From positions 518,702 to 582,701 of the forward strand of contig JAOZOU010000001.1 of assembly GCA_029933125.1 (NCBI GenBank): DNA of 64,000 nucleotides, given 5' to 3'. A model generated the notes under the pieces. It searched no databases and was not told the DNA's origin. It saw only the letters and a program-made list of their open reading frames with translations. Numbering within the stretch: the stretch's first letter is position 1; the number at the start of each line of letters is the position of its first letter. This document shows, in pieces, positions 1 to 64,000 of the stretch. The translations under genes were made by a program, and so were the position numbers. The DNA comes from a bacterium. Lineage in GTDB: Bacteria; Arandabacterota; Arandabacteria; Arandabacterales; Arandabacteraceae.

Positions 1-102
1 CAAAAGGAAAAACTCACATCCTGTGGTGTAATTGTAGCCCAAACCAATGCGCTTGCCGCGAAGCTTGCCCAAAGAGCGATCGTGGGGAATAAGAATGCAT
101 GA
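1..102 (+). CDS. FdrA/AllF-family protein, C-terminal end (partial)
   Basis: Frame 1 is open from the first base of the window to a TGA at 100-102 and encodes 33 residues. The segment GVIVAQTNALAAKLAQRAI resembles the end of FdrA-family proteins, where a Gly-Val strand is followed by Ser/Thr-Asn and an alanine-rich helix. In E. coli the fdrA (allF), ylbE (allG) and ylbF (allH) products together form oxamate carbamoyltransferase. The stop overlaps the preferred start of the next gene, an AllG homologue, by 8 bases, which is what translational coupling in such an operon would give. The family call rests mainly on this context and on a short tail, so it is moderate. The rest of the gene lies left of the window. 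Confidence 0.5.
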   Translation, partial: QKEKLTSCGVIVAQTNALAAKLAQRAIVGNKNA

Positions 103-1558
103 AATAGCGAAGCTTTTTGAGTCCCGACTCAACATTGCCAATGTGGGAAGTGAAATTTTCGCACGCTCTTTGGAATTTCAAGGCGCGCAAGTAGTCCAGG
201 TAGATTGGAAGATTCCGTGTGGCGGGAAAGATGAGCTCATAAGCATTCTAACCAAACTAAGAACAAGGGAAACCCGAGTTGCTACGAAGGGACAAACCCT
301 TCAGGATCTAATCGATGAGGCTAACTCCAGGGCGCTCGAGATAGTGAATGCCTCGCATCCAACGGTTGTTGGAATAGGTAGGGCGCTCGATGTTATCCCT
401 GGCATGGAGACAAATCTCATCCTTCACGCTGGGCCTCCTGTCGATTGGGAGAACATGTGTGGGCCAATGAAAGGTGCTGTCATGGGAGCTCTCATTTATG
501 AGGGCATGGCTTCTGATGAGAAGGAAGCAGCAAGCCTTGCAGCATCTGGCAAAATCAGGTTTGAACCATGCCATCACCACAGTGCTGTTGGACCCATGGC
601 CGGTATCATCTCGCCTTCGATGCCTGTCTGGATTGTTGAGAACAAACATTCAGGCAACAAGGCATATTGCACTCTCAACGAAGGATTGGGGAAGGTTCTT
701 CGCTACGGTGCCTATAGCGATGAAGTAATCAAGAAGCTTAAGTGGATGGAGGAGGTACTTGCCCCTGTTCTTGGTGAAGCAATACAGATCCATGGCGATA
801 TAGATCTTCGAACACTCATTGCTCAGGCTCTGCAGATGGGGGACGAAGGTCACAACCGCAACAAAGCGGGCACTTCACTGCTCATAAGGGAGCTTGCACC
901 TGCAATCGCTCTTGTTAAGGCAGATGAACGTACCAAAAGTGAGGTCCTCAATTTCATGCACTCCAATGATCACTTCTTCCTGAATCTAACGATGCCTGCT
1001 GGCAAGAGTTCATTGGATCCTATAAGCGACCTAAGGCACTGCAGCCTCGTGACTGCGATGGCTCGCAATGGTACTGAGTTTGGAATAAGAGTTAGTGGGC
1101 TCGGTGATAGATGGTTCACTGCTCCTGCACCGCGTGTGAAGGGACTCTACTTCCCCGGTTTCTCTGATGAGGACGCCAACCCCGATATTGGTGACAGCAC
1201 GATTTGTGAAACTTATGGGATCGGTGGATTCGCTATGGCAGGTGCTCCTGCAATTGTTGAGTTTGTTGGTGGCAAACCGTCTGATGCTATCGCCTTCACG
1301 CTTTCAATGTATGAGATAACGGTCGGTGAGAGCTCAATCTACAGAATTCCCTTACTCGGTTTCAGAGGAACACCAACAGGCATAGACATAATCAAGGTTG
1401 TTGAGAAAGGCATAGTCCCCGCTATCAACACTGGTATTGCACATAAGGATGCAGGAATAGGGCAGATCGGTGCGGGGCTCGTCGAGCCCCCATTAAAATG
1501 CTTTGAAGATGCCTTCAAAGCTTTCTACACTCGACTTACAAAAGAGATGAATCTTTAA
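95..1558 (+). CDS. allG: AllG-family (DUF1116, YlbE-like) carbamoyltransferase subunit
   Basis: This 487-residue protein belongs to the DUF1116 family. The N-terminus (LFESRLNIANVG, then QVVQVDWKIPCGG) and the later GPMKGAVMGAL and CHHHSAVGPMAGI segments are typical. E. coli AllG (YlbE) is a subunit of oxamate carbamoyltransferase, which makes oxamate and carbamoyl phosphate during anaerobic allantoin use. Homologues elsewhere may act on other carbamoyl compounds. An in-frame ATG exists at 47, but the ATG at 95 has a GGGGAA ribosome site at a good distance and starts where the family's conserved sequence starts. It overlaps the FdrA-like stop upstream, and a cyclase follows after 27 bases. 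No allH (DUF2877) or carbamate kinase is seen in the window; they could lie upstream. The substrate is not known. Confidence 0.85.
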   Translation: MHEIAKLFESRLNIANVGSEIFARSLEFQGAQVVQVDWKIPCGGKDELISILTKLRTRETRVATKGQTLQDLIDEANSRALEIVNASHPTVVGIGRALDVIPGMETNLILHAGPPVDWENMCGPMKGAVMGALIYEGMASDEKEAASLAASGKIRFEPCHHHSAVGPMAGIISPSMPVWIVENKHSGNKAYCTLNEGLGKVLRYGAYSDEVIKKLKWMEEVLAPVLGEAIQIHGDIDLRTLIAQALQMGDEGHNRNKAGTSLLIRELAPAIALVKADERTKSEVLNFMHSNDHFFLNLTMPAGKSSLDPISDLRHCSLVTAMARNGTEFGIRVSGLGDRWFTAPAPRVKGLYFPGFSDEDANPDIGDSTICETYGIGGFAMAGAPAIVEFVGGKPSDAIAFTLSMYEITVGESSIYRIPLLGFRGTPTGIDIIKVVEKGIVPAINTGIAHKDAGIGQIGAGLVEPPLKCFEDAFKAFYTRLTKEMNL

Positions 1559-1585
1559 TAGAAGCCACAGAATGGAGGGACAACC

Positions 1586-2407
1586 ATGAAAACACTTGAG
1601 TTTGGAATAGTTGATCTCACTCAACCCTTAAGCGTACTAACACCACCCTGGCCCACATATGAACCTTTGCAGCTAAAGTTCTTCAAACGGCTGGCTCCCA
1701 ATGGAGCCAACGGGCAACTCATAACAACAAGCAATCATGTCGGAACCCATCTTGATGGCCCGCTTCACTTTTGTACTCATGGAGGCGACATAGCAAGTCT
1801 TCCTCTAAATGGCTATCTTTGCGGCAAGGGAGTGGTAGTTGATCTCAGTGATGTAAGTGAAGACTATGGCATCTATACTTCAAAAGATGTCGAAGCAAGG
1901 GTTGAGGTTGAGGAAGGAGATATCCTTATAATTAACACCGGCTATCACCGTTATGCCTGGGATCAGCCTGAAGCAGACGAGGTACGCTATATGGTTCGTC
2001 ACCCCGGTCCAACCATGGAATTTGCTGATTGGTGTAAGAAAAAGAAGTTAAAGTGGATTGGTGTCGATTGTGGTTCAGCTGACCATCCCATGAATACAAA
2101 GATAAGGGAATGGATGCCCGCTGAGGCTAAGAAGGCTGATGCCCACTTGAGAGCAAAATATGGTAAGGGATTGGATGAGATCTTCCCACCAGATCATTAC
2201 CAGCTCATGCACATAGCTCTGTTCCATATCCCGATTGTTCATGCTGAAAATCTCGGTGGCGATATAGATCTAATACTTAACCAGCGCGTGACCATCGGGT
2301 GTTTCCCATGGAGATTTGTCGGAGGCGAATCAAGCATTTGCCGCATCGTTGCCTTCCTTGATCCTGAGGACTATGAGAAGGTAAAGGCGCGGGCGGCTGA
2401 AGGTTAA
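1586..2407 (+). CDS. cyclase-family metal-dependent hydrolase (kynurenine formamidase-like)
   Basis: The 273-residue protein carries the cyclase/kynurenine-formamidase signature around residues 51-62, with candidate metal ligands His51, His55, Asp57 and His61 (HVGTHLDGPLH). Members hydrolyse amide or lactam bonds, for example N-formylkynurenine, isatin and related cyclic compounds, using divalent metal ions. It follows the AllG-like gene by 27 bases, has a GGAGGG ribosome site, and is followed by a DUF4919-like gene. The context suggests it opens or deamidates a ureide-type substrate whose carbamoyl group the FdrA/AllG proteins then handle. That link is inference. No kynurenine pathway genes are nearby, so a tryptophan role is less likely. 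Confidence 0.85.
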   Translation: MKTLEFGIVDLTQPLSVLTPPWPTYEPLQLKFFKRLAPNGANGQLITTSNHVGTHLDGPLHFCTHGGDIASLPLNGYLCGKGVVVDLSDVSEDYGIYTSKDVEARVEVEEGDILIINTGYHRYAWDQPEADEVRYMVRHPGPTMEFADWCKKKKLKWIGVDCGSADHPMNTKIREWMPAEAKKADAHLRAKYGKGLDEIFPPDHYQLMHIALFHIPIVHAENLGGDIDLILNQRVTIGCFPWRFVGGESSICRIVAFLDPEDYEKVKARAAEG

Positions 2408-2433
2408 CCTCTAACTTTCCGGTAGGTGAAGTC

Positions 2434-2982
2434 ATGAAAGACTATGTAGCCCTGCTTGAAGCTGCAAAGCATGACCCGTCGAAGGCTGATTTCTCAAAGC
2501 TCAGAAAGGCCTATACAAATTCGCCCGATTACACACCTTTGTATCTACCCGCTGACAAGTATAGCGCGATTGGAACGGCTCTTGAGAACAATGAGATTGA
2601 ACAAGCTCTTAGACTGCTTGAGGAGATCTTCGAAAGCCACTACCTCGACATCCAGGCACATGCATTTGCCTCAGTTGCTTACAAGAGGGGCGGCAATGAG
2701 CAAATGGCCCAATATCACAGACAGTTTACGGTTGGGCTTCTCGATTCCATTTTCAACTCAGGCAATGGAGCAACACCTGAGACATCGTTCGTCGTGATCG
2801 ATCTAAGCGAGGAGATGGCTTTGCTCTTTGCACTCAATGCTCAGGTACTTCATCAGGAGGTGCTCGAACACGAAGGACACCGCTTTCATCTCCTCCTCGT
2901 TCGCTTCATTTCCACTGGAGACGAAGCTGCCCTTTACGTCAATCTTGATCTCATCCCGCACGGTGAGGAAAGAGGAGCTTAA
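2434..2982 (+). CDS. uncharacterised protein, DUF4919-like
   Basis: This is a soluble 182-residue protein with no signal peptide or membrane segment. Its opening pattern, a Phe-Ser-Lys-Leu-Arg-Lys-Ala-Tyr run followed by SPDYTPL and a helical repeat-like middle (about residues 45-95), resembles DUF4919 proteins, whose function is unknown. The helical part looks like a degenerate tetratricopeptide pair. It is the last gene of the FdrA-AllG-cyclase operon, 26 bases after the cyclase stop, with an AGGTGAAG ribosome site. It converges on the C25 peptidase gene with a 32-base gap. No catalytic motif is visible. Confidence 0.65.
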   Translation: MKDYVALLEAAKHDPSKADFSKLRKAYTNSPDYTPLYLPADKYSAIGTALENNEIEQALRLLEEIFESHYLDIQAHAFASVAYKRGGNEQMAQYHRQFTVGLLDSIFNSGNGATPETSFVVIDLSEEMALLFALNAQVLHQEVLEHEGHRFHLLLVRFISTGDEAALYVNLDLIPHGEERGA

Positions 2983-3014
2983 TAGTCCGACAGCGAGTTC
3001 TAAACCCCGGGGCT

Positions 3015-5312
3015 CTACCTTAAGATCACAGCCTTAATGCCTTTTGTGTATCCAGCAGTTTCGAAGTTGATGAAGTAGATTCCAGGGGATAGGCTTGCTA
3101 ACCCCTGAGCCTGTGTATCCCAGTTGATCTCGTGATTGCCTGGCTCGCAGCGGCCATCAAATAGATTGGCAACAACTTGCCCCTCAACGTCGTAAACTCG
3201 AATCCTTACATGCGTTGAAGTCTGAGTGGAAAACCTGATTGAAGCAGTGCCGACAACAGGGTTGGGTCCTATTTGAGTCACCCCAACTTGAGGGTGATCA
3301 ATATGTGTTACTCTTACTTCTGCAGCTGGGCCGCGAAGTGTCACCGATGGATCACCATAGAAATTGTAATTGTAAAGATTCATGTATTCATAGTAATGTT
3401 CCCAGCCATAGTTGGTTGTGCTGAAGAATTTAGCATCATAAGCAGCCCAGCCCAGTGCCTCTTGTTCCGTTATCATATACCTGTTGAACTCATAACAATA
3501 GGACTCAACACCACCAGGATTTTCCTTCCAGTCTGCCGCAACTGCTGCAGGTCTTGTTGAGCAAAAGATCCCAGCAGCTGAACCCCAGCCAGGCAAGGTG
3601 AGAAGATCTATGCCAAGATTGCCATAGGCATTGGGCTCAGGCCAGCCCACATCACATGAAATTGCAAAGACAATCGAAGGATGATCATCATCAAGTTGTG
3701 AACTTGAAACATGAATGAACGGTATGCTGTAAAAGCCGTCAGAGCCATCACTTTCAGGCACGCTGTCGCCGTCATCCCAAAGCCAGACAGTCCTATAAGC
3801 CCCATCCGGCCAGCCGTGACCTGACCAGTTTACAACCCCATATTGCCCGCTACGCCAAGCAGAATTGAAAGCACTTTCGGTGAGTGGTGACCAGGGATAG
3901 CTCGAGTGAACAATACCTTCCTGCTCACTGAAGTGGGTTATCGTCCATCCAGTCATGATCCCTAGCTCGATAGAGTCAAGGCAAGTTGCTCCATCCTTGA
4001 ACTCGTAATCACTGTAGTTTTGATGTTCGAAGAAAAGGATTGCAGCAGCGTGAAGAGCACTTGTTTTCCACTCTCCGGATGAGCCTTCGAAGGCAGCTAT
4101 CTTCTCAAGGGTGTATCGGATGCGAGTTGTATCGGACGTAGGAATGCGCCCGACAGCAATCTCAGCAAGAAAATCAGGATCATCCTCACCATATTCGCCA
4201 ATGTAACCGTCACTATCTGAGTCCCAGGATATGCTGTCGGGATAGGAGAGATCTGCATAGTAGTAATCCGTTGGCGTGCCAGGAGCAACAAGTCCAGGAT
4301 CCGTTGGATTGTATACGTGATTTTGCGGGTCTGGATAGGCAATGGGCATGGGAACAGTGGCGTAATCCCCGACAAGAAGCACATATTGGATTCCCCATGT
4401 AAGGTAGTAAGATCTCAGAAAGTTACGAATCCTTGAGGTGAGATTGCTCCCTGGTTGGGCTGAAATCTCAGGATCAGTAGTGTAAACCGTGCGAACACTA
4501 TGTCCGAGTGAGACTTTCCATGGGATAAAGTTCGAAGATGCGATAGCCCCTGCAAGCTCTGGTGCTGTTATGATGACATAGTCATATGTGAGTGTTAATG
4601 GAGCTCGACTTTGTAAATCATATAGATGTTCAACCTGAGCATAGTTATCAAAGAGAAGTGCCGCCTTGGCACGGGTTTGGGGATCTGGCTCACTTGCAGG
4701 AATTGCAACCCCTTGAGGCTCGTAATATCTAACTCTAACGACAGCCCTCCTATGATAAATCAATCTTCCAGATCGGGGGAAGTAGGTGAATGGGCAAAAG
4801 GCAATAGCGACATAGGAGTAGTTGCGAAATGTGCCACGCATATGGATCCATGCAATCTTCTCAGGGAAAGCATCCTCACGGCCATAGATTGCATCATGGT
4901 TCATCTTCCATTCGTATCTTAGCTTCTCAATAGCCTTATTAAGCCGGGATGCTTTGACAAGTGGAATAGGATAAGGGGCTGGCTCAACATGATAGTTGCC
5001 ATCTAGTTCCTCATCTTCAGTCGAAACAATCTCAAGCGAGCTTGCTCTCGACCCCGGTGGGAGTGCAATCACCAAATGCTCGACAGGAAGATTGGGCTTG
5101 CCAGGACATCCGAAGTAGCCTGCGCCCTCAACCCTTAGCCTAGCGCCATGCTCTGCTGGAAAGACTTTGTATGAACCCGCATCGAGCGTGAGAACGATCT
5201 CATCTGGAGTCAAATCACTCTGAAGAACCGATGCCTGAGGCTGTGAAATCCACGCTGTAGCAAGGCTGGCTCCTACAGCCCAGGCAATCACAAACATCCT
5301 CATATTTTTCAT
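3015..5312 (-). CDS. secreted gingipain-type (C25) cysteine peptidase with sorting tail
   Basis: The protein has an N-terminal hydrophobic signal, a C25-type propeptide region (roughly residues 30-220), a C25 peptidase core and a C-terminal FlgD-like beta domain of about 80 residues ending KAVILR. The catalytic His lies in WSGHGWPDG (plus-strand codon 3816-3818) and the catalytic Cys in FAISCDVGW (codon 3654-3656). C25 peptidases cleave after Arg or Lys outside the cell and in Bacteroidetes are exported by type IX secretion through such tails. Several in-frame starts exist (5357, 5327, 5312, 5303). None has an ideal ribosome site; 5312 is chosen because it leaves a normal signal peptide with an AGGGGGA purine run upstream. 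It stands alone on its strand. Function is confident; the exact start is not. Confidence 0.85.
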   Translation of the reverse strand: MKNMRMFVIAWAVGASLATAWISQPQASVLQSDLTPDEIVLTLDAGSYKVFPAEHGARLRVEGAGYFGCPGKPNLPVEHLVIALPPGSRASSLEIVSTEDEELDGNYHVEPAPYPIPLVKASRLNKAIEKLRYEWKMNHDAIYGREDAFPEKIAWIHMRGTFRNYSYVAIAFCPFTYFPRSGRLIYHRRAVVRVRYYEPQGVAIPASEPDPQTRAKAALLFDNYAQVEHLYDLQSRAPLTLTYDYVIITAPELAGAIASSNFIPWKVSLGHSVRTVYTTDPEISAQPGSNLTSRIRNFLRSYYLTWGIQYVLLVGDYATVPMPIAYPDPQNHVYNPTDPGLVAPGTPTDYYYADLSYPDSISWDSDSDGYIGEYGEDDPDFLAEIAVGRIPTSDTTRIRYTLEKIAAFEGSSGEWKTSALHAAAILFFEHQNYSDYEFKDGATCLDSIELGIMTGWTITHFSEQEGIVHSSYPWSPLTESAFNSAWRSGQYGVVNWSGHGWPDGAYRTVWLWDDGDSVPESDGSDGFYSIPFIHVSSSQLDDDHPSIVFAISCDVGWPEPNAYGNLGIDLLTLPGWGSAAGIFCSTRPAAVAADWKENPGGVESYCYEFNRYMITEQEALGWAAYDAKFFSTTNYGWEHYYEYMNLYNYNFYGDPSVTLRGPAAEVRVTHIDHPQVGVTQIGPNPVVGTASIRFSTQTSTHVRIRVYDVEGQVVANLFDGRCEPGNHEINWDTQAQGLASLSPGIYFINFETAGYTKGIKAVILR

Positions 5313-5592
5313 TCCAAGCTTTATCATCCCCCTTCGTGCGATATCCTCATGGTGCAATTATACCATAGATTCTGCCGATCATGCAAAAGAAAGTGCGGGC
5401 TTTCGGGGAACACTTTCAGGGAACAGCAATCTACTTTGTGCACATGACCTCAGGTGAGAACAACCGAATGGCCACGCTCTGCTGAGATGAGCCTCCAGGC
5501 AGTCTCTCGTCCTCGCAATACGAGGACTCAAAGCCTTCTTGATTCCACAAGTTATAGGCAGTAGGAGGAAGACAGTTCAGGAAAGCTCACGC

Positions 5593-6045
5593 CTACGACG
5601 CACGGTAATGCTTCCTATTCCTCATTTTCCATTCGTGGCCACAATTGCGGCACTTCCACTTTCGCTTCAAGAACGGGATAGGAATGCCAAGAAAAAGCCA
5701 CATCAGCTTGGATCTTCTTCGATTGAATTTCTCAAAGTAAACTTGAGATGAGCCACACCTCGGACAAACAATTTCGGCCATAGGGATTTCAAGCCTTTGG
5801 CCAGCTTCTGCTTGACCCAGAACCTGCATTGCTCGCTCTGCATCGGATTCTCTCACCTGAAGGCGCACGCCACCAATTGCACCTGTGAGCAATGGATTGA
5901 GCGTTGTCAGGTTCTCATCAATCACAACCGCATCAATGCCTTCAGCCTCGAGCAGGCCCCTGGCAAAGTGAGCCTCTGCGGCCAGGTTGAAACTGGCTAT
6001 GGTGACAAGATCCTCGCTTGCTCGCGATAAGTCCTCGGAACGCAT
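5593..6045 (-). CDS. DUF2007 domain protein with C-terminal zinc ribbon
   Basis: The first 75 residues (VTIASFNLAAEAHFARGLLE, then GVRLQVRESDAERA) match the DUF2007 family, a small ferredoxin-like fold annotated as a putative signal-transducing domain of unknown ligand. The second half has two CxxC pairs (CPRCG and CRNCG) flanking a basic hydrophobic stretch, which looks like a zinc ribbon with a short membrane-associating segment between its knuckles. A GGAGG ribosome site precedes the ATG by 6 bases. A near-consensus promoter lies at 6110-6138, so the gene is probably transcribed alone. No catalytic function can be assigned. Confidence 0.8.
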   Translation of the reverse strand: MRSEDLSRASEDLVTIASFNLAAEAHFARGLLEAEGIDAVVIDENLTTLNPLLTGAIGGVRLQVRESDAERAMQVLGQAEAGQRLEIPMAEIVCPRCGSSQVYFEKFNRRRSKLMWLFLGIPIPFLKRKWKCRNCGHEWKMRNRKHYRAS

Positions 6046-6109
6046 AGCTAGCCTCCGCGCTATGGTAACAAAGGAGGTTCGAATTCAAACGGACTCACAA
6101 CCCCACTTG

Positions 6110-6138
6110 AGTATATATCGCGCCCCTTCGTCTGTCAA
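6110..6138 (-). promoter_or_regulatory. sigma-70-type promoter for the DUF2007 gene
   Basis: On the minus strand, TTGACA (6133-6138) and TATACT (6110-6115) are 17 bases apart, an almost perfect housekeeping promoter. The start codon of the DUF2007 gene is 65 bases downstream at 6045. Confidence 0.7.
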
Positions 6139-6150
6139 TAAGCCGATCTT

Positions 6151-6951
6151 CTACGGGCCAATCTGGGCATCCCAATCCTCAGGCCAATCGCTGCCTGGTG
6201 AATAGCGCATCATAAGAACTTGTTGGCCTGCAAAATCCAGGTCTGTATCGGCTGAAAGCGGAGGCAATGTGACATCGTTTATAGTCTTACCCGATGGAAG
6301 CTTGATCTTTACGAGTAGCCGGGGTGAAAGCCCCAAGTCGTCTGCTTTCCTCCCGGTGTAATTGTTGGAATAGAAGCCCTTTTCAATTGGGATTGCCACA
6401 TTCGACCAATAGACAACGATTCCCTTGTGAGATGACGGATCATCAAAATACCCCCGCACCATGTCGGATATATTGTCTGAGCCTGACCAAGCTTGACTCT
6501 TGAGATCAATATAATGTCTGCCACCTGGGGAAAATGAGGGCTGGTTGTTCCAGGTAAGTTCCATCGGAGTCCAGGCTTCGGTTGCCTCCTGAAATGGGGT
6601 TGAGACATCATCTGAGTGACCATCCTCATTCTTTCCACCATGATAGAGATTTAGATATGCCTCGAGAACCTCTGTGCCTTGAGGCACATTAGGAATCAAG
6701 AAATGGATATAGGTACGCTTGGCTGCGAGTTCCCAGAGGGCAACAACCAAACTTGCGTGCTGTCCAAAGTTCAAGTCACCCTCATCGCAACCAGCCGATC
6801 GTCCACAGGACACATATGTGTCCATATCAGCTCCAATCCAGAGACACCACGTATCGCCCAAGGAGCCCCCACCAGGTCCCGTTGTACTTGTCTTGGAGCA
6901 AGCCGTAAGAAAAACAGCCCCAGCGATCAATACATACAATAGATGCTTCAT
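6151..6951 (-). CDS. DNRLRE-type surface lipoprotein
   Basis: The N-terminus MKHLLYVLIAGAVFLTACSK is a lipoprotein signal with the lipidated Cys at residue 18. The body has the DNRLRE-type beta-sandwich pattern: a run predicting one stable strand set (TYIHFLIPNVPQGTEV, LEAYLNLYH), then WTPMELTWNNQPSF and the closing LGLSPRLLVKI. DNRLRE domains occur in cell-surface proteins of bacteria and archaea and are thought to bind polysaccharide; no enzyme activity is implied. An AAGGAGGT ribosome site precedes the ATG. A related domain occurs in the protein at 27399-28613. It probably sits on the outer membrane surface. Confidence 0.75.
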   Translation of the reverse strand: MKHLLYVLIAGAVFLTACSKTSTTGPGGGSLGDTWCLWIGADMDTYVSCGRSAGCDEGDLNFGQHASLVVALWELAAKRTYIHFLIPNVPQGTEVLEAYLNLYHGGKNEDGHSDDVSTPFQEATEAWTPMELTWNNQPSFSPGGRHYIDLKSQAWSGSDNISDMVRGYFDDPSSHKGIVVYWSNVAIPIEKGFYSNNYTGRKADDLGLSPRLLVKIKLPSGKTINDVTLPPLSADTDLDFAGQQVLMMRYSPGSDWPEDWDAQIGP

Positions 6952-7102
6952 GTTCTACCTCCTTACGTCAACGATGAGTGACCTGCCAGAGTGTGTAGCA
7001 GAAAGCATAGACGCACAGCCAAGGTCACGAGCAAGCCGGCTGACCGTAGGTTCGTAGGGCTTGACCTTTAGGGTATTTCCTAAATTATGAGCCGCCTGGC
7101 TT

Positions 7103-9697
7103 CTATTTTATAGCCGCGGCGAGGAGCGAGTTAAAGAGAATTCTATAGGTTGAATATGTTTGTGCGCGATGGATAGGGTCGAAGCCAACAAGGACAATGT
7201 CACCCTTTTCATATGTGATGCGCACAACTGCTGCTTTCCCCTTGATTCGATCCTCTCCGTGAAGCCATCCGCTTAAGAGAATGCCATCATTTGGAAAGCG
7301 TGCAACCACCTCGCGGTTGAATTTGCCAAATGGAATGTGAGTCGAGAAGACCCGGCCATAAAAGAATAAGCAGGGTAGTTGAGGCTTCATGCCATAGCAA
7401 ATGGGATTGGTTGGATCAACCTCAAGCCTGAGAATTGCTCCTGGGCAGTTGAAGTCTTTTTCATTCACGTCCTTGAGCAAGTCCCTCGCTGGCAACCTGA
7501 ATTCATCTATGAGAAGGTCACATGCGGAGCCAATGGCGATGATGAGGCCTCCTGAGGTGACAAACTTCTTAAGAGCTTCTATGCCCTCGTCTCCAATGCC
7601 TCCCTCATAGGGGGGTGGCGGTGGTTCATAGAATTCTGCCCATCTGCCTGATGGCTTTCCATCCTTTATGATAGATGGTTGCAGTGAAGGAAGAATTATC
7701 ACATCAAAACCCTTGAGGAGTGTCGCTCTCTTGACATCATCCTTATGGATAACCCTGTATGAGTATCCAAAATCATCAAAAACATAGCGTAACCAGCCTT
7801 CCTGCTCGTTTGGGAAATAGGCTTGGAAGACAGCAATCTTTGGCTTGCGCAGCTTCCTCATGTGGGTATGCGTGAGCACAACACTTTGAAAATCGAGAGC
7901 AAGGCTATCGGAAAGCTCCTTCACCCTGGAAAGCATCTTAGTGGGGTTGTTGCTAAGATCCAGAATGATGGTCCCTGGCACGAGTGTCCCAGTTGAAGTG
8001 ACGACTGAATCTGTAAGAGTGTAAAGTTCCAGTCCACCTTCAAGAGCTCTATTTATAAGGACGTATGCTGAAAGTGTGCTGCGCCGAAGGGCAAGCATTG
8101 TGGCGGTCTGGGGAAGAGAGGATGGTGGGTATTCGATCCTTTCGCACATTTGGGTTCTTGCATCGAATGGCATAGCAATCGTATCAAGCATGACATCCAT
8201 CTTGAGAGGCATGGTCCAGGTTGTTGCATCATAAGGTTCAAGGGGTCGAGCTTCGGGGGCGAGCTTTATGAGCGGATAGTGATGAGGTTCAAGCATATCA
8301 CGAGCATAAGAACGGTAAGGTTGAGCTAGATAGATGATGTAGGTTCCATCGGGATATGCTCGGCCTTGAACCTCAAAGGGCTCAAGAGCCTGATGGATCC
8401 TTATACCTCCGAGCATAAGGCGTTCGAGCATACGGCAAGTCGTAAAGCGATCACCATCAGCTGGTATGATGTAGGCAAACGGGGCTTCTTTCTTCCCTTT
8501 CTCAATCGCGTCCCGACCCATTCGGTAAAGGTTGTAAAGGATTTCATGCTTATGTTTTGATGCTGCCTCGATGGCACCAACGAGTGCTGTCTCTTCATAG
8601 TCCATTATGTCACTGAGATGCCACCAGCCGCCTGGCCATGGATCTGGGAAATTGACCAACCGAGTGTAGCTGGGAAAACCGGTGCCCCCAGCTCTCAATT
8701 CGGATGGATCAACATAAACAGGTGATGCAATTCGAACAGTTGCTGCTTCCGTAAGGATGCTCGGGACATTGTGCCACAGAGGCGTCATTACTGATGCTCC
8801 TTCCCACCATGCTGGAAAGAGAGCATGGCTGAGGACACCCTTGAGTCCCTTTTGCTGAAGATTGAGGCGCATCTCTGAACCTATCACTTCTATCTCGCGC
8901 CAAACGAGAGGGTGGATGTTGGGATTAACTGGATCCGTGTAGGGCGGGACGAAAAAGCGTGCACCTGTCATCCACATTTCGTGATGGTCGAGAATTACCT
9001 GGGGAATCCATGTTTCGTACATGACCTTTGAGATGAGACGCGTCTCGGCAAGGTTGAACATATACCAATCACGATTATCATCGTGTCCAGCGTAGTGGTG
9101 ATAAAGCTGCGGCAACCAGCAGCCGTCATGTTCAGTTCCCCTCCAGCGTTCATACCACTTGCAGATCATCTGGTGTCCATCAGGATTGACACACGGAACA
9201 ACTAAAAGGATAACGTCGTTGAGGTAGCGGGTTAGCGTCGTATCGCCCGAAGCGATCCTGTGAGCAACCCTGAGTGCCATCTGTGTCGATGCTGCCTCAT
9301 CGGAGTGGATGGCACACATGTCGAGGAGAATGACCTTGCCTCGGGAAGCGTATTGATCAGCCTCATCGGGTGGAATCTCAGCATCTCTGAGTTTGCGAGC
9401 AATTTGTCTGTAATCACTAATCTCATCCCATACCTCTGGTGATGTTGCTATCATCATAATGAGGTCGTTGCCCAGCGTGGTTTTCCCAAGTGTAACCACA
9501 TCGATCCACGGTGAGACCGAATCGAGGTAGGCAAAGTAAGAGCACATCTCATCGTAGTCAGCAAGCACACCATCAGCGCCAATCGGCTTCCCGAGATAGT
9601 CATTGGGCGAAACAACACCACCGGAGCCCAGCGCAGGGACCAAGAATACGATCACAAGTGCGATTGTGACAGCTCTCTGGAAACCTAGAAATTGCAT
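7103..9697 (-). CDS. secreted M14-family zinc carboxypeptidase with C-terminal amidotransferase-like domain
   Basis: This 864-residue exported protein starts with a signal peptide. The M14 zinc ligands are visible as His131 and Glu134 (HSDEAAS), and a likely third ligand lies in ILDHHEMW; VVPCVNPDGH is also typical. The last third (AVFQAYFPNEQEGW, FDVIILPSLQP, GGLIIAIGSACDLL) resembles a class-I glutamine-amidotransferase-like Rossmann domain, often appended to large M14 peptidases. A longer reading frame begins at 9790, but its extra residues come from an inverted-repeat element. The ATG at 9697 has an AAGGAGGGG ribosome site and starts the signal peptide. It probably releases C-terminal amino acids from peptides outside the cytoplasm. 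It is transcribed alone. Confidence 0.85.
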   Translation of the reverse strand: MQFLGFQRAVTIALVIVFLVPALGSGGVVSPNDYLGKPIGADGVLADYDEMCSYFAYLDSVSPWIDVVTLGKTTLGNDLIMMIATSPEVWDEISDYRQIARKLRDAEIPPDEADQYASRGKVILLDMCAIHSDEAASTQMALRVAHRIASGDTTLTRYLNDVILLVVPCVNPDGHQMICKWYERWRGTEHDGCWLPQLYHHYAGHDDNRDWYMFNLAETRLISKVMYETWIPQVILDHHEMWMTGARFFVPPYTDPVNPNIHPLVWREIEVIGSEMRLNLQQKGLKGVLSHALFPAWWEGASVMTPLWHNVPSILTEAATVRIASPVYVDPSELRAGGTGFPSYTRLVNFPDPWPGGWWHLSDIMDYEETALVGAIEAASKHKHEILYNLYRMGRDAIEKGKKEAPFAYIIPADGDRFTTCRMLERLMLGGIRIHQALEPFEVQGRAYPDGTYIIYLAQPYRSYARDMLEPHHYPLIKLAPEARPLEPYDATTWTMPLKMDVMLDTIAMPFDARTQMCERIEYPPSSLPQTATMLALRRSTLSAYVLINRALEGGLELYTLTDSVVTSTGTLVPGTIILDLSNNPTKMLSRVKELSDSLALDFQSVVLTHTHMRKLRKPKIAVFQAYFPNEQEGWLRYVFDDFGYSYRVIHKDDVKRATLLKGFDVIILPSLQPSIIKDGKPSGRWAEFYEPPPPPYEGGIGDEGIEALKKFVTSGGLIIAIGSACDLLIDEFRLPARDLLKDVNEKDFNCPGAILRLEVDPTNPICYGMKPQLPCLFFYGRVFSTHIPFGKFNREVVARFPNDGILLSGWLHGEDRIKGKAAVVRITYEKGDIVLVGFDPIHRAQTYSTYRILFNSLLAAAIK

Positions 9698-9765
9698 TGC
9701 TCCCCTCCTTGGTATCCACTCACTACCACTATGAACCACCTCCCCCACCTTTTCAACCCCTACTC

Positions 9766-9948
9766 TGGGGTCGGAGCTAAAAATCTTCAAATTGTGCCCG
9801 CTCGACCATCCGCGGTTACTTGCTTAGAGCGCAAAAAGAGGAAACAAAGTAAGGTACTCGGATTATTTTCGCTGATCCCAAAAAGTTACGAGCGCTAGCA
9901 ATAATCGTACCAGCCAGCTTGAAGTGCCGATTTTTAGCTCCGACCCCA
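9766..9948. mobile_element. MITE-like element with 20-bp terminal inverted repeats
   Basis: Bases 9766-9785 (TGGGGTCGGAGCTAAAAATC) and 9929-9948 are perfect inverted copies of each other and enclose 143 bases with no coding potential. The flanks extend the symmetry imperfectly: CCCC lies 5 bases outside the left repeat and GGGG 4 bases outside the right one. The GGGGTC start is similar in style to the ends of REP/TnpA(REP)-associated and miniature transposon elements in uncultured bacteria. No transposase and no clear target duplication is seen. It sits between the divergent M14 and DsrE-like genes. Confidence 0.6.
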
Positions 9949-10422
9949 TCAAGGGGAGGCGAGAGCACACCTTAGCTTGCAAAGGCGCCAGTTGCGAATC
10001 CTGCCCTTCCAAGAATTTGAGCGAGCCTCTCTTCATGCGACGCATGGGTTGTCATACGGCCTTTGCGGAAACCTACAGCAAGAATATATCGCACCTGCAT
10101 GTCGTAAGCGAATCATGTGAACGAAGAGGATATGAGTTAAGACTTGTACACGCATTGAAAGGTCATGCAGAAGCGAACACGGCAGCCAAGCAGAAGAGTT
10201 GTCTCACACCTGTATTCATAAGAAACTCATGTGATCTGCTCTTAAGGTGTCAAGGGTGATCGGGACAATTTGGTCCCTTGAGACCTTCGTCTCTTCCGCG
10301 GTATCGGCAGTGATTGGCAGTCTCTTGAGATCCACGCTTTGCAAGTCTTACGAATTGATATTCGTGATCTGGGGTGGGAAACTGTTTCGTGCCAGCATAG
10401 ATCTGCCACCAGGAGGTGAATT
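9949..10422. other. 474-base stretch without a recognised gene
   Basis: Between the inverted-repeat element and the DsrE-like gene I see no RNA gene, repeat or convincing reading frame. An open frame across 9924-10259 starts inside the inverted repeat, has no ribosome site, and gives a Cys/Lys-rich sequence without recognisable features. A weak TTGAGA followed 18 bases later by TACGAA near 10323-10352 could be the DsrE promoter, but it is not compelling. Confidence 0.4.
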
Positions 10423-10794
10423 ATGGCAAGCATAACAGTAATAGTAGCTGATCCTCCATATGGTCGAGAAAGGGTTTACACCGCCTTAAGATTCAGTTTA
10501 CTCGCCATGCACGAAGGTCACACTCTAAGGCTCTTCCTTCTGGAAGAGGCAATCTACACAGCCAAGCGAGGGCAGGAACCTCAGGAGATGCCAGCATTGC
10601 TCGATGAGCGCATGCCCAACTGCGGTGAAATGCTGAAGGCTGCAATTGCTAAAGGGGCCGAGGTTAAGATTTGCGGTGTATGCGCCAAAGAAAGAGGTAT
10701 CGCTGAGGATGACCTAGTTGAGGGTGCAACAATAGGCTCGATGCGGAATCTCGTCGAATGGATCGTCGATTCAGATAAGGTTGTCTCCTTCTAG
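10423..10794 (+). CDS. DsrE-family sulfur-relay-like protein
   Basis: This 123-residue protein has the DsrE/DsrF fold pattern: an N-terminal strand and helix (ITVIVADPPYGRERVYTALRF without a signal), a central LFLLEEAIYTAKRG helix region, and a CGVC motif followed by KERGI, where DsrE-family proteins usually have a conserved cysteine motif. Relatives carry persulfide sulfur in sulfur oxidation, tRNA thiolation or unknown relays. A strong AGGAGGTG ribosome site precedes the ATG. No dsr, tus or thiolation genes are adjacent, so its partner is unknown. It is probably monocistronic. Confidence 0.8.
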   Translation: MASITVIVADPPYGRERVYTALRFSLLAMHEGHTLRLFLLEEAIYTAKRGQEPQEMPALLDERMPNCGEMLKAAIAKGAEVKICGVCAKERGIAEDDLVEGATIGSMRNLVEWIVDSDKVVSF

Positions 10795-10903
10795 CAGAGC
10801 CAGGGACCACAATCCTCCCCCTCATCTCCAGCCTGGAGCGCGACCCTAGACCGATACCAAGGATCGACTCTGAGAGAGGAAGCTTTCGATCAAGTACTTA
10901 GTT

Positions 10904-11365
10904 TCAACTCGCTGGGAGTTCCGATGTACAAAACGGGCACCGAGTTGCCTTAAGAGGTATCGCTGAGAAACAATATGGACATTCCTTTGTCGTAGGCACT
11001 GGAGCAGGCGCTTCGGCTTCCCGTTTCATCTTGTTGACCGCCCTGACTATCATGAAAACTGCAAAGGCAACTATGATGAAGCTAACAATCGTATTGATGC
11101 ACAGTCCGTAATTTATTGAGACAGCACCTGCGGCTTTGGCTTCCGCCGAAGAAGCGTACGGTCCGGGCCGCGTGCCTGGTTTTAGCACAGCAAACAGATT
11201 GGCGAAATCAACATTACCAAGAGCAAGTCCTATTGGGGGCATGATGATGTCTGAAACCAATGACTTTACCACTGTTCCAAAGGCAGCACCAATTATGATG
11301 CCAACCGCCATATCGACAACGTTGCCCCGAATTGCGAACTCCTTGAACTCCTTGACAACCGACAT
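10904..11365 (-). CDS. mscL: large-conductance mechanosensitive channel MscL with zinc-ribbon tail
   Basis: The N-terminal helix and first membrane segment ([18 protein letters not shown], then [16 protein letters not shown]) and the second membrane segment ([18 protein letters not shown]) identify MscL, a homopentameric inner-membrane valve that opens under osmotic down-shock. The C-terminus carries two CxxC pairs (ECPYC and RCPFC), a short zinc-ribbon extension found in many MscL proteins but absent from the E. coli one. An upstream GTG at 11374 is in frame, but the ATG at 11365 has an AGGAGGTGA ribosome site at the right distance. The loop between the two membrane helices is somewhat long (about 30 residues). 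Confidence 0.95.
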
Positions 11366-11594
11366 GAATCTCACCTCCTCACTCGCATGCCACCTGTCTT
11401 AAAGGCAACCACATGACTTGGCTTTTTGCTCAGTCGCTTTGCATCTTACTACACGAACAGCATTACCTGTGAACGGCAATAGCTCATGCGCAGTGGCAAC
11501 CCGAGAATCCACGGTGGTTCAAAAGGGGAAGATCGAGATCATATGCAATATCAACTTCAAAAAGGCCTGTGGAAGGGAAGAGGGAGATCACATC

Positions 11595-12761
11595 TTACTG
11601 CCTGACTTGTGAAATGCGCTTTGAAATCTGATCAATCAAGCTCAGGGCGATCCCCTCGTAGCGACTGTCAAAGCGAGCCTTCTCAAGATACTCCTTTGCC
11701 TCGACATACCTGGCAAGAGCCTCCTCGGACTTTCCTCGGTGGTAGAGCTCATTGCCTTCGCGCATAAGAATCTGAGCATACTGGAGATTGCCATAGGCAT
11801 AGTAAGGATTGTGTTGGAGACTCTGTCGAATAGTCTCTGCTGCGGATTGATACCGAGCTCTATCCATAAAGTATTTTATCAAGACACTCCAGTAGGATGT
11901 GTTCTCAGGTTTCACCTTCACAAGCTCCCTGTAAGTTGCGACCATCTTCTCATCACGACCCTGCTTTCTATAAATCCAGCCGAGAATCTCAAGACTTTGA
12001 ACATCGCCAGGATGGTACCTCAGGAATCTTCTGCATGCATCCTCAGCACGCTGGAAGAGATGATTATCGTAATAGACTCTCTCGAGGATGTAAAGGGCCC
12101 TATCGTTGTTTGGATTCACTTTGAGAGCTTGCTCAAGATAACCAGCTGCCTTCTCGTCATCGCCTTGAGCCTCAAGCAAGATGCCGAGCCTCAGATTCGC
12201 CAGCTCGTTATCAGGATCAATCCCGACAGCCTTGTAAAGCTCATTCCTTGCCCGATCATGCATGCCGAGTTCGTCAAGGGCTATACCCAACATGGCATGG
12301 GCTTCACCATTTGATGGCTCAATCTGGATTGCCTGCTCAAGGTTTCGTACGGCAGATGAGTAGTCGGCATCTTCAAAGTCAAGCTTACCAAGATAGAAGA
12401 ACGGTCTTGGATCACTGCTTCTAAGCTTCGAAGCTCGCTCAAGATATTTTCTGGCTACAGCGAAATCGCGTTCATTGGTGAACTTGGCATCTTCCATTGT
12501 AAGAAGCGAGAGGCCAAGATAGAGATTTGCTTCAAAGCTCGTGGAATCACGCTCGATTACACTTCTATAATGCTCAGCAGCATCCCCAACTCTGCCTCGA
12601 TCGTAATAGGCACGCGCAATCTCAAGTTCCTCTTCCAGAGTTGGCTCAGTCTCTCGTAGAGCTGCTCTTTCAGGCGGTACAACTGCCTTCTTAGGTCCGC
12701 ACCCAGGGGCAAGTACCATGGCAAGGCCAACCACACAAAAGAAGAGCAGTAATCTCCTCAT
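11595..12761 (-). CDS. tetratricopeptide-repeat lipoprotein
   Basis: A lipoprotein signal (LLLFFCVVGLAMVLAPGC) is followed by about nine tetratricopeptide repeats covering residues 45-340, with typical spaced positions such as EANLYLGLSLL, GEAHAMLGIALDELG and ELANLRLGILLEAQGD. TPR lipoproteins scaffold protein complexes in the envelope, for example in outer-membrane assembly or secretion. No partner is adjacent, so its complex is unknown. ATG at 12761 is preferred over an immediately upstream GTG; neither has a clear ribosome site. It is transcribed alone and is divergent from the radical SAM gene. Confidence 0.85.
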   Translation of the reverse strand: MRRLLLFFCVVGLAMVLAPGCGPKKAVVPPERAALRETEPTLEEELEIARAYYDRGRVGDAAEHYRSVIERDSTSFEANLYLGLSLLTMEDAKFTNERDFAVARKYLERASKLRSSDPRPFFYLGKLDFEDADYSSAVRNLEQAIQIEPSNGEAHAMLGIALDELGMHDRARNELYKAVGIDPDNELANLRLGILLEAQGDDEKAAGYLEQALKVNPNNDRALYILERVYYDNHLFQRAEDACRRFLRYHPGDVQSLEILGWIYRKQGRDEKMVATYRELVKVKPENTSYWSVLIKYFMDRARYQSAAETIRQSLQHNPYYAYGNLQYAQILMREGNELYHRGKSEEALARYVEAKEYLEKARFDSRYEGIALSLIDQISKRISQVRQ

Positions 12762-12932
12762 CACATCACATCACTCGCGGTCAGCAGAACAAATCCACCC
12801 ACAACATTTCTAACACCACCAAATGCCTAAGTATCGAACGCCATTCCTTCCACTATCTTAAGACGCTATGAAGCCAAACTAATCAACCTATGAATTGAAT
12901 GCAAGTAAGCAATTGGTCATCAAAAAACCCAA

Positions 12933-12962
12933 TTGACTCTTGTACACAACTCGGTTTAAGGT
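12933..12962 (+). promoter_or_regulatory. possible promoter for the radical SAM gene
   Basis: TTGACT (12933-12938) is followed 18 bases later by TAAGGT (12957-12962), the same spacing as other promoters in this window. It lies over the upstream TTG at 12940 and so argues for the downstream GTG start of the gene. The -10 element is weak. Confidence 0.35.
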
Positions 12963-12996
12963 TTGCGAAAAGAGATCATTGTTATGGAGTTGTCTC

Positions 12997-13968
12997 GTGC
13001 TGGCTTTTACACCAAGAAGATCAATCGGTCTCATCAGGCGAGCCCTTAGAGCCTGGGCTGGACTCAGCCCGATTTGCATTTCGCTCGAGATAACTCGCAA
13101 GTGCAACGCTCGTTGCAAACATTGTCATCTCGGTGGCTATGTTGAAGAGACTCTTGCCTCCCCAGATCGCTATCGTGAAATCGTTAGCCAAATAAAACCA
13201 CTCGCGGTATTGATCTCGGGAGGCGAGCCTCTCGTTCGAAAGGATATTTTGGAAATAGTAGAAGCTATCAGCAATCCCCTCGGTGCACCTTACATAGCGG
13301 TCACGACGAACGGCCTGTTGCTTAATTCTGACACTTATCACCGCCTTCGAGAAGCAGGTGTTGATCGTTTCTCAATCTCGCTCGATTACCCCGATGAACG
13401 CCATGATGAATTCCGTAACATTCCTGGACTGTTTAACCACATAGCAGATTTCATTGCTCAACTTGATGGCAAACCCAAGGCGATAAACATAAGCTGTGTT
13501 GTCCACCGTCACAATTATCTTGACCTCCTTGGGATTGCTCAGCTTGGGTGTGATTGGGGTGTGAGAGTCAACTTCAGCACTTACACACCGCTTCGAACGG
13601 GCAACACCGACTACCTTCTGCGCAAAGATGACCTCCCTCGCTTCAGAGACATAATCGATACCCTTATCAAGATGAAAAGAGACAATGCTAACATCCGCAC
13701 ATCAGACTATGTGCTTCGCAACATGATAAGATTCTTTGAAAACGGTGGGCTGCCGAGATGTCAAGCTGGTAAACGCTACTTTGTCGTGAATCCCGATGGC
13801 ACTTTCTCCCCCTGCGGCCTGATAATCCGTTCATACACCAGATGGGACGAGATAAAATCTCACTTCACCCAACACAACCTCTGCAAGGATTGCTATACGA
13901 GCTTAAGAGCAGACTGCGAGCGCCCCTTAAGATATCTCGTTACGGAGACAATTGACTTTCGCCTGTGA
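12997..13968 (+). CDS. radical SAM protein
   Basis: The CNARCKHC motif supplies the three cysteines of the radical-SAM iron-sulfur cluster, and LISGGEPLVRKD is the SAM-binding glycine motif. The C-terminus has further cysteines (RCQAGKRYFVV, FSPCGLI, LCKDCYTSLRADCERP) arranged as in SPASM/twitch domains that bind an auxiliary cluster. It resembles enzymes that modify peptides or act in cofactor pathways, but no precursor peptide or partner is visible nearby. The frame is open from a TTG at 12940; the GTG at 12997 is chosen because GGAG lies 7 bases upstream and a promoter-like sequence covers the earlier TTG. Substrate unknown. Confidence 0.85.
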   Translation: MLAFTPRRSIGLIRRALRAWAGLSPICISLEITRKCNARCKHCHLGGYVEETLASPDRYREIVSQIKPLAVLISGGEPLVRKDILEIVEAISNPLGAPYIAVTTNGLLLNSDTYHRLREAGVDRFSISLDYPDERHDEFRNIPGLFNHIADFIAQLDGKPKAINISCVVHRHNYLDLLGIAQLGCDWGVRVNFSTYTPLRTGNTDYLLRKDDLPRFRDIIDTLIKMKRDNANIRTSDYVLRNMIRFFENGGLPRCQAGKRYFVVNPDGTFSPCGLIIRSYTRWDEIKSHFTQHNLCKDCYTSLRADCERPLRYLVTETIDFRL

Positions 13969-14170
13969 GGTTAAGCGCAAGCCCCACCTACACTACTCTT
14001 CGATGAGGGACATCTGCCAGCAAAATGATAAGCCTACTATGGGGAAAAGGACAGGGCACTGTTGAGGGCGCAAAGCGGTTGCTCGGTATCGCGCTACACA
14101 TCTTCTTAAGCGAAGAGCGGCTGCTAGACGGGTGGCCGCAAAATATGCCTTAACAACTCGATTTGGAGAA

Positions 14171-14199
14171 TTGACACTCGCTCAAACCCAGAGTAGGGT
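14171..14199 (+). promoter_or_regulatory. promoter upstream of the secreted Cys-rich protein
   Basis: TTGACA (14171-14176) and TAGGGT (14194-14199) are 17 bases apart. The start codon at 14265 is 65 bases downstream, preceded by a strong AAAGGAGGT ribosome site. Confidence 0.45.
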
Positions 14200-14264
14200 A
14201 TGAGTAGAGGTTGCAAGGGCTATAATCTTTTCGCCATAGATTTTTCCAAAAAGGAGGTCTTGCA

Positions 14265-14858
14265 ATGAGATACTTTGCTATCGGAATTTGCATCTTGTGC
14301 GTTTTTTCAAGTTCGGCCCTAGCCAGTAATCCTGAATTTAAGGTTGCTGTCCACGTGTTAGCCCACGAGGCGAGGCGCTCGTGCACCAATCTGCCACAAA
14401 TTGCTGGCCCTGAAGACATTATGACGACCTATCCAGGCTGCGGCGAGATCGACTTCTTCCCTGTCTTCTTCGATCTCAACGAGTACAAGGGAGTTGAATA
14501 TGGTGTAACCTGGCCCTGCTACTACAGTTGCACCCTTACCACATGCAGCTCACTTCACATTGGAGAGATCGTTTGGCCAGGAGATTGGATCGCACAAACC
14601 TGGTTCATATGTCAGCCTGGGCCTGTTGCTGTACCAGGCTGGGAAACGCTCATACTCAATAGCCCCAGTCGCATCTGCCTCATCCAATCAGCCAATCAAC
14701 CAAGCGTTACCGTTGCCGACTGCAGCGAACCTTCCCCAAATCTGGAATACTGCGTGGCTAACTTTTGTGCCGGTGTTTGTGGTGCAACGGGTGACGACCC
14801 AGGTGCGACACCAATCAACAAGGCCACGTGGGGAGCAATAAAGCAACTCTTTAGATAG
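14265..14858 (+). CDS. secreted cysteine-rich protein with WGxxK C-terminal tail
   Basis: This 197-residue protein has a clear signal peptide (MRYFAIGICILCVFSSSALA) and a mature part with 14 cysteines, suggesting disulfides. I do not recognise a domain. The last residues read ATWGAIKQLFR. A very similar ending (ATSWGMLKILFLP) occurs on the otherwise unrelated secreted protein encoded at 16795-17685, so this may be a shared C-terminal targeting or anchoring tail. An AAAGGAGGT ribosome site lies at a good distance from the ATG and a promoter is predicted at 14171-14199. Probably periplasmic or extracellular. Function unknown. Confidence 0.7.
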   Translation: MRYFAIGICILCVFSSSALASNPEFKVAVHVLAHEARRSCTNLPQIAGPEDIMTTYPGCGEIDFFPVFFDLNEYKGVEYGVTWPCYYSCTLTTCSSLHIGEIVWPGDWIAQTWFICQPGPVAVPGWETLILNSPSRICLIQSANQPSVTVADCSEPSPNLEYCVANFCAGVCGATGDDPGATPINKATWGAIKQLFR

Positions 14859-15175
14859 CGGACAAGAAGATCGAGCTACTTTAGGCAACACTTGCCATCT
14901 CGCAAGGCCTAGAAAGTGGCGGAACTCCTACTGGTGCATGCGCAACTGGAGCCGTGCCCTCTTGAAAACCTAAAGACTAACAATGCCATTGGCCAGGGAA
15001 TGAGCTTAAAGCAATCCTAACTTGTCAGCAAAAGCCCAAAATACTTGTAAGGCACACAACCACCTTGCTTGGATGAGTAAAGGCCCCTCCTTTTGCCCAA
15101 GAATGCGAGAACCACTTAGGGTAGCAGATAATGTGTCTGATTTGTTAAACTCCCTGGACAGGAAGGAGGGAGCCC
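14859..15175. other. 317-base intergenic stretch
   Basis: I see no gene, RNA motif or repeat in this stretch. It separates the secreted Cys-rich protein from the MFS gene and must contain the MFS promoter, but no convincing -35/-10 pair is visible. Confidence 0.4.
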
Positions 15176-16411
15176 TTGAGGTATTCACGCACCTTTATAC
15201 TCGGTGTAGCAAATGGCGTCCTCTTCAATCTTGCCGAAGCCCTCATAGGTGGGACGACTGTTCTTCCCACATTCATAAGCAATGTGACAAGCTCAAAAGT
15301 GCTCGTAGGGCTTTCGGGTACTATGGGGAATGCTGGCTGGTTCATGCCCCAGCTCCTTGTTGCCAATCTCATTGAACATCTCAAACGCAAGAAACCAATC
15401 TATGTCTGGGCTGGCTTGGTTAGGATTGTAGCCATCTGGGGAATTGCAATCCTTGTTGCATCCCTTGCCCGGAGTTCCATTGCCTACTTCGTCACGATCT
15501 TCTTCATACTCTATTCAATCTATTGCCTTGCAGCAGGCGTTGCCGGCATCCCCTTCATGGACATCGTGGCAAAATCCGTACGGTCAGAAAATCGGGGAAC
15601 CTTTTTTGGTGCTCGTCTTTTCTTCGGAGGAATAGCAAGTGCGCTCGCTGGCATCTATGTACGTAACATACTTACAGTCAAGCCCTTCCCAGAGAACTTT
15701 GCTCTTCTCTTCATCACAGCCGCCGGTGTTGTGACTGCGGCTATAGTTGTCTTCTCACTTGTCTCAGAACCTGAGGTCACTGTTCCGGAAAGGCGAATGC
15801 CTTTCAAGCAATTCCTTCTGCGCGGTCCTTTCCTTCTTAAAAACGTAAAGAGCTATCGTATGCTCTTGGTTGTAAGAGTGCTACTCGGAGTGTGGGGGAT
15901 GGCTCTTCCTTTTTATGTTATCTATGCACGCGAGCTCATGGGTCTTCAAGCTGGCGCGGTTGGTATTTTCCTTTCAATCCAGATGGTGGGGGCAATCCTT
16001 TCAAACATTCTATGGGGACTGCTCAGCGATCGCATAGGGAACAAAATTGTTCTTGTTCTCGTCTCAGCTGTTGCTCTCATCTCGCCGATACTTACCTTCC
16101 TCATCGCATTCTGTCCCCCTCTTCACACCACGCGATGCTTTGGCTTCATATTCTTCTTTCTTGGATTTGCTTTGAGCGGAATCCGGCTGGGATATACCAA
16201 CTACATGCTTGATGTATCACCCGAGACTGAACGCCCAACCTATCTTGGCTTCATGAATACTTTTCTGGCACCTGTTCTCTTGCTCTCATCGCTGGGTGGA
16301 CTGATCATAGAGAAAACATCCTATGAGGTGCTTTTCTCAATCGTTATCATAGCAGCCGTCGCAGCTCTTGTTTTCTCGCTTCAGCTTGAGGAGCCTCGCA
16401 GCAGAGAATAG
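15176..16411 (+). CDS. major facilitator superfamily transporter
   Basis: The 411-residue protein has about twelve hydrophobic segments and the MFS cytoplasmic loop motif in the second half (LLSDRIGNKIVL). It appears to be a single-polypeptide permease of the inner membrane; the substrate cannot be read from the sequence. The start is a TTG with a strong AAGGAGGG ribosome site six bases away; no ATG lies near. The gene is alone. An 8-bp hairpin (16429-16451) follows the stop and may end transcription. Confidence 0.85.
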   Translation: MRYSRTFILGVANGVLFNLAEALIGGTTVLPTFISNVTSSKVLVGLSGTMGNAGWFMPQLLVANLIEHLKRKKPIYVWAGLVRIVAIWGIAILVASLARSSIAYFVTIFFILYSIYCLAAGVAGIPFMDIVAKSVRSENRGTFFGARLFFGGIASALAGIYVRNILTVKPFPENFALLFITAAGVVTAAIVVFSLVSEPEVTVPERRMPFKQFLLRGPFLLKNVKSYRMLLVVRVLLGVWGMALPFYVIYARELMGLQAGAVGIFLSIQMVGAILSNILWGLLSDRIGNKIVLVLVSAVALISPILTFLIAFCPPLHTTRCFGFIFFFLGFALSGIRLGYTNYMLDVSPETERPTYLGFMNTFLAPVLLLSSLGGLIIEKTSYEVLFSIVIIAAVAALVFSLQLEEPRSRE

Positions 16412-16794
16412 TGTAACCAAACGATTTCAGGTGTAACTTTTGTTTACACCTCCCAAGTGTATACAGGTCAACCAATTAGCCCTTACCGAGGCACCTCTGG
16501 TGTCAAAAACATTACACTTGCGTCCTCGTTTACTTTGTAATTGTCAAGAGTCTTCGGGTCCCTAATTCGCTCCACAGCAACAGATTACAGGATTCATGAG
16601 AGACATCGACAACTTTGGCATCCATGTTGCATTTGCCGAGGTTGGAGGTTCTCAGGGGGCGGACGGGAGCCGCTCGACTGTGATGGGTGGCGGCACCGAT
16701 CTTCGGTTGTGAAAGGGATGTGTGGTCCAGCGGTTCCCGTTCTGATTTCCGCTGGAAACCTATGTAAGCGATTTTGACAGGCAAACTATGTGGC
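16412..16794. other. 383-base intergenic stretch with clustered GTGTAA motifs
   Basis: The hexamer GTGTAA occurs at 16411-16416 and 16431-16436, and its complement TTACAC at 16444-16449 and 16512-16517. The middle pair forms an 8-bp stem (16429-16436 with 16444-16451) around a 7-base loop. This could be a weak terminator for the MFS gene, without a T run, or an operator array. Nothing else is seen up to the next gene. Confidence 0.4.
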
Positions 16795-17685
16795 ATGCAA
16801 ATGATTCGATCTAAACTGCACAAGATCAACCCAGGGGCAAAGACCAAAATAAGGCTCGCGACTGTTCTTAGGTCTTCCGGGCTAGTTCTGCTATTCCTTC
16901 TCTTCCTAAACTCCTTCGCTCAAGCTCACCTCACCAAGCTCAGACCCTTCCGTGCGACTGACACCGATCTTTCTGGCGGCGATCACATCTGCGATTTCCG
17001 AAGGGATAGCAACAACGATGGAAGACCTGATCGGCTCGGCGATTTTGTCTCGACTTCAGGGACAATTATCGCCGAGCCTTCTACATACGAAACAGGTGGA
17101 TGGCTTTTCTGGATAAGATCCGACGCCTGTGGACTTCTCATATATGGCGAACAGGAAAGCCTTGAATTAGGTGATTCGGTTGAAGTAAGAGGATGGCTGA
17201 GATACACGAATGGGAATTACTTCTTCCCAGAGACAGGGCTGGCAACCCTGGGCGATGTTGCAATTGAGAATGCCGGAGTCTCGAGGATTAAAAGCGACTG
17301 CAACCATGATCCACTTGATGTGGATCCGCATGAATTCGCACACGATCCCGAAGCTTTTGCTGGAAATCTCGTCAGAATAGGTTTCCTCGAACCAGGGAGG
17401 AGAATCTATCGGCAAGGAGAAGACGCCTACGTTAGACTCTATTATGCTTCCGATTCACTTAATCTCTACATCGATGCAGACACCGGATGTGACATTGATC
17501 TCGATCCATCCCGATGCTTTGTTGTCACAGGTATTGTCGTACGCATGAAAACTCCACCGCAATTTGCCCCATCACCCGCATGGTGCATTGCCCCTCGTGG
17601 CGATCAAGATCTCATCGCGATTGAACAGCATTCTGAGAGACAGGCAACGTCATGGGGCATGCTCAAAATTCTTTTCCTTCCTTAG
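16795..17685 (+). CDS. secreted protein with OB-fold-like domain and WGxxK C-terminal tail
   Basis: After a hydrophobic export signal ending near NSFAQA, the mature protein has a beta-rich region (FVSTSGTIIA, LELGDSVEVRGWLRY, YFFPETGLATLG) with the pattern of the secreted OB-fold domains often found in bacterial surface and nuclease proteins. A short Asp-rich stretch (RRDSNNDGRPDRLGD) may bind calcium. It ends ATSWGMLKILFLP, resembling the tail of the secreted protein at 14265-14858. In-frame starts are a TTG at 16774 and ATG at 16795 or 16801; none has a strong ribosome site. The stop overlaps the convergent cdaA stop by four bases. Function unknown. Confidence 0.65.
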   Translation: MQMIRSKLHKINPGAKTKIRLATVLRSSGLVLLFLLFLNSFAQAHLTKLRPFRATDTDLSGGDHICDFRRDSNNDGRPDRLGDFVSTSGTIIAEPSTYETGGWLFWIRSDACGLLIYGEQESLELGDSVEVRGWLRYTNGNYFFPETGLATLGDVAIENAGVSRIKSDCNHDPLDVDPHEFAHDPEAFAGNLVRIGFLEPGRRIYRQGEDAYVRLYYASDSLNLYIDADTGCDIDLDPSRCFVVTGIVVRMKTPPQFAPSPAWCIAPRGDQDLIAIEQHSERQATSWGMLKILFLP

Positions 17686-18440
17686 GTCGCTTCAGCCGGG
17701 GTGAGTAATTCCTCAAGAAACTCACGCAGTGCCTCAGGGTCAAGCTTCCGCCTGAGATTGCCTCTCACGGCAACTGAAATCCCACCAGTCTCCTCAGAAA
17801 CCGCTACCACAATGGAATCGGTCTCTTCACTCAGACCAACTGCAGCTCTGTGTCTCATTCCAAGAGCAGGGGGTAGCATCGGATTCTCTGAAAGCGGCAG
17901 TATGCAGCCAGCAGCAACGATCTGCTCTCTTACAATTATGCATGCACCATCGTGAAGTGGCGTCTGGGGTGTAAAGATGGTGCAAAGAAGCTCTTTGCTC
18001 ACCTTTGCATTTATGCGCGTGCCGGTATCGATGTAAGGGCGCAGGCTTGCCTCACGCGCAATCACGATAAGCGCACCTATCCTCCGCAGTGAAAGCTCTC
18101 TCACCGCTCCCACTACCTCATCAAGCACAACAAGGTGCTCAGGCCGCATAAAATACCTGACGAAACGACTCTGACCGAGCTGAGCAAGCACTCTTCGAAG
18201 TTCGGGCTGGAAAATGATCACAAAAGCAACTACCCAGACAGTCTTCAAGCTGGAGATTATCCAGTTGAGCGCGTCAAGCCGAAGCCAGTCAGCTATAAAG
18301 GAGGCAGCAATTATGATAATCAATCCCAGAAACATCTGGGCTGCTCGCGTACCGCGTATGAGTTGGAAAAGCTTGTAGAAGAGAAAGGTGACTATGGCAA
18401 TATCAAGGATGTCAACCCACCAACCAATCACCCAGCTCAT
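17682..18440 (-). CDS. cdaA: diadenylate cyclase CdaA
   Basis: Three N-terminal membrane helices precede a DisA_N-type catalytic domain with the two diagnostic motifs DGA (LHDGACIIV) and RHR (GMRHRAAVGLSEE). CdaA makes the second messenger c-di-AMP from two ATP at the inner face of the membrane; c-di-AMP controls potassium uptake and cell-wall balance. The length, 252 residues, is normal. Its start overlaps the folP stop by four bases. In many bacteria cdaA is followed by the regulator cdaR/ybbR and glmM; neither is present here, and the next gene converges. It is the last gene of the tilS-hpt-ftsH-folE-folP-cdaA run. Confidence 0.95.
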   Translation of the reverse strand: MSWVIGWWVDILDIAIVTFLFYKLFQLIRGTRAAQMFLGLIIIIAASFIADWLRLDALNWIISSLKTVWVVAFVIIFQPELRRVLAQLGQSRFVRYFMRPEHLVVLDEVVGAVRELSLRRIGALIVIAREASLRPYIDTGTRINAKVSKELLCTIFTPQTPLHDGACIIVREQIVAAGCILPLSENPMLPPALGMRHRAAVGLSEETDSIVVAVSEETGGISVAVRGNLRRKLDPEALREFLEELLTPAEAT

Positions 18441-19288
18441 TTCACCTCCGCAGCCTCAGCTGAGCGAATCAATCCAAGCAAGCGCATTGCGCGCGAGATC
18501 TCGCGAACGTCATGGACACGCACGATACTGGCACCTTTTAGGGCTCCAACTATGCATGCTGCAATGGTTGCTTCCAGGCGTTCCTCAGGTTCGAGTCCAA
18601 GCAACCTTCCGATGAAGGATTTTCTCGATGGCCCAATCAATATCGGAAAGCCCATATCAACAAATTCATTCAATCTTGCAAGTATCTCAATACATTGCCC
18701 AGCCGTCTTGGCGAATCCTATCCCGGGATCGATAATTATGGCTTCTGATCCTATGCCCTTGGATTTTGCCCATTCCACCCTCTTCAGGAGCTCATCCTTC
18801 ACCTCACGCACGACATCTCCGTAGGCGGTGTGGGACTGCATATCCTGGGGTGTCCCACGCATGTGCATGATGACAACAGGAACGCCGAATTCTCTAACCA
18901 CATCGGCCATTTCAGGATCAAACATCAGCCCACTCACATCATTTATCATGTGGGCACCAAGCTCGAGCATGGCTTTAGCAACACGTGACTTGCGCGTGTC
19001 AATCGAGATAGGGATCTCTGTTTCCTTAACAAGTCTTTCGACAACTGGGCGTATGCGCGCAATTTCATTTTCAAAGCTAACCGGCTGCGAACCAGGTCGC
19101 GTAGATTCCCCGCCCACATCAATTATGTCCGCACCGTCCTCGATCATCTCTTGAGCTCTCGCGAGAGCCTTCTCGGGATCGAAGTGATTTCCCCCATCCC
19201 AGAAGGAATCAGGGGTAACATTGAGGATACCCATAATCAGAGGGCGTTTCCCAGCATCAAGAACATGATTCTTTAGCCTAAGTTGCAT
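18437..19288 (-). CDS. folP: dihydropteroate synthase FolP
   Basis: Signature segments are IMGILNVTPDSFWDGG, DIIDVGGESTRPGS and IIDPGIGFAKT, all in their usual places in the TIM barrel. FolP condenses 6-hydroxymethyl-dihydropterin pyrophosphate with p-aminobenzoate to make dihydropteroate in folate synthesis; it is the sulfonamide target. The frame is open from 19345, but the ATG at 19288 has a GGGGA ribosome site and begins where the family begins. It lies 43 bases after folE, another folate gene, and overlaps cdaA downstream by four bases. Confidence 0.96.
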   Translation of the reverse strand: MQLRLKNHVLDAGKRPLIMGILNVTPDSFWDGGNHFDPEKALARAQEMIEDGADIIDVGGESTRPGSQPVSFENEIARIRPVVERLVKETEIPISIDTRKSRVAKAMLELGAHMINDVSGLMFDPEMADVVREFGVPVVIMHMRGTPQDMQSHTAYGDVVREVKDELLKRVEWAKSKGIGSEAIIIDPGIGFAKTAGQCIEILARLNEFVDMGFPILIGPSRKSFIGRLLGLEPEERLEATIAACIVGALKGASIVRVHDVREISRAMRLLGLIRSAEAAEVK

Positions 19289-19331
19289 AGCGATCCCCAG
19301 GTCAACTTTGAGGCGTAGTTTACCCTTTGCC

Positions 19332-19925
19332 TTAAGAAAGGACAAGGGCTTGCATGTCAGGCTTCCTGAAAGTGCCCCGTGCTTCCTTGGTAACTATCAT
19401 TGTTCCAGGCTTCTTCACACCCCTGATAGTCATGCAGAGATGCTCAGCCTCAACAATAACCAGCAAGCCAGCAGGCTTAAGAGTTTTCTCAACTACATCG
19501 GCAATCTGTGTTGTCAGGCGCTCCTGAATCTGAAGTCTATGGGCAAGAGCATTCACGGTCCTTACAATCTTGCTTATGCCTACGATACGCCTGCCACGAG
19601 GCGAGTAGCCAACAGTTACCTTGCCAATGAAGGGCAGGAGATGATGCTCACATATAGATACAAAGCGGATGTTCTTTATAACAACGAGATCCTGATTGGA
19701 TTCGCCAGTGATTGGCCTTAGGTAAGCACTCGGATTCTCCCACATTCCCGAGAGCACTTCTTCCCAGAGATCACAGACTCGGCGGGGGGTTTGAAGCAGT
19801 CCCTCTCTGGTGGGATCTTCACCGATTCCATCAAGCAAGAGCTTGATTGCTTTTTCAACCTTTGGCCTATCGAATGCTTTCTTGATGCTTTTGCTACTTT
19901 TTCTACTACGTCGCTTCGCTCCCAC
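19332..19925 (-). CDS. folE: GTP cyclohydrolase I FolE
   Basis: The protein shows the type-I GTP cyclohydrolase signature, including [15 protein letters not shown], the zinc region [10 protein letters not shown] and the second zinc Cys in EHLCMTIRG. It opens GTP to make 7,8-dihydroneopterin triphosphate, the first step to folate. Length is standard at 197 residues, with a Lys/Arg-rich N-terminal extension of about 20 residues. The GTG start lies inside the end of ftsH (20-base overlap), with a GGAAG ribosome site. folP follows directly, so the pair covers two folate steps. Confidence 0.96.
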
Positions 19926-21954
19926 TGGCTTCCAGTCCTACTTCCTTTGAAGGTGTTTTCCCAGCCTCTTCCTCGCCCTCGCCTCTGCCCTCCACCTGCA
20001 TCCCGCTTTTCCTGGGCTCAAGCCTTTCTCCCCTCAGCACCTTCTCGATTTGCTCTCTGTCAAGAATCTCCCTATCAAGCAAGGCCCTCGCCAGAGCGTT
20101 AAGTTTATCGATGTTATCATTTATTATCTTCGAAGCCCTACTCGATGCCTCATCCACTATCTTGCGTACTTCCTTGTCTATGAGAACAGCTGTCTGTTCG
20201 CTATAGTCACGATGCTGGGCAATTTCCCTACCCAGGAAAATTTGCTCCTCCTTTCTCCCGAAACTCAAAGGTCCAAGATCACTCATTCCCCACTCGCATA
20301 CCATCTTGCGAGCAATGTCCGATGCCTTATCAATGTCAGTTTTTGCACCTGTAGTAAGATCGTTGAAAATCGCTCTCTCAGCCTCACGACCCCCAAGCAG
20401 GACAGCTATTTCCGCCATGAGCATGCTGCGCGAGAAGTTGTGACGATCGTCGAGGGGTAGTTGTGAAGTCATGCCGAGTGCTCTACCCCTTGGTATGATA
20501 GTTACTTTATGAAGAGGATCGGCTTCAGGAACGAGACTTGCAACAAGAGCATGACCGGCTTCATGATATGCAACGCGCCGTCGCTCTTCATCGCTTAAGA
20601 GCAGACTCTTGCGTTCAGGTCCCATCATGACCTTATCCTTGGCTTCCTCAAAGTCTGCCATTGTTACCTGCTTGCGATTCCTTCTCGCTGCCAGCAGAGC
20701 TGCCTCGTTGACAATGTTCGCAAGATCCGCACCTGAAAGGCCCGGAGTACCCCGAGCAATAGTCCGAAGGTCAACATCATCCGCCAGCGGTATCTTGCGG
20801 GTATGAACCTTGAGTATGCCCTCCCGCCCATTAAGATCAGGCATGTCAACGACTATCTGGCGATCAAATCTCCCCGGCCGAAGCAGGGCTGGATCAAGTA
20901 CATCAGGTCTGTTGGTTGCAGCCAGGAGAATAACACCTTCATTGGATTCAAAGCCATCCATCTCAACGAGAAGCTGATTGAGCGTTTGCTCTCGCTCATC
21001 ATGACCACCACCAAGCCCGGCTCCGCGATGCCTACCAACTGCATCAATCTCATCTATGAAAATTATACACGGCGCATGCTTCTTACCCTGCTCGAAAAGA
21101 TCCCGCACACGCGCTGCTCCTACTCCAACAAACATCTCAACAAAATCCGATCCGCTGATACTGAAGAAAGGAACACCTGCTTCTCCTGCCACGGCCCGAG
21201 CAAGAAGCGTCTTGCCAGTACCTGGTGGGCCAAGCAGAAGAGCTCCTTTGGGGATGCGTCCACCGAGGCGCTGAAATTTCCGGGGATCCTTAAGGAATTC
21301 TATTATCTCCTGCAATTCTTCCTTGGCTTCATCAGCACCAGCGACATCCTCAAAGGTAACCTTGGGACGATCTCCAGTTATGAGCTTTGCTCTGCTCCTT
21401 CCGAATGAGAAGGCGCGATTGCCACCAGCCTCCATCTGTCTCATCAGAAGCACCATTATACCGATGAGGAAGAGAATGGGTAGCATCGTTGAAAGCAGGA
21501 AGCCACCCCAGTTGCTTTTCTCCCCCTTCGCCCCTATTTTTACGGTCTTATCAACTTCCCATATCTTCTCGGGAAGATCGGCATCCTCAGCTGTAAGCCA
21601 TGTCTTGAACTTCTTAACCTCGCGTGCCTGCCCGCTCTTATCACTGACGGTTATGGGTGTTTTGAATTCGCCGTGGACCTCGCGTTGATCGATTGTTACG
21701 CTTTCAAGGTTACCTTTGGCGATCTGGCGGTAGAAGTCTGAGTAAAGGATCTCGACTTCCCCAGCCTCACGATTCCAGAGGACGGATACAAGCAGAAGCG
21801 TTATAAGAAAGAGGGCTACCCAGATAAGTCCGCCTCGAAAGCCCCGTCGCTCAGGAACCATCTTCTGGTTACGCTTGTATGGGCGCTTGCCTCGGGACGA
21901 GGGAAGCTTGAGCTTGTCCTTGCGTTTGTCTTTAGTTGCCTTTTGCTCTGACAT
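19906..21954 (-). CDS. ftsH: ATP-dependent zinc metalloprotease FtsH
   Basis: The order is a basic N-terminal tail, a membrane helix, a periplasmic domain, a second membrane helix, an AAA ATPase with Walker A GPPGTGKT and Walker B IIFIDEID, the second region of homology ([17 protein letters not shown]), and the protease active site HEAGH (codons 20551-20565). FtsH extracts and degrades membrane proteins and short-lived regulators as a hexamer in the inner membrane. The tail after about residue 645 is acidic and low in complexity. The ATG at 21954 is preferred to a GTG nine bases upstream. It lies 17 bases after hpt and overlaps folE. Confidence 0.98.
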
Positions 21955-21971
21955 GGTACCCACCAGCTACA

Positions 21972-22496
21972 TTAATCATCCGATTCGAGTATGGCAATGT
22001 AAGGAAGGTTTCTATATTTTTCGCCATAGTCGAGACCATAGCCAATTACAAATGCATCGGGGATTTCAAAACCAACATAGTCAAGTGGCACCTCGATGCG
22101 CCTTCTTGCTCTCTTATCCAGCAAGGTGCATATTCTCAAACTCCTGGGATGTCGAGCAAGAAGAATATGCCTGATATAGTCAAGTGTTAGTCCCGTATCA
22201 ACAATGTCTTCAACTATAATAACATCACGTCCCTCAATATTGATACTCAGATCTGCAAGAATGCGCACAACTCCAGATGATTCGGTTCCACCATCGTAGC
22301 TTGAGACTGACATGAAGTCGATTTCGTGCAATATGGTCAAGGATCTGACAAGATCAGAAAGAAAGATTATACCGCCTTTGAGAATGCTGACCAGTGTCGG
22401 GACCTTACCCTCATAGTCACGACTTATCTCCTCGCCAAGTTCCTGTACACGTTTTCTTATTTCCTCTTCCCCAATGAGAATCCTTCCAATCTTCAT
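21972..22496 (-). CDS. hpt: hypoxanthine phosphoribosyltransferase
   Basis: The PRPP-binding motif VIIVEDIVDTGLTL, the upstream VSSYDGGTESSG loop and VPTLVSILKGGIIF identify a purine salvage phosphoribosyltransferase of 174 residues. It converts hypoxanthine and guanine with PRPP to IMP and GMP in the cytoplasm. It overlaps the end of tilS by four bases; the tilS-hpt-ftsH order is widely conserved in bacteria. Confidence 0.96.
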   Translation of the reverse strand: MKIGRILIGEEEIRKRVQELGEEISRDYEGKVPTLVSILKGGIIFLSDLVRSLTILHEIDFMSVSSYDGGTESSGVVRILADLSINIEGRDVIIVEDIVDTGLTLDYIRHILLARHPRSLRICTLLDKRARRRIEVPLDYVGFEIPDAFVIGYGLDYGEKYRNLPYIAILESDD

Positions 22497-23896
22497 CGCC
22501 CTACCTCATCCTCCCTGCAAAACGTTATTTTCACGATTGTCTCGGTCTTTTCAGTTACCCGAGCACGGTCAGCTCTACGAACACCTGCCACCCAGATGAT
22601 GCCCTCGTTATCACAAATTATCGGTATCCTGGCACGCTCACTTACTGGAACTTTCTCATCGCTGAAAACGTCATGTATCTTCTTTGAGCCTGAAAGTCCG
22701 AAAGGGACGAATCTGTCACCTTCGCGCCAGCTTCTAGCAACAAGGGGAAGCTTGAGAGCACGAAAATCAAAATAAGCACTTTCACCACTCCGAAAAACCT
22801 CGCCAGTGCCGGGTCGCTCATCGAGAATCTCCACTTCAATAGTGCAGCTTGCTTCCTCGATGCGTGTCCTACCGGGAACGCTAAGTCTCACCTCATATGT
22901 ATCGGCAAGAGCAAGATCTCGCCCTATGACAATGCGATCGTACTCTTTAAGGGCAACGATTCCCGAGCCAATCTCAATCCTTGAACCTGATCTGGAATGT
23001 TCAGCCAGGTTCATGACAGCGTTAACAGCATCGAAACTTGCTACTTGCTCATCCTCTTCGTAGGACCGCAAAATGGCGTAGATTGTAAGCATCCTGACTA
23101 GTTGGGGAAGTGTCGTGAAGCCTTCAAGATCGACAATTGTTCTTGCGTCACGCTCCTTGCAGCACAATTGACGAGCCTGGGCTACTTGCTCACGGAAGTA
23201 TTCGTCAACCATGCTGAAGATATTGGCGGTGCGAGCAAGAGTTGCAATTATATTGGGATTGAACTCCTTCTCGATCAGGGGAATAAGTACCTGCCTGACT
23301 TTATTGCGCTCATAGCGGGTATCAAGATTGGAGCTATCAGTTCTGAACTCGAGACCTTTGGTGTTAAGATATTCCTCAATCTCGGTGCGAGTAGCCTCAA
23401 TGAGAGGCCTAACGATCATGCCTTCAATAGCAGGCCTTACACCGCTAAATCCTGCAAGACCAGCGCCTCTCATGATATTCAACAAAACAGTTTCTGCACG
23501 GTCATTGGCATTATGCCCGGTTGCGATCTTGGTTGCACCAACTGAAGTAGCAACCTCCTTAAGGAATGCATAGCGCATCTTACGGGCCGCAGCTTCAAGT
23601 GACATCTTGGATTGGCGAGCATAGGCAGGAACATCCACATGCTTGCTGGCAAGCGGTATGCTGATTTCGGAGCAGACTTTTCTCACAAAATCAAGATCCT
23701 CAAGTGATTCTTTTCCTCTTATTCCATGCTCAAGGTGGGCAGCATGAAGGGAAATACCATATATTGGCTTGAGCGAATTGAGGACATGGAGAAGAGCAAC
23801 AGAATCGGGTCCACCTGATAAAGCGACGACCACAACATCGCCAGATGTGAACATGTGATATTTCTGGATAGTTGCTCTGACTTTTCGAAGTAGCAT
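22493..23896 (-). CDS. tilS: tRNA(Ile)-lysidine synthase TilS
   Basis: The N-terminal ATP-pyrophosphatase motif VVALSGGPDSVALL, the GHNANDRAETVLLN segment and the GVRPAIEGMIVRPL segment are characteristic of TilS, which converts the wobble C of tRNA-Ile(CAU) to lysidine so that it reads AUA. The C-terminal half contains the substrate-binding domains, ending in the barrel with RSWREGDRFVPFG. Length, 467 residues, is normal. It heads a six-gene operon and lies 168 bases downstream of a tRNA gene with a CAU anticodon on the same strand. Confidence 0.96.
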   Translation of the reverse strand: MLLRKVRATIQKYHMFTSGDVVVVALSGGPDSVALLHVLNSLKPIYGISLHAAHLEHGIRGKESLEDLDFVRKVCSEISIPLASKHVDVPAYARQSKMSLEAAARKMRYAFLKEVATSVGATKIATGHNANDRAETVLLNIMRGAGLAGFSGVRPAIEGMIVRPLIEATRTEIEEYLNTKGLEFRTDSSNLDTRYERNKVRQVLIPLIEKEFNPNIIATLARTANIFSMVDEYFREQVAQARQLCCKERDARTIVDLEGFTTLPQLVRMLTIYAILRSYEEDEQVASFDAVNAVMNLAEHSRSGSRIEIGSGIVALKEYDRIVIGRDLALADTYEVRLSVPGRTRIEEASCTIEVEILDERPGTGEVFRSGESAYFDFRALKLPLVARSWREGDRFVPFGLSGSKKIHDVFSDEKVPVSERARIPIICDNEGIIWVAGVRRADRARVTEKTETIVKITFCREDEVGR

Positions 23897-24064
23897 CTTT
23901 AATCACACCCGCTTTCCCGGGATAGGTGACGGCAAGGATGGCCGATTAGCGCTACCTTTATTTGCACTGCCTATACACACCCCATCAAATGGATGTATAG
24001 CATGAACAACTCCAAAATCAGGTGTTGCCTTCTCAGGTCGGATTACCCTCTCAGATGAATAATC

Positions 24065-24141
24065 TGGTGGCGGTGCAGGGATTCGAACCCCGGACACAGA
24101 GATTATGATTCTCCTGCTCTGACCAGCTGAGCTACACCGCC
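24065..24141 (-). tRNA. tRNA-Met (CAU anticodon), CCA end encoded
   Basis: The minus strand folds as a complete cloverleaf of 77 bases: acceptor GGCGGTG pairing with CACCGCC, a GCTC/GAGC D stem, an anticodon stem GGAGA/TCTCT with loop ATCATAA (anticodon CAT), a TTCGAAT T loop, discriminator A and an encoded CCA. The form of the anticodon arm and the GTGTC variable loop is like elongator tRNA-Met. A CAU anticodon could also mark tRNA-Ile2, the TilS substrate, and tilS is the next gene, so that alternative should be kept in mind. Confidence 0.93.
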
Positions 24142-24191
24142 AATGAAAAGGCAGGAACCGCTTCCAATAACCAATCCTCGCCTTTTTTATG

Positions 24192-24220
24192 ATACTACGT
24201 GAGCCGATTTGATATGTCAA
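24192..24220 (-). promoter_or_regulatory. promoter of the tRNA gene
   Basis: On the minus strand TTGACA (24215-24220) and TAGTAT (24192-24197) are 17 bases apart, and the tRNA 5' end lies 50 bases past the -10 element. It may also feed into tilS, since no clear terminator separates them. Confidence 0.7.
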
Positions 24221-24336
24221 GAGCTAGCCCCAACCCCCGCCCGTCAGCTCAAAACCGCAGAGTAGGAGCCAAAATAATTCCACAAAACCGATAACAAGAT
24301 TCGGCTGGAAGGTGCAAAAATACTGCATAAAAATGG

Positions 24337-24366
24337 TTGACAAGCCAAACGAGGTTATGATAAGCT
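24337..24366 (+). promoter_or_regulatory. promoter of the cohesin-dockerin protein gene
   Basis: TTGACA (24337-24342) is followed 18 bases later by TAAGCT (24361-24366), with TGA just before it, an extended -10 arrangement also seen at 62139-62168. It implies a leader of about 215 bases before the start at 24592. Confidence 0.5.
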
Positions 24367-24591
24367 CTCCATCACTGGCGGGAGATCTCGCAGAGCCTGT
24401 TTGGTTTGAATTCTCGGAGGCGGGGGTTCTTTAAGGAAAGATCTTCACTCAGGAGTCCGAGCCAAGATTCGTAGAAAGGAGGTGAGTTGTTTTCACCCGC
24501 CACCTTGGCACGGATGCACTCTATCGCCCACGGACGGCAGCTCGGATAAGAAGAGTCGAAGACTATGTTTCCAGATTGGAGGGAGTGTCAA
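24367..24591 (+). other. long 5' leader of the cohesin-dockerin gene
   Basis: This probable leader contains a strong but unused-looking ribosome site (AAAGGAGGTGAG at 24475-24486) before a TTG that opens only a 20-codon frame. GGTGA (24481-24485) can pair with TCACC (24493-24497), hiding that site. I do not recognise a riboswitch class. Confidence 0.3.
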
Positions 24592-26358
24592 ATGAGTAAG
24601 CGACCCATTCTGCGTGCTTTCTTGGGTGCAGTCCTCATAAGCGTTGCTATGCTTATAGCAGGTTCGCAGGCAAGCGCTGATGACTGCATCCATCTCGACA
24701 TTGGTGACCTCATCGCCAATCCTGGTGAGGACGTCGATGTTCCTGTTTACATTTCAAATGTCACTGGCTGGAATGTGATGGCATTCCAGATGGAAATCTG
24801 CTGGTGTGAACTTCCAGTTGGGCTGCTTCAGTTTATTGAAGTGGTTCCTGGGGAAGTGATGATTAACTCCGGTTGGCCGCCACCCACCTTTGGCAGCTGT
24901 GGCCCAAACTGCGTTTCAGTCGCTGGTGCCGGCACTATGCCGCTGGTAGGTGAAGGTCCACTCTTCTACATCAGGTTCCACGTGAGTGCGAATGCCAAGC
25001 CTTGCATGTGCTGTGACATCTGGTTCACGAACGCAACTCTCTGGGATCCTGAGGTGCCGATGAATGTCTGCACCGAAGATGGCGGAGTTTGCATCGAGTC
25101 TTGTGAGGTTCATGGTCAGATAACTTACTGGAAGTGCTGCTATGATGATTGTGGTGAACCTTATCGGGTTAAGCCCCTCGATGGTGCATTCGTCCATCTG
25201 ATGGATTGCTGTGGATATCCCGTTGCAAGCCAGTACACAGATGATCAGGGCTGGTATCACTTTGAGTGCCTTGATCCAATCGATAACGATGGTTCCAAAT
25301 CGGTTTGTGGCTATTGTGTGGACGTGGACTTTTGCCCGATACCCAAGCGTTGCATAACGCCAATTGATGCTGCTCTGGTTCTCCAGTATGTTGTCTGCCT
25401 TGATAAGCTGGATGACTGTCCATTCCCTAACTGCGGTGGCATGATTTATCCGCAGCAGGTTGCAGCTGACGTGAACTGCAGTGGTTTGATTACAGCTCTC
25501 GATGCATCGCTCATCCTTCAGTACTTTGTGGGCTTGATCGATGTATTCCCGTGCCCGGACATGTGGGTGTTCTACCCTGATGGCTGCGGGAACTGCGTCA
25601 CCAGCTGCCCGGGTTACCTCGACTGGACTGGCGTGCTCAAGGGTGATGTTGATGGGTGCTTCCAGTGTAGGCAGGCTCTTGCCTTCGCAACTCCATCAGT
25701 CAAGGTTAAGTTTGGGAACCCGATGCACGCTGGAAACTATGTTGATGTACCCGTTAGGGTTAAGAATGCCTCGGATGTCATGGGCGTCGGGCTGGAGATC
25801 AATTATGATCAGCGGCTCTTCTCAGTGGTCTCAGTTGAGGCAACTGGCCTTGCCAGTGGCTTCATGACAGCCTACAATCCCAACTACGCTCCTGGCGTTC
25901 TCAGGATTGGAATGGCTGGCATGAGAAGCTTTGGCGGCAATGGCACAATCCTCAGGATCAGATTCGAGAAGCGCAGCCCGCTGGCACGTCTTGCTCTTGG
26001 GCATCTCTCAATTGCAGATGCCACGTTCAACGACATGCCCGCACAGATCCTGTCTTCAGAGAATACTCCTGAAGCTACACAGGTCTGGGCTGCACCGGTT
26101 GCTTCACCCAATCCGGCATCTGGCTCAACAGCCATTAGCTTCGGTACGGCTAAGGCAACCAGAGTCAACATCAGCATTTACAACGTCAATGGTCAGCTTG
26201 TTCAGACTCTGGTCGACGGCCAGGTTGAAGCTGGTACGCACAGCGTCACATGGGATGGTAAGGATCTTAACGGAAGCAGAGTCGCTCGTGGTGTCTACTT
26301 CTGTCGCATGAGTTCTGACAACTTTGGCGCCACCGAGAAGATTGTGCTTCTCCAGTAG
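24592..26358 (+). CDS. secreted cohesin-dockerin protein with FlgD-like sorting tail
   Basis: A signal peptide (about residues 1-29) is followed by a cohesin-like domain (about 33-170), a short CnaB/carboxypeptidase-regulatory-like segment (GAFVHLMDCC to WYHFECLD), a dockerin-type calcium repeat pair (ITPIDAALVLQYVV and ADVNCSGLITALDASLILQY), a second cohesin-like domain (about 365-490) and an 85-residue FlgD-like tail ending TEKIVLLQ. Cohesins bind dockerins, so having both in one chain suggests self-assembly into surface filaments or complexes; this is inference. The ATG at 24592 has a GGAGGG ribosome site, better than the ATG at 24565. A hairpin terminator follows at 26380-26410. Confidence 0.85.
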   Translation: MSKRPILRAFLGAVLISVAMLIAGSQASADDCIHLDIGDLIANPGEDVDVPVYISNVTGWNVMAFQMEICWCELPVGLLQFIEVVPGEVMINSGWPPPTFGSCGPNCVSVAGAGTMPLVGEGPLFYIRFHVSANAKPCMCCDIWFTNATLWDPEVPMNVCTEDGGVCIESCEVHGQITYWKCCYDDCGEPYRVKPLDGAFVHLMDCCGYPVASQYTDDQGWYHFECLDPIDNDGSKSVCGYCVDVDFCPIPKRCITPIDAALVLQYVVCLDKLDDCPFPNCGGMIYPQQVAADVNCSGLITALDASLILQYFVGLIDVFPCPDMWVFYPDGCGNCVTSCPGYLDWTGVLKGDVDGCFQCRQALAFATPSVKVKFGNPMHAGNYVDVPVRVKNASDVMGVGLEINYDQRLFSVVSVEATGLASGFMTAYNPNYAPGVLRIGMAGMRSFGGNGTILRIRFEKRSPLARLALGHLSIADATFNDMPAQILSSENTPEATQVWAAPVASPNPASGSTAISFGTAKATRVNISIYNVNGQLVQTLVDGQVEAGTHSVTWDGKDLNGSRVARGVYFCRMSSDNFGATEKIVLLQ

Positions 26359-26379
26359 TAACAACACCAGCTTTAGGGC

Positions 26380-26410
26380 TGAGGAGCACGCCAGTGCGGC
26401 GTGCTCCTCA
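26380..26410 (+). terminator. intrinsic-terminator-like hairpin
   Basis: A perfect 13-bp stem (26380-26392 with 26398-26410) closes a 5-base loop. Only a short pyrimidine run follows, not a full T tract. It lies 22 bases after the cohesin-dockerin stop and may reduce rather than end read-through to the next surface gene. Confidence 0.6.
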
Positions 26411-26432
26411 CGCTTTCTAAGAGGGGGATTGG

Positions 26433-27209
26433 ATGATGAGTAGGGTTGGAGTTGCTTATCTTTTGTGCTTCTTGCTTCTTCCAGGACTCACCCTGGCAGG
26501 CACAATTGAGCTTTCAGTTCCTGATACCTGTGCCTCGCAGGGAGATACTCTTTGGCTCCCAATCTATACCACAGATGTAACTGATTCAGGCGTCCTGGGA
26601 TATGATCTTGTACTCAAGTTCGATACTACAATGATTCTAATCGACAGCGTGACCTCAAACGGGACCATCTCTGAGATCTGGGGAGATTCATATCTTGTCT
26701 GGGCGGTGCTTGCAGGACAGGACACATTGAGAATTGCACATGCAGGCCTTGAACCCCTAGCGGGCTCTGGCATCCTCCTCAGGATCGGTATGCACATCCT
26801 TGAGGTGCCCGATGGCTCTTCAAGTGAGGTTAGTATTCCAAGAGCTAACATGAGAGATGACCCAACCAAGCCACCAACAATGACACATCCTGGATCCATT
26901 TTTGTCCCCTGTGGTGCTGGTGTTGAGGACGAGAAGCGTCAGAGCCAGCTCCTCAAGATTCACCGACTTGGACCGTCACATCTCAGGTGCTCTATCACAA
27001 ACGCAAAAGCAGGATTCGGTCCCTTAAGAATCTTCGACGTTCATGGTCACCTTGTGACTTCACTCACACCAGTCTATGGGAGCAATGACATCTCATATTC
27101 CTGGAAAGGGGTGAATGCCTCGCAACGTGCAGTTGCTGCAGGAGTCTATTTCTTTGAGATTGCCACATCTCAAAGAAGGTGGACAGGAAAGGTAGCAATA
27201 TTGAGATAG
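26433..27209 (+). CDS. secreted cohesin-like protein with FlgD-like sorting tail
   Basis: The 258-residue protein has a signal peptide ending near TLAG, one cohesin-like domain (IELSVPDTCASQGDTLWLPI, GVLGYDLVLKFD, LRIAHAGLEPLAGSGILL) over residues 23-155, a linker, and a C-terminal beta domain ending GKVAILR that matches type IX-type sorting tails (LRIFDVHGHLV, AAGVYFFEI). It is a smaller relative of the preceding gene product and probably joins the same surface assembly. The ribosome site is AGAGGGGG before ATG. Confidence 0.8.
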   Translation: MMSRVGVAYLLCFLLLPGLTLAGTIELSVPDTCASQGDTLWLPIYTTDVTDSGVLGYDLVLKFDTTMILIDSVTSNGTISEIWGDSYLVWAVLAGQDTLRIAHAGLEPLAGSGILLRIGMHILEVPDGSSSEVSIPRANMRDDPTKPPTMTHPGSIFVPCGAGVEDEKRQSQLLKIHRLGPSHLRCSITNAKAGFGPLRIFDVHGHLVTSLTPVYGSNDISYSWKGVNASQRAVAAGVYFFEIATSQRRWTGKVAILR

Positions 27210-27341
27210 TAAGCAAAACCACGGGCAAGATTCTGCACGTAAGATCACAGGGTAGAATTGTTTGTTCTGTGCGGCGGCTTGCCTGGTACAGTCCTTTCTC
27301 TGCTAGCCCCCTCAAGTTTCCACCCAATGCACCCTCTGTGC

Positions 27342-27371
27342 TTGACACATCCTACATAAGTGTCGTAACTT
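27342..27371 (+). promoter_or_regulatory. promoter of the DNRLRE-like gene
   Basis: TTGACA (27342-27347) and TAACTT (27366-27371) are 18 bases apart, 27 bases before the ATG at 27399. The -10 element is weak. Confidence 0.4.
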
Positions 27372-27398
27372 GAGTATGCTTATTGAGAAGAGGGAGCA

Positions 27399-28613
27399 AT
27401 GGGAAGACGTCACCGTAGCTTTTTGGCTTTGCTTGCCATCGCCATAGGATCAGCCTGGTTCGCCAGATGCAGCAAAGAAGCCTTATTCACATCAGAGGAT
27501 ATAGTCGATCTTAATCGCTTCCGTGATACAACTCTCTATGCAGTCGAGTCATACTGGGCCAACGCTGGGCATACCAAGGGAAACCCATGGCTTTCACGAC
27601 GCCTTGTAGTTGCTAATGCACCAGGTCCTTTAGCAAATTCCACCTTCTTCGCTCGATCTTTTCTATGGTTCACTTCCTTACCCGAGACAACGGCTAAAGT
27701 CGAAAAGGCCAACCTCTTTCTTTACATCACACGATGGGATTGCAACAACGGCTGTGGTGAGATAGGACTTCGTAGCCTCACCGATACTCTTGATCAATTC
27801 CATATCTGGTGGGATAGGATGCCGAGCATGGCCGCTAACCCGATTGCTACCTTTTCTGTATCTGAGCCCCTCGACTCAGTTGTCATCGACATGACAAGCA
27901 CTGTACAGGGCTGGATTGACGGTACAATTCAAAACTTTGGTATAGCCCTGGTGACAGATGAAACACCTGGAGCATTCTTCGTAGCCGAAATTGCCTCAAG
28001 GGAGACCCCTAAGAATACTACTATCAATTTTAGACCCAAAATAAGGATAGTTTATGTCGATACTGCGGATACATCTGGCGAAGTACATTATTTCGAATCA
28101 GAGCCGACTGTTGATACATTCAGTGACACACTTCTGGTTTGGACATCTCAGAAATCCACACAATACATAACCTGTGGTAATGGAGTACCATCGCGTGGAT
28201 TTCTTATGTTTGACGTTGCTGCAATTCCAATTGAAGCAACTGTCTCCAAGGCGGTACTCAAACTTTCCCCAGATTTCGAAAACTCCTCCTTCGATTCCAT
28301 CGATCTAATATGTCATGCAGTTGTCGACTCACCATGGACAGATTTTGATTCAGCCATCGGTAGAGCAGGAGCTGGCCGCTTAACCGTCAAACATGACCAG
28401 GAGGAATCCACAGTCGAGTTTGAGATAACCGTTCTTGTTCAGCCACTGGTTGCTAGGAAGGTTGAGAATAGGGGGTTTGTGATTAAGTCTGCAGATGAGG
28501 GGGCAGACCTAGACTTCATTAGATTTTTCGGCAGGGGAGTATCCCCGGAGCTGCAGCCACAACTTGAGATACACTATGTTCTTCCCCCGCAACCACCATA
28601 TGAGGATAGATAG
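27399..28613 (+). CDS. exported DNRLRE-like surface protein
   Basis: The N-terminus is a hydrophobic export signal (FLALLAIAIGSAWFARC); a Cys follows it, but the residues before it do not make a normal lipobox. The mature part appears to hold two copies of a DNRLRE-like beta-sandwich, one around residues 60-215 (VEKANLFLYI, LDQFHIWWDRMPSM, FRPKIRIVYV) and one around 225-395 (RGFLMFDVAAIPIEATVSKA, VENRGFVIKSADEG, PQLEIHYV). Such domains sit on the cell surface and may bind polysaccharide. It begins a three-gene run with two outer-membrane barrel proteins directly downstream, so it may be displayed or anchored through them. Confidence 0.7.
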   Translation: MGRRHRSFLALLAIAIGSAWFARCSKEALFTSEDIVDLNRFRDTTLYAVESYWANAGHTKGNPWLSRRLVVANAPGPLANSTFFARSFLWFTSLPETTAKVEKANLFLYITRWDCNNGCGEIGLRSLTDTLDQFHIWWDRMPSMAANPIATFSVSEPLDSVVIDMTSTVQGWIDGTIQNFGIALVTDETPGAFFVAEIASRETPKNTTINFRPKIRIVYVDTADTSGEVHYFESEPTVDTFSDTLLVWTSQKSTQYITCGNGVPSRGFLMFDVAAIPIEATVSKAVLKLSPDFENSSFDSIDLICHAVVDSPWTDFDSAIGRAGAGRLTVKHDQEESTVEFEITVLVQPLVARKVENRGFVIKSADEGADLDFIRFFGRGVSPELQPQLEIHYVLPPQPPYEDR

Positions 28614-28614
28614 C

Positions 28615-29790
28615 ATGGTGAAGGTCACAATGTGGGCATTAGCACTGTGTGTCCTTGTTAGCAGTGTTTTTGCAGATTCCATATTCGACAAACATGGCTT
28701 GGGAAGAGAGCCTCTCCCCGCAGCAGGCATGACAAGAGCTCTGGGGGGTGCTAATCTTGCAACCAATGACGTAAATTCTGCATGCATACTTGCTCCATTT
28801 GCTGCTGTATATGCCAAAGAGATTACAATCACCGGTGGCTTTGCAAACGTCAGTACCAGATCCACCTATCTTGATGGAGAAGAGCGAACAATAGTGACTA
28901 TGTTTCCGTCACTAAGTGTGGTTGTCCCGCTTAAGGGGGGATCAATCCTCACCGGTCTCTTTGAGGAAAAGCTCGGTAAGCTCAGCCTGACAGCTTCTGA
29001 TACCGCCTATAGCATATATCCTTTCACCATTGAACAGACAAGAGAGACATCGATACACTCAGTGCCACTCCTTGTTGCAACAAAGATAGGCAAGCGCCTG
29101 GTTGTCACAGGAGGGTTTATCTTCTCTTTCTTTGACTCAAGACATACTACGTCAACTGATTTTGCTAGTGGCGAACTCAATGATACACAGGATACCTATG
29201 ACATGAGTGCTGATGGCAGAGCCTTCGCCATCGGGCTACTCACCGATTTTGATCTCATCACACTTGCTCTATTCTATAGAGATGCTGTGGATCTTGATGG
29301 CTCCATGGAATGCCAGAACCGCTATGCTGGTATCTATTCTGTGAGGGATTTCACTCTGGCATCCCATAAGTCTTTGGCTGTGGGGATCAGGACAAACCCT
29401 CTAAGATGGCTTGAGCTTGACGCAAGTTATTATCTCAGTCCATGGTCAAAGGCGACACTCGATGCCGAAACAATAACCTCGGGTGCCCTCGAAAGATGGG
29501 CGGCAGGGATAAGATATACCGGAACACATCTCTGGAGGGCATCCAAGTATCCCCTGCTTGCTGGATACTATCGTCAACCTATGGATTGGCCTCATCAGGC
29601 GGACAGGTGCTACGAGCAAGTGTTTTCGCTTGGTACAGTCGTTCCAATTGGTCAGGACCGCGCCTCCTTGGCCCTGTCAATAGAAATCGGTACCCGCGAT
29701 GGCGGAGATCTCAGTCTAGAGGAACATTTCGTTGGGTTTTCTCTATCGATCTCAGCTAAAGAGGCATGGCGACGCGAAATCAAAAGGTGA
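28615..29790 (+). CDS. outer-membrane beta-barrel protein, FadL-like
   Basis: After a signal peptide ending VFADS, the protein shows the pattern of FadL/OmpP1-type barrels: an early G-M-T-R-A-L-G-G-A-N segment, alternating amphipathic strands and long loops. FadL proteins pass hydrophobic molecules through the outer membrane. The start is taken at ATG 28615, one base after the previous stop, with a GAGGA ribosome site; the frame is open further upstream but that part overlaps the previous gene. The next barrel gene starts 14 bases after it. Substrate unknown. Confidence 0.7.
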   Translation: MVKVTMWALALCVLVSSVFADSIFDKHGLGREPLPAAGMTRALGGANLATNDVNSACILAPFAAVYAKEITITGGFANVSTRSTYLDGEERTIVTMFPSLSVVVPLKGGSILTGLFEEKLGKLSLTASDTAYSIYPFTIEQTRETSIHSVPLLVATKIGKRLVVTGGFIFSFFDSRHTTSTDFASGELNDTQDTYDMSADGRAFAIGLLTDFDLITLALFYRDAVDLDGSMECQNRYAGIYSVRDFTLASHKSLAVGIRTNPLRWLELDASYYLSPWSKATLDAETITSGALERWAAGIRYTGTHLWRASKYPLLAGYYRQPMDWPHQADRCYEQVFSLGTVVPIGQDRASLALSIEIGTRDGGDLSLEEHFVGFSLSISAKEAWRREIKR

Positions 29791-29804
29791 AAGGGGGATA
29801 TCTC

Positions 29805-30296
29805 ATGAAGTCCTTTGTTAGAGCATCGTTGCTCATTTCCTGCGCACTTCTCATCATGGTCGGTACTCTTGCTGCCCAAGAGTATTACAAGTGGTACGGA
29901 ATCGGTGGAGAGCTAAACGGCGAGAGGCGCTGGCTCGGACGAATAGGGATAAGTGAAAACTTCGGGACTGAAGTGATTTTCTCAATGGAACACATCTCCC
30001 AGGATTGTCCAGGGGGTAAGGGTGACTGTGATTACACGAGCCTGGACATAGGGCTGGGTGCAATCTATGATGTGGCACCATTTTCAAATGTTTCTCCCTA
30101 TCTTGCTGGAAGATTCATTCTTACTATGACAGGAGATGGCGATTCCGAGACATCGGGTACAATAGAAGCTGCTGGTGGGGTTGAATATCTGATCTTGAAG
30201 CGCATTGGCTTAAGAGGGGAACTTAACTTCAGTTTTCATACCGAACCAACGCAGGTTCGGACGACAACACTCATCGGTTTTCTCTTTTACTTATAG
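29805..30296 (+). CDS. small outer-membrane barrel protein
   Basis: A 163-residue exported protein with a signal peptide ending TLAAQ and about eight amphipathic beta strands, closing with an aromatic-rich last strand (TLIGFLFYL) as in OmpA/OmpW-size barrels. I cannot place it in a named family. The ATG at 29805 has a GGGG purine run upstream; the in-frame ATG at 29766 overlaps the upstream gene and gives a poor signal peptide. It ends the 27399-30296 surface run. Confidence 0.6.
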   Translation: MKSFVRASLLISCALLIMVGTLAAQEYYKWYGIGGELNGERRWLGRIGISENFGTEVIFSMEHISQDCPGGKGDCDYTSLDIGLGAIYDVAPFSNVSPYLAGRFILTMTGDGDSETSGTIEAAGGVEYLILKRIGLRGELNFSFHTEPTQVRTTTLIGFLFYL

Positions 30297-30386
30297 ATCG
30301 CCATATCTCACACTCAAGCATACCAGATTGGCTGCCGATAAGCTTACCTGAGGAAAGCATATTCACATCACAAACTAGGGTAAGAA

Positions 30387-32273
30387 ATGCGGCAACCTGA
30401 AAGCTGGGGAGTCAAGGAAGCAGGGAAGCAGTCTATTCTCGCGGCATCACCCATTGGGATACAGGGGAAGTTTCTCCTCCTCGTTACAGCCGTAATCGTC
30501 GCTGCTGTTCTTGGCTTCTCCTGGTTCTTCATTCACCATGAAAGAAGTGTCATAACTCAAGCTCTCCTTCAGCGTGCACGCAGTCTTGCAACCAATCTTG
30601 CCTACAATAGCAGGCTCGGTGTTTTAGCAAGAGATACAAAGGGATTGAGTGAGCTTGCCTCAGGTGTCGCAATGGAGGAGGATGTTGTCTATGCAATGGT
30701 GATTGACAAGGATGGAACAATTATTGGACATAGTCTCTCGTCGCGAGTCGGAGAGAAGGCTGATATTCCTGAAAGCCTAACAGGTTTCGTAAATGACAGA
30801 GATCTTCCCATATCAGGTAATGAACCAAGAGAAGATCTCATCCACTTTATTACACCTGTTCAGATGGTGAAGCGAGAGCTTACAAGGGAAGACCTTCTCC
30901 TCGGTGAAACCGATATGACAGCTATCCCCAATCCCTACAACAAGCAAGAGGATGCCCAGGTTGAGGAGATCGGTCGAGCTGTTGTGGGAGTATCTTTGCA
31001 GGGCATTGAGCGCATGATGGACAGAGTCAAGGCAATAGTCGCACTTATTGCTGCAGTTATCGGTTGCGCATCCATCTTTGCGGTCTATGCAATGACTCGA
31101 GCAGTTGTCATTCCCATAAAAAACCTTGTTAAGGCAACTGAAGAGATAGCAGCCGGTGATCTCAGCCACATGGTTGTCGAGACGGGTTCCGATGAGGTCG
31201 CAGAGCTGGCGAGATCCTTCAATCGCATGGTCATCGACTTGCGAAGATCTCACGAGGAAATTGAGAACTACAGTCGCACGCTTGAGTTAAAGGTGAAGGA
31301 AAGAACTGCAGATCTCGAGGAAGCCAACCGTACTCTCAAGGAAACCCAAGCACAGCTTATTCAGGCAAGCAAAATGGCTGCAATGGGGCAGTTTGGTGCA
31401 GGTGTTGCTCACGAGCTCAATCAACCCCTGGCTGGAATCAGCGGCTACACCGATCTGCTCTTACTCAAGCTCGAGAAGGACTCACCCGAGTGGCGATATG
31501 CCAAGAAAATTGAAGATCAATGCGTGAGGATGACCAAGATAGTAAACAATCTTAGAACATTTGCGAGACAATCTAAGTTCGAGTATGCTGAAACCGACAT
31601 AAATCAACCCATCGATGACGCCCTCATGCTCCTCGGCGAGCAGTTGCGATCACACAATATCAAGGTAAGGAGGGAACTAACTCCGAGGCTTCCCAAAGTT
31701 CTAGCAGACGCAAATCAGCTCGAACAGGTCTTCCTCAATCTCATAACCAATGCCAAGGATGCGATTGAACCTAAAGGCAGTGGCGTGATCACTGTCATTT
31801 CTAGGCAGAGCACAAGTCCAGATTTCGTTGAAGCCCTTGTTGCTGACACTGGCACAGGTATGGACAGGGCAACCATCAACGACATATTCAATCCTTTCTT
31901 CACGACCAAGGAGGTTGGAAAAGGAACAGGTCTTGGGCTTTCGATAAGTCTTGGAATCATCGAAAACCATGGCGGGCGAATTGAGGTTCATAGCGTCAAG
32001 GGCGAGGGCACAGTATTTAGAATATCCCTACCTGTAATTGGTGCGCCCAATTGCTGGGAGCTTGTTGATTGCTTGTCCACATGTGGTTTTGAGAAAGAAA
32101 GCTGTCCAGCGTTCAAAAACAAGAAGGGCCACCTTTGCTGGGAGGAGATTGCCAAGCGCCATAGACGCAAGGGGGATCCTTTACCACCCAATTGCAGGAA
32201 CTGTGAAGTCTACAAGCGTAAATCACTCGTCCCTCTTTCAGAGAGCTGGAAATTCGAGGAGGTTGCGGTCTGA
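30387..32273 (+). CDS. membrane sensor histidine kinase with C-terminal Cys-rich two-CW motif
   Basis: Domain order: membrane helix (about 28-50), extracytoplasmic sensor of about 160 residues (LAYNSRLGVLARDTKGL, YAMVIDKDGTIIGHS), second helix (about 213-235), HAMP (VIPIKNLVKATEEIAAGDLS), coiled coil, HisKA with the phospho-accepting His near residue 342 (GVAHELNQPLAG), and HATPase (N box LNLITNAKDAI, G boxes GTGLGLS). After the kinase, the last 75 residues hold a Cys-rich segment with NCWELVDC, CPAF, LCWEE and NCRNCEVYK, the two-CW type of module found on some signalling proteins. It may bind metal or an iron-sulfur cluster. The stop overlaps the start of the response regulator gene. Confidence 0.9.
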   Translation: MRQPESWGVKEAGKQSILAASPIGIQGKFLLLVTAVIVAAVLGFSWFFIHHERSVITQALLQRARSLATNLAYNSRLGVLARDTKGLSELASGVAMEEDVVYAMVIDKDGTIIGHSLSSRVGEKADIPESLTGFVNDRDLPISGNEPREDLIHFITPVQMVKRELTREDLLLGETDMTAIPNPYNKQEDAQVEEIGRAVVGVSLQGIERMMDRVKAIVALIAAVIGCASIFAVYAMTRAVVIPIKNLVKATEEIAAGDLSHMVVETGSDEVAELARSFNRMVIDLRRSHEEIENYSRTLELKVKERTADLEEANRTLKETQAQLIQASKMAAMGQFGAGVAHELNQPLAGISGYTDLLLLKLEKDSPEWRYAKKIEDQCVRMTKIVNNLRTFARQSKFEYAETDINQPIDDALMLLGEQLRSHNIKVRRELTPRLPKVLADANQLEQVFLNLITNAKDAIEPKGSGVITVISRQSTSPDFVEALVADTGTGMDRATINDIFNPFFTTKEVGKGTGLGLSISLGIIENHGGRIEVHSVKGEGTVFRISLPVIGAPNCWELVDCLSTCGFEKESCPAFKNKKGHLCWEEIAKRHRRKGDPLPPNCRNCEVYKRKSLVPLSESWKFEEVAV

Positions 32274-32701
32274 TGAGTGGCAATATCCTTGTGGTTGATG
32301 ACGAGCAGATAATCAGAGACTTCTTTAAGGATGTTGCACTGTCACTTGGTGGTTATGTCGATACAGCTGAAGATGGTGACATAGCAGTCGCGAAATGCAA
32401 GCAGAGACACTATGACATTGTCTTTATGGATATGCGAATGCCTAACATGAATGGTCTGGAAGCTTGCAAGGCGATACTCAAGGTTGATCCCAAAACGAAG
32501 ATAGTAATGATGAGCGGCTATGCCGAGGATCGTATGATGGATGAAGCTATCAAGTCAGGAGCCATAGCCAAACTATCAAAGCCCTTCGAGCTCAAAGCCA
32601 TAGTTGAACTCATCGAGTCAACTACATCTTCAGGGGAAGAAACAGGTGGAGGCGGAGGAGGGACCGAGCCCCACAATTTCATCTGCCTCAAACTCCGGTA
32701 G
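32273..32701 (+). CDS. single-domain response regulator
   Basis: A CheY-like receiver domain with acidic pocket VVDDE, phospho-accepting Asp53 (DIVFMDMRMPN), conserved Thr/Ser region VMMSGYAED and Lys in AKLSKPFE. Nothing but a short Gly-rich tail follows, so it has no DNA-binding or enzymatic output and must act by protein contact or in a phosphorelay. It overlaps the histidine kinase stop by one base, so the two are translated together and are a cognate pair. Confidence 0.9.
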   Translation: MSGNILVVDDEQIIRDFFKDVALSLGGYVDTAEDGDIAVAKCKQRHYDIVFMDMRMPNMNGLEACKAILKVDPKTKIVMMSGYAEDRMMDEAIKSGAIAKLSKPFELKAIVELIESTTSSGEETGGGGGGTEPHNFICLKLR

Positions 32702-32803
32702 AGGTAGATCTCTGGGCCATGTCATAGACTTCTAAACAATCTTCGCTTAACTTCCAATTTATTTGCCTAACGTATGCTTCGAGCAGGTGCGATCAAACTA
32801 TAG

Positions 32804-32832
32804 TTGACAGTCTTTCCAACATATGATAACCG
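32804..32832 (+). promoter_or_regulatory. promoter of the sodium symporter operon
   Basis: TTGACA (32804-32809) is followed by an extended -10 element TGATAACCG, with TAACCG at 32827-32832 after 17 bases. The start codon is 39 bases downstream. Confidence 0.45.
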
Positions 32833-32871
32833 AATTCTGTTTGTCCATCTGACACAGAGGAGGTAGAGGTA

Positions 32872-34338
32872 GTGGAGAAAACCTACTGGCCTTCGCGCAT
32901 CTCTTTTGTTTTCGCAGCAATTGGTTCGGCGATAGGATTGGGTAATGTATGGAGATTCCCATATGTCTGCTATGAAAACGGCGGTGGTGCGTTTATAATC
33001 CCCTACCTTGTTGCACTCTTTACCGCCGGTATACCTCTCATGATTCTTGAGATGGGGCTGGGACATAAAATGGAAGCATCAGCTCCTGTTGCATTTGCTA
33101 AGACAGGAAGAGGCAGGGAATGGCTTGGCTGGTTAGCTGTAGGCGTTGGCTTCATGATCGTCTGCTATTACACGGTGATAATGGGATGGTGTGTTAACTA
33201 CTTCGGATTCTCTTTCAAACAAACCTGGGGTAGCGACACCCAATCTTTCTTCTACAATACATTTCTCCATTACTCAAAAGATCTCGGCGATATCTTTAGC
33301 CTCAATGGCCCCATACTTATCGGACTGGCAGTGTCCTGGATTCTCATCATTCTTTGTATCTGGAAAGGCGCCCAAACTGTTGGTAAAGTCGTTTATCTCA
33401 CAGTTCCACTCCCATGGCTTTGTTTAGTCATCTTTGTCATTCGAGGCCTCACTTTGCCCGGAGCCGAACAGGGAATAGCCTACTATCTTACTCCAGATTT
33501 CAGCAAGCTTGCGGATGCCAAAGTATGGCTAGCGGCATATTCCCAGATTTTCTTTTCCCTCTCTGTAGGATTTGGCGTGATGATCGCCTATGCAAGTTTC
33601 CTCCCCCGAAAGTCAGACATTGTGAACAACGCATTCATAGTCTCGCTTGCCAATTGCGGAACGTCTTTTCTCGGTGGATTTGCTGTATTCGGAACACTTG
33701 GCTACTATGCACAAAAGATGGGGGTGGAGGTGCAGGAGGTGGCAAGATCAGGTATTGGTCTGGCATTCATTACCTATCCAAGCATCATAAATCATCTTGG
33801 TAAAGCAGCACCACTTTTTGGAGCCATATTCTTCCTTATGTTGATTACTCTTGCAATCGACTCTGCTTTCTCACTTGTTGAAGCAGTAGCAGCTGGGGTT
33901 ATGGACAAGTTCAATGCCAGGAGATTGCGGGTCAATTTTGGTGTAGGCATAATCGCCTTACTCATAGGTGTGATTTTCTCAACCAATGCTGGGCTCAACT
34001 GGCTCGACATTCTTGACAACTTCATGAATAAGTTTGGACTTGTCGTTGTTGGGCTGCTTGAGTGCATCGTGATCGGATATTTCTATGGAACAGATAAGAT
34101 AAGGGATTATGTCAATAGCACTTCAGAGTTCTCAATTGGTAAATGGTGGGACGTCATGATAAAGATTGTGGCTCCTGTCGTTCTTGCCATAGCAGTAGCG
34201 ATGGAAATCAAAGATAGAATACATGGTCCTTACGGAGGTTATCCGCGCTGGGCGGAATTTGCAGCTGGCTGGGCTGTGGTCATAGCACTACCCGTAATAT
34301 CTCTGTTACTCATGAAGGCTAAGACCAGGAGGAGTTAG
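32872..34338 (+). CDS. sodium-dependent SNF (NSS)-family symporter
   Basis: The first membrane helix AAIGSAIGLGNVWRFPY holds the sodium and substrate site typical of neurotransmitter:sodium symporters, followed by the conserved NGGGAFIIPYL. About eleven to twelve membrane helices are present in 488 residues, the size of bacterial amino-acid members such as LeuT, MhsT and MetP. The GTG start has a GAGGAGGT ribosome site. A 40-codon single-helix gene follows after 5 bases, as with MetP and MetS in Corynebacterium, which suggests a two-subunit methionine or small neutral amino-acid importer. The substrate is inferred only. Confidence 0.92.
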   Translation: MEKTYWPSRISFVFAAIGSAIGLGNVWRFPYVCYENGGGAFIIPYLVALFTAGIPLMILEMGLGHKMEASAPVAFAKTGRGREWLGWLAVGVGFMIVCYYTVIMGWCVNYFGFSFKQTWGSDTQSFFYNTFLHYSKDLGDIFSLNGPILIGLAVSWILIILCIWKGAQTVGKVVYLTVPLPWLCLVIFVIRGLTLPGAEQGIAYYLTPDFSKLADAKVWLAAYSQIFFSLSVGFGVMIAYASFLPRKSDIVNNAFIVSLANCGTSFLGGFAVFGTLGYYAQKMGVEVQEVARSGIGLAFITYPSIINHLGKAAPLFGAIFFLMLITLAIDSAFSLVEAVAAGVMDKFNARRLRVNFGVGIIALLIGVIFSTNAGLNWLDILDNFMNKFGLVVVGLLECIVIGYFYGTDKIRDYVNSTSEFSIGKWWDVMIKIVAPVVLAIAVAMEIKDRIHGPYGGYPRWAEFAAGWAVVIALPVISLLLMKAKTRRS

Positions 34339-34343
34339 TAGCT

Positions 34344-34466
34344 GTGGGAGCAATCATACTTGCAAGATTGCCAGGCTCGGCTATTGCCATGCTTGTAATT
34401 GCTGCTTCCGTGCTTTATGGAGGAATTGCTATTTGCCTTGTACTAGCAGCTAAGCGTAAGCCCTGA
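34344..34466 (+). CDS. small MetS-like subunit of the SNF symporter
   Basis: This 40-codon gene starts at GTG 34344, five bases after the symporter stop, with AGGAGGAG at 34327-34334 as ribosome site. The product has one membrane helix (SAIAMLVIAASVLYGGIAI) and a basic end (AAKRKP). Size, position and layout match the small subunit of NSS methionine/alanine importers (MetS), which is needed for MetP transport in Corynebacterium. Sequence identity to MetS cannot be measured here. Confidence 0.7.
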   Translation: MGAIILARLPGSAIAMLVIAASVLYGGIAICLVLAAKRKP

Positions 34467-34490
34467 GACAAAATTTGCAGGCAGAGGTGA

Positions 34491-34520
34491 AAACGGATCC
34501 TCAAGTTTTTGAGACCGTTT
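34491..34520. terminator. possible bidirectional hairpin terminator
   Basis: AAACGG (34491-34496) pairs with CCGTTT (34515-34520), with an inner CTCAA/TTGAG stem and a small bulge. It lies between the convergent symporter operon and the gene at 34548. No long T run follows on either strand. Confidence 0.35.
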
Positions 34521-34547
34521 CTACGGAGGAAGCAGCTGTAGGCAAGA

Positions 34548-34979
34548 TCAATCGAAGGGTGGCGGCATCCCCTTATCCTTCATCTTCTTCATTTCTTCCT
34601 CAAGTTTTGAAAGCTTTTCCTTCTTTTTCTTTTCTATTTCATCCAGACTGAGCATCTTTTCCGTCTCTTCGACCTGCCTCTGCTTGCGCCTGACGAATTC
34701 CTCGAGCTCATCCTCTATTGCTGGCTTCTCGGAAGCTCGTGGTAGATCCTCAAGCTTAAGATGGTCGCCCACCTCGGCTCTTATCTCGAAGGGATTTTCG
34801 ATAACATGGAGTATCCCTTCCTCTCCAAGAGCAATGACGAGGTTTCTTGCGAAATCCACTGGAAGATCAAGAAGCTGTGCAATGTCCTCAGGGGTGGGAG
34901 GCTTATCCTTCCCGTGAGACAATACCCGGACAGCTGCAACAATCAGATGCCCATCCTCATATGATGGCTTGGCAGGCAT
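34548..34979 (-). CDS. uncharacterised protein: winged-helix-like N-terminus, coiled-coil C-terminus
   Basis: The first 60 residues (LIVAAVRVLSHGKDKPPTPED, IAQLLDLPVDFARNLVIAL) look like a winged helix-turn-helix domain, and residues 95-135 form a highly charged Lys/Glu coiled coil. There is no membrane segment. I do not recognise the family. It has its own strong promoter at 35000-35028. A role as a DNA- or RNA-binding regulator is possible but unproven. Confidence 0.65.
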   Translation of the reverse strand: MPAKPSYEDGHLIVAAVRVLSHGKDKPPTPEDIAQLLDLPVDFARNLVIALGEEGILHVIENPFEIRAEVGDHLKLEDLPRASEKPAIEDELEEFVRRKQRQVEETEKMLSLDEIEKKKKEKLSKLEEEMKKMKDKGMPPPFD

Positions 34980-34999
34980 AGCTTCACCTCAAGTATGAT

Positions 35000-35028
35000 T
35001 TCATACCATATTAGGCCGATGGCGTCAA
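35000..35028 (-). promoter_or_regulatory. promoter of the winged-helix/coiled-coil gene
   Basis: On the minus strand TTGACG (35023-35028) and TATGAA (35000-35005) are 17 bases apart, with TGG directly before the -10 (extended -10). The start codon is 20 bases further at 34979. Confidence 0.6.
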
Positions 35029-35129
35029 GATTGGGCAAATCGCCAGTTAACTTAGAAATTGAATATAACATGTGAGACATCTACTATGGTTTAGTTAGGA
35101 AGCATAAGAACTCGCTTACGGAGCACACC

Positions 35130-35627
35130 TTGCGATCAAGGTATGGTATAGCTAGCCTAGCGCTCGCCTTCTACGCCTATATGTTTATTCGCGAACTCGG
35201 GCACATTTCCACAAAACTGATATTTCGTTTGTCGATCGACTTGCGATTCATCTATGGCATCGTCCCATCTGTTGATGTTACAGGGTGCGCGAGCGAGCCC
35301 TTCGTTGTCGCACTTCTCATAGCATCAGGCCCAGTTGCAGCCTTGGCAGTAGGTTATATTCTCGTAACTATTCTTCGCTGGAGAATGCCACCCTCCCTCT
35401 TTGGATCGGCCCTTGGAATGCTCAGCTATTTTTGCCTGGTGCTTGACCCGATTTATTTTGCAGTGATACCAGTTCTCCATCTGGGCGGAGAACCAGATGC
35501 TCTCATTTTAACGGGGAGGATTTCGCAGCGAGGTCTCATTGCAATTGCTCTTGGGGTCCTAACCCTCAATCTTGTGATACTGCGCCTCAAGCTTATTCCA
35601 ATCCTTAAGGAGCACCCAGGCTCCTGA
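35130..35627 (+). CDS. integral membrane protein, possible degenerate site-2-protease relative
   Basis: A 165-residue protein with four or five hydrophobic helices. The first ends in IRELGHIS, close to the HExxH-type zinc motif of M50 intramembrane proteases but with Arg in place of the first His, so any protease activity is doubtful. A later LDPIYFAVIP may correspond to the second metal motif, also altered. The TTG start has GGAG six bases upstream. It stands between two minus-strand genes and converges on the QueG-like gene. Family assignment is tentative. Confidence 0.5.
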   Translation: MRSRYGIASLALAFYAYMFIRELGHISTKLIFRLSIDLRFIYGIVPSVDVTGCASEPFVVALLIASGPVAALAVGYILVTILRWRMPPSLFGSALGMLSYFCLVLDPIYFAVIPVLHLGGEPDALILTGRISQRGLIAIALGVLTLNLVILRLKLIPILKEHPGS

Positions 35628-35636
35628 AGATCCTTA

Positions 35637-36305
35637 CTAACCCCTTGGCCCGATACAGGCTTTCACACAAATACCGCAAATGCGCGACCCAATATTCTCG
35701 ACTTTGCGAATCCGATCCATCGTCTCGATGCACTTTGAAAGATCAAAATCCTCGAGGTTTCTACCGATGGCTCCACCTGGACAAAATTCAAGGCAGCGAT
35801 AGCACGTACCGCAATCACCTTCTATCGGGGAGTCCGGCGGCAATTCGAGATTTGTAAGCACGCTCGCGAGCCTAAGGCGGGATCCATATTGAGGATGAAC
35901 AAGCAAGTTGTTGCGGCCTATCCATCCAAGCCCCGCAAGTCTCGCAATCGCTTTGTGCGATAGATGACCCAGAAGGTTATCCCAATCAATTATCTGAGAC
36001 GAAGGCACAGGGAAAGCCTGCCCACCAAAGCGCGTTATGCATGCAGTAAGCCTCAATCCGATTTGATCCAACAGGAGATTTACCTGCCGGTAGTGGTACT
36101 GATAGGTTCGGGTGGGATGATCGACTATATCTTCCACTACAGTATCACTGAGCTTATAGCCATAGCTTAAAGCGCACCTGTAGCCAGTGAGATCTATCTG
36201 ACAGGGGATTGTTTCAAGATTGTCAAGAAGTGCGACACCAAAGACTGTTGCCCCCATCTCAGTGGCAATCGCTTCAATGTCGTTTCTTACTTTGCCAAGG
36301 TCCAT
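35637..36305 (-). CDS. QueG-like 4Fe-4S protein
   Basis: The C-terminal third has two ferredoxin-type clusters (CGTCYRCLEFCP and a second with CGICVKAC), and the middle has the GWIGRNNLLVHPQYGSR segment typical of the epoxyqueuosine reductase family. At 222 residues it is much shorter than QueG (about 340-380) and lacks its C-terminal HEAT-like part. It may therefore be a distinct reductase rather than the queuosine enzyme. It lies 25 bases after guaB on the same strand and probably ends that operon. No cobalamin or queuosine genes are adjacent. Confidence 0.8.
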   Translation of the reverse strand: MDLGKVRNDIEAIATEMGATVFGVALLDNLETIPCQIDLTGYRCALSYGYKLSDTVVEDIVDHPTRTYQYHYRQVNLLLDQIGLRLTACITRFGGQAFPVPSSQIIDWDNLLGHLSHKAIARLAGLGWIGRNNLLVHPQYGSRLRLASVLTNLELPPDSPIEGDCGTCYRCLEFCPGGAIGRNLEDFDLSKCIETMDRIRKVENIGSRICGICVKACIGPRG

Positions 36306-36330
36306 CTCGTAGACTCCGAGAGATTGGAGT

Positions 36331-37812
<1,482 letters not shown>

Positions 37813-38562
37813 TCACTTCGCATGTGGTCCAGTGAGAGGAACGAAGCTGACAGGTGTTATCTTCTCGGTCTCTATCTTTCCCATAACTTTCTTTACACGG
37901 TAGAGGTATTGGAATCCCCGTGAGCCTACAGGTATCACCATGATCCCACCATCTTTGAGCTGCTCTATGAGAGGCTCGGGAATTTCAGTTGGTGCGCACG
38001 TAACAATAATGCGGTCAAAAGGAGAATACTCCTTCCAACCAAGATAGCCATCGCCAACCTTGACTTTCACATTCTTATACCCGAGTTTCTTAAGACGAGC
38101 CTCCGCCTCCTTAGCCAGTGGCTCTATAATCTCAATTGTGTAAACCTCACTGGCCAGCCCAGCAAGTATTGCAGCCTGATAGCCTGAACCTGTTCCAACC
38201 TCCAGCACCCTATCTGTTGAACTGACATTAAGCTCCTCAGTCATCAATGCGACGATGTAAGGCTGGCTTATTGTCTGACCATAGCCAATGGGCACTGGAG
38301 AGTCACTGTATGCATAATGCCGATACTGCTCCGGGATGAAGAGGTGGCGAGGAACCTTGAGCATTGCGTTTATCACACACTCATCCTTTATGCCACGGGC
38401 AATAATCTGCTTTTCAACCATTCGCTTTCTTGCCTGCTCAAAGGTCTCACCCTGCTGTGGCTGTCCGCATGATAATCCCAAGATCAAGCAAGGCAAGGAG
38501 GCAAGGAAAAGAATCAAGCTCAAGGAGCTGAGCCTGCGGTAGAACTTAACCCTAGTCAACAT
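37813..38562 (-). CDS. pcm: protein-L-isoaspartate O-methyltransferase with export signal
   Basis: From residue 41 on, the protein is a normal PIMT: RMVEKQIIARGI, VPRHLFIPE and the SAM-binding LEVGTGSGYQAAILA. It methylates isoaspartyl residues so damaged proteins can be repaired. The first 33 residues, however, are a hydrophobic signal ending LILGLSCGQ, which looks like a lipoprotein or membrane anchor, so the enzyme may work in the periplasm. A supply of SAM there would be needed, so the alternative of an inner-membrane anchor facing the cytoplasm remains. It overlaps the phosphatase gene by 11 bases. Confidence 0.92.
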   Translation of the reverse strand: MLTRVKFYRRLSSLSLILFLASLPCLILGLSCGQPQQGETFEQARKRMVEKQIIARGIKDECVINAMLKVPRHLFIPEQYRHYAYSDSPVPIGYGQTISQPYIVALMTEELNVSSTDRVLEVGTGSGYQAAILAGLASEVYTIEIIEPLAKEAEARLKKLGYKNVKVKVGDGYLGWKEYSPFDRIIVTCAPTEIPEPLIEQLKDGGIMVIPVGSRGFQYLYRVKKVMGKIETEKITPVSFVPLTGPHAK

Positions 38563-39193
38563 GGCTAATCTCGCCGACCCTGATTTCTTTGACCGCCATA
38601 AGATGGCTTATGTCATTGAAGGTCACAACCCGTCTGTTTTCCAGTCCAACATCAATAATGGTCAGAGAGCCATTCTTGACCGTCAGACACCAGACATCGT
38701 CAACTGGAAGATTGAGAACTGTTGTCACATAAGTTGATATTACACCACCATGACAAACAACCAGAATATTGCCTGTCGGGTGCCTGCGTTCAATTGCTCC
38801 AAGAGTTGAAACCACCCGCCTCGTGAAGGCATTGAAATCCTCACCATTCGGTATCTTGATACGTGTCGGTCTGACCGCCCACCTGTCAAACATTTCACGG
38901 TATTCCCTGCGTATACGGCTCAGTGTTTTACCTTCCCAATCACCCAGGCAAATCTCCTTCAAACCATCCTCAACTTTAATATCAAATCTCTTTCCCACTA
39001 TGATACGAGCCGTCTCATATGCTCTGCGCAGCGGACTTGAATAGGCAGCATCAAAATCCAACCCCTTAAAGCGCTTGCGCAGGAGTTTGGCTTCCTTCTT
39101 CCCGTACTCGCTAAGTTGAGGATCCCTTTGTCCCTGAATTCGTCTCAGGCGATTCCATGTAGATTCCGCATGTCTAACAAGAAACATCAGCAT
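38552..39193 (-). CDS. histidine phosphatase family protein (phosphoglycerate-mutase-like)
   Basis: The catalytic LVRHAESTWN motif, the second Arg (SSPLRRAYETA), the proton-donor Glu region (EICLGDWEG) and the second His (VVCHGGVIS) are all present in 213 residues. Members dephosphorylate sugar phosphates, adenosylcobalamin precursors or phosphoglycerate; the substrate cannot be chosen here. It overlaps mrfB upstream by 7 bases and pcm downstream by 11, so it is in the same transcript. Confidence 0.9.
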   Translation of the reverse strand: MLMFLVRHAESTWNRLRRIQGQRDPQLSEYGKKEAKLLRKRFKGLDFDAAYSSPLRRAYETARIIVGKRFDIKVEDGLKEICLGDWEGKTLSRIRREYREMFDRWAVRPTRIKIPNGEDFNAFTRRVVSTLGAIERRHPTGNILVVCHGGVISTYVTTVLNLPVDDVWCLTVKNGSLTIIDVGLENRRVVTFNDISHLMAVKEIRVGEISHVD

Positions 39194-39957
39194 CGTCTTC
39201 CCTCGGAAAGAATTATGAAAAGTTCAGCCATCGAAAGCACATCGACAAGATTGTGCCTTAAGACTTCGACAAGCTTGCCCGCATCCTTAGTATGCACAAA
39301 CTCGTGGTAAATGCAAGGAACTTCCCAGCTGGCAACATCGCCAAAGCGGCGTCTCCCAAGAATGTACCATTCAAGCGTTACGAGGCGGCAATTCGGAAGT
39401 TCATTCTTCCATCTTCTGCGTGCATGGTGGAGCAGATCGAATTGCTGAGGTGACGCTTTCAGATCTATCTTGTGATACTTCGCTCGCTCCCGAATGTAAG
39501 GCATATCGAATGACTTACCATTGAAGGTGATGCAATTGGTGAAGTTGTCAAGAAGATGGTCCAAGCCATTTATCAAGGCTGCTTCTTCTGAATAGTCACG
39601 TGCCAGAAGCTGCCCAACGTAAAGTGAATCACATTTCCTGTAGAGAGTCCCAGCAAGAAAAAGGGGAGTAGCCGAAAACCCAGTTGTCTCAAGATCTAAG
39701 AAGATATAGCTCGGGGAGCTATCGTTATCGCCCAAAAGCACATTGGCTGCAGTCTCAAGATCATTAGCGCTGATATGCTTATCTACGCATCTCTCAAGAA
39801 GAGCAAAAGAGCCATGGTCGGTCTCGATCTCGCAAGAACTACCCAATTGGTCGAGGCCAACCTTTCCCTGCTTCTGCCTAGGATGGCTATCTTTGATCTT
39901 ATCGAGAAGGGCAAGCCTGAGGTTCTCTATGCGCTGCCTGATCGCCTCATCAAGCAT
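39187..39957 (-). CDS. mrfB: MrfB/YprB-family DEDD exonuclease
   Basis: An RNase H-like exonuclease core is visible: FLDLETTG supplies the first two acidic residues (Asp88, Glu90), TFNGKSFDMPYI the next Asp, and HNLVDVLSM the last. It is related to B. subtilis YprB (MrfB), a nuclease that works with the helicase MrfA (YprA) to repair mitomycin-C adducts. Its start lies inside the end of the MrfA-like helicase gene (8-base overlap), repeating the yprA-yprB order. It lacks the C-terminal TPR extension of the Bacillus protein. Confidence 0.82.
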   Translation of the reverse strand: MLDEAIRQRIENLRLALLDKIKDSHPRQKQGKVGLDQLGSSCEIETDHGSFALLERCVDKHISANDLETAANVLLGDNDSSPSYIFLDLETTGFSATPLFLAGTLYRKCDSLYVGQLLARDYSEEAALINGLDHLLDNFTNCITFNGKSFDMPYIRERAKYHKIDLKASPQQFDLLHHARRRWKNELPNCRLVTLEWYILGRRRFGDVASWEVPCIYHEFVHTKDAGKLVEVLRHNLVDVLSMAELFIILSEGRRC

Positions 39958-42280
39958 TTCGCATGACCTTTCTCAACATGAGCAATGCTGTCTCCTTGTT
40001 GGGAATTGGATATCCATAGCCAGGATCTGGATCTTGATGCTGGGGGGGTCTCAGCATTGGCAGACCGACGCAGGATGGACATCCCTCGGAACACTCACAT
40101 TGCTCGATGATCTGCAATGCACCCTCGAGGAGCTTGGGAAGAAGTGAGTATGCCTTCTCACAAAATCCGAGGCCACCCTTAAACCTGTCATAAAGGAAGA
40201 TAGTCGATCTACCCGTATTACTTGCCTCAACAATCCCGCCCACGTCTTGCCTATCGCACATCACAAACAGCGGAAAGATGTTTATCAGAACATTCTTAAG
40301 CCCAACAAGCCCCTCAACAGCATTCTTACCCATCTCCCTTAAGTAGGTTACAACATCCTCATCAGGGTAGAGCCACAATGATGTTGTTTCAAGATGTTGA
40401 CTGGGGAGATTAGCACTTCCGTAGCCGATGGAATCGAGTCTGTAAAATTGGATCTTCTTAAATGCTGTTGTCTTCCATGTGACAATTGCCTCACCGTAGA
40501 ACTTCCTGAAACCACGCAACATTCCCGATTTTTTCTCTGCCTTTATTCTAATAGATGAATCGAGGATAGGCTGAGTGTAATAGTCGACCTCCTTGCGCTC
40601 AACATAGGCAACTTTACCACTGAAATCGAGATCACGCACAAGATAGGTTTCCCCATTGTGGATGTATATACCTTCAGGGTAGACAAGCTCGGGTGCACTT
40701 ATCGCATCCACCACCCCTATTACCTTCTCATTAGAAGTCGCATCCACAATTGTGAAAGTATCATCCGATATCGTTCGGAGATTTACCTCGGCAGCGGGGA
40801 AATCTGTTGTTGCCCAATAGGTCTTACCCTCAATCGTTTTCACCCTCTCCACCTCTTCAAGAACCGAAACGACTGGCCAGAGGAGCTCTCCGAAATGGCA
40901 TTCGTCTGCAGATGAGAGGGGCAGCTCGAAAGCAGCACAACTCAAGTGTCCGGCAAGGATGTAGGGATTCGAAGGATCGATCACAGCATTCTCAGGTGTC
41001 TTGCCAAGAAGATAATCGGGGTTGCGCATAAGGTACTGATCGATTGGATCATTGTAAGCAATGAATATTACGAGGGACTCTCCCATCTTTCTGCCGGCTC
41101 TTCCTGCCTGCTGCCATGTCGAAGCGATTGTACCTGGAAAGCCTACGATTATTGAGGCATCAAGACTGCCAACATCAATCCCAAGTTCGAGAGCATTCGT
41201 GCTGGTTACCCCGAGGAGCTCTCCCGAGAAGAGGGCTCTCTCAATCTGACGCCTTTCCTCAGGTAAATATCCAGCTCTATAGGCTCTTACGCGATCAACG
41301 AGATGGGGATTGCGCCTTGAAAGAGCCTCACGCACATAACGCAAGATCAGCTCAGCAACCACTCGCGCCTTGGTAAAGGTTATTGTCTGAATCCCGGATT
41401 CGATCAGGGTGACCATAAGCTCATGGGCTTCGACATTCGAGCTCCGCCTCTCCATTCTATTGCTATCAATAAATGGGGGGTTCCATAAGATGAAGATCTT
41501 GGGACCATGGGGTGATCCATCTTCTGAGATAAGCTCACACTCCTCGCCTATCAGTGCCTGTGCAAGCTCGTCTGGATTTGCAATCGTAGCCGAACAGAGG
41601 ATGAAGGTTGGTTTGCTTCCGTAATGTCCAAGAATGCGCTTAAGCCTTCTGATCACATTGGCAACATTTGAGCCAAAGATACCCCTGTAGGTGTGCATCT
41701 CATCTATGACAACATACTTGAGTTTTGTGAAAAAGCGACTCCACCTTGAGTGATAAGGGAGGATGGCTTGATGGAGCATGTCAGAATTGGTCAAAGTCAG
41801 GTTTGCCTCACTGCGTAGCCTACGCCTCGTTTGCCGCGGTGTATCACCATCATAAGTTCCTGCTTTAACTACTCTTTCAAGGTCAGACGAGATTGAACAC
41901 AAGTCACCAATCATACGAAGTTGATCCTGTGCCAGCGCTTTTGTTGGGAAAATATAGAGGGCTGTTGATGCAGAATCTTTAAGCATTGATTCAAGCACGG
42001 GAACGTTATAGCAAAGAGTCTTACCACTTGCAGTTGAAGTTACAATTGTTATGTTGCGTCCTTCTCTAACAAGATCTATCGCTCGTGCCTGATGAAGATA
42101 AAGGCGCTCAATCCCTATGTGGCTTAGTGCCTCGCTGAGGTGATGAGAAATTGGTTCAAGGGGATCAGCAAAAACTGGCTTGCGAGGAGGGATTGTGTGA
42201 ATGTGTACAATCTGCCCCCTATAACCTTGGGAGCTTTTGATGGAATGGAGAATCGAGGAGATGGAATGTGTTTTTTTCAT
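39950..42280 (-). CDS. mrfA: MrfA/YprA-family DEAD/DEAH helicase with DUF1998 domain
   Basis: Residues 81-88 (TSTASGKT) form Walker A and 193-196 (DEMH) the DEAH-type Walker B; later motifs ILCSATI, TNALELGIDVG and QQAGRAGR complete a superfamily-2 helicase. The C-terminal region is the MZB/DUF1998 zinc domain with cysteines in FVMCDRQD and CECSEGCPSCVG. In B. subtilis MrfA with MrfB removes mitomycin-C lesions independently of UvrABC. The gene begins only 12 bases after dinB, downstream of lexA, so it is probably transcribed from the LexA-controlled promoter. The ribosome site is weak. 776 residues is close to the family size. Confidence 0.88.
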   Translation of the reverse strand: MKKTHSISSILHSIKSSQGYRGQIVHIHTIPPRKPVFADPLEPISHHLSEALSHIGIERLYLHQARAIDLVREGRNITIVTSTASGKTLCYNVPVLESMLKDSASTALYIFPTKALAQDQLRMIGDLCSISSDLERVVKAGTYDGDTPRQTRRRLRSEANLTLTNSDMLHQAILPYHSRWSRFFTKLKYVVIDEMHTYRGIFGSNVANVIRRLKRILGHYGSKPTFILCSATIANPDELAQALIGEECELISEDGSPHGPKIFILWNPPFIDSNRMERRSSNVEAHELMVTLIESGIQTITFTKARVVAELILRYVREALSRRNPHLVDRVRAYRAGYLPEERRQIERALFSGELLGVTSTNALELGIDVGSLDASIIVGFPGTIASTWQQAGRAGRKMGESLVIFIAYNDPIDQYLMRNPDYLLGKTPENAVIDPSNPYILAGHLSCAAFELPLSSADECHFGELLWPVVSVLEEVERVKTIEGKTYWATTDFPAAEVNLRTISDDTFTIVDATSNEKVIGVVDAISAPELVYPEGIYIHNGETYLVRDLDFSGKVAYVERKEVDYYTQPILDSSIRIKAEKKSGMLRGFRKFYGEAIVTWKTTAFKKIQFYRLDSIGYGSANLPSQHLETTSLWLYPDEDVVTYLREMGKNAVEGLVGLKNVLINIFPLFVMCDRQDVGGIVEASNTGRSTIFLYDRFKGGLGFCEKAYSLLPKLLEGALQIIEQCECSEGCPSCVGLPMLRPPQHQDPDPGYGYPIPNKETALLMLRKVMRNA

Positions 42281-42292
42281 TTATCTGACGGC

Positions 42293-43453
42293 TTAGAATC
42301 TAATAGAGCCACAACGTCTTATTGAGTCTTCTCCAAATCTATTCCTTATCGAATCAATTATCTCCACAAAACTTTTTTGCCTGTTTGCCTCTGAGAAGAT
42401 CGAGTCAAAATCAAATTCACTTTTCTTGACAAGCCCTTTGGCACTTACTCCGACCAATCTGATCTTCTCACCCTTGAAATTCTCTAGAAATAATAATTTG
42501 CCAACCTTATAAATAATTTCATCAAGATCTGTCGGTAAGGCTATTTTCTTCTGACGGGTTATTGTTTTGAAATCGGAGTTTCTAATCTTAACCATTATTG
42601 TATCACAAAGGTAACCTTCCTTTCTCATTCTTCGTCCAACCTGTTCACAAAGTCTGAGAAGGGATGAAAGAATAATTCGCTTATCGGATGTATCTCTTGG
42701 AAGAGTATACTCATGTCCAATGGACTTGGGGTCAATCCCAACAAAATATGGAATAACGGGTGATTCATCTATACCATTTGCAGTCATCCAGAGATAGCTT
42801 CCATATGCTCCAAAGATTCGAATGAGCTCATCCTCTGGGATGGAGGCCAATTCTTTTACTTTCCTTATACCAAGAGAATAGAGTTTCTCCTTGGTCTTTG
42901 GTCCAATTCCCCAGAGATCTCCTACATCTTTTTCTCCAAAAATCTTCAAAAATTCACCAGGTTTAATAAGGGTGAGACCATCAGGCTTTTCTACATCCGA
43001 AGCCATCTTGGCTACAATTTTATTTGGTCCTATGCCAATGGAACATGTGAGTTGATACTGCTGCTTAATCCTATTTTTTATCGACTTGCCTAAATCGAGA
43101 GCCTTGTCATAATCAAGATTTAAAAATTCTAAAAATGCTTCATCAACACTGAAGGGTTCAACGAAAGATGTAAACTCCCTTAAGGTATTAAGAATCTGGA
43201 TAGATGTGTAAACGTATTTCTTGGGATTGCCTTCGATAAAGATTCCTCCGGGACAAAATTTCTTTGCCTTAACCACTGGCATACCCGATTTTACACCAAA
43301 CTTCCTTGCTTCATATGATGCAGTTGAAACAACGCTTCTTCCCTCGGGGTCACCACAAACAATTACTGGTTTTCCTTTAAGTCCTGGATTGGAAAGCTGC
43401 TCAATGGATGAGAAAAAGGCATCCATATCGATATGAAAGATGAGCCTTTTCAT
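42293..43453 (-). CDS. dinB: DNA polymerase IV (Y family) DinB
   Basis: The 386-residue protein has the Y-family catalytic residues: Asp9 in FHIDMDAFF and Asp104-Glu105 in FSVDEAFLEF, plus CSIGIGPNKIVAKMASD and a helix-hairpin-helix (LWGIGPKTKEKLYSLGI). It performs error-prone bypass of damaged template bases. No clear beta-clamp motif stands out at the C-terminus. Its ATG overlaps the lexA stop by one base. The gene is AT-rich: two lines I counted by hand (42541-42600 and 43081-43140) are each 32% GC against 50% for 41101-41160 in the helicase gene. This suggests a different origin. Confidence 0.96.
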   Translation of the reverse strand: MKRLIFHIDMDAFFSSIEQLSNPGLKGKPVIVCGDPEGRSVVSTASYEARKFGVKSGMPVVKAKKFCPGGIFIEGNPKKYVYTSIQILNTLREFTSFVEPFSVDEAFLEFLNLDYDKALDLGKSIKNRIKQQYQLTCSIGIGPNKIVAKMASDVEKPDGLTLIKPGEFLKIFGEKDVGDLWGIGPKTKEKLYSLGIRKVKELASIPEDELIRIFGAYGSYLWMTANGIDESPVIPYFVGIDPKSIGHEYTLPRDTSDKRIILSSLLRLCEQVGRRMRKEGYLCDTIMVKIRNSDFKTITRQKKIALPTDLDEIIYKVGKLLFLENFKGEKIRLVGVSAKGLVKKSEFDFDSIFSEANRQKSFVEIIDSIRNRFGEDSIRRCGSIRF

Positions 43454-44058
43454 CAGTAAAACCTTCTAATAATGGCAATTACCTTTCCAATAATTCTTAC
43501 CTGGTCACTTGAATAGCTTGAAAGATCAATGGGGGAATAATCTGGATTCTCTGGCTTTAGGATTGGCTTCCCATGATTCCTGACGAACCTTTTTAGGGTT
43601 ACTTCTCCATCAACCATTGCCACAACAATTTCGCCTTCGCTTGGATAAGGATCCTTTTTGACAACTGCTATGTCTCCATCGTTTATTCCAGCATTTATCA
43701 TACTATTCCCCTTTACCCTGAGAGCAAAAACGTATTTCCCTTTAGCAAGCCTCTCATCAACAACAATATTTCCCTCGATATTCTCATCTGAGATTATTGG
43801 CTCTCCAGCAGGAATCCTTCCCAGGATTGGGACTACCCTTACCTTCTCACTTGGAAATTTCTCTTTAAGCCTAATCCCTCTCGCCTTGAATCTTTCTCTT
43901 TCTATCAAGCCCTCATCTTCAAGTTTTCGAAGGAAATATCTGACACCATTAGTAGATGAGATTCCAAAGCGCATACCTATCTCCCTTATTGTTGGTGGTA
44001 GCCCTACGCTCTCTATTCTCTCCCTTATGAATTCGAATATTTGTCGCTTCTTGTCCAC
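43453..44058 (-). CDS. lexA: LexA repressor
   Basis: A winged helix at residues 1-65 (PPTIREIGMRFGISSTNGVRYF) is followed by the self-cleaving peptidase domain: cleavage site Ala84-Gly85 (IPAGEP), catalytic Ser119 (KGNSMI) and Lys156 (VTLKRF). It represses the SOS regulon until RecA filaments trigger its cleavage. The start is GTG, seven bases after the -10 element, so the transcript would have almost no leader. The promoter holds a 22-bp near-palindrome likely to be its own operator. It shares a transcript with dinB and probably the mrfA/mrfB genes. The gene is AT-rich like dinB. Confidence 0.96.
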   Translation of the reverse strand: MDKKRQIFEFIRERIESVGLPPTIREIGMRFGISSTNGVRYFLRKLEDEGLIERERFKARGIRLKEKFPSEKVRVVPILGRIPAGEPIISDENIEGNIVVDERLAKGKYVFALRVKGNSMINAGINDGDIAVVKKDPYPSEGEIVVAMVDGEVTLKRFVRNHGKPILKPENPDYSPIDLSSYSSDQVRIIGKVIAIIRRFY

Positions 44059-44064
44059 ATTCGG

Positions 44065-44093
44065 ATTTTACTACACATTTGTGCAGTAATCAA
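44065..44093 (-). promoter_or_regulatory. lexA-dinB promoter
   Basis: On the minus strand TTGATT (44088-44093) and TAAAAT (44065-44070) are 17 bases apart. The spacer is almost filled by the palindromic operator. Transcription would begin at or next to the lexA GTG at 44058. Confidence 0.65.
44068..44089. promoter_or_regulatory. candidate LexA operator (near-palindrome)
   Basis: TTACTACACA, a TT centre, and TGTGCAGTAA form a 22-bp palindrome with a single mismatch between half-sites. It overlaps both promoter elements of lexA, where a repressor would block RNA polymerase. It is unlike the E. coli (CTGT-N8-ACAG) and Bacillus (GAAC-N4-GTTC) boxes. No second copy was found in the window. Confidence 0.6.
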
Positions 44094-44216
44094 CATAAAA
44101 CTTTCGAATAATTTTAGTTAGCTTATCTCTTTATTTCAGAAGAGGTTATGGTAAATCAGGAGATATGAAAGCCAGATAACCTTTGCTTCCTTTTTCTATC
44201 TCTTATCTATGACCTG

Positions 44217-45242
44217 CTAAAGTTTGAGAGCTAATTCAGTCACTGGGATTCTATATATTCTAAACCACCTGTATATCTCTTCATTCGAAACCCGCTTGAG
44301 CTTCTTCAAACGTTTTCTCTCCTCAAGCACATGGGGGAGGGCAAGAAAAGCATCAATGTAGGCCTTCATAACTATTGCAACAAGTCTAAATGTTGAATAT
44401 CTCGATGCGAATCTCCCAGCAGCTCCCTTCTTTGATATAGCAGCGTAAGCCTGAAGAAGGTAGCGGAGCAAACTGTAAAAGGGACTTAAGACAACCATTT
44501 TGAAGGGGAAATATTTCCAGACAATCCATATACGATTTCTCTCGACAAGGTAAACCTTTTGAGGCGAATACTCTCCTGTAGTTGCGGAATATTTATGATA
44601 GACAATTGCTCCTGGCACGAATAGACATCCCCAGCCAGCAAGTCTACCTCTAATCCCAATATCAGTATCATCGCCATAGGCAAAATGCGCTTCATCAAAG
44701 AGCCCGATATCGTCAAACATATCCTTGCGATATAGAGCCGCACAGCCACTAGGAAAGAAGACATCGAGCCTATCATCATATTGCCCTCGATCAACTTCCA
44801 TTCTTCCTCTTCCTCTATTGAGACCATCGGGATAGATAAGATGACCTGTTGTATCAATCACATCAGGTCTATCATAGAAGAGAGTTTTGCTTGCGAACAT
44901 CCCTATGCGGGGATTGGATTCTGCTGCTTTCACAAGCTCGGCAAGCCAGGAAGGATGCGCCTCAGTATCGTTGTTGAGCAACGCTATGAACCTACCGGAG
45001 GCTATTTCTATACCCTGATTGCATGCCATGGCAAAACCATAATTGGAGGGGTTCTGTATGATTTTCTTAACCCAGGGAAAGTGCTCTTTGATGAAGGCAA
45101 CCGAGCCATCCTCGCTGCCATTGTCAACCACAATGACCTCGAATTGCTTGAACTCCTGCTTCTCAAGCGAAGCAAGACAATCCTTGAGGAGTTCTCTGCC
45201 ATTGAGATTTGGAATTATTACGGATACCGCTATCTCATCCAT
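44217..45242 (-). CDS. family 2 glycosyltransferase
   Basis: The GT-A fold begins VSVIIPNLNGRELLKDCL with the nucleotide-sugar motif VIVVDNGSEDGS and a LLNNDTEAH metal motif; FAYGDDTDIGIRGRLAG carries the catalytic acidic residues, as in rhamnosyl/dTDP-sugar transferases. About 80 residues at the end form a membrane-associating tail (PFYSLLRYLLQAYAAI). It likely adds a sugar to a surface glycan or lipid carrier in the cytoplasm. It is transcribed alone, away from the P-type ATPase gene. Confidence 0.9.
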   Translation of the reverse strand: MDEIAVSVIIPNLNGRELLKDCLASLEKQEFKQFEVIVVDNGSEDGSVAFIKEHFPWVKKIIQNPSNYGFAMACNQGIEIASGRFIALLNNDTEAHPSWLAELVKAAESNPRIGMFASKTLFYDRPDVIDTTGHLIYPDGLNRGRGRMEVDRGQYDDRLDVFFPSGCAALYRKDMFDDIGLFDEAHFAYGDDTDIGIRGRLAGWGCLFVPGAIVYHKYSATTGEYSPQKVYLVERNRIWIVWKYFPFKMVVLSPFYSLLRYLLQAYAAISKKGAAGRFASRYSTFRLVAIVMKAYIDAFLALPHVLEERKRLKKLKRVSNEEIYRWFRIYRIPVTELALKL

Positions 45243-45339
45243 GTAAACCTCTCAAGGCTTCGAAACAAAATGCTATACAAGCGAAGTGCTGCCAGTAGTA
45301 TAATTCAAACACCACGTTGCTAAAAGGGAGAATCGTGTC

Positions 45340-47448
45340 TTGAACCTCAAGATCAAAGTAAATGATCTCGATTGTATAGATTGTGCAAGAGCACTTGAGC
45401 ATGTTGCAAGGAGCATAGATGGTGTTGAAGATGCAGAGGTCAGTTTTGCCCTTTCTACCCTCGAACTCAGGCTCAAGGAGGGAGTTGACAGGAGAGCGGT
45501 AGTAAAGTCATTAAGAAGAAAAGGCTATGAGGTCTTCCCTCTTGAGGCTTCACTCACACAAAGAGGCAAGAGGAAAAAGGGACTGATTTCAAGAAGGCGC
45601 CTCGTTCTAACAACAATATGTGGAATTCTCCTTCTGACATCAGTCGTAAGTCATTTTATAGAGCCCATCTCAGGTCTCAGGACAACCTTGTTAGTTCTAG
45701 CAACAATAGTGGCAATTCCTCTCACGCTATTTCGAGGAATAAATGCGATAAGAAGTCGCTCAATCGACATGAACGTTCTGATGAGCATTGCCATTGTTGC
45801 GGGAGCTGCGATCGGGGAATGGGCTGAAGCCGCAATGGTGGCTTTTCTCTTCTCGATTGCTGTAATGCTTGAAGCCTCCGCACTTGCTCGTACACGAAGA
45901 GCAATAGAATCGCTTATGGAACTCTCGCCAGATAAGGCTAGAGTAATGCGAAAAGGAATCCAAGAGACTGTCAATGCCGATGAGGTAAAACCGGGCGAGG
46001 TGATTGTTATTAGGCCTGGTGAGAGAATTCCACTCGAAGGCAAGGTTATAAAGGGGACAACATCTGTCGATGAATCAGCAATAACAGGTGAACCAATGCC
46101 TGTGACCAAGCAACCTGGCTCGATGGTATTCGCCGGAACTCTGAATGAGGAAGGGGCTATCGAAGTCAAGGTAACAAAAGCGAAGTCGGAAAGCACTCTT
46201 GCTCGAATAATCCACCTTGTAGAACATGTGGAAGAGAAGCGCGCAAAGATAGAAAGATTTGTCGATAGGTTTGCAAAATTCTATACCCCTGCAGTTGTGA
46301 GCGCAGCAATCATCTATGCCATCGTTCCATATGCGATTGGTCGGGAGGGCAATTGGATCTATCGCTCCCTGGTTTTTCTAATAATCGCATGCCCTTGCTC
46401 CCTGGTGATAGCAACTCCCGTAGCAGTTGTCAGCGGTTTGGCTTCGGCAGCCAAGAAAGGAATTCTAATAAAGGGGGGTGCCTACATTGAGGAAGCAGCA
46501 AAAGTGACGACTGTTGCATTGGATAAGACAGGTACAGTCACTGAAGGAAGACCAAGAGTCACTCACATAGTTTCAACAAGCGCCCTTGATGAGAATTCAC
46601 TTCTGGCTCTCGCGGCAAGTATAGAGATGGTATCAAATCATCCCCTTGCAGGCGCAATCCTGGCTGAAGCGAGAAGGCGACGCCTACACCCCAAACAGCC
46701 CCAAGATGCCAAATCGATGCCAGGTATCGGTATGTCGGCTTCAGTGGACGGGAAGCGTTACTATGTTGCCAAGCCTGAGTTTTTTACAAGATCAAGGAGA
46801 TACGAAATTGGGCAAATGATTGAAGACTCCGATGGGACGCTTGTCGGAATAGGAAGTGAAAAGGAAATTCTAGGCTATATTTACTTTGAGGATAGGATAA
46901 GACCCGGAGCAAAGGAGACCACAGAGGGCCTGCGCTCACTCGGTATGTCCTCACTTGTTCTTTTAACCGGCGATAGCAGTGACGTTGCCCAGAAGGTTGC
47001 AAGTCACCTCGGGATTGATGAATGCTATGGGAATCTACTTCCCCACGAGAAAGTGGAGCTTATAGAGGGGTTGCGTCGCAACGGCAAAAGAGTTGCGATG
47101 GTGGGAGATGGTGTCAATGACGCCCCAGCCTTAGCGGCTTCAGATGTTGGCATTGCCATGGGGGCCGCTGGATCCGATGCTGCTATAAATGCATCAGATG
47201 TTGCTCTTATGTCTGAGGATATCACCCGACTTCTACCCCTTTTCAGAATATCAAGGCGCGTCAGATCTATAACCATTGAGAATATCGTGATAGCGATCGG
47301 CATCAAATCACTTTTCGTCATGCTTGCTGCTGCTGGCAGTGCGACCATGTGGATGGCCGTCTTCGCAGACATGGGTGCTTCACTTATTGTGATTACCAAT
47401 GCTCTCAGGCTTGTATCGGATCGGGTATCAAGGCTTGATACTCCTTAG
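45340..47448 (+). CDS. heavy-metal-translocating P-type ATPase (P1B)
   Basis: An N-terminal heavy-metal-associated domain with CxxC at residues 12-15 (DCIDCA) is followed by membrane helices, the actuator segment ITGEPMPVTK, the metal-site helix with CPC (IACPCSLVIATP), the phosphorylation motif DKTGTVTEG and the hinge MVGDGVNDAPAL. This is a P1B efflux pump of the inner membrane. The lack of extra N-terminal copper motifs and the overall layout resemble Zn/Cd/Pb exporters (CadA/ZntA). A TTG start is used with AAGGGAG upstream. No metal regulator lies next to it. Confidence 0.93.
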   Translation: MNLKIKVNDLDCIDCARALEHVARSIDGVEDAEVSFALSTLELRLKEGVDRRAVVKSLRRKGYEVFPLEASLTQRGKRKKGLISRRRLVLTTICGILLLTSVVSHFIEPISGLRTTLLVLATIVAIPLTLFRGINAIRSRSIDMNVLMSIAIVAGAAIGEWAEAAMVAFLFSIAVMLEASALARTRRAIESLMELSPDKARVMRKGIQETVNADEVKPGEVIVIRPGERIPLEGKVIKGTTSVDESAITGEPMPVTKQPGSMVFAGTLNEEGAIEVKVTKAKSESTLARIIHLVEHVEEKRAKIERFVDRFAKFYTPAVVSAAIIYAIVPYAIGREGNWIYRSLVFLIIACPCSLVIATPVAVVSGLASAAKKGILIKGGAYIEEAAKVTTVALDKTGTVTEGRPRVTHIVSTSALDENSLLALAASIEMVSNHPLAGAILAEARRRRLHPKQPQDAKSMPGIGMSASVDGKRYYVAKPEFFTRSRRYEIGQMIEDSDGTLVGIGSEKEILGYIYFEDRIRPGAKETTEGLRSLGMSSLVLLTGDSSDVAQKVASHLGIDECYGNLLPHEKVELIEGLRRNGKRVAMVGDGVNDAPALAASDVGIAMGAAGSDAAINASDVALMSEDITRLLPLFRISRRVRSITIENIVIAIGIKSLFVMLAAAGSATMWMAVFADMGASLIVITNALRLVSDRVSRLDTP

Positions 47449-47459
47449 AGGTGACAAAC

Positions 47460-48686
47460 TTGAGGTGCACACCTAAGACAATTTTGCTTGCAATAGTTGG
47501 TCTGGCAGTGGTGGTTAGGATTGTCGCTATTGTCTCAATTGACCATCCTCAGAAAGTGCCTCGCAGCCTTGCTGAAAGTGATGCACCTACTTATTATCTC
47601 CTGGCCGAGAATCTCCTTAAAGGCATAGGATATCGCTATGGCCCTGATCTTGAGCCAACTGCCAAGCGTACTCCAGGCTATCCCCTCTTCATCGCAGGCA
47701 TCTTCAGAATTTTCGGAAGAAACTTCAATGCTATAAGAGGAGTTCAATGCGCACTTGAGGCAGTGACAACTTTTCTAGTGTTTGCTCTTTGCTCCTTACT
47801 ATTCCGCAACAGTGTGGCTGGTCTTCTCGGTTCCCTTGCCTATGCACTCTATCCACCAGGCATTTTATCATCCACTTATATCATGACCGAGAGTCTTTAT
47901 GCTTTCCTTCTGACAGGCTTTACCGTGTGCCTCGTCATTGCCCTGCTCAGTCGGACAAAATCGCTGGCGCTTGCGGCTGGGATTATTTTCGGGCTTGCAA
48001 CTCTAACCAGACCGGTCGGCCTCGTACTTCCCTGGGCACTCCTTGCAGTCGGAGTCATCATAAGACGGAACTCATGGAAACTTCTAGCAATTATGGTTCT
48101 TGGATTCCTCGTAACAATGCTGCCATGGGCTGCACGTAACCACCGCATCTACGGCAAGTGGATTATTACAAGTACACTTGTTGGAGCAAATCTTTACAAA
48201 GGGAATCATCTACCAACGCAAGGTGCTTTCTTCACGTCCACCGATAGCCTCTTTCCACCTGATCTGCGAAACAGGCTATCTGGAAAGGATGAAGTCACCA
48301 GGGACAGCATTCTCAGGGAAGAGGCTCTTAAGACCATCATGTCGAATAAGAAACAGGTTGCTGCCTTGATGCTTAAGAAGATCGTTCGTCTCTGGTTTAA
48401 CCTGGGTTATGGTAGAAAACCATCAGGGAGATCAGTTCTTCTTGCAATAGCCCATGCTCTAATGCTTGCCTTTGCAATCTATGGATTAGAAGTCATGCCA
48501 CCTGCAGGAAAATTCCTTAGCTTTGTTCCTTTGACCATTATTGTTGTCTCGACCCTCGCCTATCTTGCAGTTGCAGCTGAAGTACGTTTTGTTCTTCCTT
48601 TGGTTCCACTTGTTTTGCCATTCTCTGCGGCTGGCCTGATGAGTGCGTTAGGGATAATAGCACGGATAGGTTATGAGACAAGATGA
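47460..48686 (+). CDS. GT39/PMT_2-type membrane glycosyltransferase
   Basis: An integral membrane protein with about ten helices and the hallmark acidic start of the first loop (SLAESDAPTYYLLAENLL) followed by RTPGYPLFIAGIFR, as in ArnT/PMT-like enzymes that transfer sugars from polyprenyl phosphate. A soluble extracytoplasmic part follows near residue 240. A GTG at 47451 is in frame, but TTG 47460 has a GAGGTGA ribosome site. It follows the P-type ATPase by 11 bases and overlaps the GH3 gene by 14. The acceptor is unknown, perhaps lipid A or surface proteins. Confidence 0.85.
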   Translation: MRCTPKTILLAIVGLAVVVRIVAIVSIDHPQKVPRSLAESDAPTYYLLAENLLKGIGYRYGPDLEPTAKRTPGYPLFIAGIFRIFGRNFNAIRGVQCALEAVTTFLVFALCSLLFRNSVAGLLGSLAYALYPPGILSSTYIMTESLYAFLLTGFTVCLVIALLSRTKSLALAAGIIFGLATLTRPVGLVLPWALLAVGVIIRRNSWKLLAIMVLGFLVTMLPWAARNHRIYGKWIITSTLVGANLYKGNHLPTQGAFFTSTDSLFPPDLRNRLSGKDEVTRDSILREEALKTIMSNKKQVAALMLKKIVRLWFNLGYGRKPSGRSVLLAIAHALMLAFAIYGLEVMPPAGKFLSFVPLTIIVVSTLAYLAVAAEVRFVLPLVPLVLPFSAAGLMSALGIIARIGYETR

Positions 48687-50097
48687 AGTTAGGCTTAAGC
48701 TAGGCCAAGTTTTTGCAACACCTCTACCCGATTTCGCAAGATTTGATCTTGAGCGCTTTCCTTTCTCCAACTACATAATCTTCAAAGATGACCTTGCCAG
48801 AACCTTTGAAGACTCACGTCGAAAGCTCTCAACTGCTAGGTCATTTTTGCAAGAGCATGGGATCGAACCCATCTTCATGCTGGATGAAGAAGGTGGCAGA
48901 GTAAGCCAGATTGAAGCTTTCTTCACACCTGCCCCTAGCCCGTTAGCACTAAGTGAAAATGCGCCTTCAAGAATCGCCGACGTCTATGCCTACATCTCCT
49001 CCCTCCTTTCAAAACTTGGGATAGACGTCAACCTTTTCCCATGCCTCGATGTCCTCTCAGAGCCTCTCAATCCAGTCATTGTCACACGTTCCTTTGGAAG
49101 TTCATCCGAGAAGGTAATATCGTGCACACAGCAGGCTATCCGCGCCTCGCGCAGGTTTGTTTCGTGCGTTGGTAAACACTTCCCCGGTCACGGAATGACA
49201 CGCGCAGATTCGCATCATGAGAAGCCAATAGTTGTCACACATCGTAGGGAACTCGAGAGCAAGCATCTTCCGCCATTCAAGCAAGCCATTCAGCTTGGTA
49301 TCGATGGAATCATGGTGAGCCACTGCCAGTACGTAACCTTGCAGGACGACACACTTCCTGCATCCCTCTCACCAAGGGTCGTAAGAAATTTCCTGAGGGG
49401 AACTCTTGGATTCGAAGGGCTCGTTATAACCGATTCTCTCGACATGCGGGCTGTCACTTCCTCCATTGCGCCTCAGGGGCTCGGAATCTTGGGACTTGAA
49501 GCAGGTTGTGACATATTGCTCTTTACCGAATTTTCAGACCGTCTGACAACCGCGTTTGAAAGCCTCGTTGAAGCAATGCTCATGGGAAAGATTGATATCG
49601 AAAGACTTGAGCAATCGCTCGAGAGGCGGAAACGCATCCTCGAGAGGCTTAAGCTCTTAAGGAACCTTCCTGAGCCCGATATAGATTTTGACTATATGGG
49701 AACTGTTGAGAGCATAAGCAAAAAAGCCATTAGGGTAAGTGATCCCAATCGAAGGCTTCCTGTTGGCGAGCATGAGATAGCCCTCCTCGCCACCTCGGAT
49801 ACGATCCTGGGGAAAATTAGAGAAAATGTGGAAACTGTTGTCATCCCCCACGATGTCGGGGATGTCTCAGATAAAGTTCTTCTTCTGTGGATGATGGAAC
49901 CCTTGCATGTCCCCCAGCTCTTTAGACACGTGGCCCATATGATTGAGCGGGCGCGTTTGTCAATTCTCGTGACAAACTATGATGCCCTGGTAGAACACAT
50001 CCCTCGCTGTGGAGTCACAGTCATAACACATGATACAAGCGCCACAGCGATTAGCCGGCTCCTAACAATTCTCTTCGGAAGGGCAGCTCACAGTTAG
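48673..50097 (+). CDS. glycoside hydrolase family 3 (NagZ-like)
   Basis: The TIM-barrel domain has the NagZ-type motifs KHFPGHGMTRADSHH (substrate loop and catalytic His) and VITDSLDMRAV (nucleophile Asp). NagZ cleaves N-acetylglucosamine from muropeptides during cell-wall recycling. Extra sequence of about 150 residues follows the barrel, longer than E. coli NagZ (341) and similar to two-domain Gram-positive forms. No signal peptide is present, so it is cytoplasmic. It overlaps the membrane glycosyltransferase gene. Confidence 0.9.
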   Translation: MRQDEVRLKLGQVFATPLPDFARFDLERFPFSNYIIFKDDLARTFEDSRRKLSTARSFLQEHGIEPIFMLDEEGGRVSQIEAFFTPAPSPLALSENAPSRIADVYAYISSLLSKLGIDVNLFPCLDVLSEPLNPVIVTRSFGSSSEKVISCTQQAIRASRRFVSCVGKHFPGHGMTRADSHHEKPIVVTHRRELESKHLPPFKQAIQLGIDGIMVSHCQYVTLQDDTLPASLSPRVVRNFLRGTLGFEGLVITDSLDMRAVTSSIAPQGLGILGLEAGCDILLFTEFSDRLTTAFESLVEAMLMGKIDIERLEQSLERRKRILERLKLLRNLPEPDIDFDYMGTVESISKKAIRVSDPNRRLPVGEHEIALLATSDTILGKIRENVETVVIPHDVGDVSDKVLLLWMMEPLHVPQLFRHVAHMIERARLSILVTNYDALVEHIPRCGVTVITHDTSATAISRLLTILFGRAAHS

Positions 50098-50147
50098 TCC
50101 TTAGTTTTGGTCTCCAAGATGCGTGCCGTCCGCGTTCAAACTCAGGC

Positions 50148-51062
50148 CTAATATACTGGTGTACACCAGTGCTTATATTTATCGACCTTACCCCTTGCTA
50201 TCTCGAAGTAGAGATTTCGGAGCTTCTTGCAAATTGGCCCTATCTTCCCATCTCCCACTGGTCTGCCATCGATCTCGATGACTGCAGCCACCTGCACGCC
50301 TGTCCCGCAGAAAAAGACCTCATCGGCTATATAGAGCTCACTGCGATCTATCTGGCGTTCAACTGTTTCAATGCCAAACTCCTCTCTCGCAATCTCCATT
50401 ATTGTCTTGCGCGTTATTCCCTCAAGGATATTCTCAAAGGGTGCGGGTGTGATAAGGACACCATCCCTGACGAGGAAAATGTTCTCAGCGCTTCCTTCCG
50501 ATACATGGCCATCCTGGGTAAGTACAATGGCCTCGTCATAACCCCTTTCGACCACTTCAGTCTTCGAAAGGGCAGAATTTACATAGATCCCTGTTATCTT
50601 CGCTCTTGCGGGAGCAGCATTATCATCCACTCGCCGCCATGACGAAACAGCTGCTCGAGCTCCCTCTTCCTTCTCAAGATAGCGGCCAAAAGTTACGGCA
50701 AAAATACAAAAGCCGTCCTCGAGATCATGCAACCTTACCCCGATTCCCTCTGAAGCCTTGTAAGCAACAGGTCTTATGTATGTGTCCTCCTTATAGCCTT
50801 CCTTCCTCAAAAGGTCGCACGTAATGTCGCAAAGCTTCTCGACGGAATGGTCAAGTCGTATTTTGAGAATCCGACAGGATTGATACAATCTATGGTAGTG
50901 CTCTTGCATTCGAAACACAAAAAGCTGCTTCTCTTCATCATTCCAGTAAGCTCTTATGCCTTCGAAAGCGCCTGTTCCATAATTGAAGGCGTGTGTCATG
51001 ATGCTTATCTTTGCTTCTTCAATCGGGACGAACTTGCCACCGAAATAAGCGAATTTTGGCAT
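50148..51062 (-). CDS. ilvE: branched-chain amino acid aminotransferase
   Basis: A fold-type IV PLP enzyme of 304 residues: HAFNYGTGAFEGIRAYW, the PLP Lys region ARAKITGIYVNSALSK, and VSEGSAENIFLV are typical of IlvE. It interconverts leucine, isoleucine and valine with their keto acids. ATG 51062 has an AAAGGAGG ribosome site, better than the upstream in-frame start at 51089. It is last in a same-strand run behind the archaemetzincin gene (77-base gap), so it may have its own promoter. Confidence 0.95.
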   Translation of the reverse strand: MPKFAYFGGKFVPIEEAKISIMTHAFNYGTGAFEGIRAYWNDEEKQLFVFRMQEHYHRLYQSCRILKIRLDHSVEKLCDITCDLLRKEGYKEDTYIRPVAYKASEGIGVRLHDLEDGFCIFAVTFGRYLEKEEGARAAVSSWRRVDDNAAPARAKITGIYVNSALSKTEVVERGYDEAIVLTQDGHVSEGSAENIFLVRDGVLITPAPFENILEGITRKTIMEIAREEFGIETVERQIDRSELYIADEVFFCGTGVQVAAVIEIDGRPVGDGKIGPICKKLRNLYFEIARGKVDKYKHWCTPVY

Positions 51063-51139
51063 TGTAGCCTCCTTTTCAAACGATCTCACTCAATCCAATT
51101 GAGAATAACAAGTCGTGGAATTTTCTTCAAAAGCATCTT

Positions 51140-51670
51140 TCATCGTAGCACCTCTGACATCCTCAAACCACATTTCCGGCAGAATACGAAGGATTTGCGA
51201 TCCGTATCCGCAATACTGTTGGAGAAATACATCACACAACCAGGATTGTGGCAGTGACCGAGTCCTAGGAGATGTCCGATTTCATGGACAGCCTCCTTAA
51301 GGGCTCGCTCTTCAAGCATTGCTCTGGCGATGAGCTCACCATCGAACGAATAACCCAACCTTGCAAGTGAAATGATGCAGCAGCCGGTAGCAGGGATTGC
51401 CTCTCCGAATACAAAATTGAGACCATGCGTGTAGAGATCAACCTCAGTCACAAAGAGCATTAAGGTGTTACGATTTCTTCTCTCACAAATCCGCTCGAGA
51501 ATTGCTGATGAACTGTACTGTCTCCGCTTTGCATTGTAGGCTTCCCGCGGCAATTCTTCTTGTCCGCCACGCACTACCTTGCAAGGGATCACCTCAGGCA
51601 GCTCACGCTCCAAAAACTCAAGGACTTGCTCGTCAACTTTGCCAACGCATTTAAGCTCAATCGTCAGCAT
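51140..51670 (-). CDS. amzA: archaemetzincin-family zinc metalloprotease
   Basis: Residues 129-139 (HEIGHLLGLGH) are the metzincin zinc site; Cys140, Cys145, Met147, Cys164 and Cys167 form the second structural zinc site that is diagnostic for archaemetzincins. At 176 residues it is a full-length minimal member. Archaemetzincins are mainly found in archaea and scattered bacteria, and their substrates are unknown. The gene follows a PLP decarboxylase by 19 bases and belongs to the same packed operon. Confidence 0.93.
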   Translation of the reverse strand: MLTIELKCVGKVDEQVLEFLERELPEVIPCKVVRGGQEELPREAYNAKRRQYSSSAILERICERRNRNTLMLFVTEVDLYTHGLNFVFGEAIPATGCCIISLARLGYSFDGELIARAMLEERALKEAVHEIGHLLGLGHCHNPGCVMYFSNSIADTDRKSFVFCRKCGLRMSEVLR

Positions 51671-51689
51671 TCCAAAGGCACCAGCAATC

Positions 51690-52931
51690 CTAGGTTTGAT
51701 CCTTGAATAGATATGCTGCTGGGTGTGACTTTCTTATGACTTCCACCTTACCATCATCTATCATAATCTCAGCAGGCCAACCAAGACTCATGAAATTCAC
51801 CAAGCTCATGGAATATCCGTAGGCACCTGCATTGAAAATCCCAACAATATCGCCTGGCTCCGGCTCAGGAAGAAGCACATCCTTACCACTCACATCTATT
51901 GGGGTGCATATGGGACCTGCAACGTTACATAACTTCGTAGCAGGCTGGTTTATCTTGTTCAGAATCTTTATAGGATGAGCAACGCGCATTAGAACAGGCC
52001 TTGAGAAGTGATTCATTCCGGAATCGGTGATGACAAAGCATTTGCCTCTTGATGTTTTCACCCTTAAGACCTTTGTGACAAAAATGCCAGCCTCAGCCAC
52101 TATATACCTTCCGACTTCAACAATCATACGGCAGCCCTCATGTTTTGCTAGCAGCAGTGACCTTGCCCCGAATGCGGCATCACGAATTGGAGTAAGATCG
52201 AGAGGTCGCTCATCACCGTAGGGAATACCAAAACCACCACCAAAATCAACGCACCTAAGATCAAAGCCAATTTCGTCAGCCAATTTCAATGCAAGGCGAG
52301 CAACATAGTCGAAGTGGTTGGCAATGAAGTTCGCATCCAGCACCTGACTTGCGGAATAAACATGAATGCCCTCTATGCGTACATTGCTGAGCCTCAACGA
52401 TCGAATCTCGTCCACAACGCCTTCCTCATCTATGCCGAACTTGCTGGGGCCACCAACCATCATCTCTGGTGATATGGGCTCCTCGAGCGTGTTTATCCTT
52501 AAAAGCGCCCCAACCGACTTACCCTCCTTGCGAGCTATCCCATCAAGCAACTCGAGTTCGTAAGGCGATTCGACAACGATGGCGAAAATGTTCTCCCTTA
52601 CTGCAAGTTTGAGTTCTTGCTCTGTCTTACCTGGTCCAACAAAGGCTATATCCCTAGGCTTGAAGCCCACACGAAATGCAGCCTCGAGCTCGCCACCTGA
52701 ACTCACATCCGCACCCGCACCAAGGTCAAGTAAGAGTTTGCAAATCGTCAGATTGGGATTTGCCTTGAAGGAGTAAAAAATCTCAAAACCCTCAAGGCTT
52801 GACTTTAGCTTGGCGAAGTTTTCTCGGATCTTTTTCGCAGAATATATGTAGAAAGATGTGGGATGGAGTCTTATAACGTCAGATATGGCTATGCCATCTA
52901 TTGTGAGCTCTACATTCGAAGTTTCTCTCAA
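51690..52931 (-). CDS. group-III PLP-dependent decarboxylase (LysA-like, not typical LysA)
   Basis: An alanine-racemase-type barrel with PLP Lys56 (FYSFKANPN), Gly-rich phosphate loop (VDFGGGFGIPYG) and C-terminal beta domain in 413 residues. Instead of the CESGD motif of diaminopimelate decarboxylase it has GPICTPIDV, the form seen in decarboxylases of exosortase-linked and siderophore or antibiotic pathways (BtrK/PvsE type). It may therefore decarboxylate a modified or carrier-bound amino acid rather than diaminopimelate. Its ATG overlaps the stop of the DUF364 gene by four bases. Confidence 0.88.
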   Translation of the reverse strand: MRETSNVELTIDGIAISDVIRLHPTSFYIYSAKKIRENFAKLKSSLEGFEIFYSFKANPNLTICKLLLDLGAGADVSSGGELEAAFRVGFKPRDIAFVGPGKTEQELKLAVRENIFAIVVESPYELELLDGIARKEGKSVGALLRINTLEEPISPEMMVGGPSKFGIDEEGVVDEIRSLRLSNVRIEGIHVYSASQVLDANFIANHFDYVARLALKLADEIGFDLRCVDFGGGFGIPYGDERPLDLTPIRDAAFGARSLLLAKHEGCRMIVEVGRYIVAEAGIFVTKVLRVKTSRGKCFVITDSGMNHFSRPVLMRVAHPIKILNKINQPATKLCNVAGPICTPIDVSGKDVLLPEPEPGDIVGIFNAGAYGYSMSLVNFMSLGWPAEIMIDDGKVEVIRKSHPAAYLFKDQT

Positions 52932-53746
52932 GAAGCATCTCTCCTGTGAATTTCAATTCTGGACAACCCCTGGAATATGTAAAATGGAAAAGGCTCGGAA
53001 ACAACAGTATCTATACCAATGGTTTTGCAATACTCTTCGCCAAAATTCGCCCCCGTCTCTGCGAACATGAGAATCTTCGTCCCGTATTCCTTACAAAGAT
53101 CAACGATGTCACCTACAGCATCCGTCGTGAGTGTCATGCCTGTAATGACAGCAACGTCAACGTGTTTTATATAGTGATAAGTTTTGCCACCATGCTCCAC
53201 AATGACACCGTGCAATTCCTCTCCAATTAAGCCCTCGTCCAGATCTGTTGCATAGACTTCATATCCTTTCAACTTAAGCCCTTTTACAAGATTCCCGACA
53301 ACTCCAACATTGATCACGCTTGGTTTTTGCTGCTTGGGTTTGATACCACAAAGTAGCCGCTGAACCTCGTCAAGCAAGATAGCATTACGGCGGGCTGCCT
53401 TTTCGATCGAATTTCCAGTTAACTTATAGACATGTGCTGGATTCCTGGGAATCGAGCTGTAAATGGAATCCAGAATTGCTATGCTGTAACAATCACGCTC
53501 ACCTATTATGTTGCGAGCATCCTTCCCGATAAGGTTCACATCGACATCAAGATCCTTATCGCAATAGCATGACCCTTGCCCGATGGTCTGGCTCACGAGA
53601 AAGGCATAGCGGAAGATACGTTCATCAGGATTAGGTTGAAAAGCGAGGTCAATCTTCCAGAGTCCTCTTATGATGAAATCCTCAGGCTTTAAGTGCGCAG
53701 TCTTCTTCGTCGCCTGTTCTCTGAGGATATTGTAAATATCAGCCAT
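52928..53746 (-). CDS. DUF364 domain protein
   Basis: The second half (VINVGVVGNLVKGLKLKG, DVAVITGMTLTTDAVGDIVD, and the closing EPFPFYIFQGLSRIEI) matches DUF364, a Rossmann-like domain described as a putative heavy-metal chelation domain from structural genomics; no enzyme activity is established. The first half is a separate enolase-N-like region. It overlaps the PLP decarboxylase gene by four bases and begins two bases after the alpha/beta hydrolase stop, so the three are tightly co-translated. A role in making or binding a small metal ligand is a guess. Confidence 0.75.
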   Translation of the reverse strand: MADIYNILREQATKKTAHLKPEDFIIRGLWKIDLAFQPNPDERIFRYAFLVSQTIGQGSCYCDKDLDVDVNLIGKDARNIIGERDCYSIAILDSIYSSIPRNPAHVYKLTGNSIEKAARRNAILLDEVQRLLCGIKPKQQKPSVINVGVVGNLVKGLKLKGYEVYATDLDEGLIGEELHGVIVEHGGKTYHYIKHVDVAVITGMTLTTDAVGDIVDLCKEYGTKILMFAETGANFGEEYCKTIGIDTVVSEPFPFYIFQGLSRIEIHRRDAS

Positions 53747-53748
53747 TG

Positions 53749-54666
53749 CTACCCACCCCTCGGCTTGCGATTTCCAAGTGATCTTCTATGCTCTGCAAGC
53801 CAATCTTCGATGAGGCTCGCAAGCTCAGTCTCATAACCCAGATAATTATGAGGAGCACCCCGAATAACTTTTCCTGTGAAATCCTCTGTGGCTATCATCT
53901 TTGATCTTATGCTTGCAAGATAGGCTTGCGGCTCTCCAATAAAAGCTTCCTCCACACTGCCAACGAGGACAAGCGTAGGAATGTGGATCTTACTGAGAGC
54001 ATGAAAATCGGATGTATCAGTTTCGGATATGTTGAAAATCTTGAGGGGCGAATCGGGTCGAAAAATGTCATAATAGGATGCGGCGGATACTGGATAATGG
54101 AAATATTCTCGTGGCATAAGTTCACGCGCTTTCCCCTCGGAAATCATTTTTTGAGATATTGCGAGAGCTTCATCAAACCTCTCACCAAGTGCAGCACGCT
54201 GGAGCCCAAAATCATCAGAAGGAGATAGCAAGACGGTGCCTGAAACGGGTGAATCTGGCTTCTTGGATATGTAATAGACAACCTTGAGCGCACCATGACT
54301 ATGACCCTGAAGGATAATTGAACCGATACCACGATCCTTGAGAAAATCTATCCATGCATCGATATCCAGAATGCATTCCTCAAAAATCTCATAGATAGCA
54401 CCGATCTGCTTATAGGTGATGCTTCCATCGTCAATACAAAGGAAGTCAGAGATGTAGTCACGGCCTCGCGTATTGACAGTGAGAAAGGCAAAACCCAGCC
54501 TGGTAGCAACATCTGAAACGTGATCAATAAAACGGTTCTCGTAGAAATTCCCTGCAAGCCCATGGACATGGATAATGCCATGCGTTGCATTGCTGTCTGG
54601 CATCATGAGGAGTCCATGAAGCTCAAGCCCATCGCCTGTTATGACCCTTTGAAACTCCCCTTTCAT
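53749..54666 (-). CDS. alpha/beta hydrolase
   Basis: The nucleophile elbow GHSHGA places the catalytic Ser at 123; APHNYLG supplies the His near residue 270. HVHGLAGNFYEN forms the oxyanion loop. There is no signal peptide. It is a serine esterase- or peptidase-like enzyme of unknown substrate; siderophore or acyl-chain hydrolysis would suit the context. TGGAGGGAG is the ribosome site. It heads the operon that continues through DUF364, the PLP decarboxylase and archaemetzincin. Confidence 0.85.
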   Translation of the reverse strand: MKGEFQRVITGDGLELHGLLMMPDSNATHGIIHVHGLAGNFYENRFIDHVSDVATRLGFAFLTVNTRGRDYISDFLCIDDGSITYKQIGAIYEIFEECILDIDAWIDFLKDRGIGSIILQGHSHGALKVVYYISKKPDSPVSGTVLLSPSDDFGLQRAALGERFDEALAISQKMISEGKARELMPREYFHYPVSAASYYDIFRPDSPLKIFNISETDTSDFHALSKIHIPTLVLVGSVEEAFIGEPQAYLASIRSKMIATEDFTGKVIRGAPHNYLGYETELASLIEDWLAEHRRSLGNRKPRGG

Positions 54667-54789
54667 GCTCCCTCCATTTGGTGTAAGTTTCCTGTGCGAC
54701 AGGCGAGGCTGCCGTTACAAGACCTTGATGCGATGAGCACCAAGACGACTGCTGCATGCATGCGTTCCCCTACCTTGACACCTGTCAGC

Positions 54790-56040
54790 TCACCCACCTC
54801 TGGCGATTGCTTCAAACCTTGCCTTTAGACGATGATTGGGCTTTGCATTAGGAAGTGCAAGCCCAGCCTTGAGAAGATAGGCATTTATGAAAATGCGATT
54901 CTTTAGATAAACATAGGCATACTGCACACTCTTTGAGCCCCTCACTGAGTCATCAAATCGTAAGAGCACCTGCTTGCCAAGAACATGACTCCGAAGGTAT
55001 TCCACTGCAGCTTCGGCTTCCTTTGCCTTTATCCCTAAGAGCCTAACCCGCTTTCCATCCTCCGTACCGATCGTCGTCGCATTTATTATGCGATTGACAC
55101 GCAGAAGCTTCTCCTCCTTCGGTGGGTGAGGATTGCATGCAGCAGCCTCAAGATTCTTGATTGCAGGAACATAGGCAAGCTTTCCAAGCTGAACTGGAAG
55201 TTTCCTTTCAAGTATTTCAACATTGTGGGAACTTGCATCCTTCAGCTTCCCAATACCAAGTTTCTTCATAATCACTCTGATGAAATCCCGATTTATCTCA
55301 TAGCCGATCGCGTTGCGACCAAGTTCAAGCGCAGCCTTTACCGTTGTGCCACTGCCCAGGAATGGGTCAAGTACAGTATCACCAACGAATGTAAACATCT
55401 TTATAAGGCGCTTCGGAAGTTCCGGCGGAAACATGGCTTCGTGACCAAGCTTGCGGGCGCCTCCAAATGTCCAGTGACCTCGGAAGTACTGCTTCCACTC
55501 AAACTTGGTAAGCTTTGATCTTTCCTTGATCTCAGGTGTGACACGCTTGGACTGCCCAAGCTTCCTGAATATGTGGATGTATTCGTAGTCAATTTCAATG
55601 ATTCCATTGGGAGGATAAGGGAAGGAACCCATCACATTCGCTCCGCCACTCGGATTCATGGTGGTTTTCTTCTGCCAGATTATCGATCCAAGGAAGTCAA
55701 AGCCAATGGCTTCACACTGCGCAATAATCTCAGCATGGAGAGGTATGATACGATAGCGACCAAAAGTGGTCGCCCTTGCAAATTGATCACCTATGTTTAT
55801 GCAAAGACGCGCACCAGGGCGAAGCACACGATAGGCTTCGGACCAGACTCGATATAGGTCCTTAAGGTATGCATGAAGACTTTGCCCGTAGCCTATCTGG
55901 TTGGTGACACCGTAGTCCTTCAGGTGCCAGTAAGGAGGCGATGTCACAATAAGATCGATAGTCTCGTTGGCGATCTCAGGTATGGCACGACTGTCGGCAA
56001 TGTATATTTTGGCTGCAGGTCTCCCCAGATTGTCCCTCAT
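54790..56040 (-). CDS. beta-class DNA methyltransferase fused to an SNase-like domain
   Basis: Motif IV TSPPYWHLKDYG comes first and motif I DPFLGSGTTVKAALELG later, the beta-class order; SPPY favours N4-cytosine but N6-adenine is possible. A C-terminal domain (about residues 315-410) has the staphylococcal-nuclease pattern VRLLGIKAKE and AYVYLKN. Compared with active SNase the equivalents of Asp21, Asp40 and Arg87 are missing while Arg35 and Glu43 seem kept, so it is probably not an active nuclease. No restriction enzyme is next to it, making it an orphan methylase. The ribosome site is TGGAGC. Confidence 0.82.
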   Translation of the reverse strand: MRDNLGRPAAKIYIADSRAIPEIANETIDLIVTSPPYWHLKDYGVTNQIGYGQSLHAYLKDLYRVWSEAYRVLRPGARLCINIGDQFARATTFGRYRIIPLHAEIIAQCEAIGFDFLGSIIWQKKTTMNPSGGANVMGSFPYPPNGIIEIDYEYIHIFRKLGQSKRVTPEIKERSKLTKFEWKQYFRGHWTFGGARKLGHEAMFPPELPKRLIKMFTFVGDTVLDPFLGSGTTVKAALELGRNAIGYEINRDFIRVIMKKLGIGKLKDASSHNVEILERKLPVQLGKLAYVPAIKNLEAAACNPHPPKEEKLLRVNRIINATTIGTEDGKRVRLLGIKAKEAEAAVEYLRSHVLGKQVLLRFDDSVRGSKSVQYAYVYLKNRIFINAYLLKAGLALPNAKPNHRLKARFEAIARGG

Positions 56041-56153
56041 CTCAGCTCCAGGCTAACAACATGCAAACATGCAAGATACAAAACAAGCCGCCACAAGGAA
56101 TCTCTGTGACTATTCATTTTAATGCAATCAGGAGTAAGTTTCCAGTCGAGGGA

Positions 56154-56870
56154 TTACCAGGAAGCTCCTTTAACCCACTGGATGAGGTAGTTCATACGTC
56201 CTGTCAGCAGGGAAATACGCGCCATTACAGTGTAGCCGAAGGATGCTCCGAAAGCCGCCATCAAGATCCAGATGCCGAATCTGGCAACTCTTCCGAATGC
56301 GCCCTTATGCTCTTTTGAGAAGAAGAAGTAAACGAGAGCCGAAACAACTCCCCCAAAGACAACTAGCTGAGAGAAAATATTGCCAATGGTTGAAGCCGTT
56401 GTCGCACCTGGCTGATAAAGGGGAACCATTGTACTGTGAATCTGGCTTACAAAATCAGATTGAAGATAGCGTGTAAAATTGGTTCCCGCCGCAAAACCTA
56501 TGACAAATCCCATAGCCCATCGTGAGAGCCATGCGATTCTTGAAACCAATCGCGTGAGCAGAATGATACCAAATGCGAACGGTATGATATAGATCCATTC
56601 ACGAGGCTGTCCAACTGCAGCCGGCAGCACACCACCCATATGCGCTGGCCATAACCTGGCTATCATATTGGGTATCAGGGTTGTCCAGAAAGCAACCGTC
56701 ATCCAGTAGGCGGCTGAAATTCCAACGAAAAGATGCTCAGCAAACTTATAGAAGGGATTATCCTTGTAGAGAAAGCTGAATATCATGAGTGTAAGCAGTG
56801 AGGCTATCCACACCCCGACTGCATGCGCAACTGGAGTTGTCAGAATTGGTTGGCTCTCAAGGATAATCAT
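56154..56870 (-). CDS. uncharacterised membrane protein, fourth gene of DUF6754 cassette
   Basis: A 238-residue protein with about seven membrane helices and short loops (LLTLMIFSFLYKDNPFYKFA, IIPFAFGIILLTRLVSRIAW). No motif of a known transporter or enzyme is visible. Its ATG overlaps the stop of the upstream cassette gene by four bases, so it is translated with it. It always sits at the end of this four-gene run here. It probably forms an inner-membrane complex with its neighbours. Confidence 0.7.
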   Translation of the reverse strand: MIILESQPILTTPVAHAVGVWIASLLTLMIFSFLYKDNPFYKFAEHLFVGISAAYWMTVAFWTTLIPNMIARLWPAHMGGVLPAAVGQPREWIYIIPFAFGIILLTRLVSRIAWLSRWAMGFVIGFAAGTNFTRYLQSDFVSQIHSTMVPLYQPGATTASTIGNIFSQLVVFGGVVSALVYFFFSKEHKGAFGRVARFGIWILMAAFGASFGYTVMARISLLTGRMNYLIQWVKGASW

Positions 56871-57745
56871 CTGTATTTCCTCTTCCTCCTTCTCTCAAGC
56901 AGATAGGTTATGTTTCCAAGAATGATGAAAGCAACTATTACGAGGTGAGCTGTCACCTGCGGTCCCATAGTTGTGCTGGCTATGCGCGAACGCTTGGCGT
57001 ATTTGGGATATTTCTTCACTAAGGCATATTCATACTCAGCCGCGCCCTGAAGCCCACCCATAAATCCCACCATCTGCTTAGGATAGTATGGATAGAGAAG
57101 GGGGGCCATGACAGCCGTCGTTCCACCTCCGACAGGTATATCCCCAGGATCGCCAGCAAACTGGATCCACTCCTTGGTTCCGGGAAAGCCTGAACCCAAA
57201 CCTATGATGAGATCAAAGTCGCGCAAAGTCCGAATATCCTTCATCATAGGAAAGCTGTCGATAGGCTTGCCACTCATATCAGTTGTGTACATGCCCTTGA
57301 AATCAGAAAGCAGCGTATTTATGAGCCCCTGGTTGCCCGCTTTGTATCCAAGATGAATCCAATCAACCCCATAGACCTTGTCAGGAAATTCCACCTTTAT
57401 TATTTCGTCGATAAGCTGCTGGGACTGCCTCGATCCTGTTGGCCAGAGAGCCATGAGATAGATGCGATGGCTCTTTTCAAGAGCATGCCGCGTTACCGCA
57501 TTAGCCATAGGCTGATTTTCGGGAACAGTGCTCGGCCCATAGTCGAAGCTTATGAGTATTCTCGAACCACCAGGTAGGCTTTCTATTTTGTCAAAGAGGG
57601 ATTGAACTATCTCACTTGTTGGTATCGACGTCGCGTAGTGAAGAACCAATGGAATGATGACGGCTATTGCAATCAGCAAGAAGACATAACGACGATCAAC
57701 TGCGCCTAAGCGTTCAATAATTGTCAGTTTCTCTTCTTCAGCCAT
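56867..57745 (-). CDS. uncharacterised membrane-anchored protein, third gene of DUF6754 cassette
   Basis: The protein has an N-terminal membrane helix (YVFLLIAIAVIIPLVLHYA), a soluble domain of about 230 residues (SRILISFDYGPSTVPENQPM, FDLIIGLGSGFPGTKEW), and a C-terminal helix (TAHLVIVAFIILGNITYLL) followed by a basic tail. The soluble domain looks alpha/beta and faces the outside if the basic tail is cytoplasmic. I do not recognise the fold. The ATG at 57745 is just beyond the stop of the upstream gene, with AAGGA as ribosome site. It overlaps the next gene by four bases. Confidence 0.7.
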   Translation of the reverse strand: MAEEEKLTIIERLGAVDRRYVFLLIAIAVIIPLVLHYATSIPTSEIVQSLFDKIESLPGGSRILISFDYGPSTVPENQPMANAVTRHALEKSHRIYLMALWPTGSRQSQQLIDEIIKVEFPDKVYGVDWIHLGYKAGNQGLINTLLSDFKGMYTTDMSGKPIDSFPMMKDIRTLRDFDLIIGLGSGFPGTKEWIQFAGDPGDIPVGGGTTAVMAPLLYPYYPKQMVGFMGGLQGAAEYEYALVKKYPKYAKRSRIASTTMGPQVTAHLVIVAFIILGNITYLLERRRKRKYR

Positions 57746-57746
57746 T

Positions 57747-58433
57747 TCAATCCTTACCTTCGGTTCCGAGATAAGACCTTTCAATTCCAAGAATGAGTCT
57801 CAAAGATGCGGAAACAATCCCCAAGGCGATGCCAATCATGATAGCTCTTTGCCCAGCCATGTTAGGAACAGACATTATCCATGTGCTCAGATTTGGTATG
57901 TGCAAGAACTGCAAGGGTTTTGGCAACCAGAATGTGAGATAATAGCCGAGCGGCGTTGGTCGAAGAAGTATGACAAAGGCAGCAAGCAGAAGAATTGTTG
58001 CCTCCTTTGTCTTTGCTCTAAAGGCTCTGTATGAAGCCGACGCTACGAAAAATGCAAGCAAGGAAAACATCGTTGCCTGTAGAGGCTGGAAGGTTGCATC
58101 ATAAAGATACTTGAGAAGACTTCCATCAGCCTGATAATCACCAGTCCAACCACCTGGAACTCCAATCTTGAGGAGACCAGCACCAAGCATGAGGAAGAAT
58201 CCAGAGACGGTTACGATACTATACTTCCAATCCCGCCGCCGGTTCTGAATCCTTGAGAGATGGACCTTAAGCAGGTTGCCCCCACCAAGTATAAATGCGA
58301 AAACAGCAATGACATCGTAGAAAATCGAGAATTTGCTATCAAGTCCAGTGAAGGGCCAGTGCGGGATGAACATGGCAGCGATGAGGACAAGCCCAACAAT
58401 GAAGGTAATTACAAGTGGTACCGTCCGCTTCAT
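57747..58433 (-). CDS. uncharacterised membrane protein, second gene of DUF6754 cassette
   Basis: A 228-residue integral membrane protein with six or seven helices (VPLVITFIVGLVLIAAMFI, YDVIAVFAFILGGGNLL, ATILLLAAFVILLRPTPLGY). One loop is basic (LSRIQNRRRDW) and cytoplasmic by the positive-inside rule. No known family motif. It lies 13 bases after the DUF6754-like gene and immediately before the next cassette gene. Confidence 0.7.
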   Translation of the reverse strand: MKRTVPLVITFIVGLVLIAAMFIPHWPFTGLDSKFSIFYDVIAVFAFILGGGNLLKVHLSRIQNRRRDWKYSIVTVSGFFLMLGAGLLKIGVPGGWTGDYQADGSLLKYLYDATFQPLQATMFSLLAFFVASASYRAFRAKTKEATILLLAAFVILLRPTPLGYYLTFWLPKPLQFLHIPNLSTWIMSVPNMAGQRAIMIGIALGIVSASLRLILGIERSYLGTEGKD

Positions 58434-58446
58434 CTGAGTGCCTTCC

Positions 58447-59643
58447 TCAGAAATTCATCGTGAAAAGACGACGTAACCAGTTGCTTGCTGCAAGCAGAGT
58501 CTCATTTCCTGTAGTACTGGCAAGTGTTGCCAGAGCGACTCCGGCAACGATGAATATTAGAGCTATTGCCTTGCCTGCATCCTGGCCTTTGAGACTCCCT
58601 TGCATCTTTCGATCCTTCGAAAGATATGCACTCGCTGCAAAGAGCTCCTCACCGATGAGGGTGTAGTCACATGCCGCAACAAAGAATGGCAGCTGTGTTG
58701 GCATTGCAGTACCTGCAACTTGAATTGCACCGATCGAGTTGCCTGTCTCTGCAAGTATGAGAGATTCTGCAAAGAAAGCCCCCAGATAGAAACAAGCTGC
58801 TGGCCGCTGCCTGACCATTATTCCATCCACTGCTGCAACATAGCCAAATTGCTCATCCGTAATGTAGTGAACAATGTCGTCATTGTAGAGATCAGGTCTG
58901 CCAGCTTCAAGATAAGCCTGTCTGACTGTCTCCCGACCTACACTCATAACGATTGAACGTGAAACTGGAACCTCAAGCTTTGTTTCATAGGTTGCAGCCT
59001 TCCTGGCAATGTGCGCAAGCAGGGTCATACCTGCAACCGTCTGGACGTTATCCATATCCTGGATACCCGGTATGAAGAGAATCGGTTTACCCATCTCGGT
59101 TGCACGTCCAACAGCCTCATCGATGGCCTCCAGCCCGGAAATTCGTCTGATATAGAGTTCCTTCCCTTTTGCGCCAAGAAAAATGAAGTAAGTTATTGCA
59201 AAGACAAGGATAAGAGCAATGACAAGCAGATTAGCACGGGTGCGATCGAACCACTGTTGTTTTGATTGCACAGGTCCTGCAATGACGGGCGCACTCGCGA
59301 CGCTATCGGCTAAGGCCACTACCTGGTAATAATATGCAGTGCCATCATGCGTCCTTGAGTCAACAAAGCGGCGGGTTCCTCCTGGCACTTTGGCTACAAC
59401 TTCACTGCTCTCAGGTGATCCGACGTAACGTATGATTCTGTAACCCGTGATGATTCCATTTTCACCTGTGTCGCCTGGGGAAAGCTCCCACTCGAGAGTT
59501 ATGCTCCCACCCTTATCGCTCGGCGTGTCATATGCCTTCAAGGAAATCGGTGGCGGTACAGCGAGGGAATCACTTTCCTGGGCTATCGCACTTGACGCTA
59601 CGAGGATAGCAGCAAGCGCAACTATCAAGGCAACCTTATGCAT
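58447..59643 (-). CDS. exported fibronectin III / DUF6754-like membrane protein, first gene of cassette
   Basis: A signal peptide (MHKVALIVALAAILVASSAIA) is followed by a fibronectin type III domain (about residues 30-115: GSITLEWELSPGD, GYRIIRYVG, TAYYYQVVALAD), a membrane helix (NLLVIALILVFAITYFIFLGA), a cytoplasmic alpha/beta domain of about 210 residues (ISGLEAIDEAVGRATEMGKP, VQTVAGMTLLAHIAR) and a final hydrophobic helix. The arrangement matches DUF6754 proteins, whose role is unknown. The ATG at 59643 with AAAGGAT is preferred over a TTG at 59658. It leads a four-gene operon with its own promoter at 59692-59721. Confidence 0.75.
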   Translation of the reverse strand: MHKVALIVALAAILVASSAIAQESDSLAVPPPISLKAYDTPSDKGGSITLEWELSPGDTGENGIITGYRIIRYVGSPESSEVVAKVPGGTRRFVDSRTHDGTAYYYQVVALADSVASAPVIAGPVQSKQQWFDRTRANLLVIALILVFAITYFIFLGAKGKELYIRRISGLEAIDEAVGRATEMGKPILFIPGIQDMDNVQTVAGMTLLAHIARKAATYETKLEVPVSRSIVMSVGRETVRQAYLEAGRPDLYNDDIVHYITDEQFGYVAAVDGIMVRQRPAACFYLGAFFAESLILAETGNSIGAIQVAGTAMPTQLPFFVAACDYTLIGEELFAASAYLSKDRKMQGSLKGQDAGKAIALIFIVAGVALATLASTTGNETLLAASNWLRRLFTMNF

Positions 59644-59691
59644 CCTTATCCTTTCCAAGTAAGGATAGGCAAAGTCTAATTGTTGTGAGAA

Positions 59692-59721
59692 TAGTAATCA
59701 TACGCTTGGCAGATCTGTCAA
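59692..59721 (-). promoter_or_regulatory. promoter of the DUF6754 cassette
   Basis: On the minus strand TTGACA (59716-59721) is followed after 18 bases by TTACTA (59692-59697), preceded by TGA as an extended -10. TATGAT overlaps at a shorter spacing. It is back-to-back with the rubredoxin promoter. Confidence 0.5.
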
Positions 59722-59748
59722 GCACAAACATCCCGCATTGCCTTTCGA

Positions 59749-59778
59749 TTGACACTACCAGAGCAGGAGCGATAGGAT
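59749..59778 (+). promoter_or_regulatory. rubredoxin promoter
   Basis: TTGACA (59749-59754) and TAGGAT (59773-59778) are 18 bases apart, 37 bases before the rubredoxin ATG. Confidence 0.6.
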
Positions 59779-59815
59779 AGGTACAGTCAACTCAATCTAG
59801 CTTAAGGAGGAACCC

Positions 59816-59980
59816 ATGAAGTACAGATGCAAAGTTTGTGGCTATGTCTACGATCCCGCTGTGGGTGATCCGGATAATAATGTGCCTGCTGGCACGAAGT
59901 TTGAAGACGTTCCTGATGATTGGGTCTGTCCGGCGTGTGGAGCTCCGAAAAGCATGTTTGAGCCTATGCAAGCGGAGTGA
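59816..59980 (+). CDS. rubredoxin
   Basis: A 54-residue rubredoxin with the four iron-binding cysteines at residues 5, 8, 38 and 41 (CKVCGY and CPACGAPK) and the usual [10 protein letters not shown] loop. It carries one electron in the cytoplasm, typically to oxygen- or peroxide-reducing enzymes in anaerobes. An AAGGAGG ribosome site lies 5 bases before the ATG. It has its own promoter, and no redox partner is adjacent. This points to an anaerobic or microaerophilic life. Confidence 0.95.
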
Positions 59981-59984
59981 AACG

Positions 59985-62042
59985 CTAGCCCCGACGTTTC
60001 ACAAACTCGACCAATCCGGCATCAGCAGAGATCTCGAAGCAAAGTCTTACAAGATCGGGATTGGTTTCTCCAATCTCGGCTGCCACAACTCTCGAAATGT
60101 CGGCGATAGAACGCTCGCCATCAGCCCAGAAGAGGGAAAGTATCCAGATGAGATCAGCCTTGGCTTCGCGCTTGCGCCATCGATTGTAGCGGCTACGCCG
60201 TCGCCCAGTTGTTCTGCGCAAAGCATGCTCGGGATAGACAGGGCCAGGAATGAGACGCCTCACAACATGATCAGCTTGCTCCTTGATGCGATCATGAGCA
60301 CGTTTGCGCATACTTGCAGATAAGGAAGCAACATCACATACCTCGGCCTCAGCCTTGACACACTTGGTATAGGCTCTCATTTGATCGCGTATCCTGCGCT
60401 GCAGGGATTTTGATCTTGGATGCAGGCTGCCCAAACCCATGAGGACCTTCCTGCCATATTCAAGTAAGAGGCCCGCCTCAAATTCGAGACTTACCCACAT
60501 CGGGGCATCGGATTGAGCAAATTCAGCCATCTTGTCAACCGCATCTCTCCGAAGTGCCTGGCCAACTATGTCAGCACAAAGCTTGAGATCATTCTCGTCA
60601 GCTCTGGCAAGCGTATAAATGACCGCAGCACCTATAAGTCCAATAGATCGGAGCATCTCGGGAGATACCTTGTCAGGCGTGTCAGCACTGGTATGGTAGA
60701 AAAGATCTGGCCACTGGATAAGCATAGCGGTCGGCACTCCAACAAGGGGATCCGAAAGGACATAATGGTCACTACCTCCTGAAAAACTCGTTGTCTGCAT
60801 TCGTACAGAGAGCAGATCACTTGATAGCCCCGTGTCCCCCTTATGACTAAGGACCTTGCGGGCTGCATGCTCTATGAGGTAGTGGATGAATCCACCTGAA
60901 GCCATAGGTGGAGCTTCAATGCAAAGAGTCGAGCCAGTTACATCCTGGCGTTGGCCAACCATATCCAGATTAAGCCCTGTCACGAGACGCTGCCTGGCAG
61001 AATGCTCGCGCGAAAGGTACGCGAAGGTTCCTGTTATTTCAGGTACCAGAAGAAATCTTATCCCGAAGCGCGGTTGGGGAAGAATCTGTCTCTCAATGAG
61101 ATTGGAAAGGACCTTGTGGATCTCGAGAAGAGCAGCAACCCCAGAGGCGTTATCATCTGCTGAAGGTTTGGGGTGGCACAGATGTGCAATCACCAGAACC
61201 TCTCTATCCTCTCGGCCCGCTATGAGTGAGGTTACAACCTCAAGTGTGCCAGGATAGGTTTCGCTCTCCACCAGTGCCCAAGCCTTAACGGGTCGCCTTT
61301 GGCTGCGAAGGTGGTTCGCAAGCCTATCGCCGTCCTCAGGTGTAAGCACAAATCCGAAAAGTTCATTCTCATCCCACCAGAAGGAATTGTACTGGCGCGC
61401 ACCATATACACCTGAGCCAAATCTCACACCCGGCAGGTGCCTTTGCTTATAGAGAATGATACCACTTACGCCTGCGCTAGCCGCTGCCTCATACACATGA
61501 CTTGCCCTCCAAGCATCACATAAAGCGATCTTCCCCCTCGCTCTTTTGAAATCCTTCTCAGTTCGTCCATCCCCACCATCGATTACCTCGGCTGCGATCC
61601 CATGCGGCGGCGTCGCCTTGCTCCTTTGAATCACCGAAATGGCACAGTCATTAAAATCGGCTAGCTTTGCTGCAAGCTCGGGTGGCGAGATAATCTTGAG
61701 AACAGCTTGTTTTATGGACCATTCATCAAAGGAAGGGAAGTGCCAGAAACTTGCACCACGTTCAGCAGGATAGTGGATAAGACGAGCATCTCCACTATCC
61801 TCGAGAAGATGGTCTATGCAATACTCAGCAGCACGGCGGTAGCCAGGGCTAGCTTGGATGCGATGGAAACGCGAAAGGGCAAGGACGTGATCGTAAGCTC
61901 TCTCGGCTGAAATCTCTGACGAAAGTGTGTGCAAGAGCTCAGTAAACATTGAATCCTCGATGTGCGCGGCTTGCTGGTATGGTATCAAGTCAGTCCTCAA
62001 AGGGTCAATGAATAGTTTTTGGTAATGCAATCTCTCGCTCAT
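59985..62042 (-). CDS. M28-like aminopeptidase of the DUF4910 type
   Basis: A PA-like insert (about residues 150-280) interrupts an M28-type aminopeptidase core whose metal ligands appear in HLCHPKPSADDNASG, LVPEITGT, GLNLDMVGQ and FYHTSADTPDKV. The C-terminal 190 residues are helical and end in a winged-helix-like part (RSIADISRVVAAEIGETN). No signal peptide is visible, so it is probably cytoplasmic. DUF4910 proteins are linked to surface-glycan and peptide-modification loci in other bacteria, but none is nearby. It converges on rubredoxin with only 4 bases between stops. Confidence 0.8.
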   Translation of the reverse strand: MSERLHYQKLFIDPLRTDLIPYQQAAHIEDSMFTELLHTLSSEISAERAYDHVLALSRFHRIQASPGYRRAAEYCIDHLLEDSGDARLIHYPAERGASFWHFPSFDEWSIKQAVLKIISPPELAAKLADFNDCAISVIQRSKATPPHGIAAEVIDGGDGRTEKDFKRARGKIALCDAWRASHVYEAAASAGVSGIILYKQRHLPGVRFGSGVYGARQYNSFWWDENELFGFVLTPEDGDRLANHLRSQRRPVKAWALVESETYPGTLEVVTSLIAGREDREVLVIAHLCHPKPSADDNASGVAALLEIHKVLSNLIERQILPQPRFGIRFLLVPEITGTFAYLSREHSARQRLVTGLNLDMVGQRQDVTGSTLCIEAPPMASGGFIHYLIEHAARKVLSHKGDTGLSSDLLSVRMQTTSFSGGSDHYVLSDPLVGVPTAMLIQWPDLFYHTSADTPDKVSPEMLRSIGLIGAAVIYTLARADENDLKLCADIVGQALRRDAVDKMAEFAQSDAPMWVSLEFEAGLLLEYGRKVLMGLGSLHPRSKSLQRRIRDQMRAYTKCVKAEAEVCDVASLSASMRKRAHDRIKEQADHVVRRLIPGPVYPEHALRRTTGRRRSRYNRWRKREAKADLIWILSLFWADGERSIADISRVVAAEIGETNPDLVRLCFEISADAGLVEFVKRRG

Positions 62043-62138
62043 CTTACCCTACTTCCCTTTGAGTCCCCGACCTCTAACGAGGAATTGGCAAAAGCGCTCC
62101 ACTGCTACCAATCAGTTACTACTTCACTAGCGGATTGC

Positions 62139-62168
62139 TTGACAATAGGGGATAAGTTGTGATATCCT
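62139..62168 (+). promoter_or_regulatory. promoter of the dockerin protein gene
   Basis: TTGACA (62139-62144) and TATCCT (62163-62168) are 18 bases apart, with TGA before the -10. The layout matches the promoter of the cohesin-dockerin gene at 24337-24366. The leader would be about 105 bases. Confidence 0.6.
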
Positions 62169-62278
62169 TTAACGTAGAAATTGGCTTTTAGAGAGAGCAA
62201 GAAGTGTAAGACCGGCGGAAGGGGGTGTAGATAAGAGGGTCAACTAAGTGTAGTGTGAATCAAATGGAGGTAAACGAG

Positions 62279-62863
62279 ATGAGGAATTCGGTTTTGGCAA
62301 TTGGCTTGATAGCGATACTTCTGGTCGCCGGGACAGCTTTCGCTGGTATTCCATCAGCAAGCACTTCCACTGTCGAAAGAGAGGGTCAAGGGACGCCAGA
62401 GTGCAATCCCGATGTGGCTGTGATTTGTCCGGCCAGTGACATGGGACAGGTCTATGTGACAGTGACTGTAAGGAATGTTTATGGTGATCCACTTGCTGAC
62501 AAGGTTGTGAACTGCTATCCCAGTGTTGTCTCTGGAGGTTTTTGCTTCTGCCCCGGCGAAGATTCAAAACAAGATACAACTGACTCCAATGGACAGGTGT
62601 TCTTCACGTTCTCGGACTTCGGCGGTTGCGGCGACCTCGAATTCGGTGCAGACTGCGAGGGTGTTGTCTTTAACCCTTCGGCGACAATATATATCGCCAG
62701 TCCCGACAACAATGGTGACTGCACTGTTGGACTGCCCGATTTCATTAGTTTCGCAGGTGTCTACCAGACAGCTGATGCCTGCAGTGACTTTAATTGCGAT
62801 GGAACCGTTGGAATAAGTGACTTCATAATTTTCGCGGGTCACTATAACCACACTTGTCCTTAG
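62279..62863 (+). CDS. secreted dockerin-containing protein
   Basis: A signal peptide (LAIGLIAILLVAGTAFA) leads to a beta domain (about residues 40-140; VYVTVTVRNVYGDPLADKVV, resembling an invasin/Ig-like fold with cysteines) and a C-terminal type I dockerin with two calcium loops (NNGDCTVGLPDFISF and NCDGTVGISDFIIF). The dockerin should bind a cohesin, for which the proteins at 24592 and 26433 are candidates. ATG 62279 has a GGAGGT ribosome site. The gene has its own promoter and a strong terminator, so it is a single transcription unit. Confidence 0.85.
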   Translation: MRNSVLAIGLIAILLVAGTAFAGIPSASTSTVEREGQGTPECNPDVAVICPASDMGQVYVTVTVRNVYGDPLADKVVNCYPSVVSGGFCFCPGEDSKQDTTDSNGQVFFTFSDFGGCGDLEFGADCEGVVFNPSATIYIASPDNNGDCTVGLPDFISFAGVYQTADACSDFNCDGTVGISDFIIFAGHYNHTCP

Positions 62864-62891
62864 GCTGCCATAGTTTTAAGTGAAACCCTTG

Positions 62892-62916
62892 AAGGCGGGT
62901 AGAGTCTACCCGCCTT
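62892..62916 (+). terminator. intrinsic terminator after the dockerin gene
   Basis: An 11-bp GC-rich perfect stem (62892-62902 with 62906-62916) closes a 3-base loop and is followed by a T-rich stretch (TGTGTCTTTT). It would stop transcription of the dockerin gene. Confidence 0.8.
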
Positions 62917-62966
62917 GTGTCTTTTCCCCTGTTCAGTCCGAGCCCACCTTTGAGTGGTATCTGTTG

Positions 62967-63755
62967 CTATAGCGGGAGATTGAGGAGCTCCTTCATCAGC
63001 TTCGCATTGCGGGCAGCCTGCCCGGCGTGGCAATTATTGAAGAAGACAAACGTTTTCTTCGCCCTTGCTGCCATCCTCCTTATCTTCTCAACCCATTCCT
63101 TGAGCTCATCTTTGGTGTAGAGATAATCATAGCGGTCTCCGCCTCCACCCCACCAATTCTTTGCATTACGCCCATGAAGGCGCACATAACCAATGTCAGT
63201 GGTGACTTCCGCAATCGGAGGGACAAGCCCCTTAAGGCGTGGTTCATCAACAGCGCAGTAACCTATTCCCATTGATCTTAGATTCTCAAAAAGATCAGGA
63301 GTTATCCACTCACTATTGCGGAACTCAACGAAGAGAGGGAAGTCCTGAAATTTCTCCTTCAAGAACTCAAGATGTTCGATGTTCTCGCGTGTCCGCTTGA
63401 ATCCCCAGGGAAACTGAGCGATTATTCCACCAAACTTACCCGCATCTATGATCGGCTGAATCGCATCCTTGAACTGACGATAGAGTGCACCGTCTTTGGA
63501 TTGATTGTGTGTCATCTCCTGGTTTGCCTTGATGACAAACTCAAAATCAGATGGTGTCTTTTCCTCCATGCGCCTGAGCACAGCTGGATGAGGGATGCGA
63601 TAATAGGTTGAATTGACCTCAACCCCACGAAAGTGTTTGGTGTACTCTTTGAGCATATCACCCTTGCGAATGCCACGTGGATAGAAACTTCCCACCCAAT
63701 CATCGAAGCTGTAGCCAGATGTGCCAACTATGATTCCTCGAGCCTCATCCGCCAT
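62967..63755 (-). CDS. DUF72 family protein
   Basis: The YecE-like DUF72 barrel is recognised from GIIVGTSGYSFDDWVGSFYP, VEVNSTYYRIP, FEFVIKANQEMTH, FVEFRNSEW and the closing VFFNNCHAGQAARNA. Its function is unknown; structures look like a TIM barrel with a possible nucleotide- or metal-binding pocket. ATG 63755 has GAGG seven bases upstream; the frame is open further but that part overlaps the upstream gene more. It overlaps the preceding membrane-protein gene by 28 bases. Confidence 0.93.
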   Translation of the reverse strand: MADEARGIIVGTSGYSFDDWVGSFYPRGIRKGDMLKEYTKHFRGVEVNSTYYRIPHPAVLRRMEEKTPSDFEFVIKANQEMTHNQSKDGALYRQFKDAIQPIIDAGKFGGIIAQFPWGFKRTRENIEHLEFLKEKFQDFPLFVEFRNSEWITPDLFENLRSMGIGYCAVDEPRLKGLVPPIAEVTTDIGYVRLHGRNAKNWWGGGGDRYDYLYTKDELKEWVEKIRRMAARAKKTFVFFNNCHAGQAARNAKLMKELLNLPL

Positions 63756-64000
63756 CGCAAGACCTCGACACCCAGTGTGACCCCAAGACCAACCGCAATC
63801 CCAAGTGAGAAACCCCATGTGAAACCGCTTGAGAGCGAGCCATACAGGCTATCGGGGATGTTCGCCCCAATTGCAAAACCGTAGATTATGAATCCACCAA
63901 ACCCGCAGAGAAGGGCAGGCAAGGCTGCTCCAGCCACAATGCGCAAGGAAGCTCTATTTCTTCTTGTCATCCAGAGAGCACTCAAGATTCCTATGGTAAT
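63728..64000 (-). CDS. small membrane protein, start outside the window (partial)
   Basis: The frame on the minus strand is open from the window edge to a stop at 63728, and no stop lies upstream within the window. It encodes at least three hydrophobic segments (ITIGILSALWMT, LPALLCGFGGFIIYGFAIG, FSLGIAVGLGVTLGVEVL) separated by a basic stretch (RRNRASLR). A TTG at 63985 would make an 85-residue version, but the coding-like sequence continues to the edge. It overlaps DUF72. No family is recognised. Confidence 0.5.
   Translation of the reverse strand: MTIGILSALWMTRRNRASLRIVAGAALPALLCGFGGFIIYGFAIGANIPDSLYGSLSSGFTWGFSLGIAVGLGVTLGVEVLRWRMRLEES

Follow-up and report, generated by a model that had tools for sequence, protein, structure and literature searches.

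The four genes A-B-C-D of the window (the whole stretch of DNA analysed, 64,000 nucleotides) travel as one unit through many little-studied bacterial phyla and share their genomes near-constantly with a GlmL-type protein and an adaptor, and for this reason they probably encode a conserved molecular machine. The reading that we prefer, and to which we give a probability of roughly 40%, is that A-D form one inner-membrane complex served by a GlmL ASKHA ATPase and an adaptor, both of which are shared among quartets and encoded once per genome. The gene order, the co-inheritance, the topology by hydropathy, the nucleotide-site signature of the ASKHA protein and the presence of one core beside several quartets per genome are observed; the physical association of the subunits and the coupling to ATP are inferred.

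The cassette in the window and its products

The cassette and the domains of its products are located as follows:

58447-59643, minus strand: gene A, 398 aa, with a signal peptide, FN3 ectodomain, TM helix, cytoplasmic DUF6754 domain and TM helix
59263-59547, minus strand: FN3 ectodomain of A (residues 33-127), from profile search and fold
58504-59262, minus strand: DUF6754 match in A (residues 128-380), both flanking TM helices included
57747-58433, minus strand: gene B, 228 aa, with about six TM helices and both termini inside
56867-57745, minus strand: gene C, 292 aa, with an N-in TM helix, an extracytoplasmic alpha/beta domain and a C-terminal TM helix
57011-57613, minus strand: soluble alpha/beta domain of C (residues 45-245)
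56154-56870, minus strand: gene D, 238 aa, with about six TM helices

As a sequence-only reading of the window had described, the four genes lie on one strand, and their coordinates bear out spacings of 13 (A-B), 1 (B-C) and -4 (C-D) bases. The shared promoter that it had placed at 59692-59721 was not recovered. A TTGACA is present at 59721-59716, with no acceptable -10 hexamer 16-18 bases on, and the site is absent from the listing of our promoter scan, so we take the genes to be co-transcribed from their spacing alone. The divergent neighbour of the cassette is a rubredoxin gene (59816-59980, plus strand).

Through its C-terminal domain, A clearly belongs to DUF6754 (PF20539), which is the only named domain family among A-D beyond the FN3-type fold. 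The match scores 404.6 bits (E=1.8e-121), well above the gathering score of 27, and spans profile positions 2-254 of 257. The Pfam entry gives no function, and its description does not include B, C, D or the GlmL and adaptor partners. The ectodomain was assigned to FN3 both by profile matches to titin and neogenin FN3 domains (down to 6.5e-28) and by fold, with FN3 structures (E about 6e-6) being the sole Foldseek matches of the AlphaFold2 model of A (pLDDT 92.7). Hydropathy over 102-114 homologues and the K/R flanks place FN3 outside and DUF6754 inside, as positive charges lie on the DUF6754 side of both A helices. The topology proposed earlier for A, an extracytoplasmic FN3 domain followed by a helix and a cytoplasmic domain, was therefore confirmed by profile, fold, hydropathy and flanking charge; a second TM helix, which that proposal lacked, follows DUF6754. 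Mean pairwise identity among A homologues is 67% in DUF6754 (residues 165-345) and 30% in the FN3 ectodomain.

For B, C, and D, the same hydropathy analysis over 102-114 homologues predicts about six TM helices in B and about six, less clear-cut, in D, while C has a TM-domain-TM arrangement. Two positive residues precede the first helix of C and six follow the second, which puts the domain outside. Hydropathy and K/R flanks thus agree with the earlier view of B and D as polytopic and of C as a domain held between two membrane helices. Searches of B, C, and D against Pfam and NCBIfam gave no convincing family match, and sequence comparison would place only A and the two partners convincingly in named families, with B, C, and D outside known ones. 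A TMD0_ABC match in B members reached only E 0.026, and none of the six proteins (A-D, GlmL and the adaptor) reached the cut-off of an ABC family. It had also been suggested that the cassette carries no motif of a known transporter, secretion system or signalling complex, and we likewise found no clear homologue of A-D with an unrelated role. The A and C domains look alike by eye, and their homology was rejected by hhalign (probability 3%), as was homology between B and D (4%); a comparison of A and C with the adaptor also led us to reject homology there.

One alternative is that the C domain, DUF6754 or both are catalytic and modify lipids or glycans of the envelope, with B and D facing the lipid. 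The modelled domains are Rossmann-like, DUF6754 contains invariant D/E/R residues, and the C domain weakly resembles GT-B-type glycosyltransferases in Foldseek. However, the matches of the C model (AlphaFold2, pLDDT 95.2) are below significance (best E 2e-3, TM-score <0.35), C matched no catalytic family, and the GlmL partner would be left unexplained, making an envelope enzyme distinctly unlikely. Sequence searches gave no solved relatives for DUF6754, C, GlmL or the adaptor.

Several conserved residues lie in or near the membrane. These include R136 and R196 of B, as well as H267 and N278 in the C-terminal TM helix of C and E45 of D, all three of which are present in 100% of aligned homologues, and R107 and R218 of D (97-99%). 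The invariant residues of C and D could belong to an Exb/Tol/Mot-type device powered by protons or sodium, in which B, C, and D would form an ion channel and GlmL would only assemble it. ExbB-ExbD-TonB genes are neighbours of quartets in WOR-3 and Fermentibacteria, and ExbB/ExbD/TonB genes lie at most 10 kb away in these lineages, in Zixibacteria and in one Gimesia. Against this, neither B nor D matched ExbB, TolQ or MotA, the Exb/Ton genes are complete and separate with no sequence relationship to the cassette, and the linkage is confined to a few lineages. We therefore consider an ion-driven device quite improbable.

Conservation and co-inheritance of the quartet

To describe the distribution of the cassette, we scanned species genomes and used the 79 named loci that this returned; they carry the names given at deposition, which may be wrong for some bins. 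The sequence-only reading had staked its proposal on the four genes travelling together. B, C, and D follow A in this order at 107 of the 123 A genes in these loci, an arrangement that is beyond chance; another 12 run off the end of the sequence, leaving four exceptions (L073, L074, L075 and L084). The median A-B, B-C and C-D gaps are 10, 2 and -1, and most neighbours are less than 60 bases apart. The hosts belong to about a dozen phyla, with locus names that include Zixibacteria, WOR-3/Stahlbacteria, Fermentibacteria/Aegiribacteria, Latescibacteria, Eisenbacteria, Gemmatimonadota, Planctomycetota, Neomarinimicrobiota, Cloacimonadota, Poribacteria, Coatesbacteria, Acidobacteriota and Caldithrix, among others. 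Tandem double and triple quartets are frequent. The window's own genome has six DUF6754 genes, five of which head full A-B-C-D quartets while the sixth is a lone A. Among 290 sampled genomes, DUF6754 is present in 81, with up to seven copies per genome, and the C profile is found in 81, of which 79 are DUF6754-positive (Fisher p 3e-66, a descriptive value, as it ignores shared ancestry).

In a concatenated tree of 126 quartets, the five quartets of the window's genome occupy separate deep branches. The window quartet clusters with a Gemmatimonadetes locus, a Caldithrix-named locus and genome G014, apart from its own paralogues. The pairwise distances of the four members correlate with a mean r of 0.786 when paralogues are matched, while swapping members among quartets of the same genome lowers r to 0.466 (maximum 0.571 in 200 shuffles). 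Quartets evolve as units, the pattern expected of obligate partners, which is short of proving contact. Gene order and co-evolution together support the earlier idea of a fixed membrane complex, in which the subunits would be physically associated.

The neighbours of quartets that lack the GlmL and adaptor core do not form a consistent set, and we identified no substrate gene. An anti-phage defence system was considered and rejected, as the PADLOC models returned 0 families for the six proteins. We also asked whether the quartet is restricted to diderms. Omp85 occurs in 79 of the 81 DUF6754-positive genomes, but it also occurs in 272 of the 290 genomes overall, so this test does not discriminate.

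GlmL-type and adaptor partners

The commonest flanking genes of the 79 named loci encode a GlmL/MutL-type ASKHA protein of about 610 aa (PF13941, E 6e-129) and an adaptor of about 375 aa with an RnfC_N-like barrel-sandwich domain. Both adjoin the quartet in 41 of the 79 loci, mostly immediately upstream of A, and the partner genes are on the same strand in 51 of 67 cases, being divergent in many Zixibacteria. In Neomarinimicrobiota (L116 and L121), GlmL and the adaptor form a single fusion protein of about 1000 aa, and in the divergent genome G067 the genes for C, D, and GlmL adjoin (L144). The window's genome encodes one adaptor and one GlmL, which adjoin another of its quartets (L007). The window's copy has neither as a neighbour, which is why these partners were missed when the window was read by itself.

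The adaptor was found in 76 of the 81 DUF6754-positive genomes, five lacking it, and in 0 of the 209 negative ones (Fisher p 2e-64, again ignoring shared ancestry). It is essentially a single-copy gene, although DUF6754 reaches seven copies; the few second matches are weak and go to a fused GlmL-BSH orphan family (about 950-1030 aa), which was set aside as a functional clue because it has no consistent context. By a count from the match listing, operon-type GlmL is present in 72 of the 81 positives and two of the 209 negatives. At E<=1e-40, GlmL was not matched in the complete-looking genome G014, which has three quartets and an adaptor. Across phyla, mean column identity is 60% for the adaptor and 67% for GlmL. 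A role of the adaptor as a biotin or lipoyl carrier was rejected, as the lysine close to the expected position varies in the alignment.

The GlmL partner belongs to the GlmL/MutL family of methylaspartate mutase accessory proteins (PF13941) and keeps the ASKHA nucleotide signature intact (TDCGSTTTK, VDIGGATTD and SGG). The family name, along with glycine-cleavage genes nearby in Fermentibacteria and in the genome's own L007, might indicate a B12-dependent mutase accessory whose link to the quartet is incidental. However, the partner is about 150 residues longer than GlmL/MutL, it is linked to a membrane complex and an adaptor rather than to a mutase, and operon-type GlmL scores 230 bits against the GlmL equivalog cut-off of 475. 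We did not recognise a mutase subunit among the neighbours, and the co-occurrence of adaptor and DUF6754 given above also counts against an incidental link, leaving very little probability for this explanation.

The adaptor also raises the possibility of a redox ion pump related to Rnf/Nqr, as it matches RnfC_N (E 4.9e-8) and NQRA_N (1.5e-5), and the membrane part of such a pump, like that of the quartet, has two 6-TM subunits. These matches are limited to the barrel-sandwich hybrid, a domain common to many proteins. In addition, an hmmscan search with 19 members each of B and D gave no Rnf-Nqr family match, and the quartet differs from Rnf/Nqr in having an ASKHA partner. The only cysteine columns of at least 50% in A-D are C325 of A, conserved in 96% of homologues, and the half-conserved C88 of C. 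As A-D contain no conserved cysteine pairs to serve as ligands of Fe-S clusters, a redox pump is largely excluded.

Candidate mechanism and significance

We propose that ATP binding or hydrolysis by the ASKHA GlmL would be relayed through the adaptor to the near-invariant DUF6754 of A. The TM bundle of A-D, with its conserved charged and polar residues, could then pass the change on to the extracytoplasmic C domain and the variable A ectodomain, which would bind cargo or ligand. Most likely, the complex would use ATP to export, insert or gate an envelope substrate. That GlmL uses ATP is predicted from its sequence, and the direction of movement and nature of the substrate are likewise predictions. 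Quartets would differ in their ectodomain and hence in ligand, such that several quartets in one genome might serve different substrates. Several observations count against this reading: the window's own copy has no GlmL or adaptor gene beside it, G014 combines quartets and adaptor with no GlmL match at the threshold given, five DUF6754-positive genomes have no adaptor, quartets without a core have inconsistent neighbours, and the fold matches of A and C do not point to an output. There is a precedent for a cytoplasmic actin-fold protein at an inner-membrane assembly: PilM and GspL are actin-fold (ASKHA) proteins that serve the inner-membrane assemblies of type IV pili and type II secretion. 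The membrane subunits of those platforms are different, however, and we recognised no gene for a pilus or for secretion next to the cassette. GlmL also lies in a different branch of the ASKHA superfamily from PilM/GspL.

The same components could instead form a signalling complex, in which the FN3 of A and the C domain sense a ligand and DUF6754 sets GlmL as a switch rather than a motor. A variable ectodomain joined to an invariant cytoplasmic domain would suit a sensor, as would one core common to several quartets, and in WOR-3 the quartet is directly followed by DUF4388 and small unidentified genes. On the other hand, two polytopic subunits and membrane-embedded conserved charges exceed what a sensor needs, and we recognised no partner of the kinase, cyclase, GGDEF or DNA-binding type beside the quartets. 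We regard signalling as the strongest of the alternatives, but still unlikely. With the ATP-served membrane complex as the preferred reading, we more tentatively suggest that the quartets represent a new class of envelope machine in about a dozen mostly uncultured phyla, in which one ASKHA and barrel-sandwich core may power exchangeable quartets for ATP-driven transport or insertion across the inner membrane, through a mechanism that is not related to that of any known transporter family.

Among open-licence papers, we found none that describes the unit, none that mentions DUF6754 and none that ties DUF6754, PF13941 or GlmL to such a complex; these names are also absent from the text of a paper on the essential genes of Planctopirus limnophila (PMC10632474). 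The high conservation of its cytoplasmic parts across phyla suggests that the unit plays a central role in Zixibacteria, Planctomycetota, Gemmatimonadota, WOR-3 and Fermentibacteria, among other groups. If correct, our reading would assign a function to DUF6754 as well as to a large branch of the GlmL family, whose members annotation pipelines are likely to link with glutamate mutase. The unit consists of six defined genes that could be deleted in a cultured host.

Rearranged quartets and DUF6754 genes outside them

In a Neomarinimicrobiota genome (L121:5561-11908), gene A of the quartet, which carries the FN3 and DUF6754 domains, is separated from the polytopic B by an insertion of genes unrelated to the quartet, which may be a defence or restriction island. 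At L145 (G128, contig C38), four copies of C, the alpha/beta domain held between two TM helices, surround one B and one D downstream of a single DUF6754 gene, an arrangement that is a local amplification of C. The sixth DUF6754 gene of the window's genome is solitary, without B, C or D (L041, C42:420000-438000, at 8125-9246), and a single reading frame in a Zixibacteria genome (L073:9806-12193) joins DUF6754 to an SppA-type peptidase S49 domain.

Genes flanking the quartet and the GlmL core

A gene is transcribed divergently from the cassette in the window, and its product has CxxCGY and CPxCGAPK motifs:
59816-59980 (+), rubredoxin

In five WOR-3 loci (L067, L086, L093, L094 and L104), D is followed directly by a DUF4388 gene, beyond which lie four small unidentified genes along with ExbB/ExbD/TonB. 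The glycine cleavage genes gcvPA/gcvPB occur upstream of the GlmL core (the GlmL/MutL-type ASKHA protein and the RnfC_N-like barrel-sandwich protein) in Fermentibacteria (L081, L100, L103, L114, L115, L117 and L124) and in the window's genome (L007), accompanied by gcvT in five of these eight loci; at L007, a lipoate-ligase-like gene is present on the downstream side as well.

A small protein near the core and a family of fusion proteins

Near the GlmL core in 20 named loci lies a small protein of ~115-165 aa (the A9 family), with the motif PAIxFLExxKPLSFxGSQ and no clear Pfam family found; for example:
L085:13516-13866, A9 family protein

An orphan family of proteins of ~950-1030 aa fuses GlmL to the barrel-sandwich (L134-L139), with neighbouring genes that are inconsistent between loci. 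Two members (L137 and L138) begin with a helix-turn-helix-like segment.
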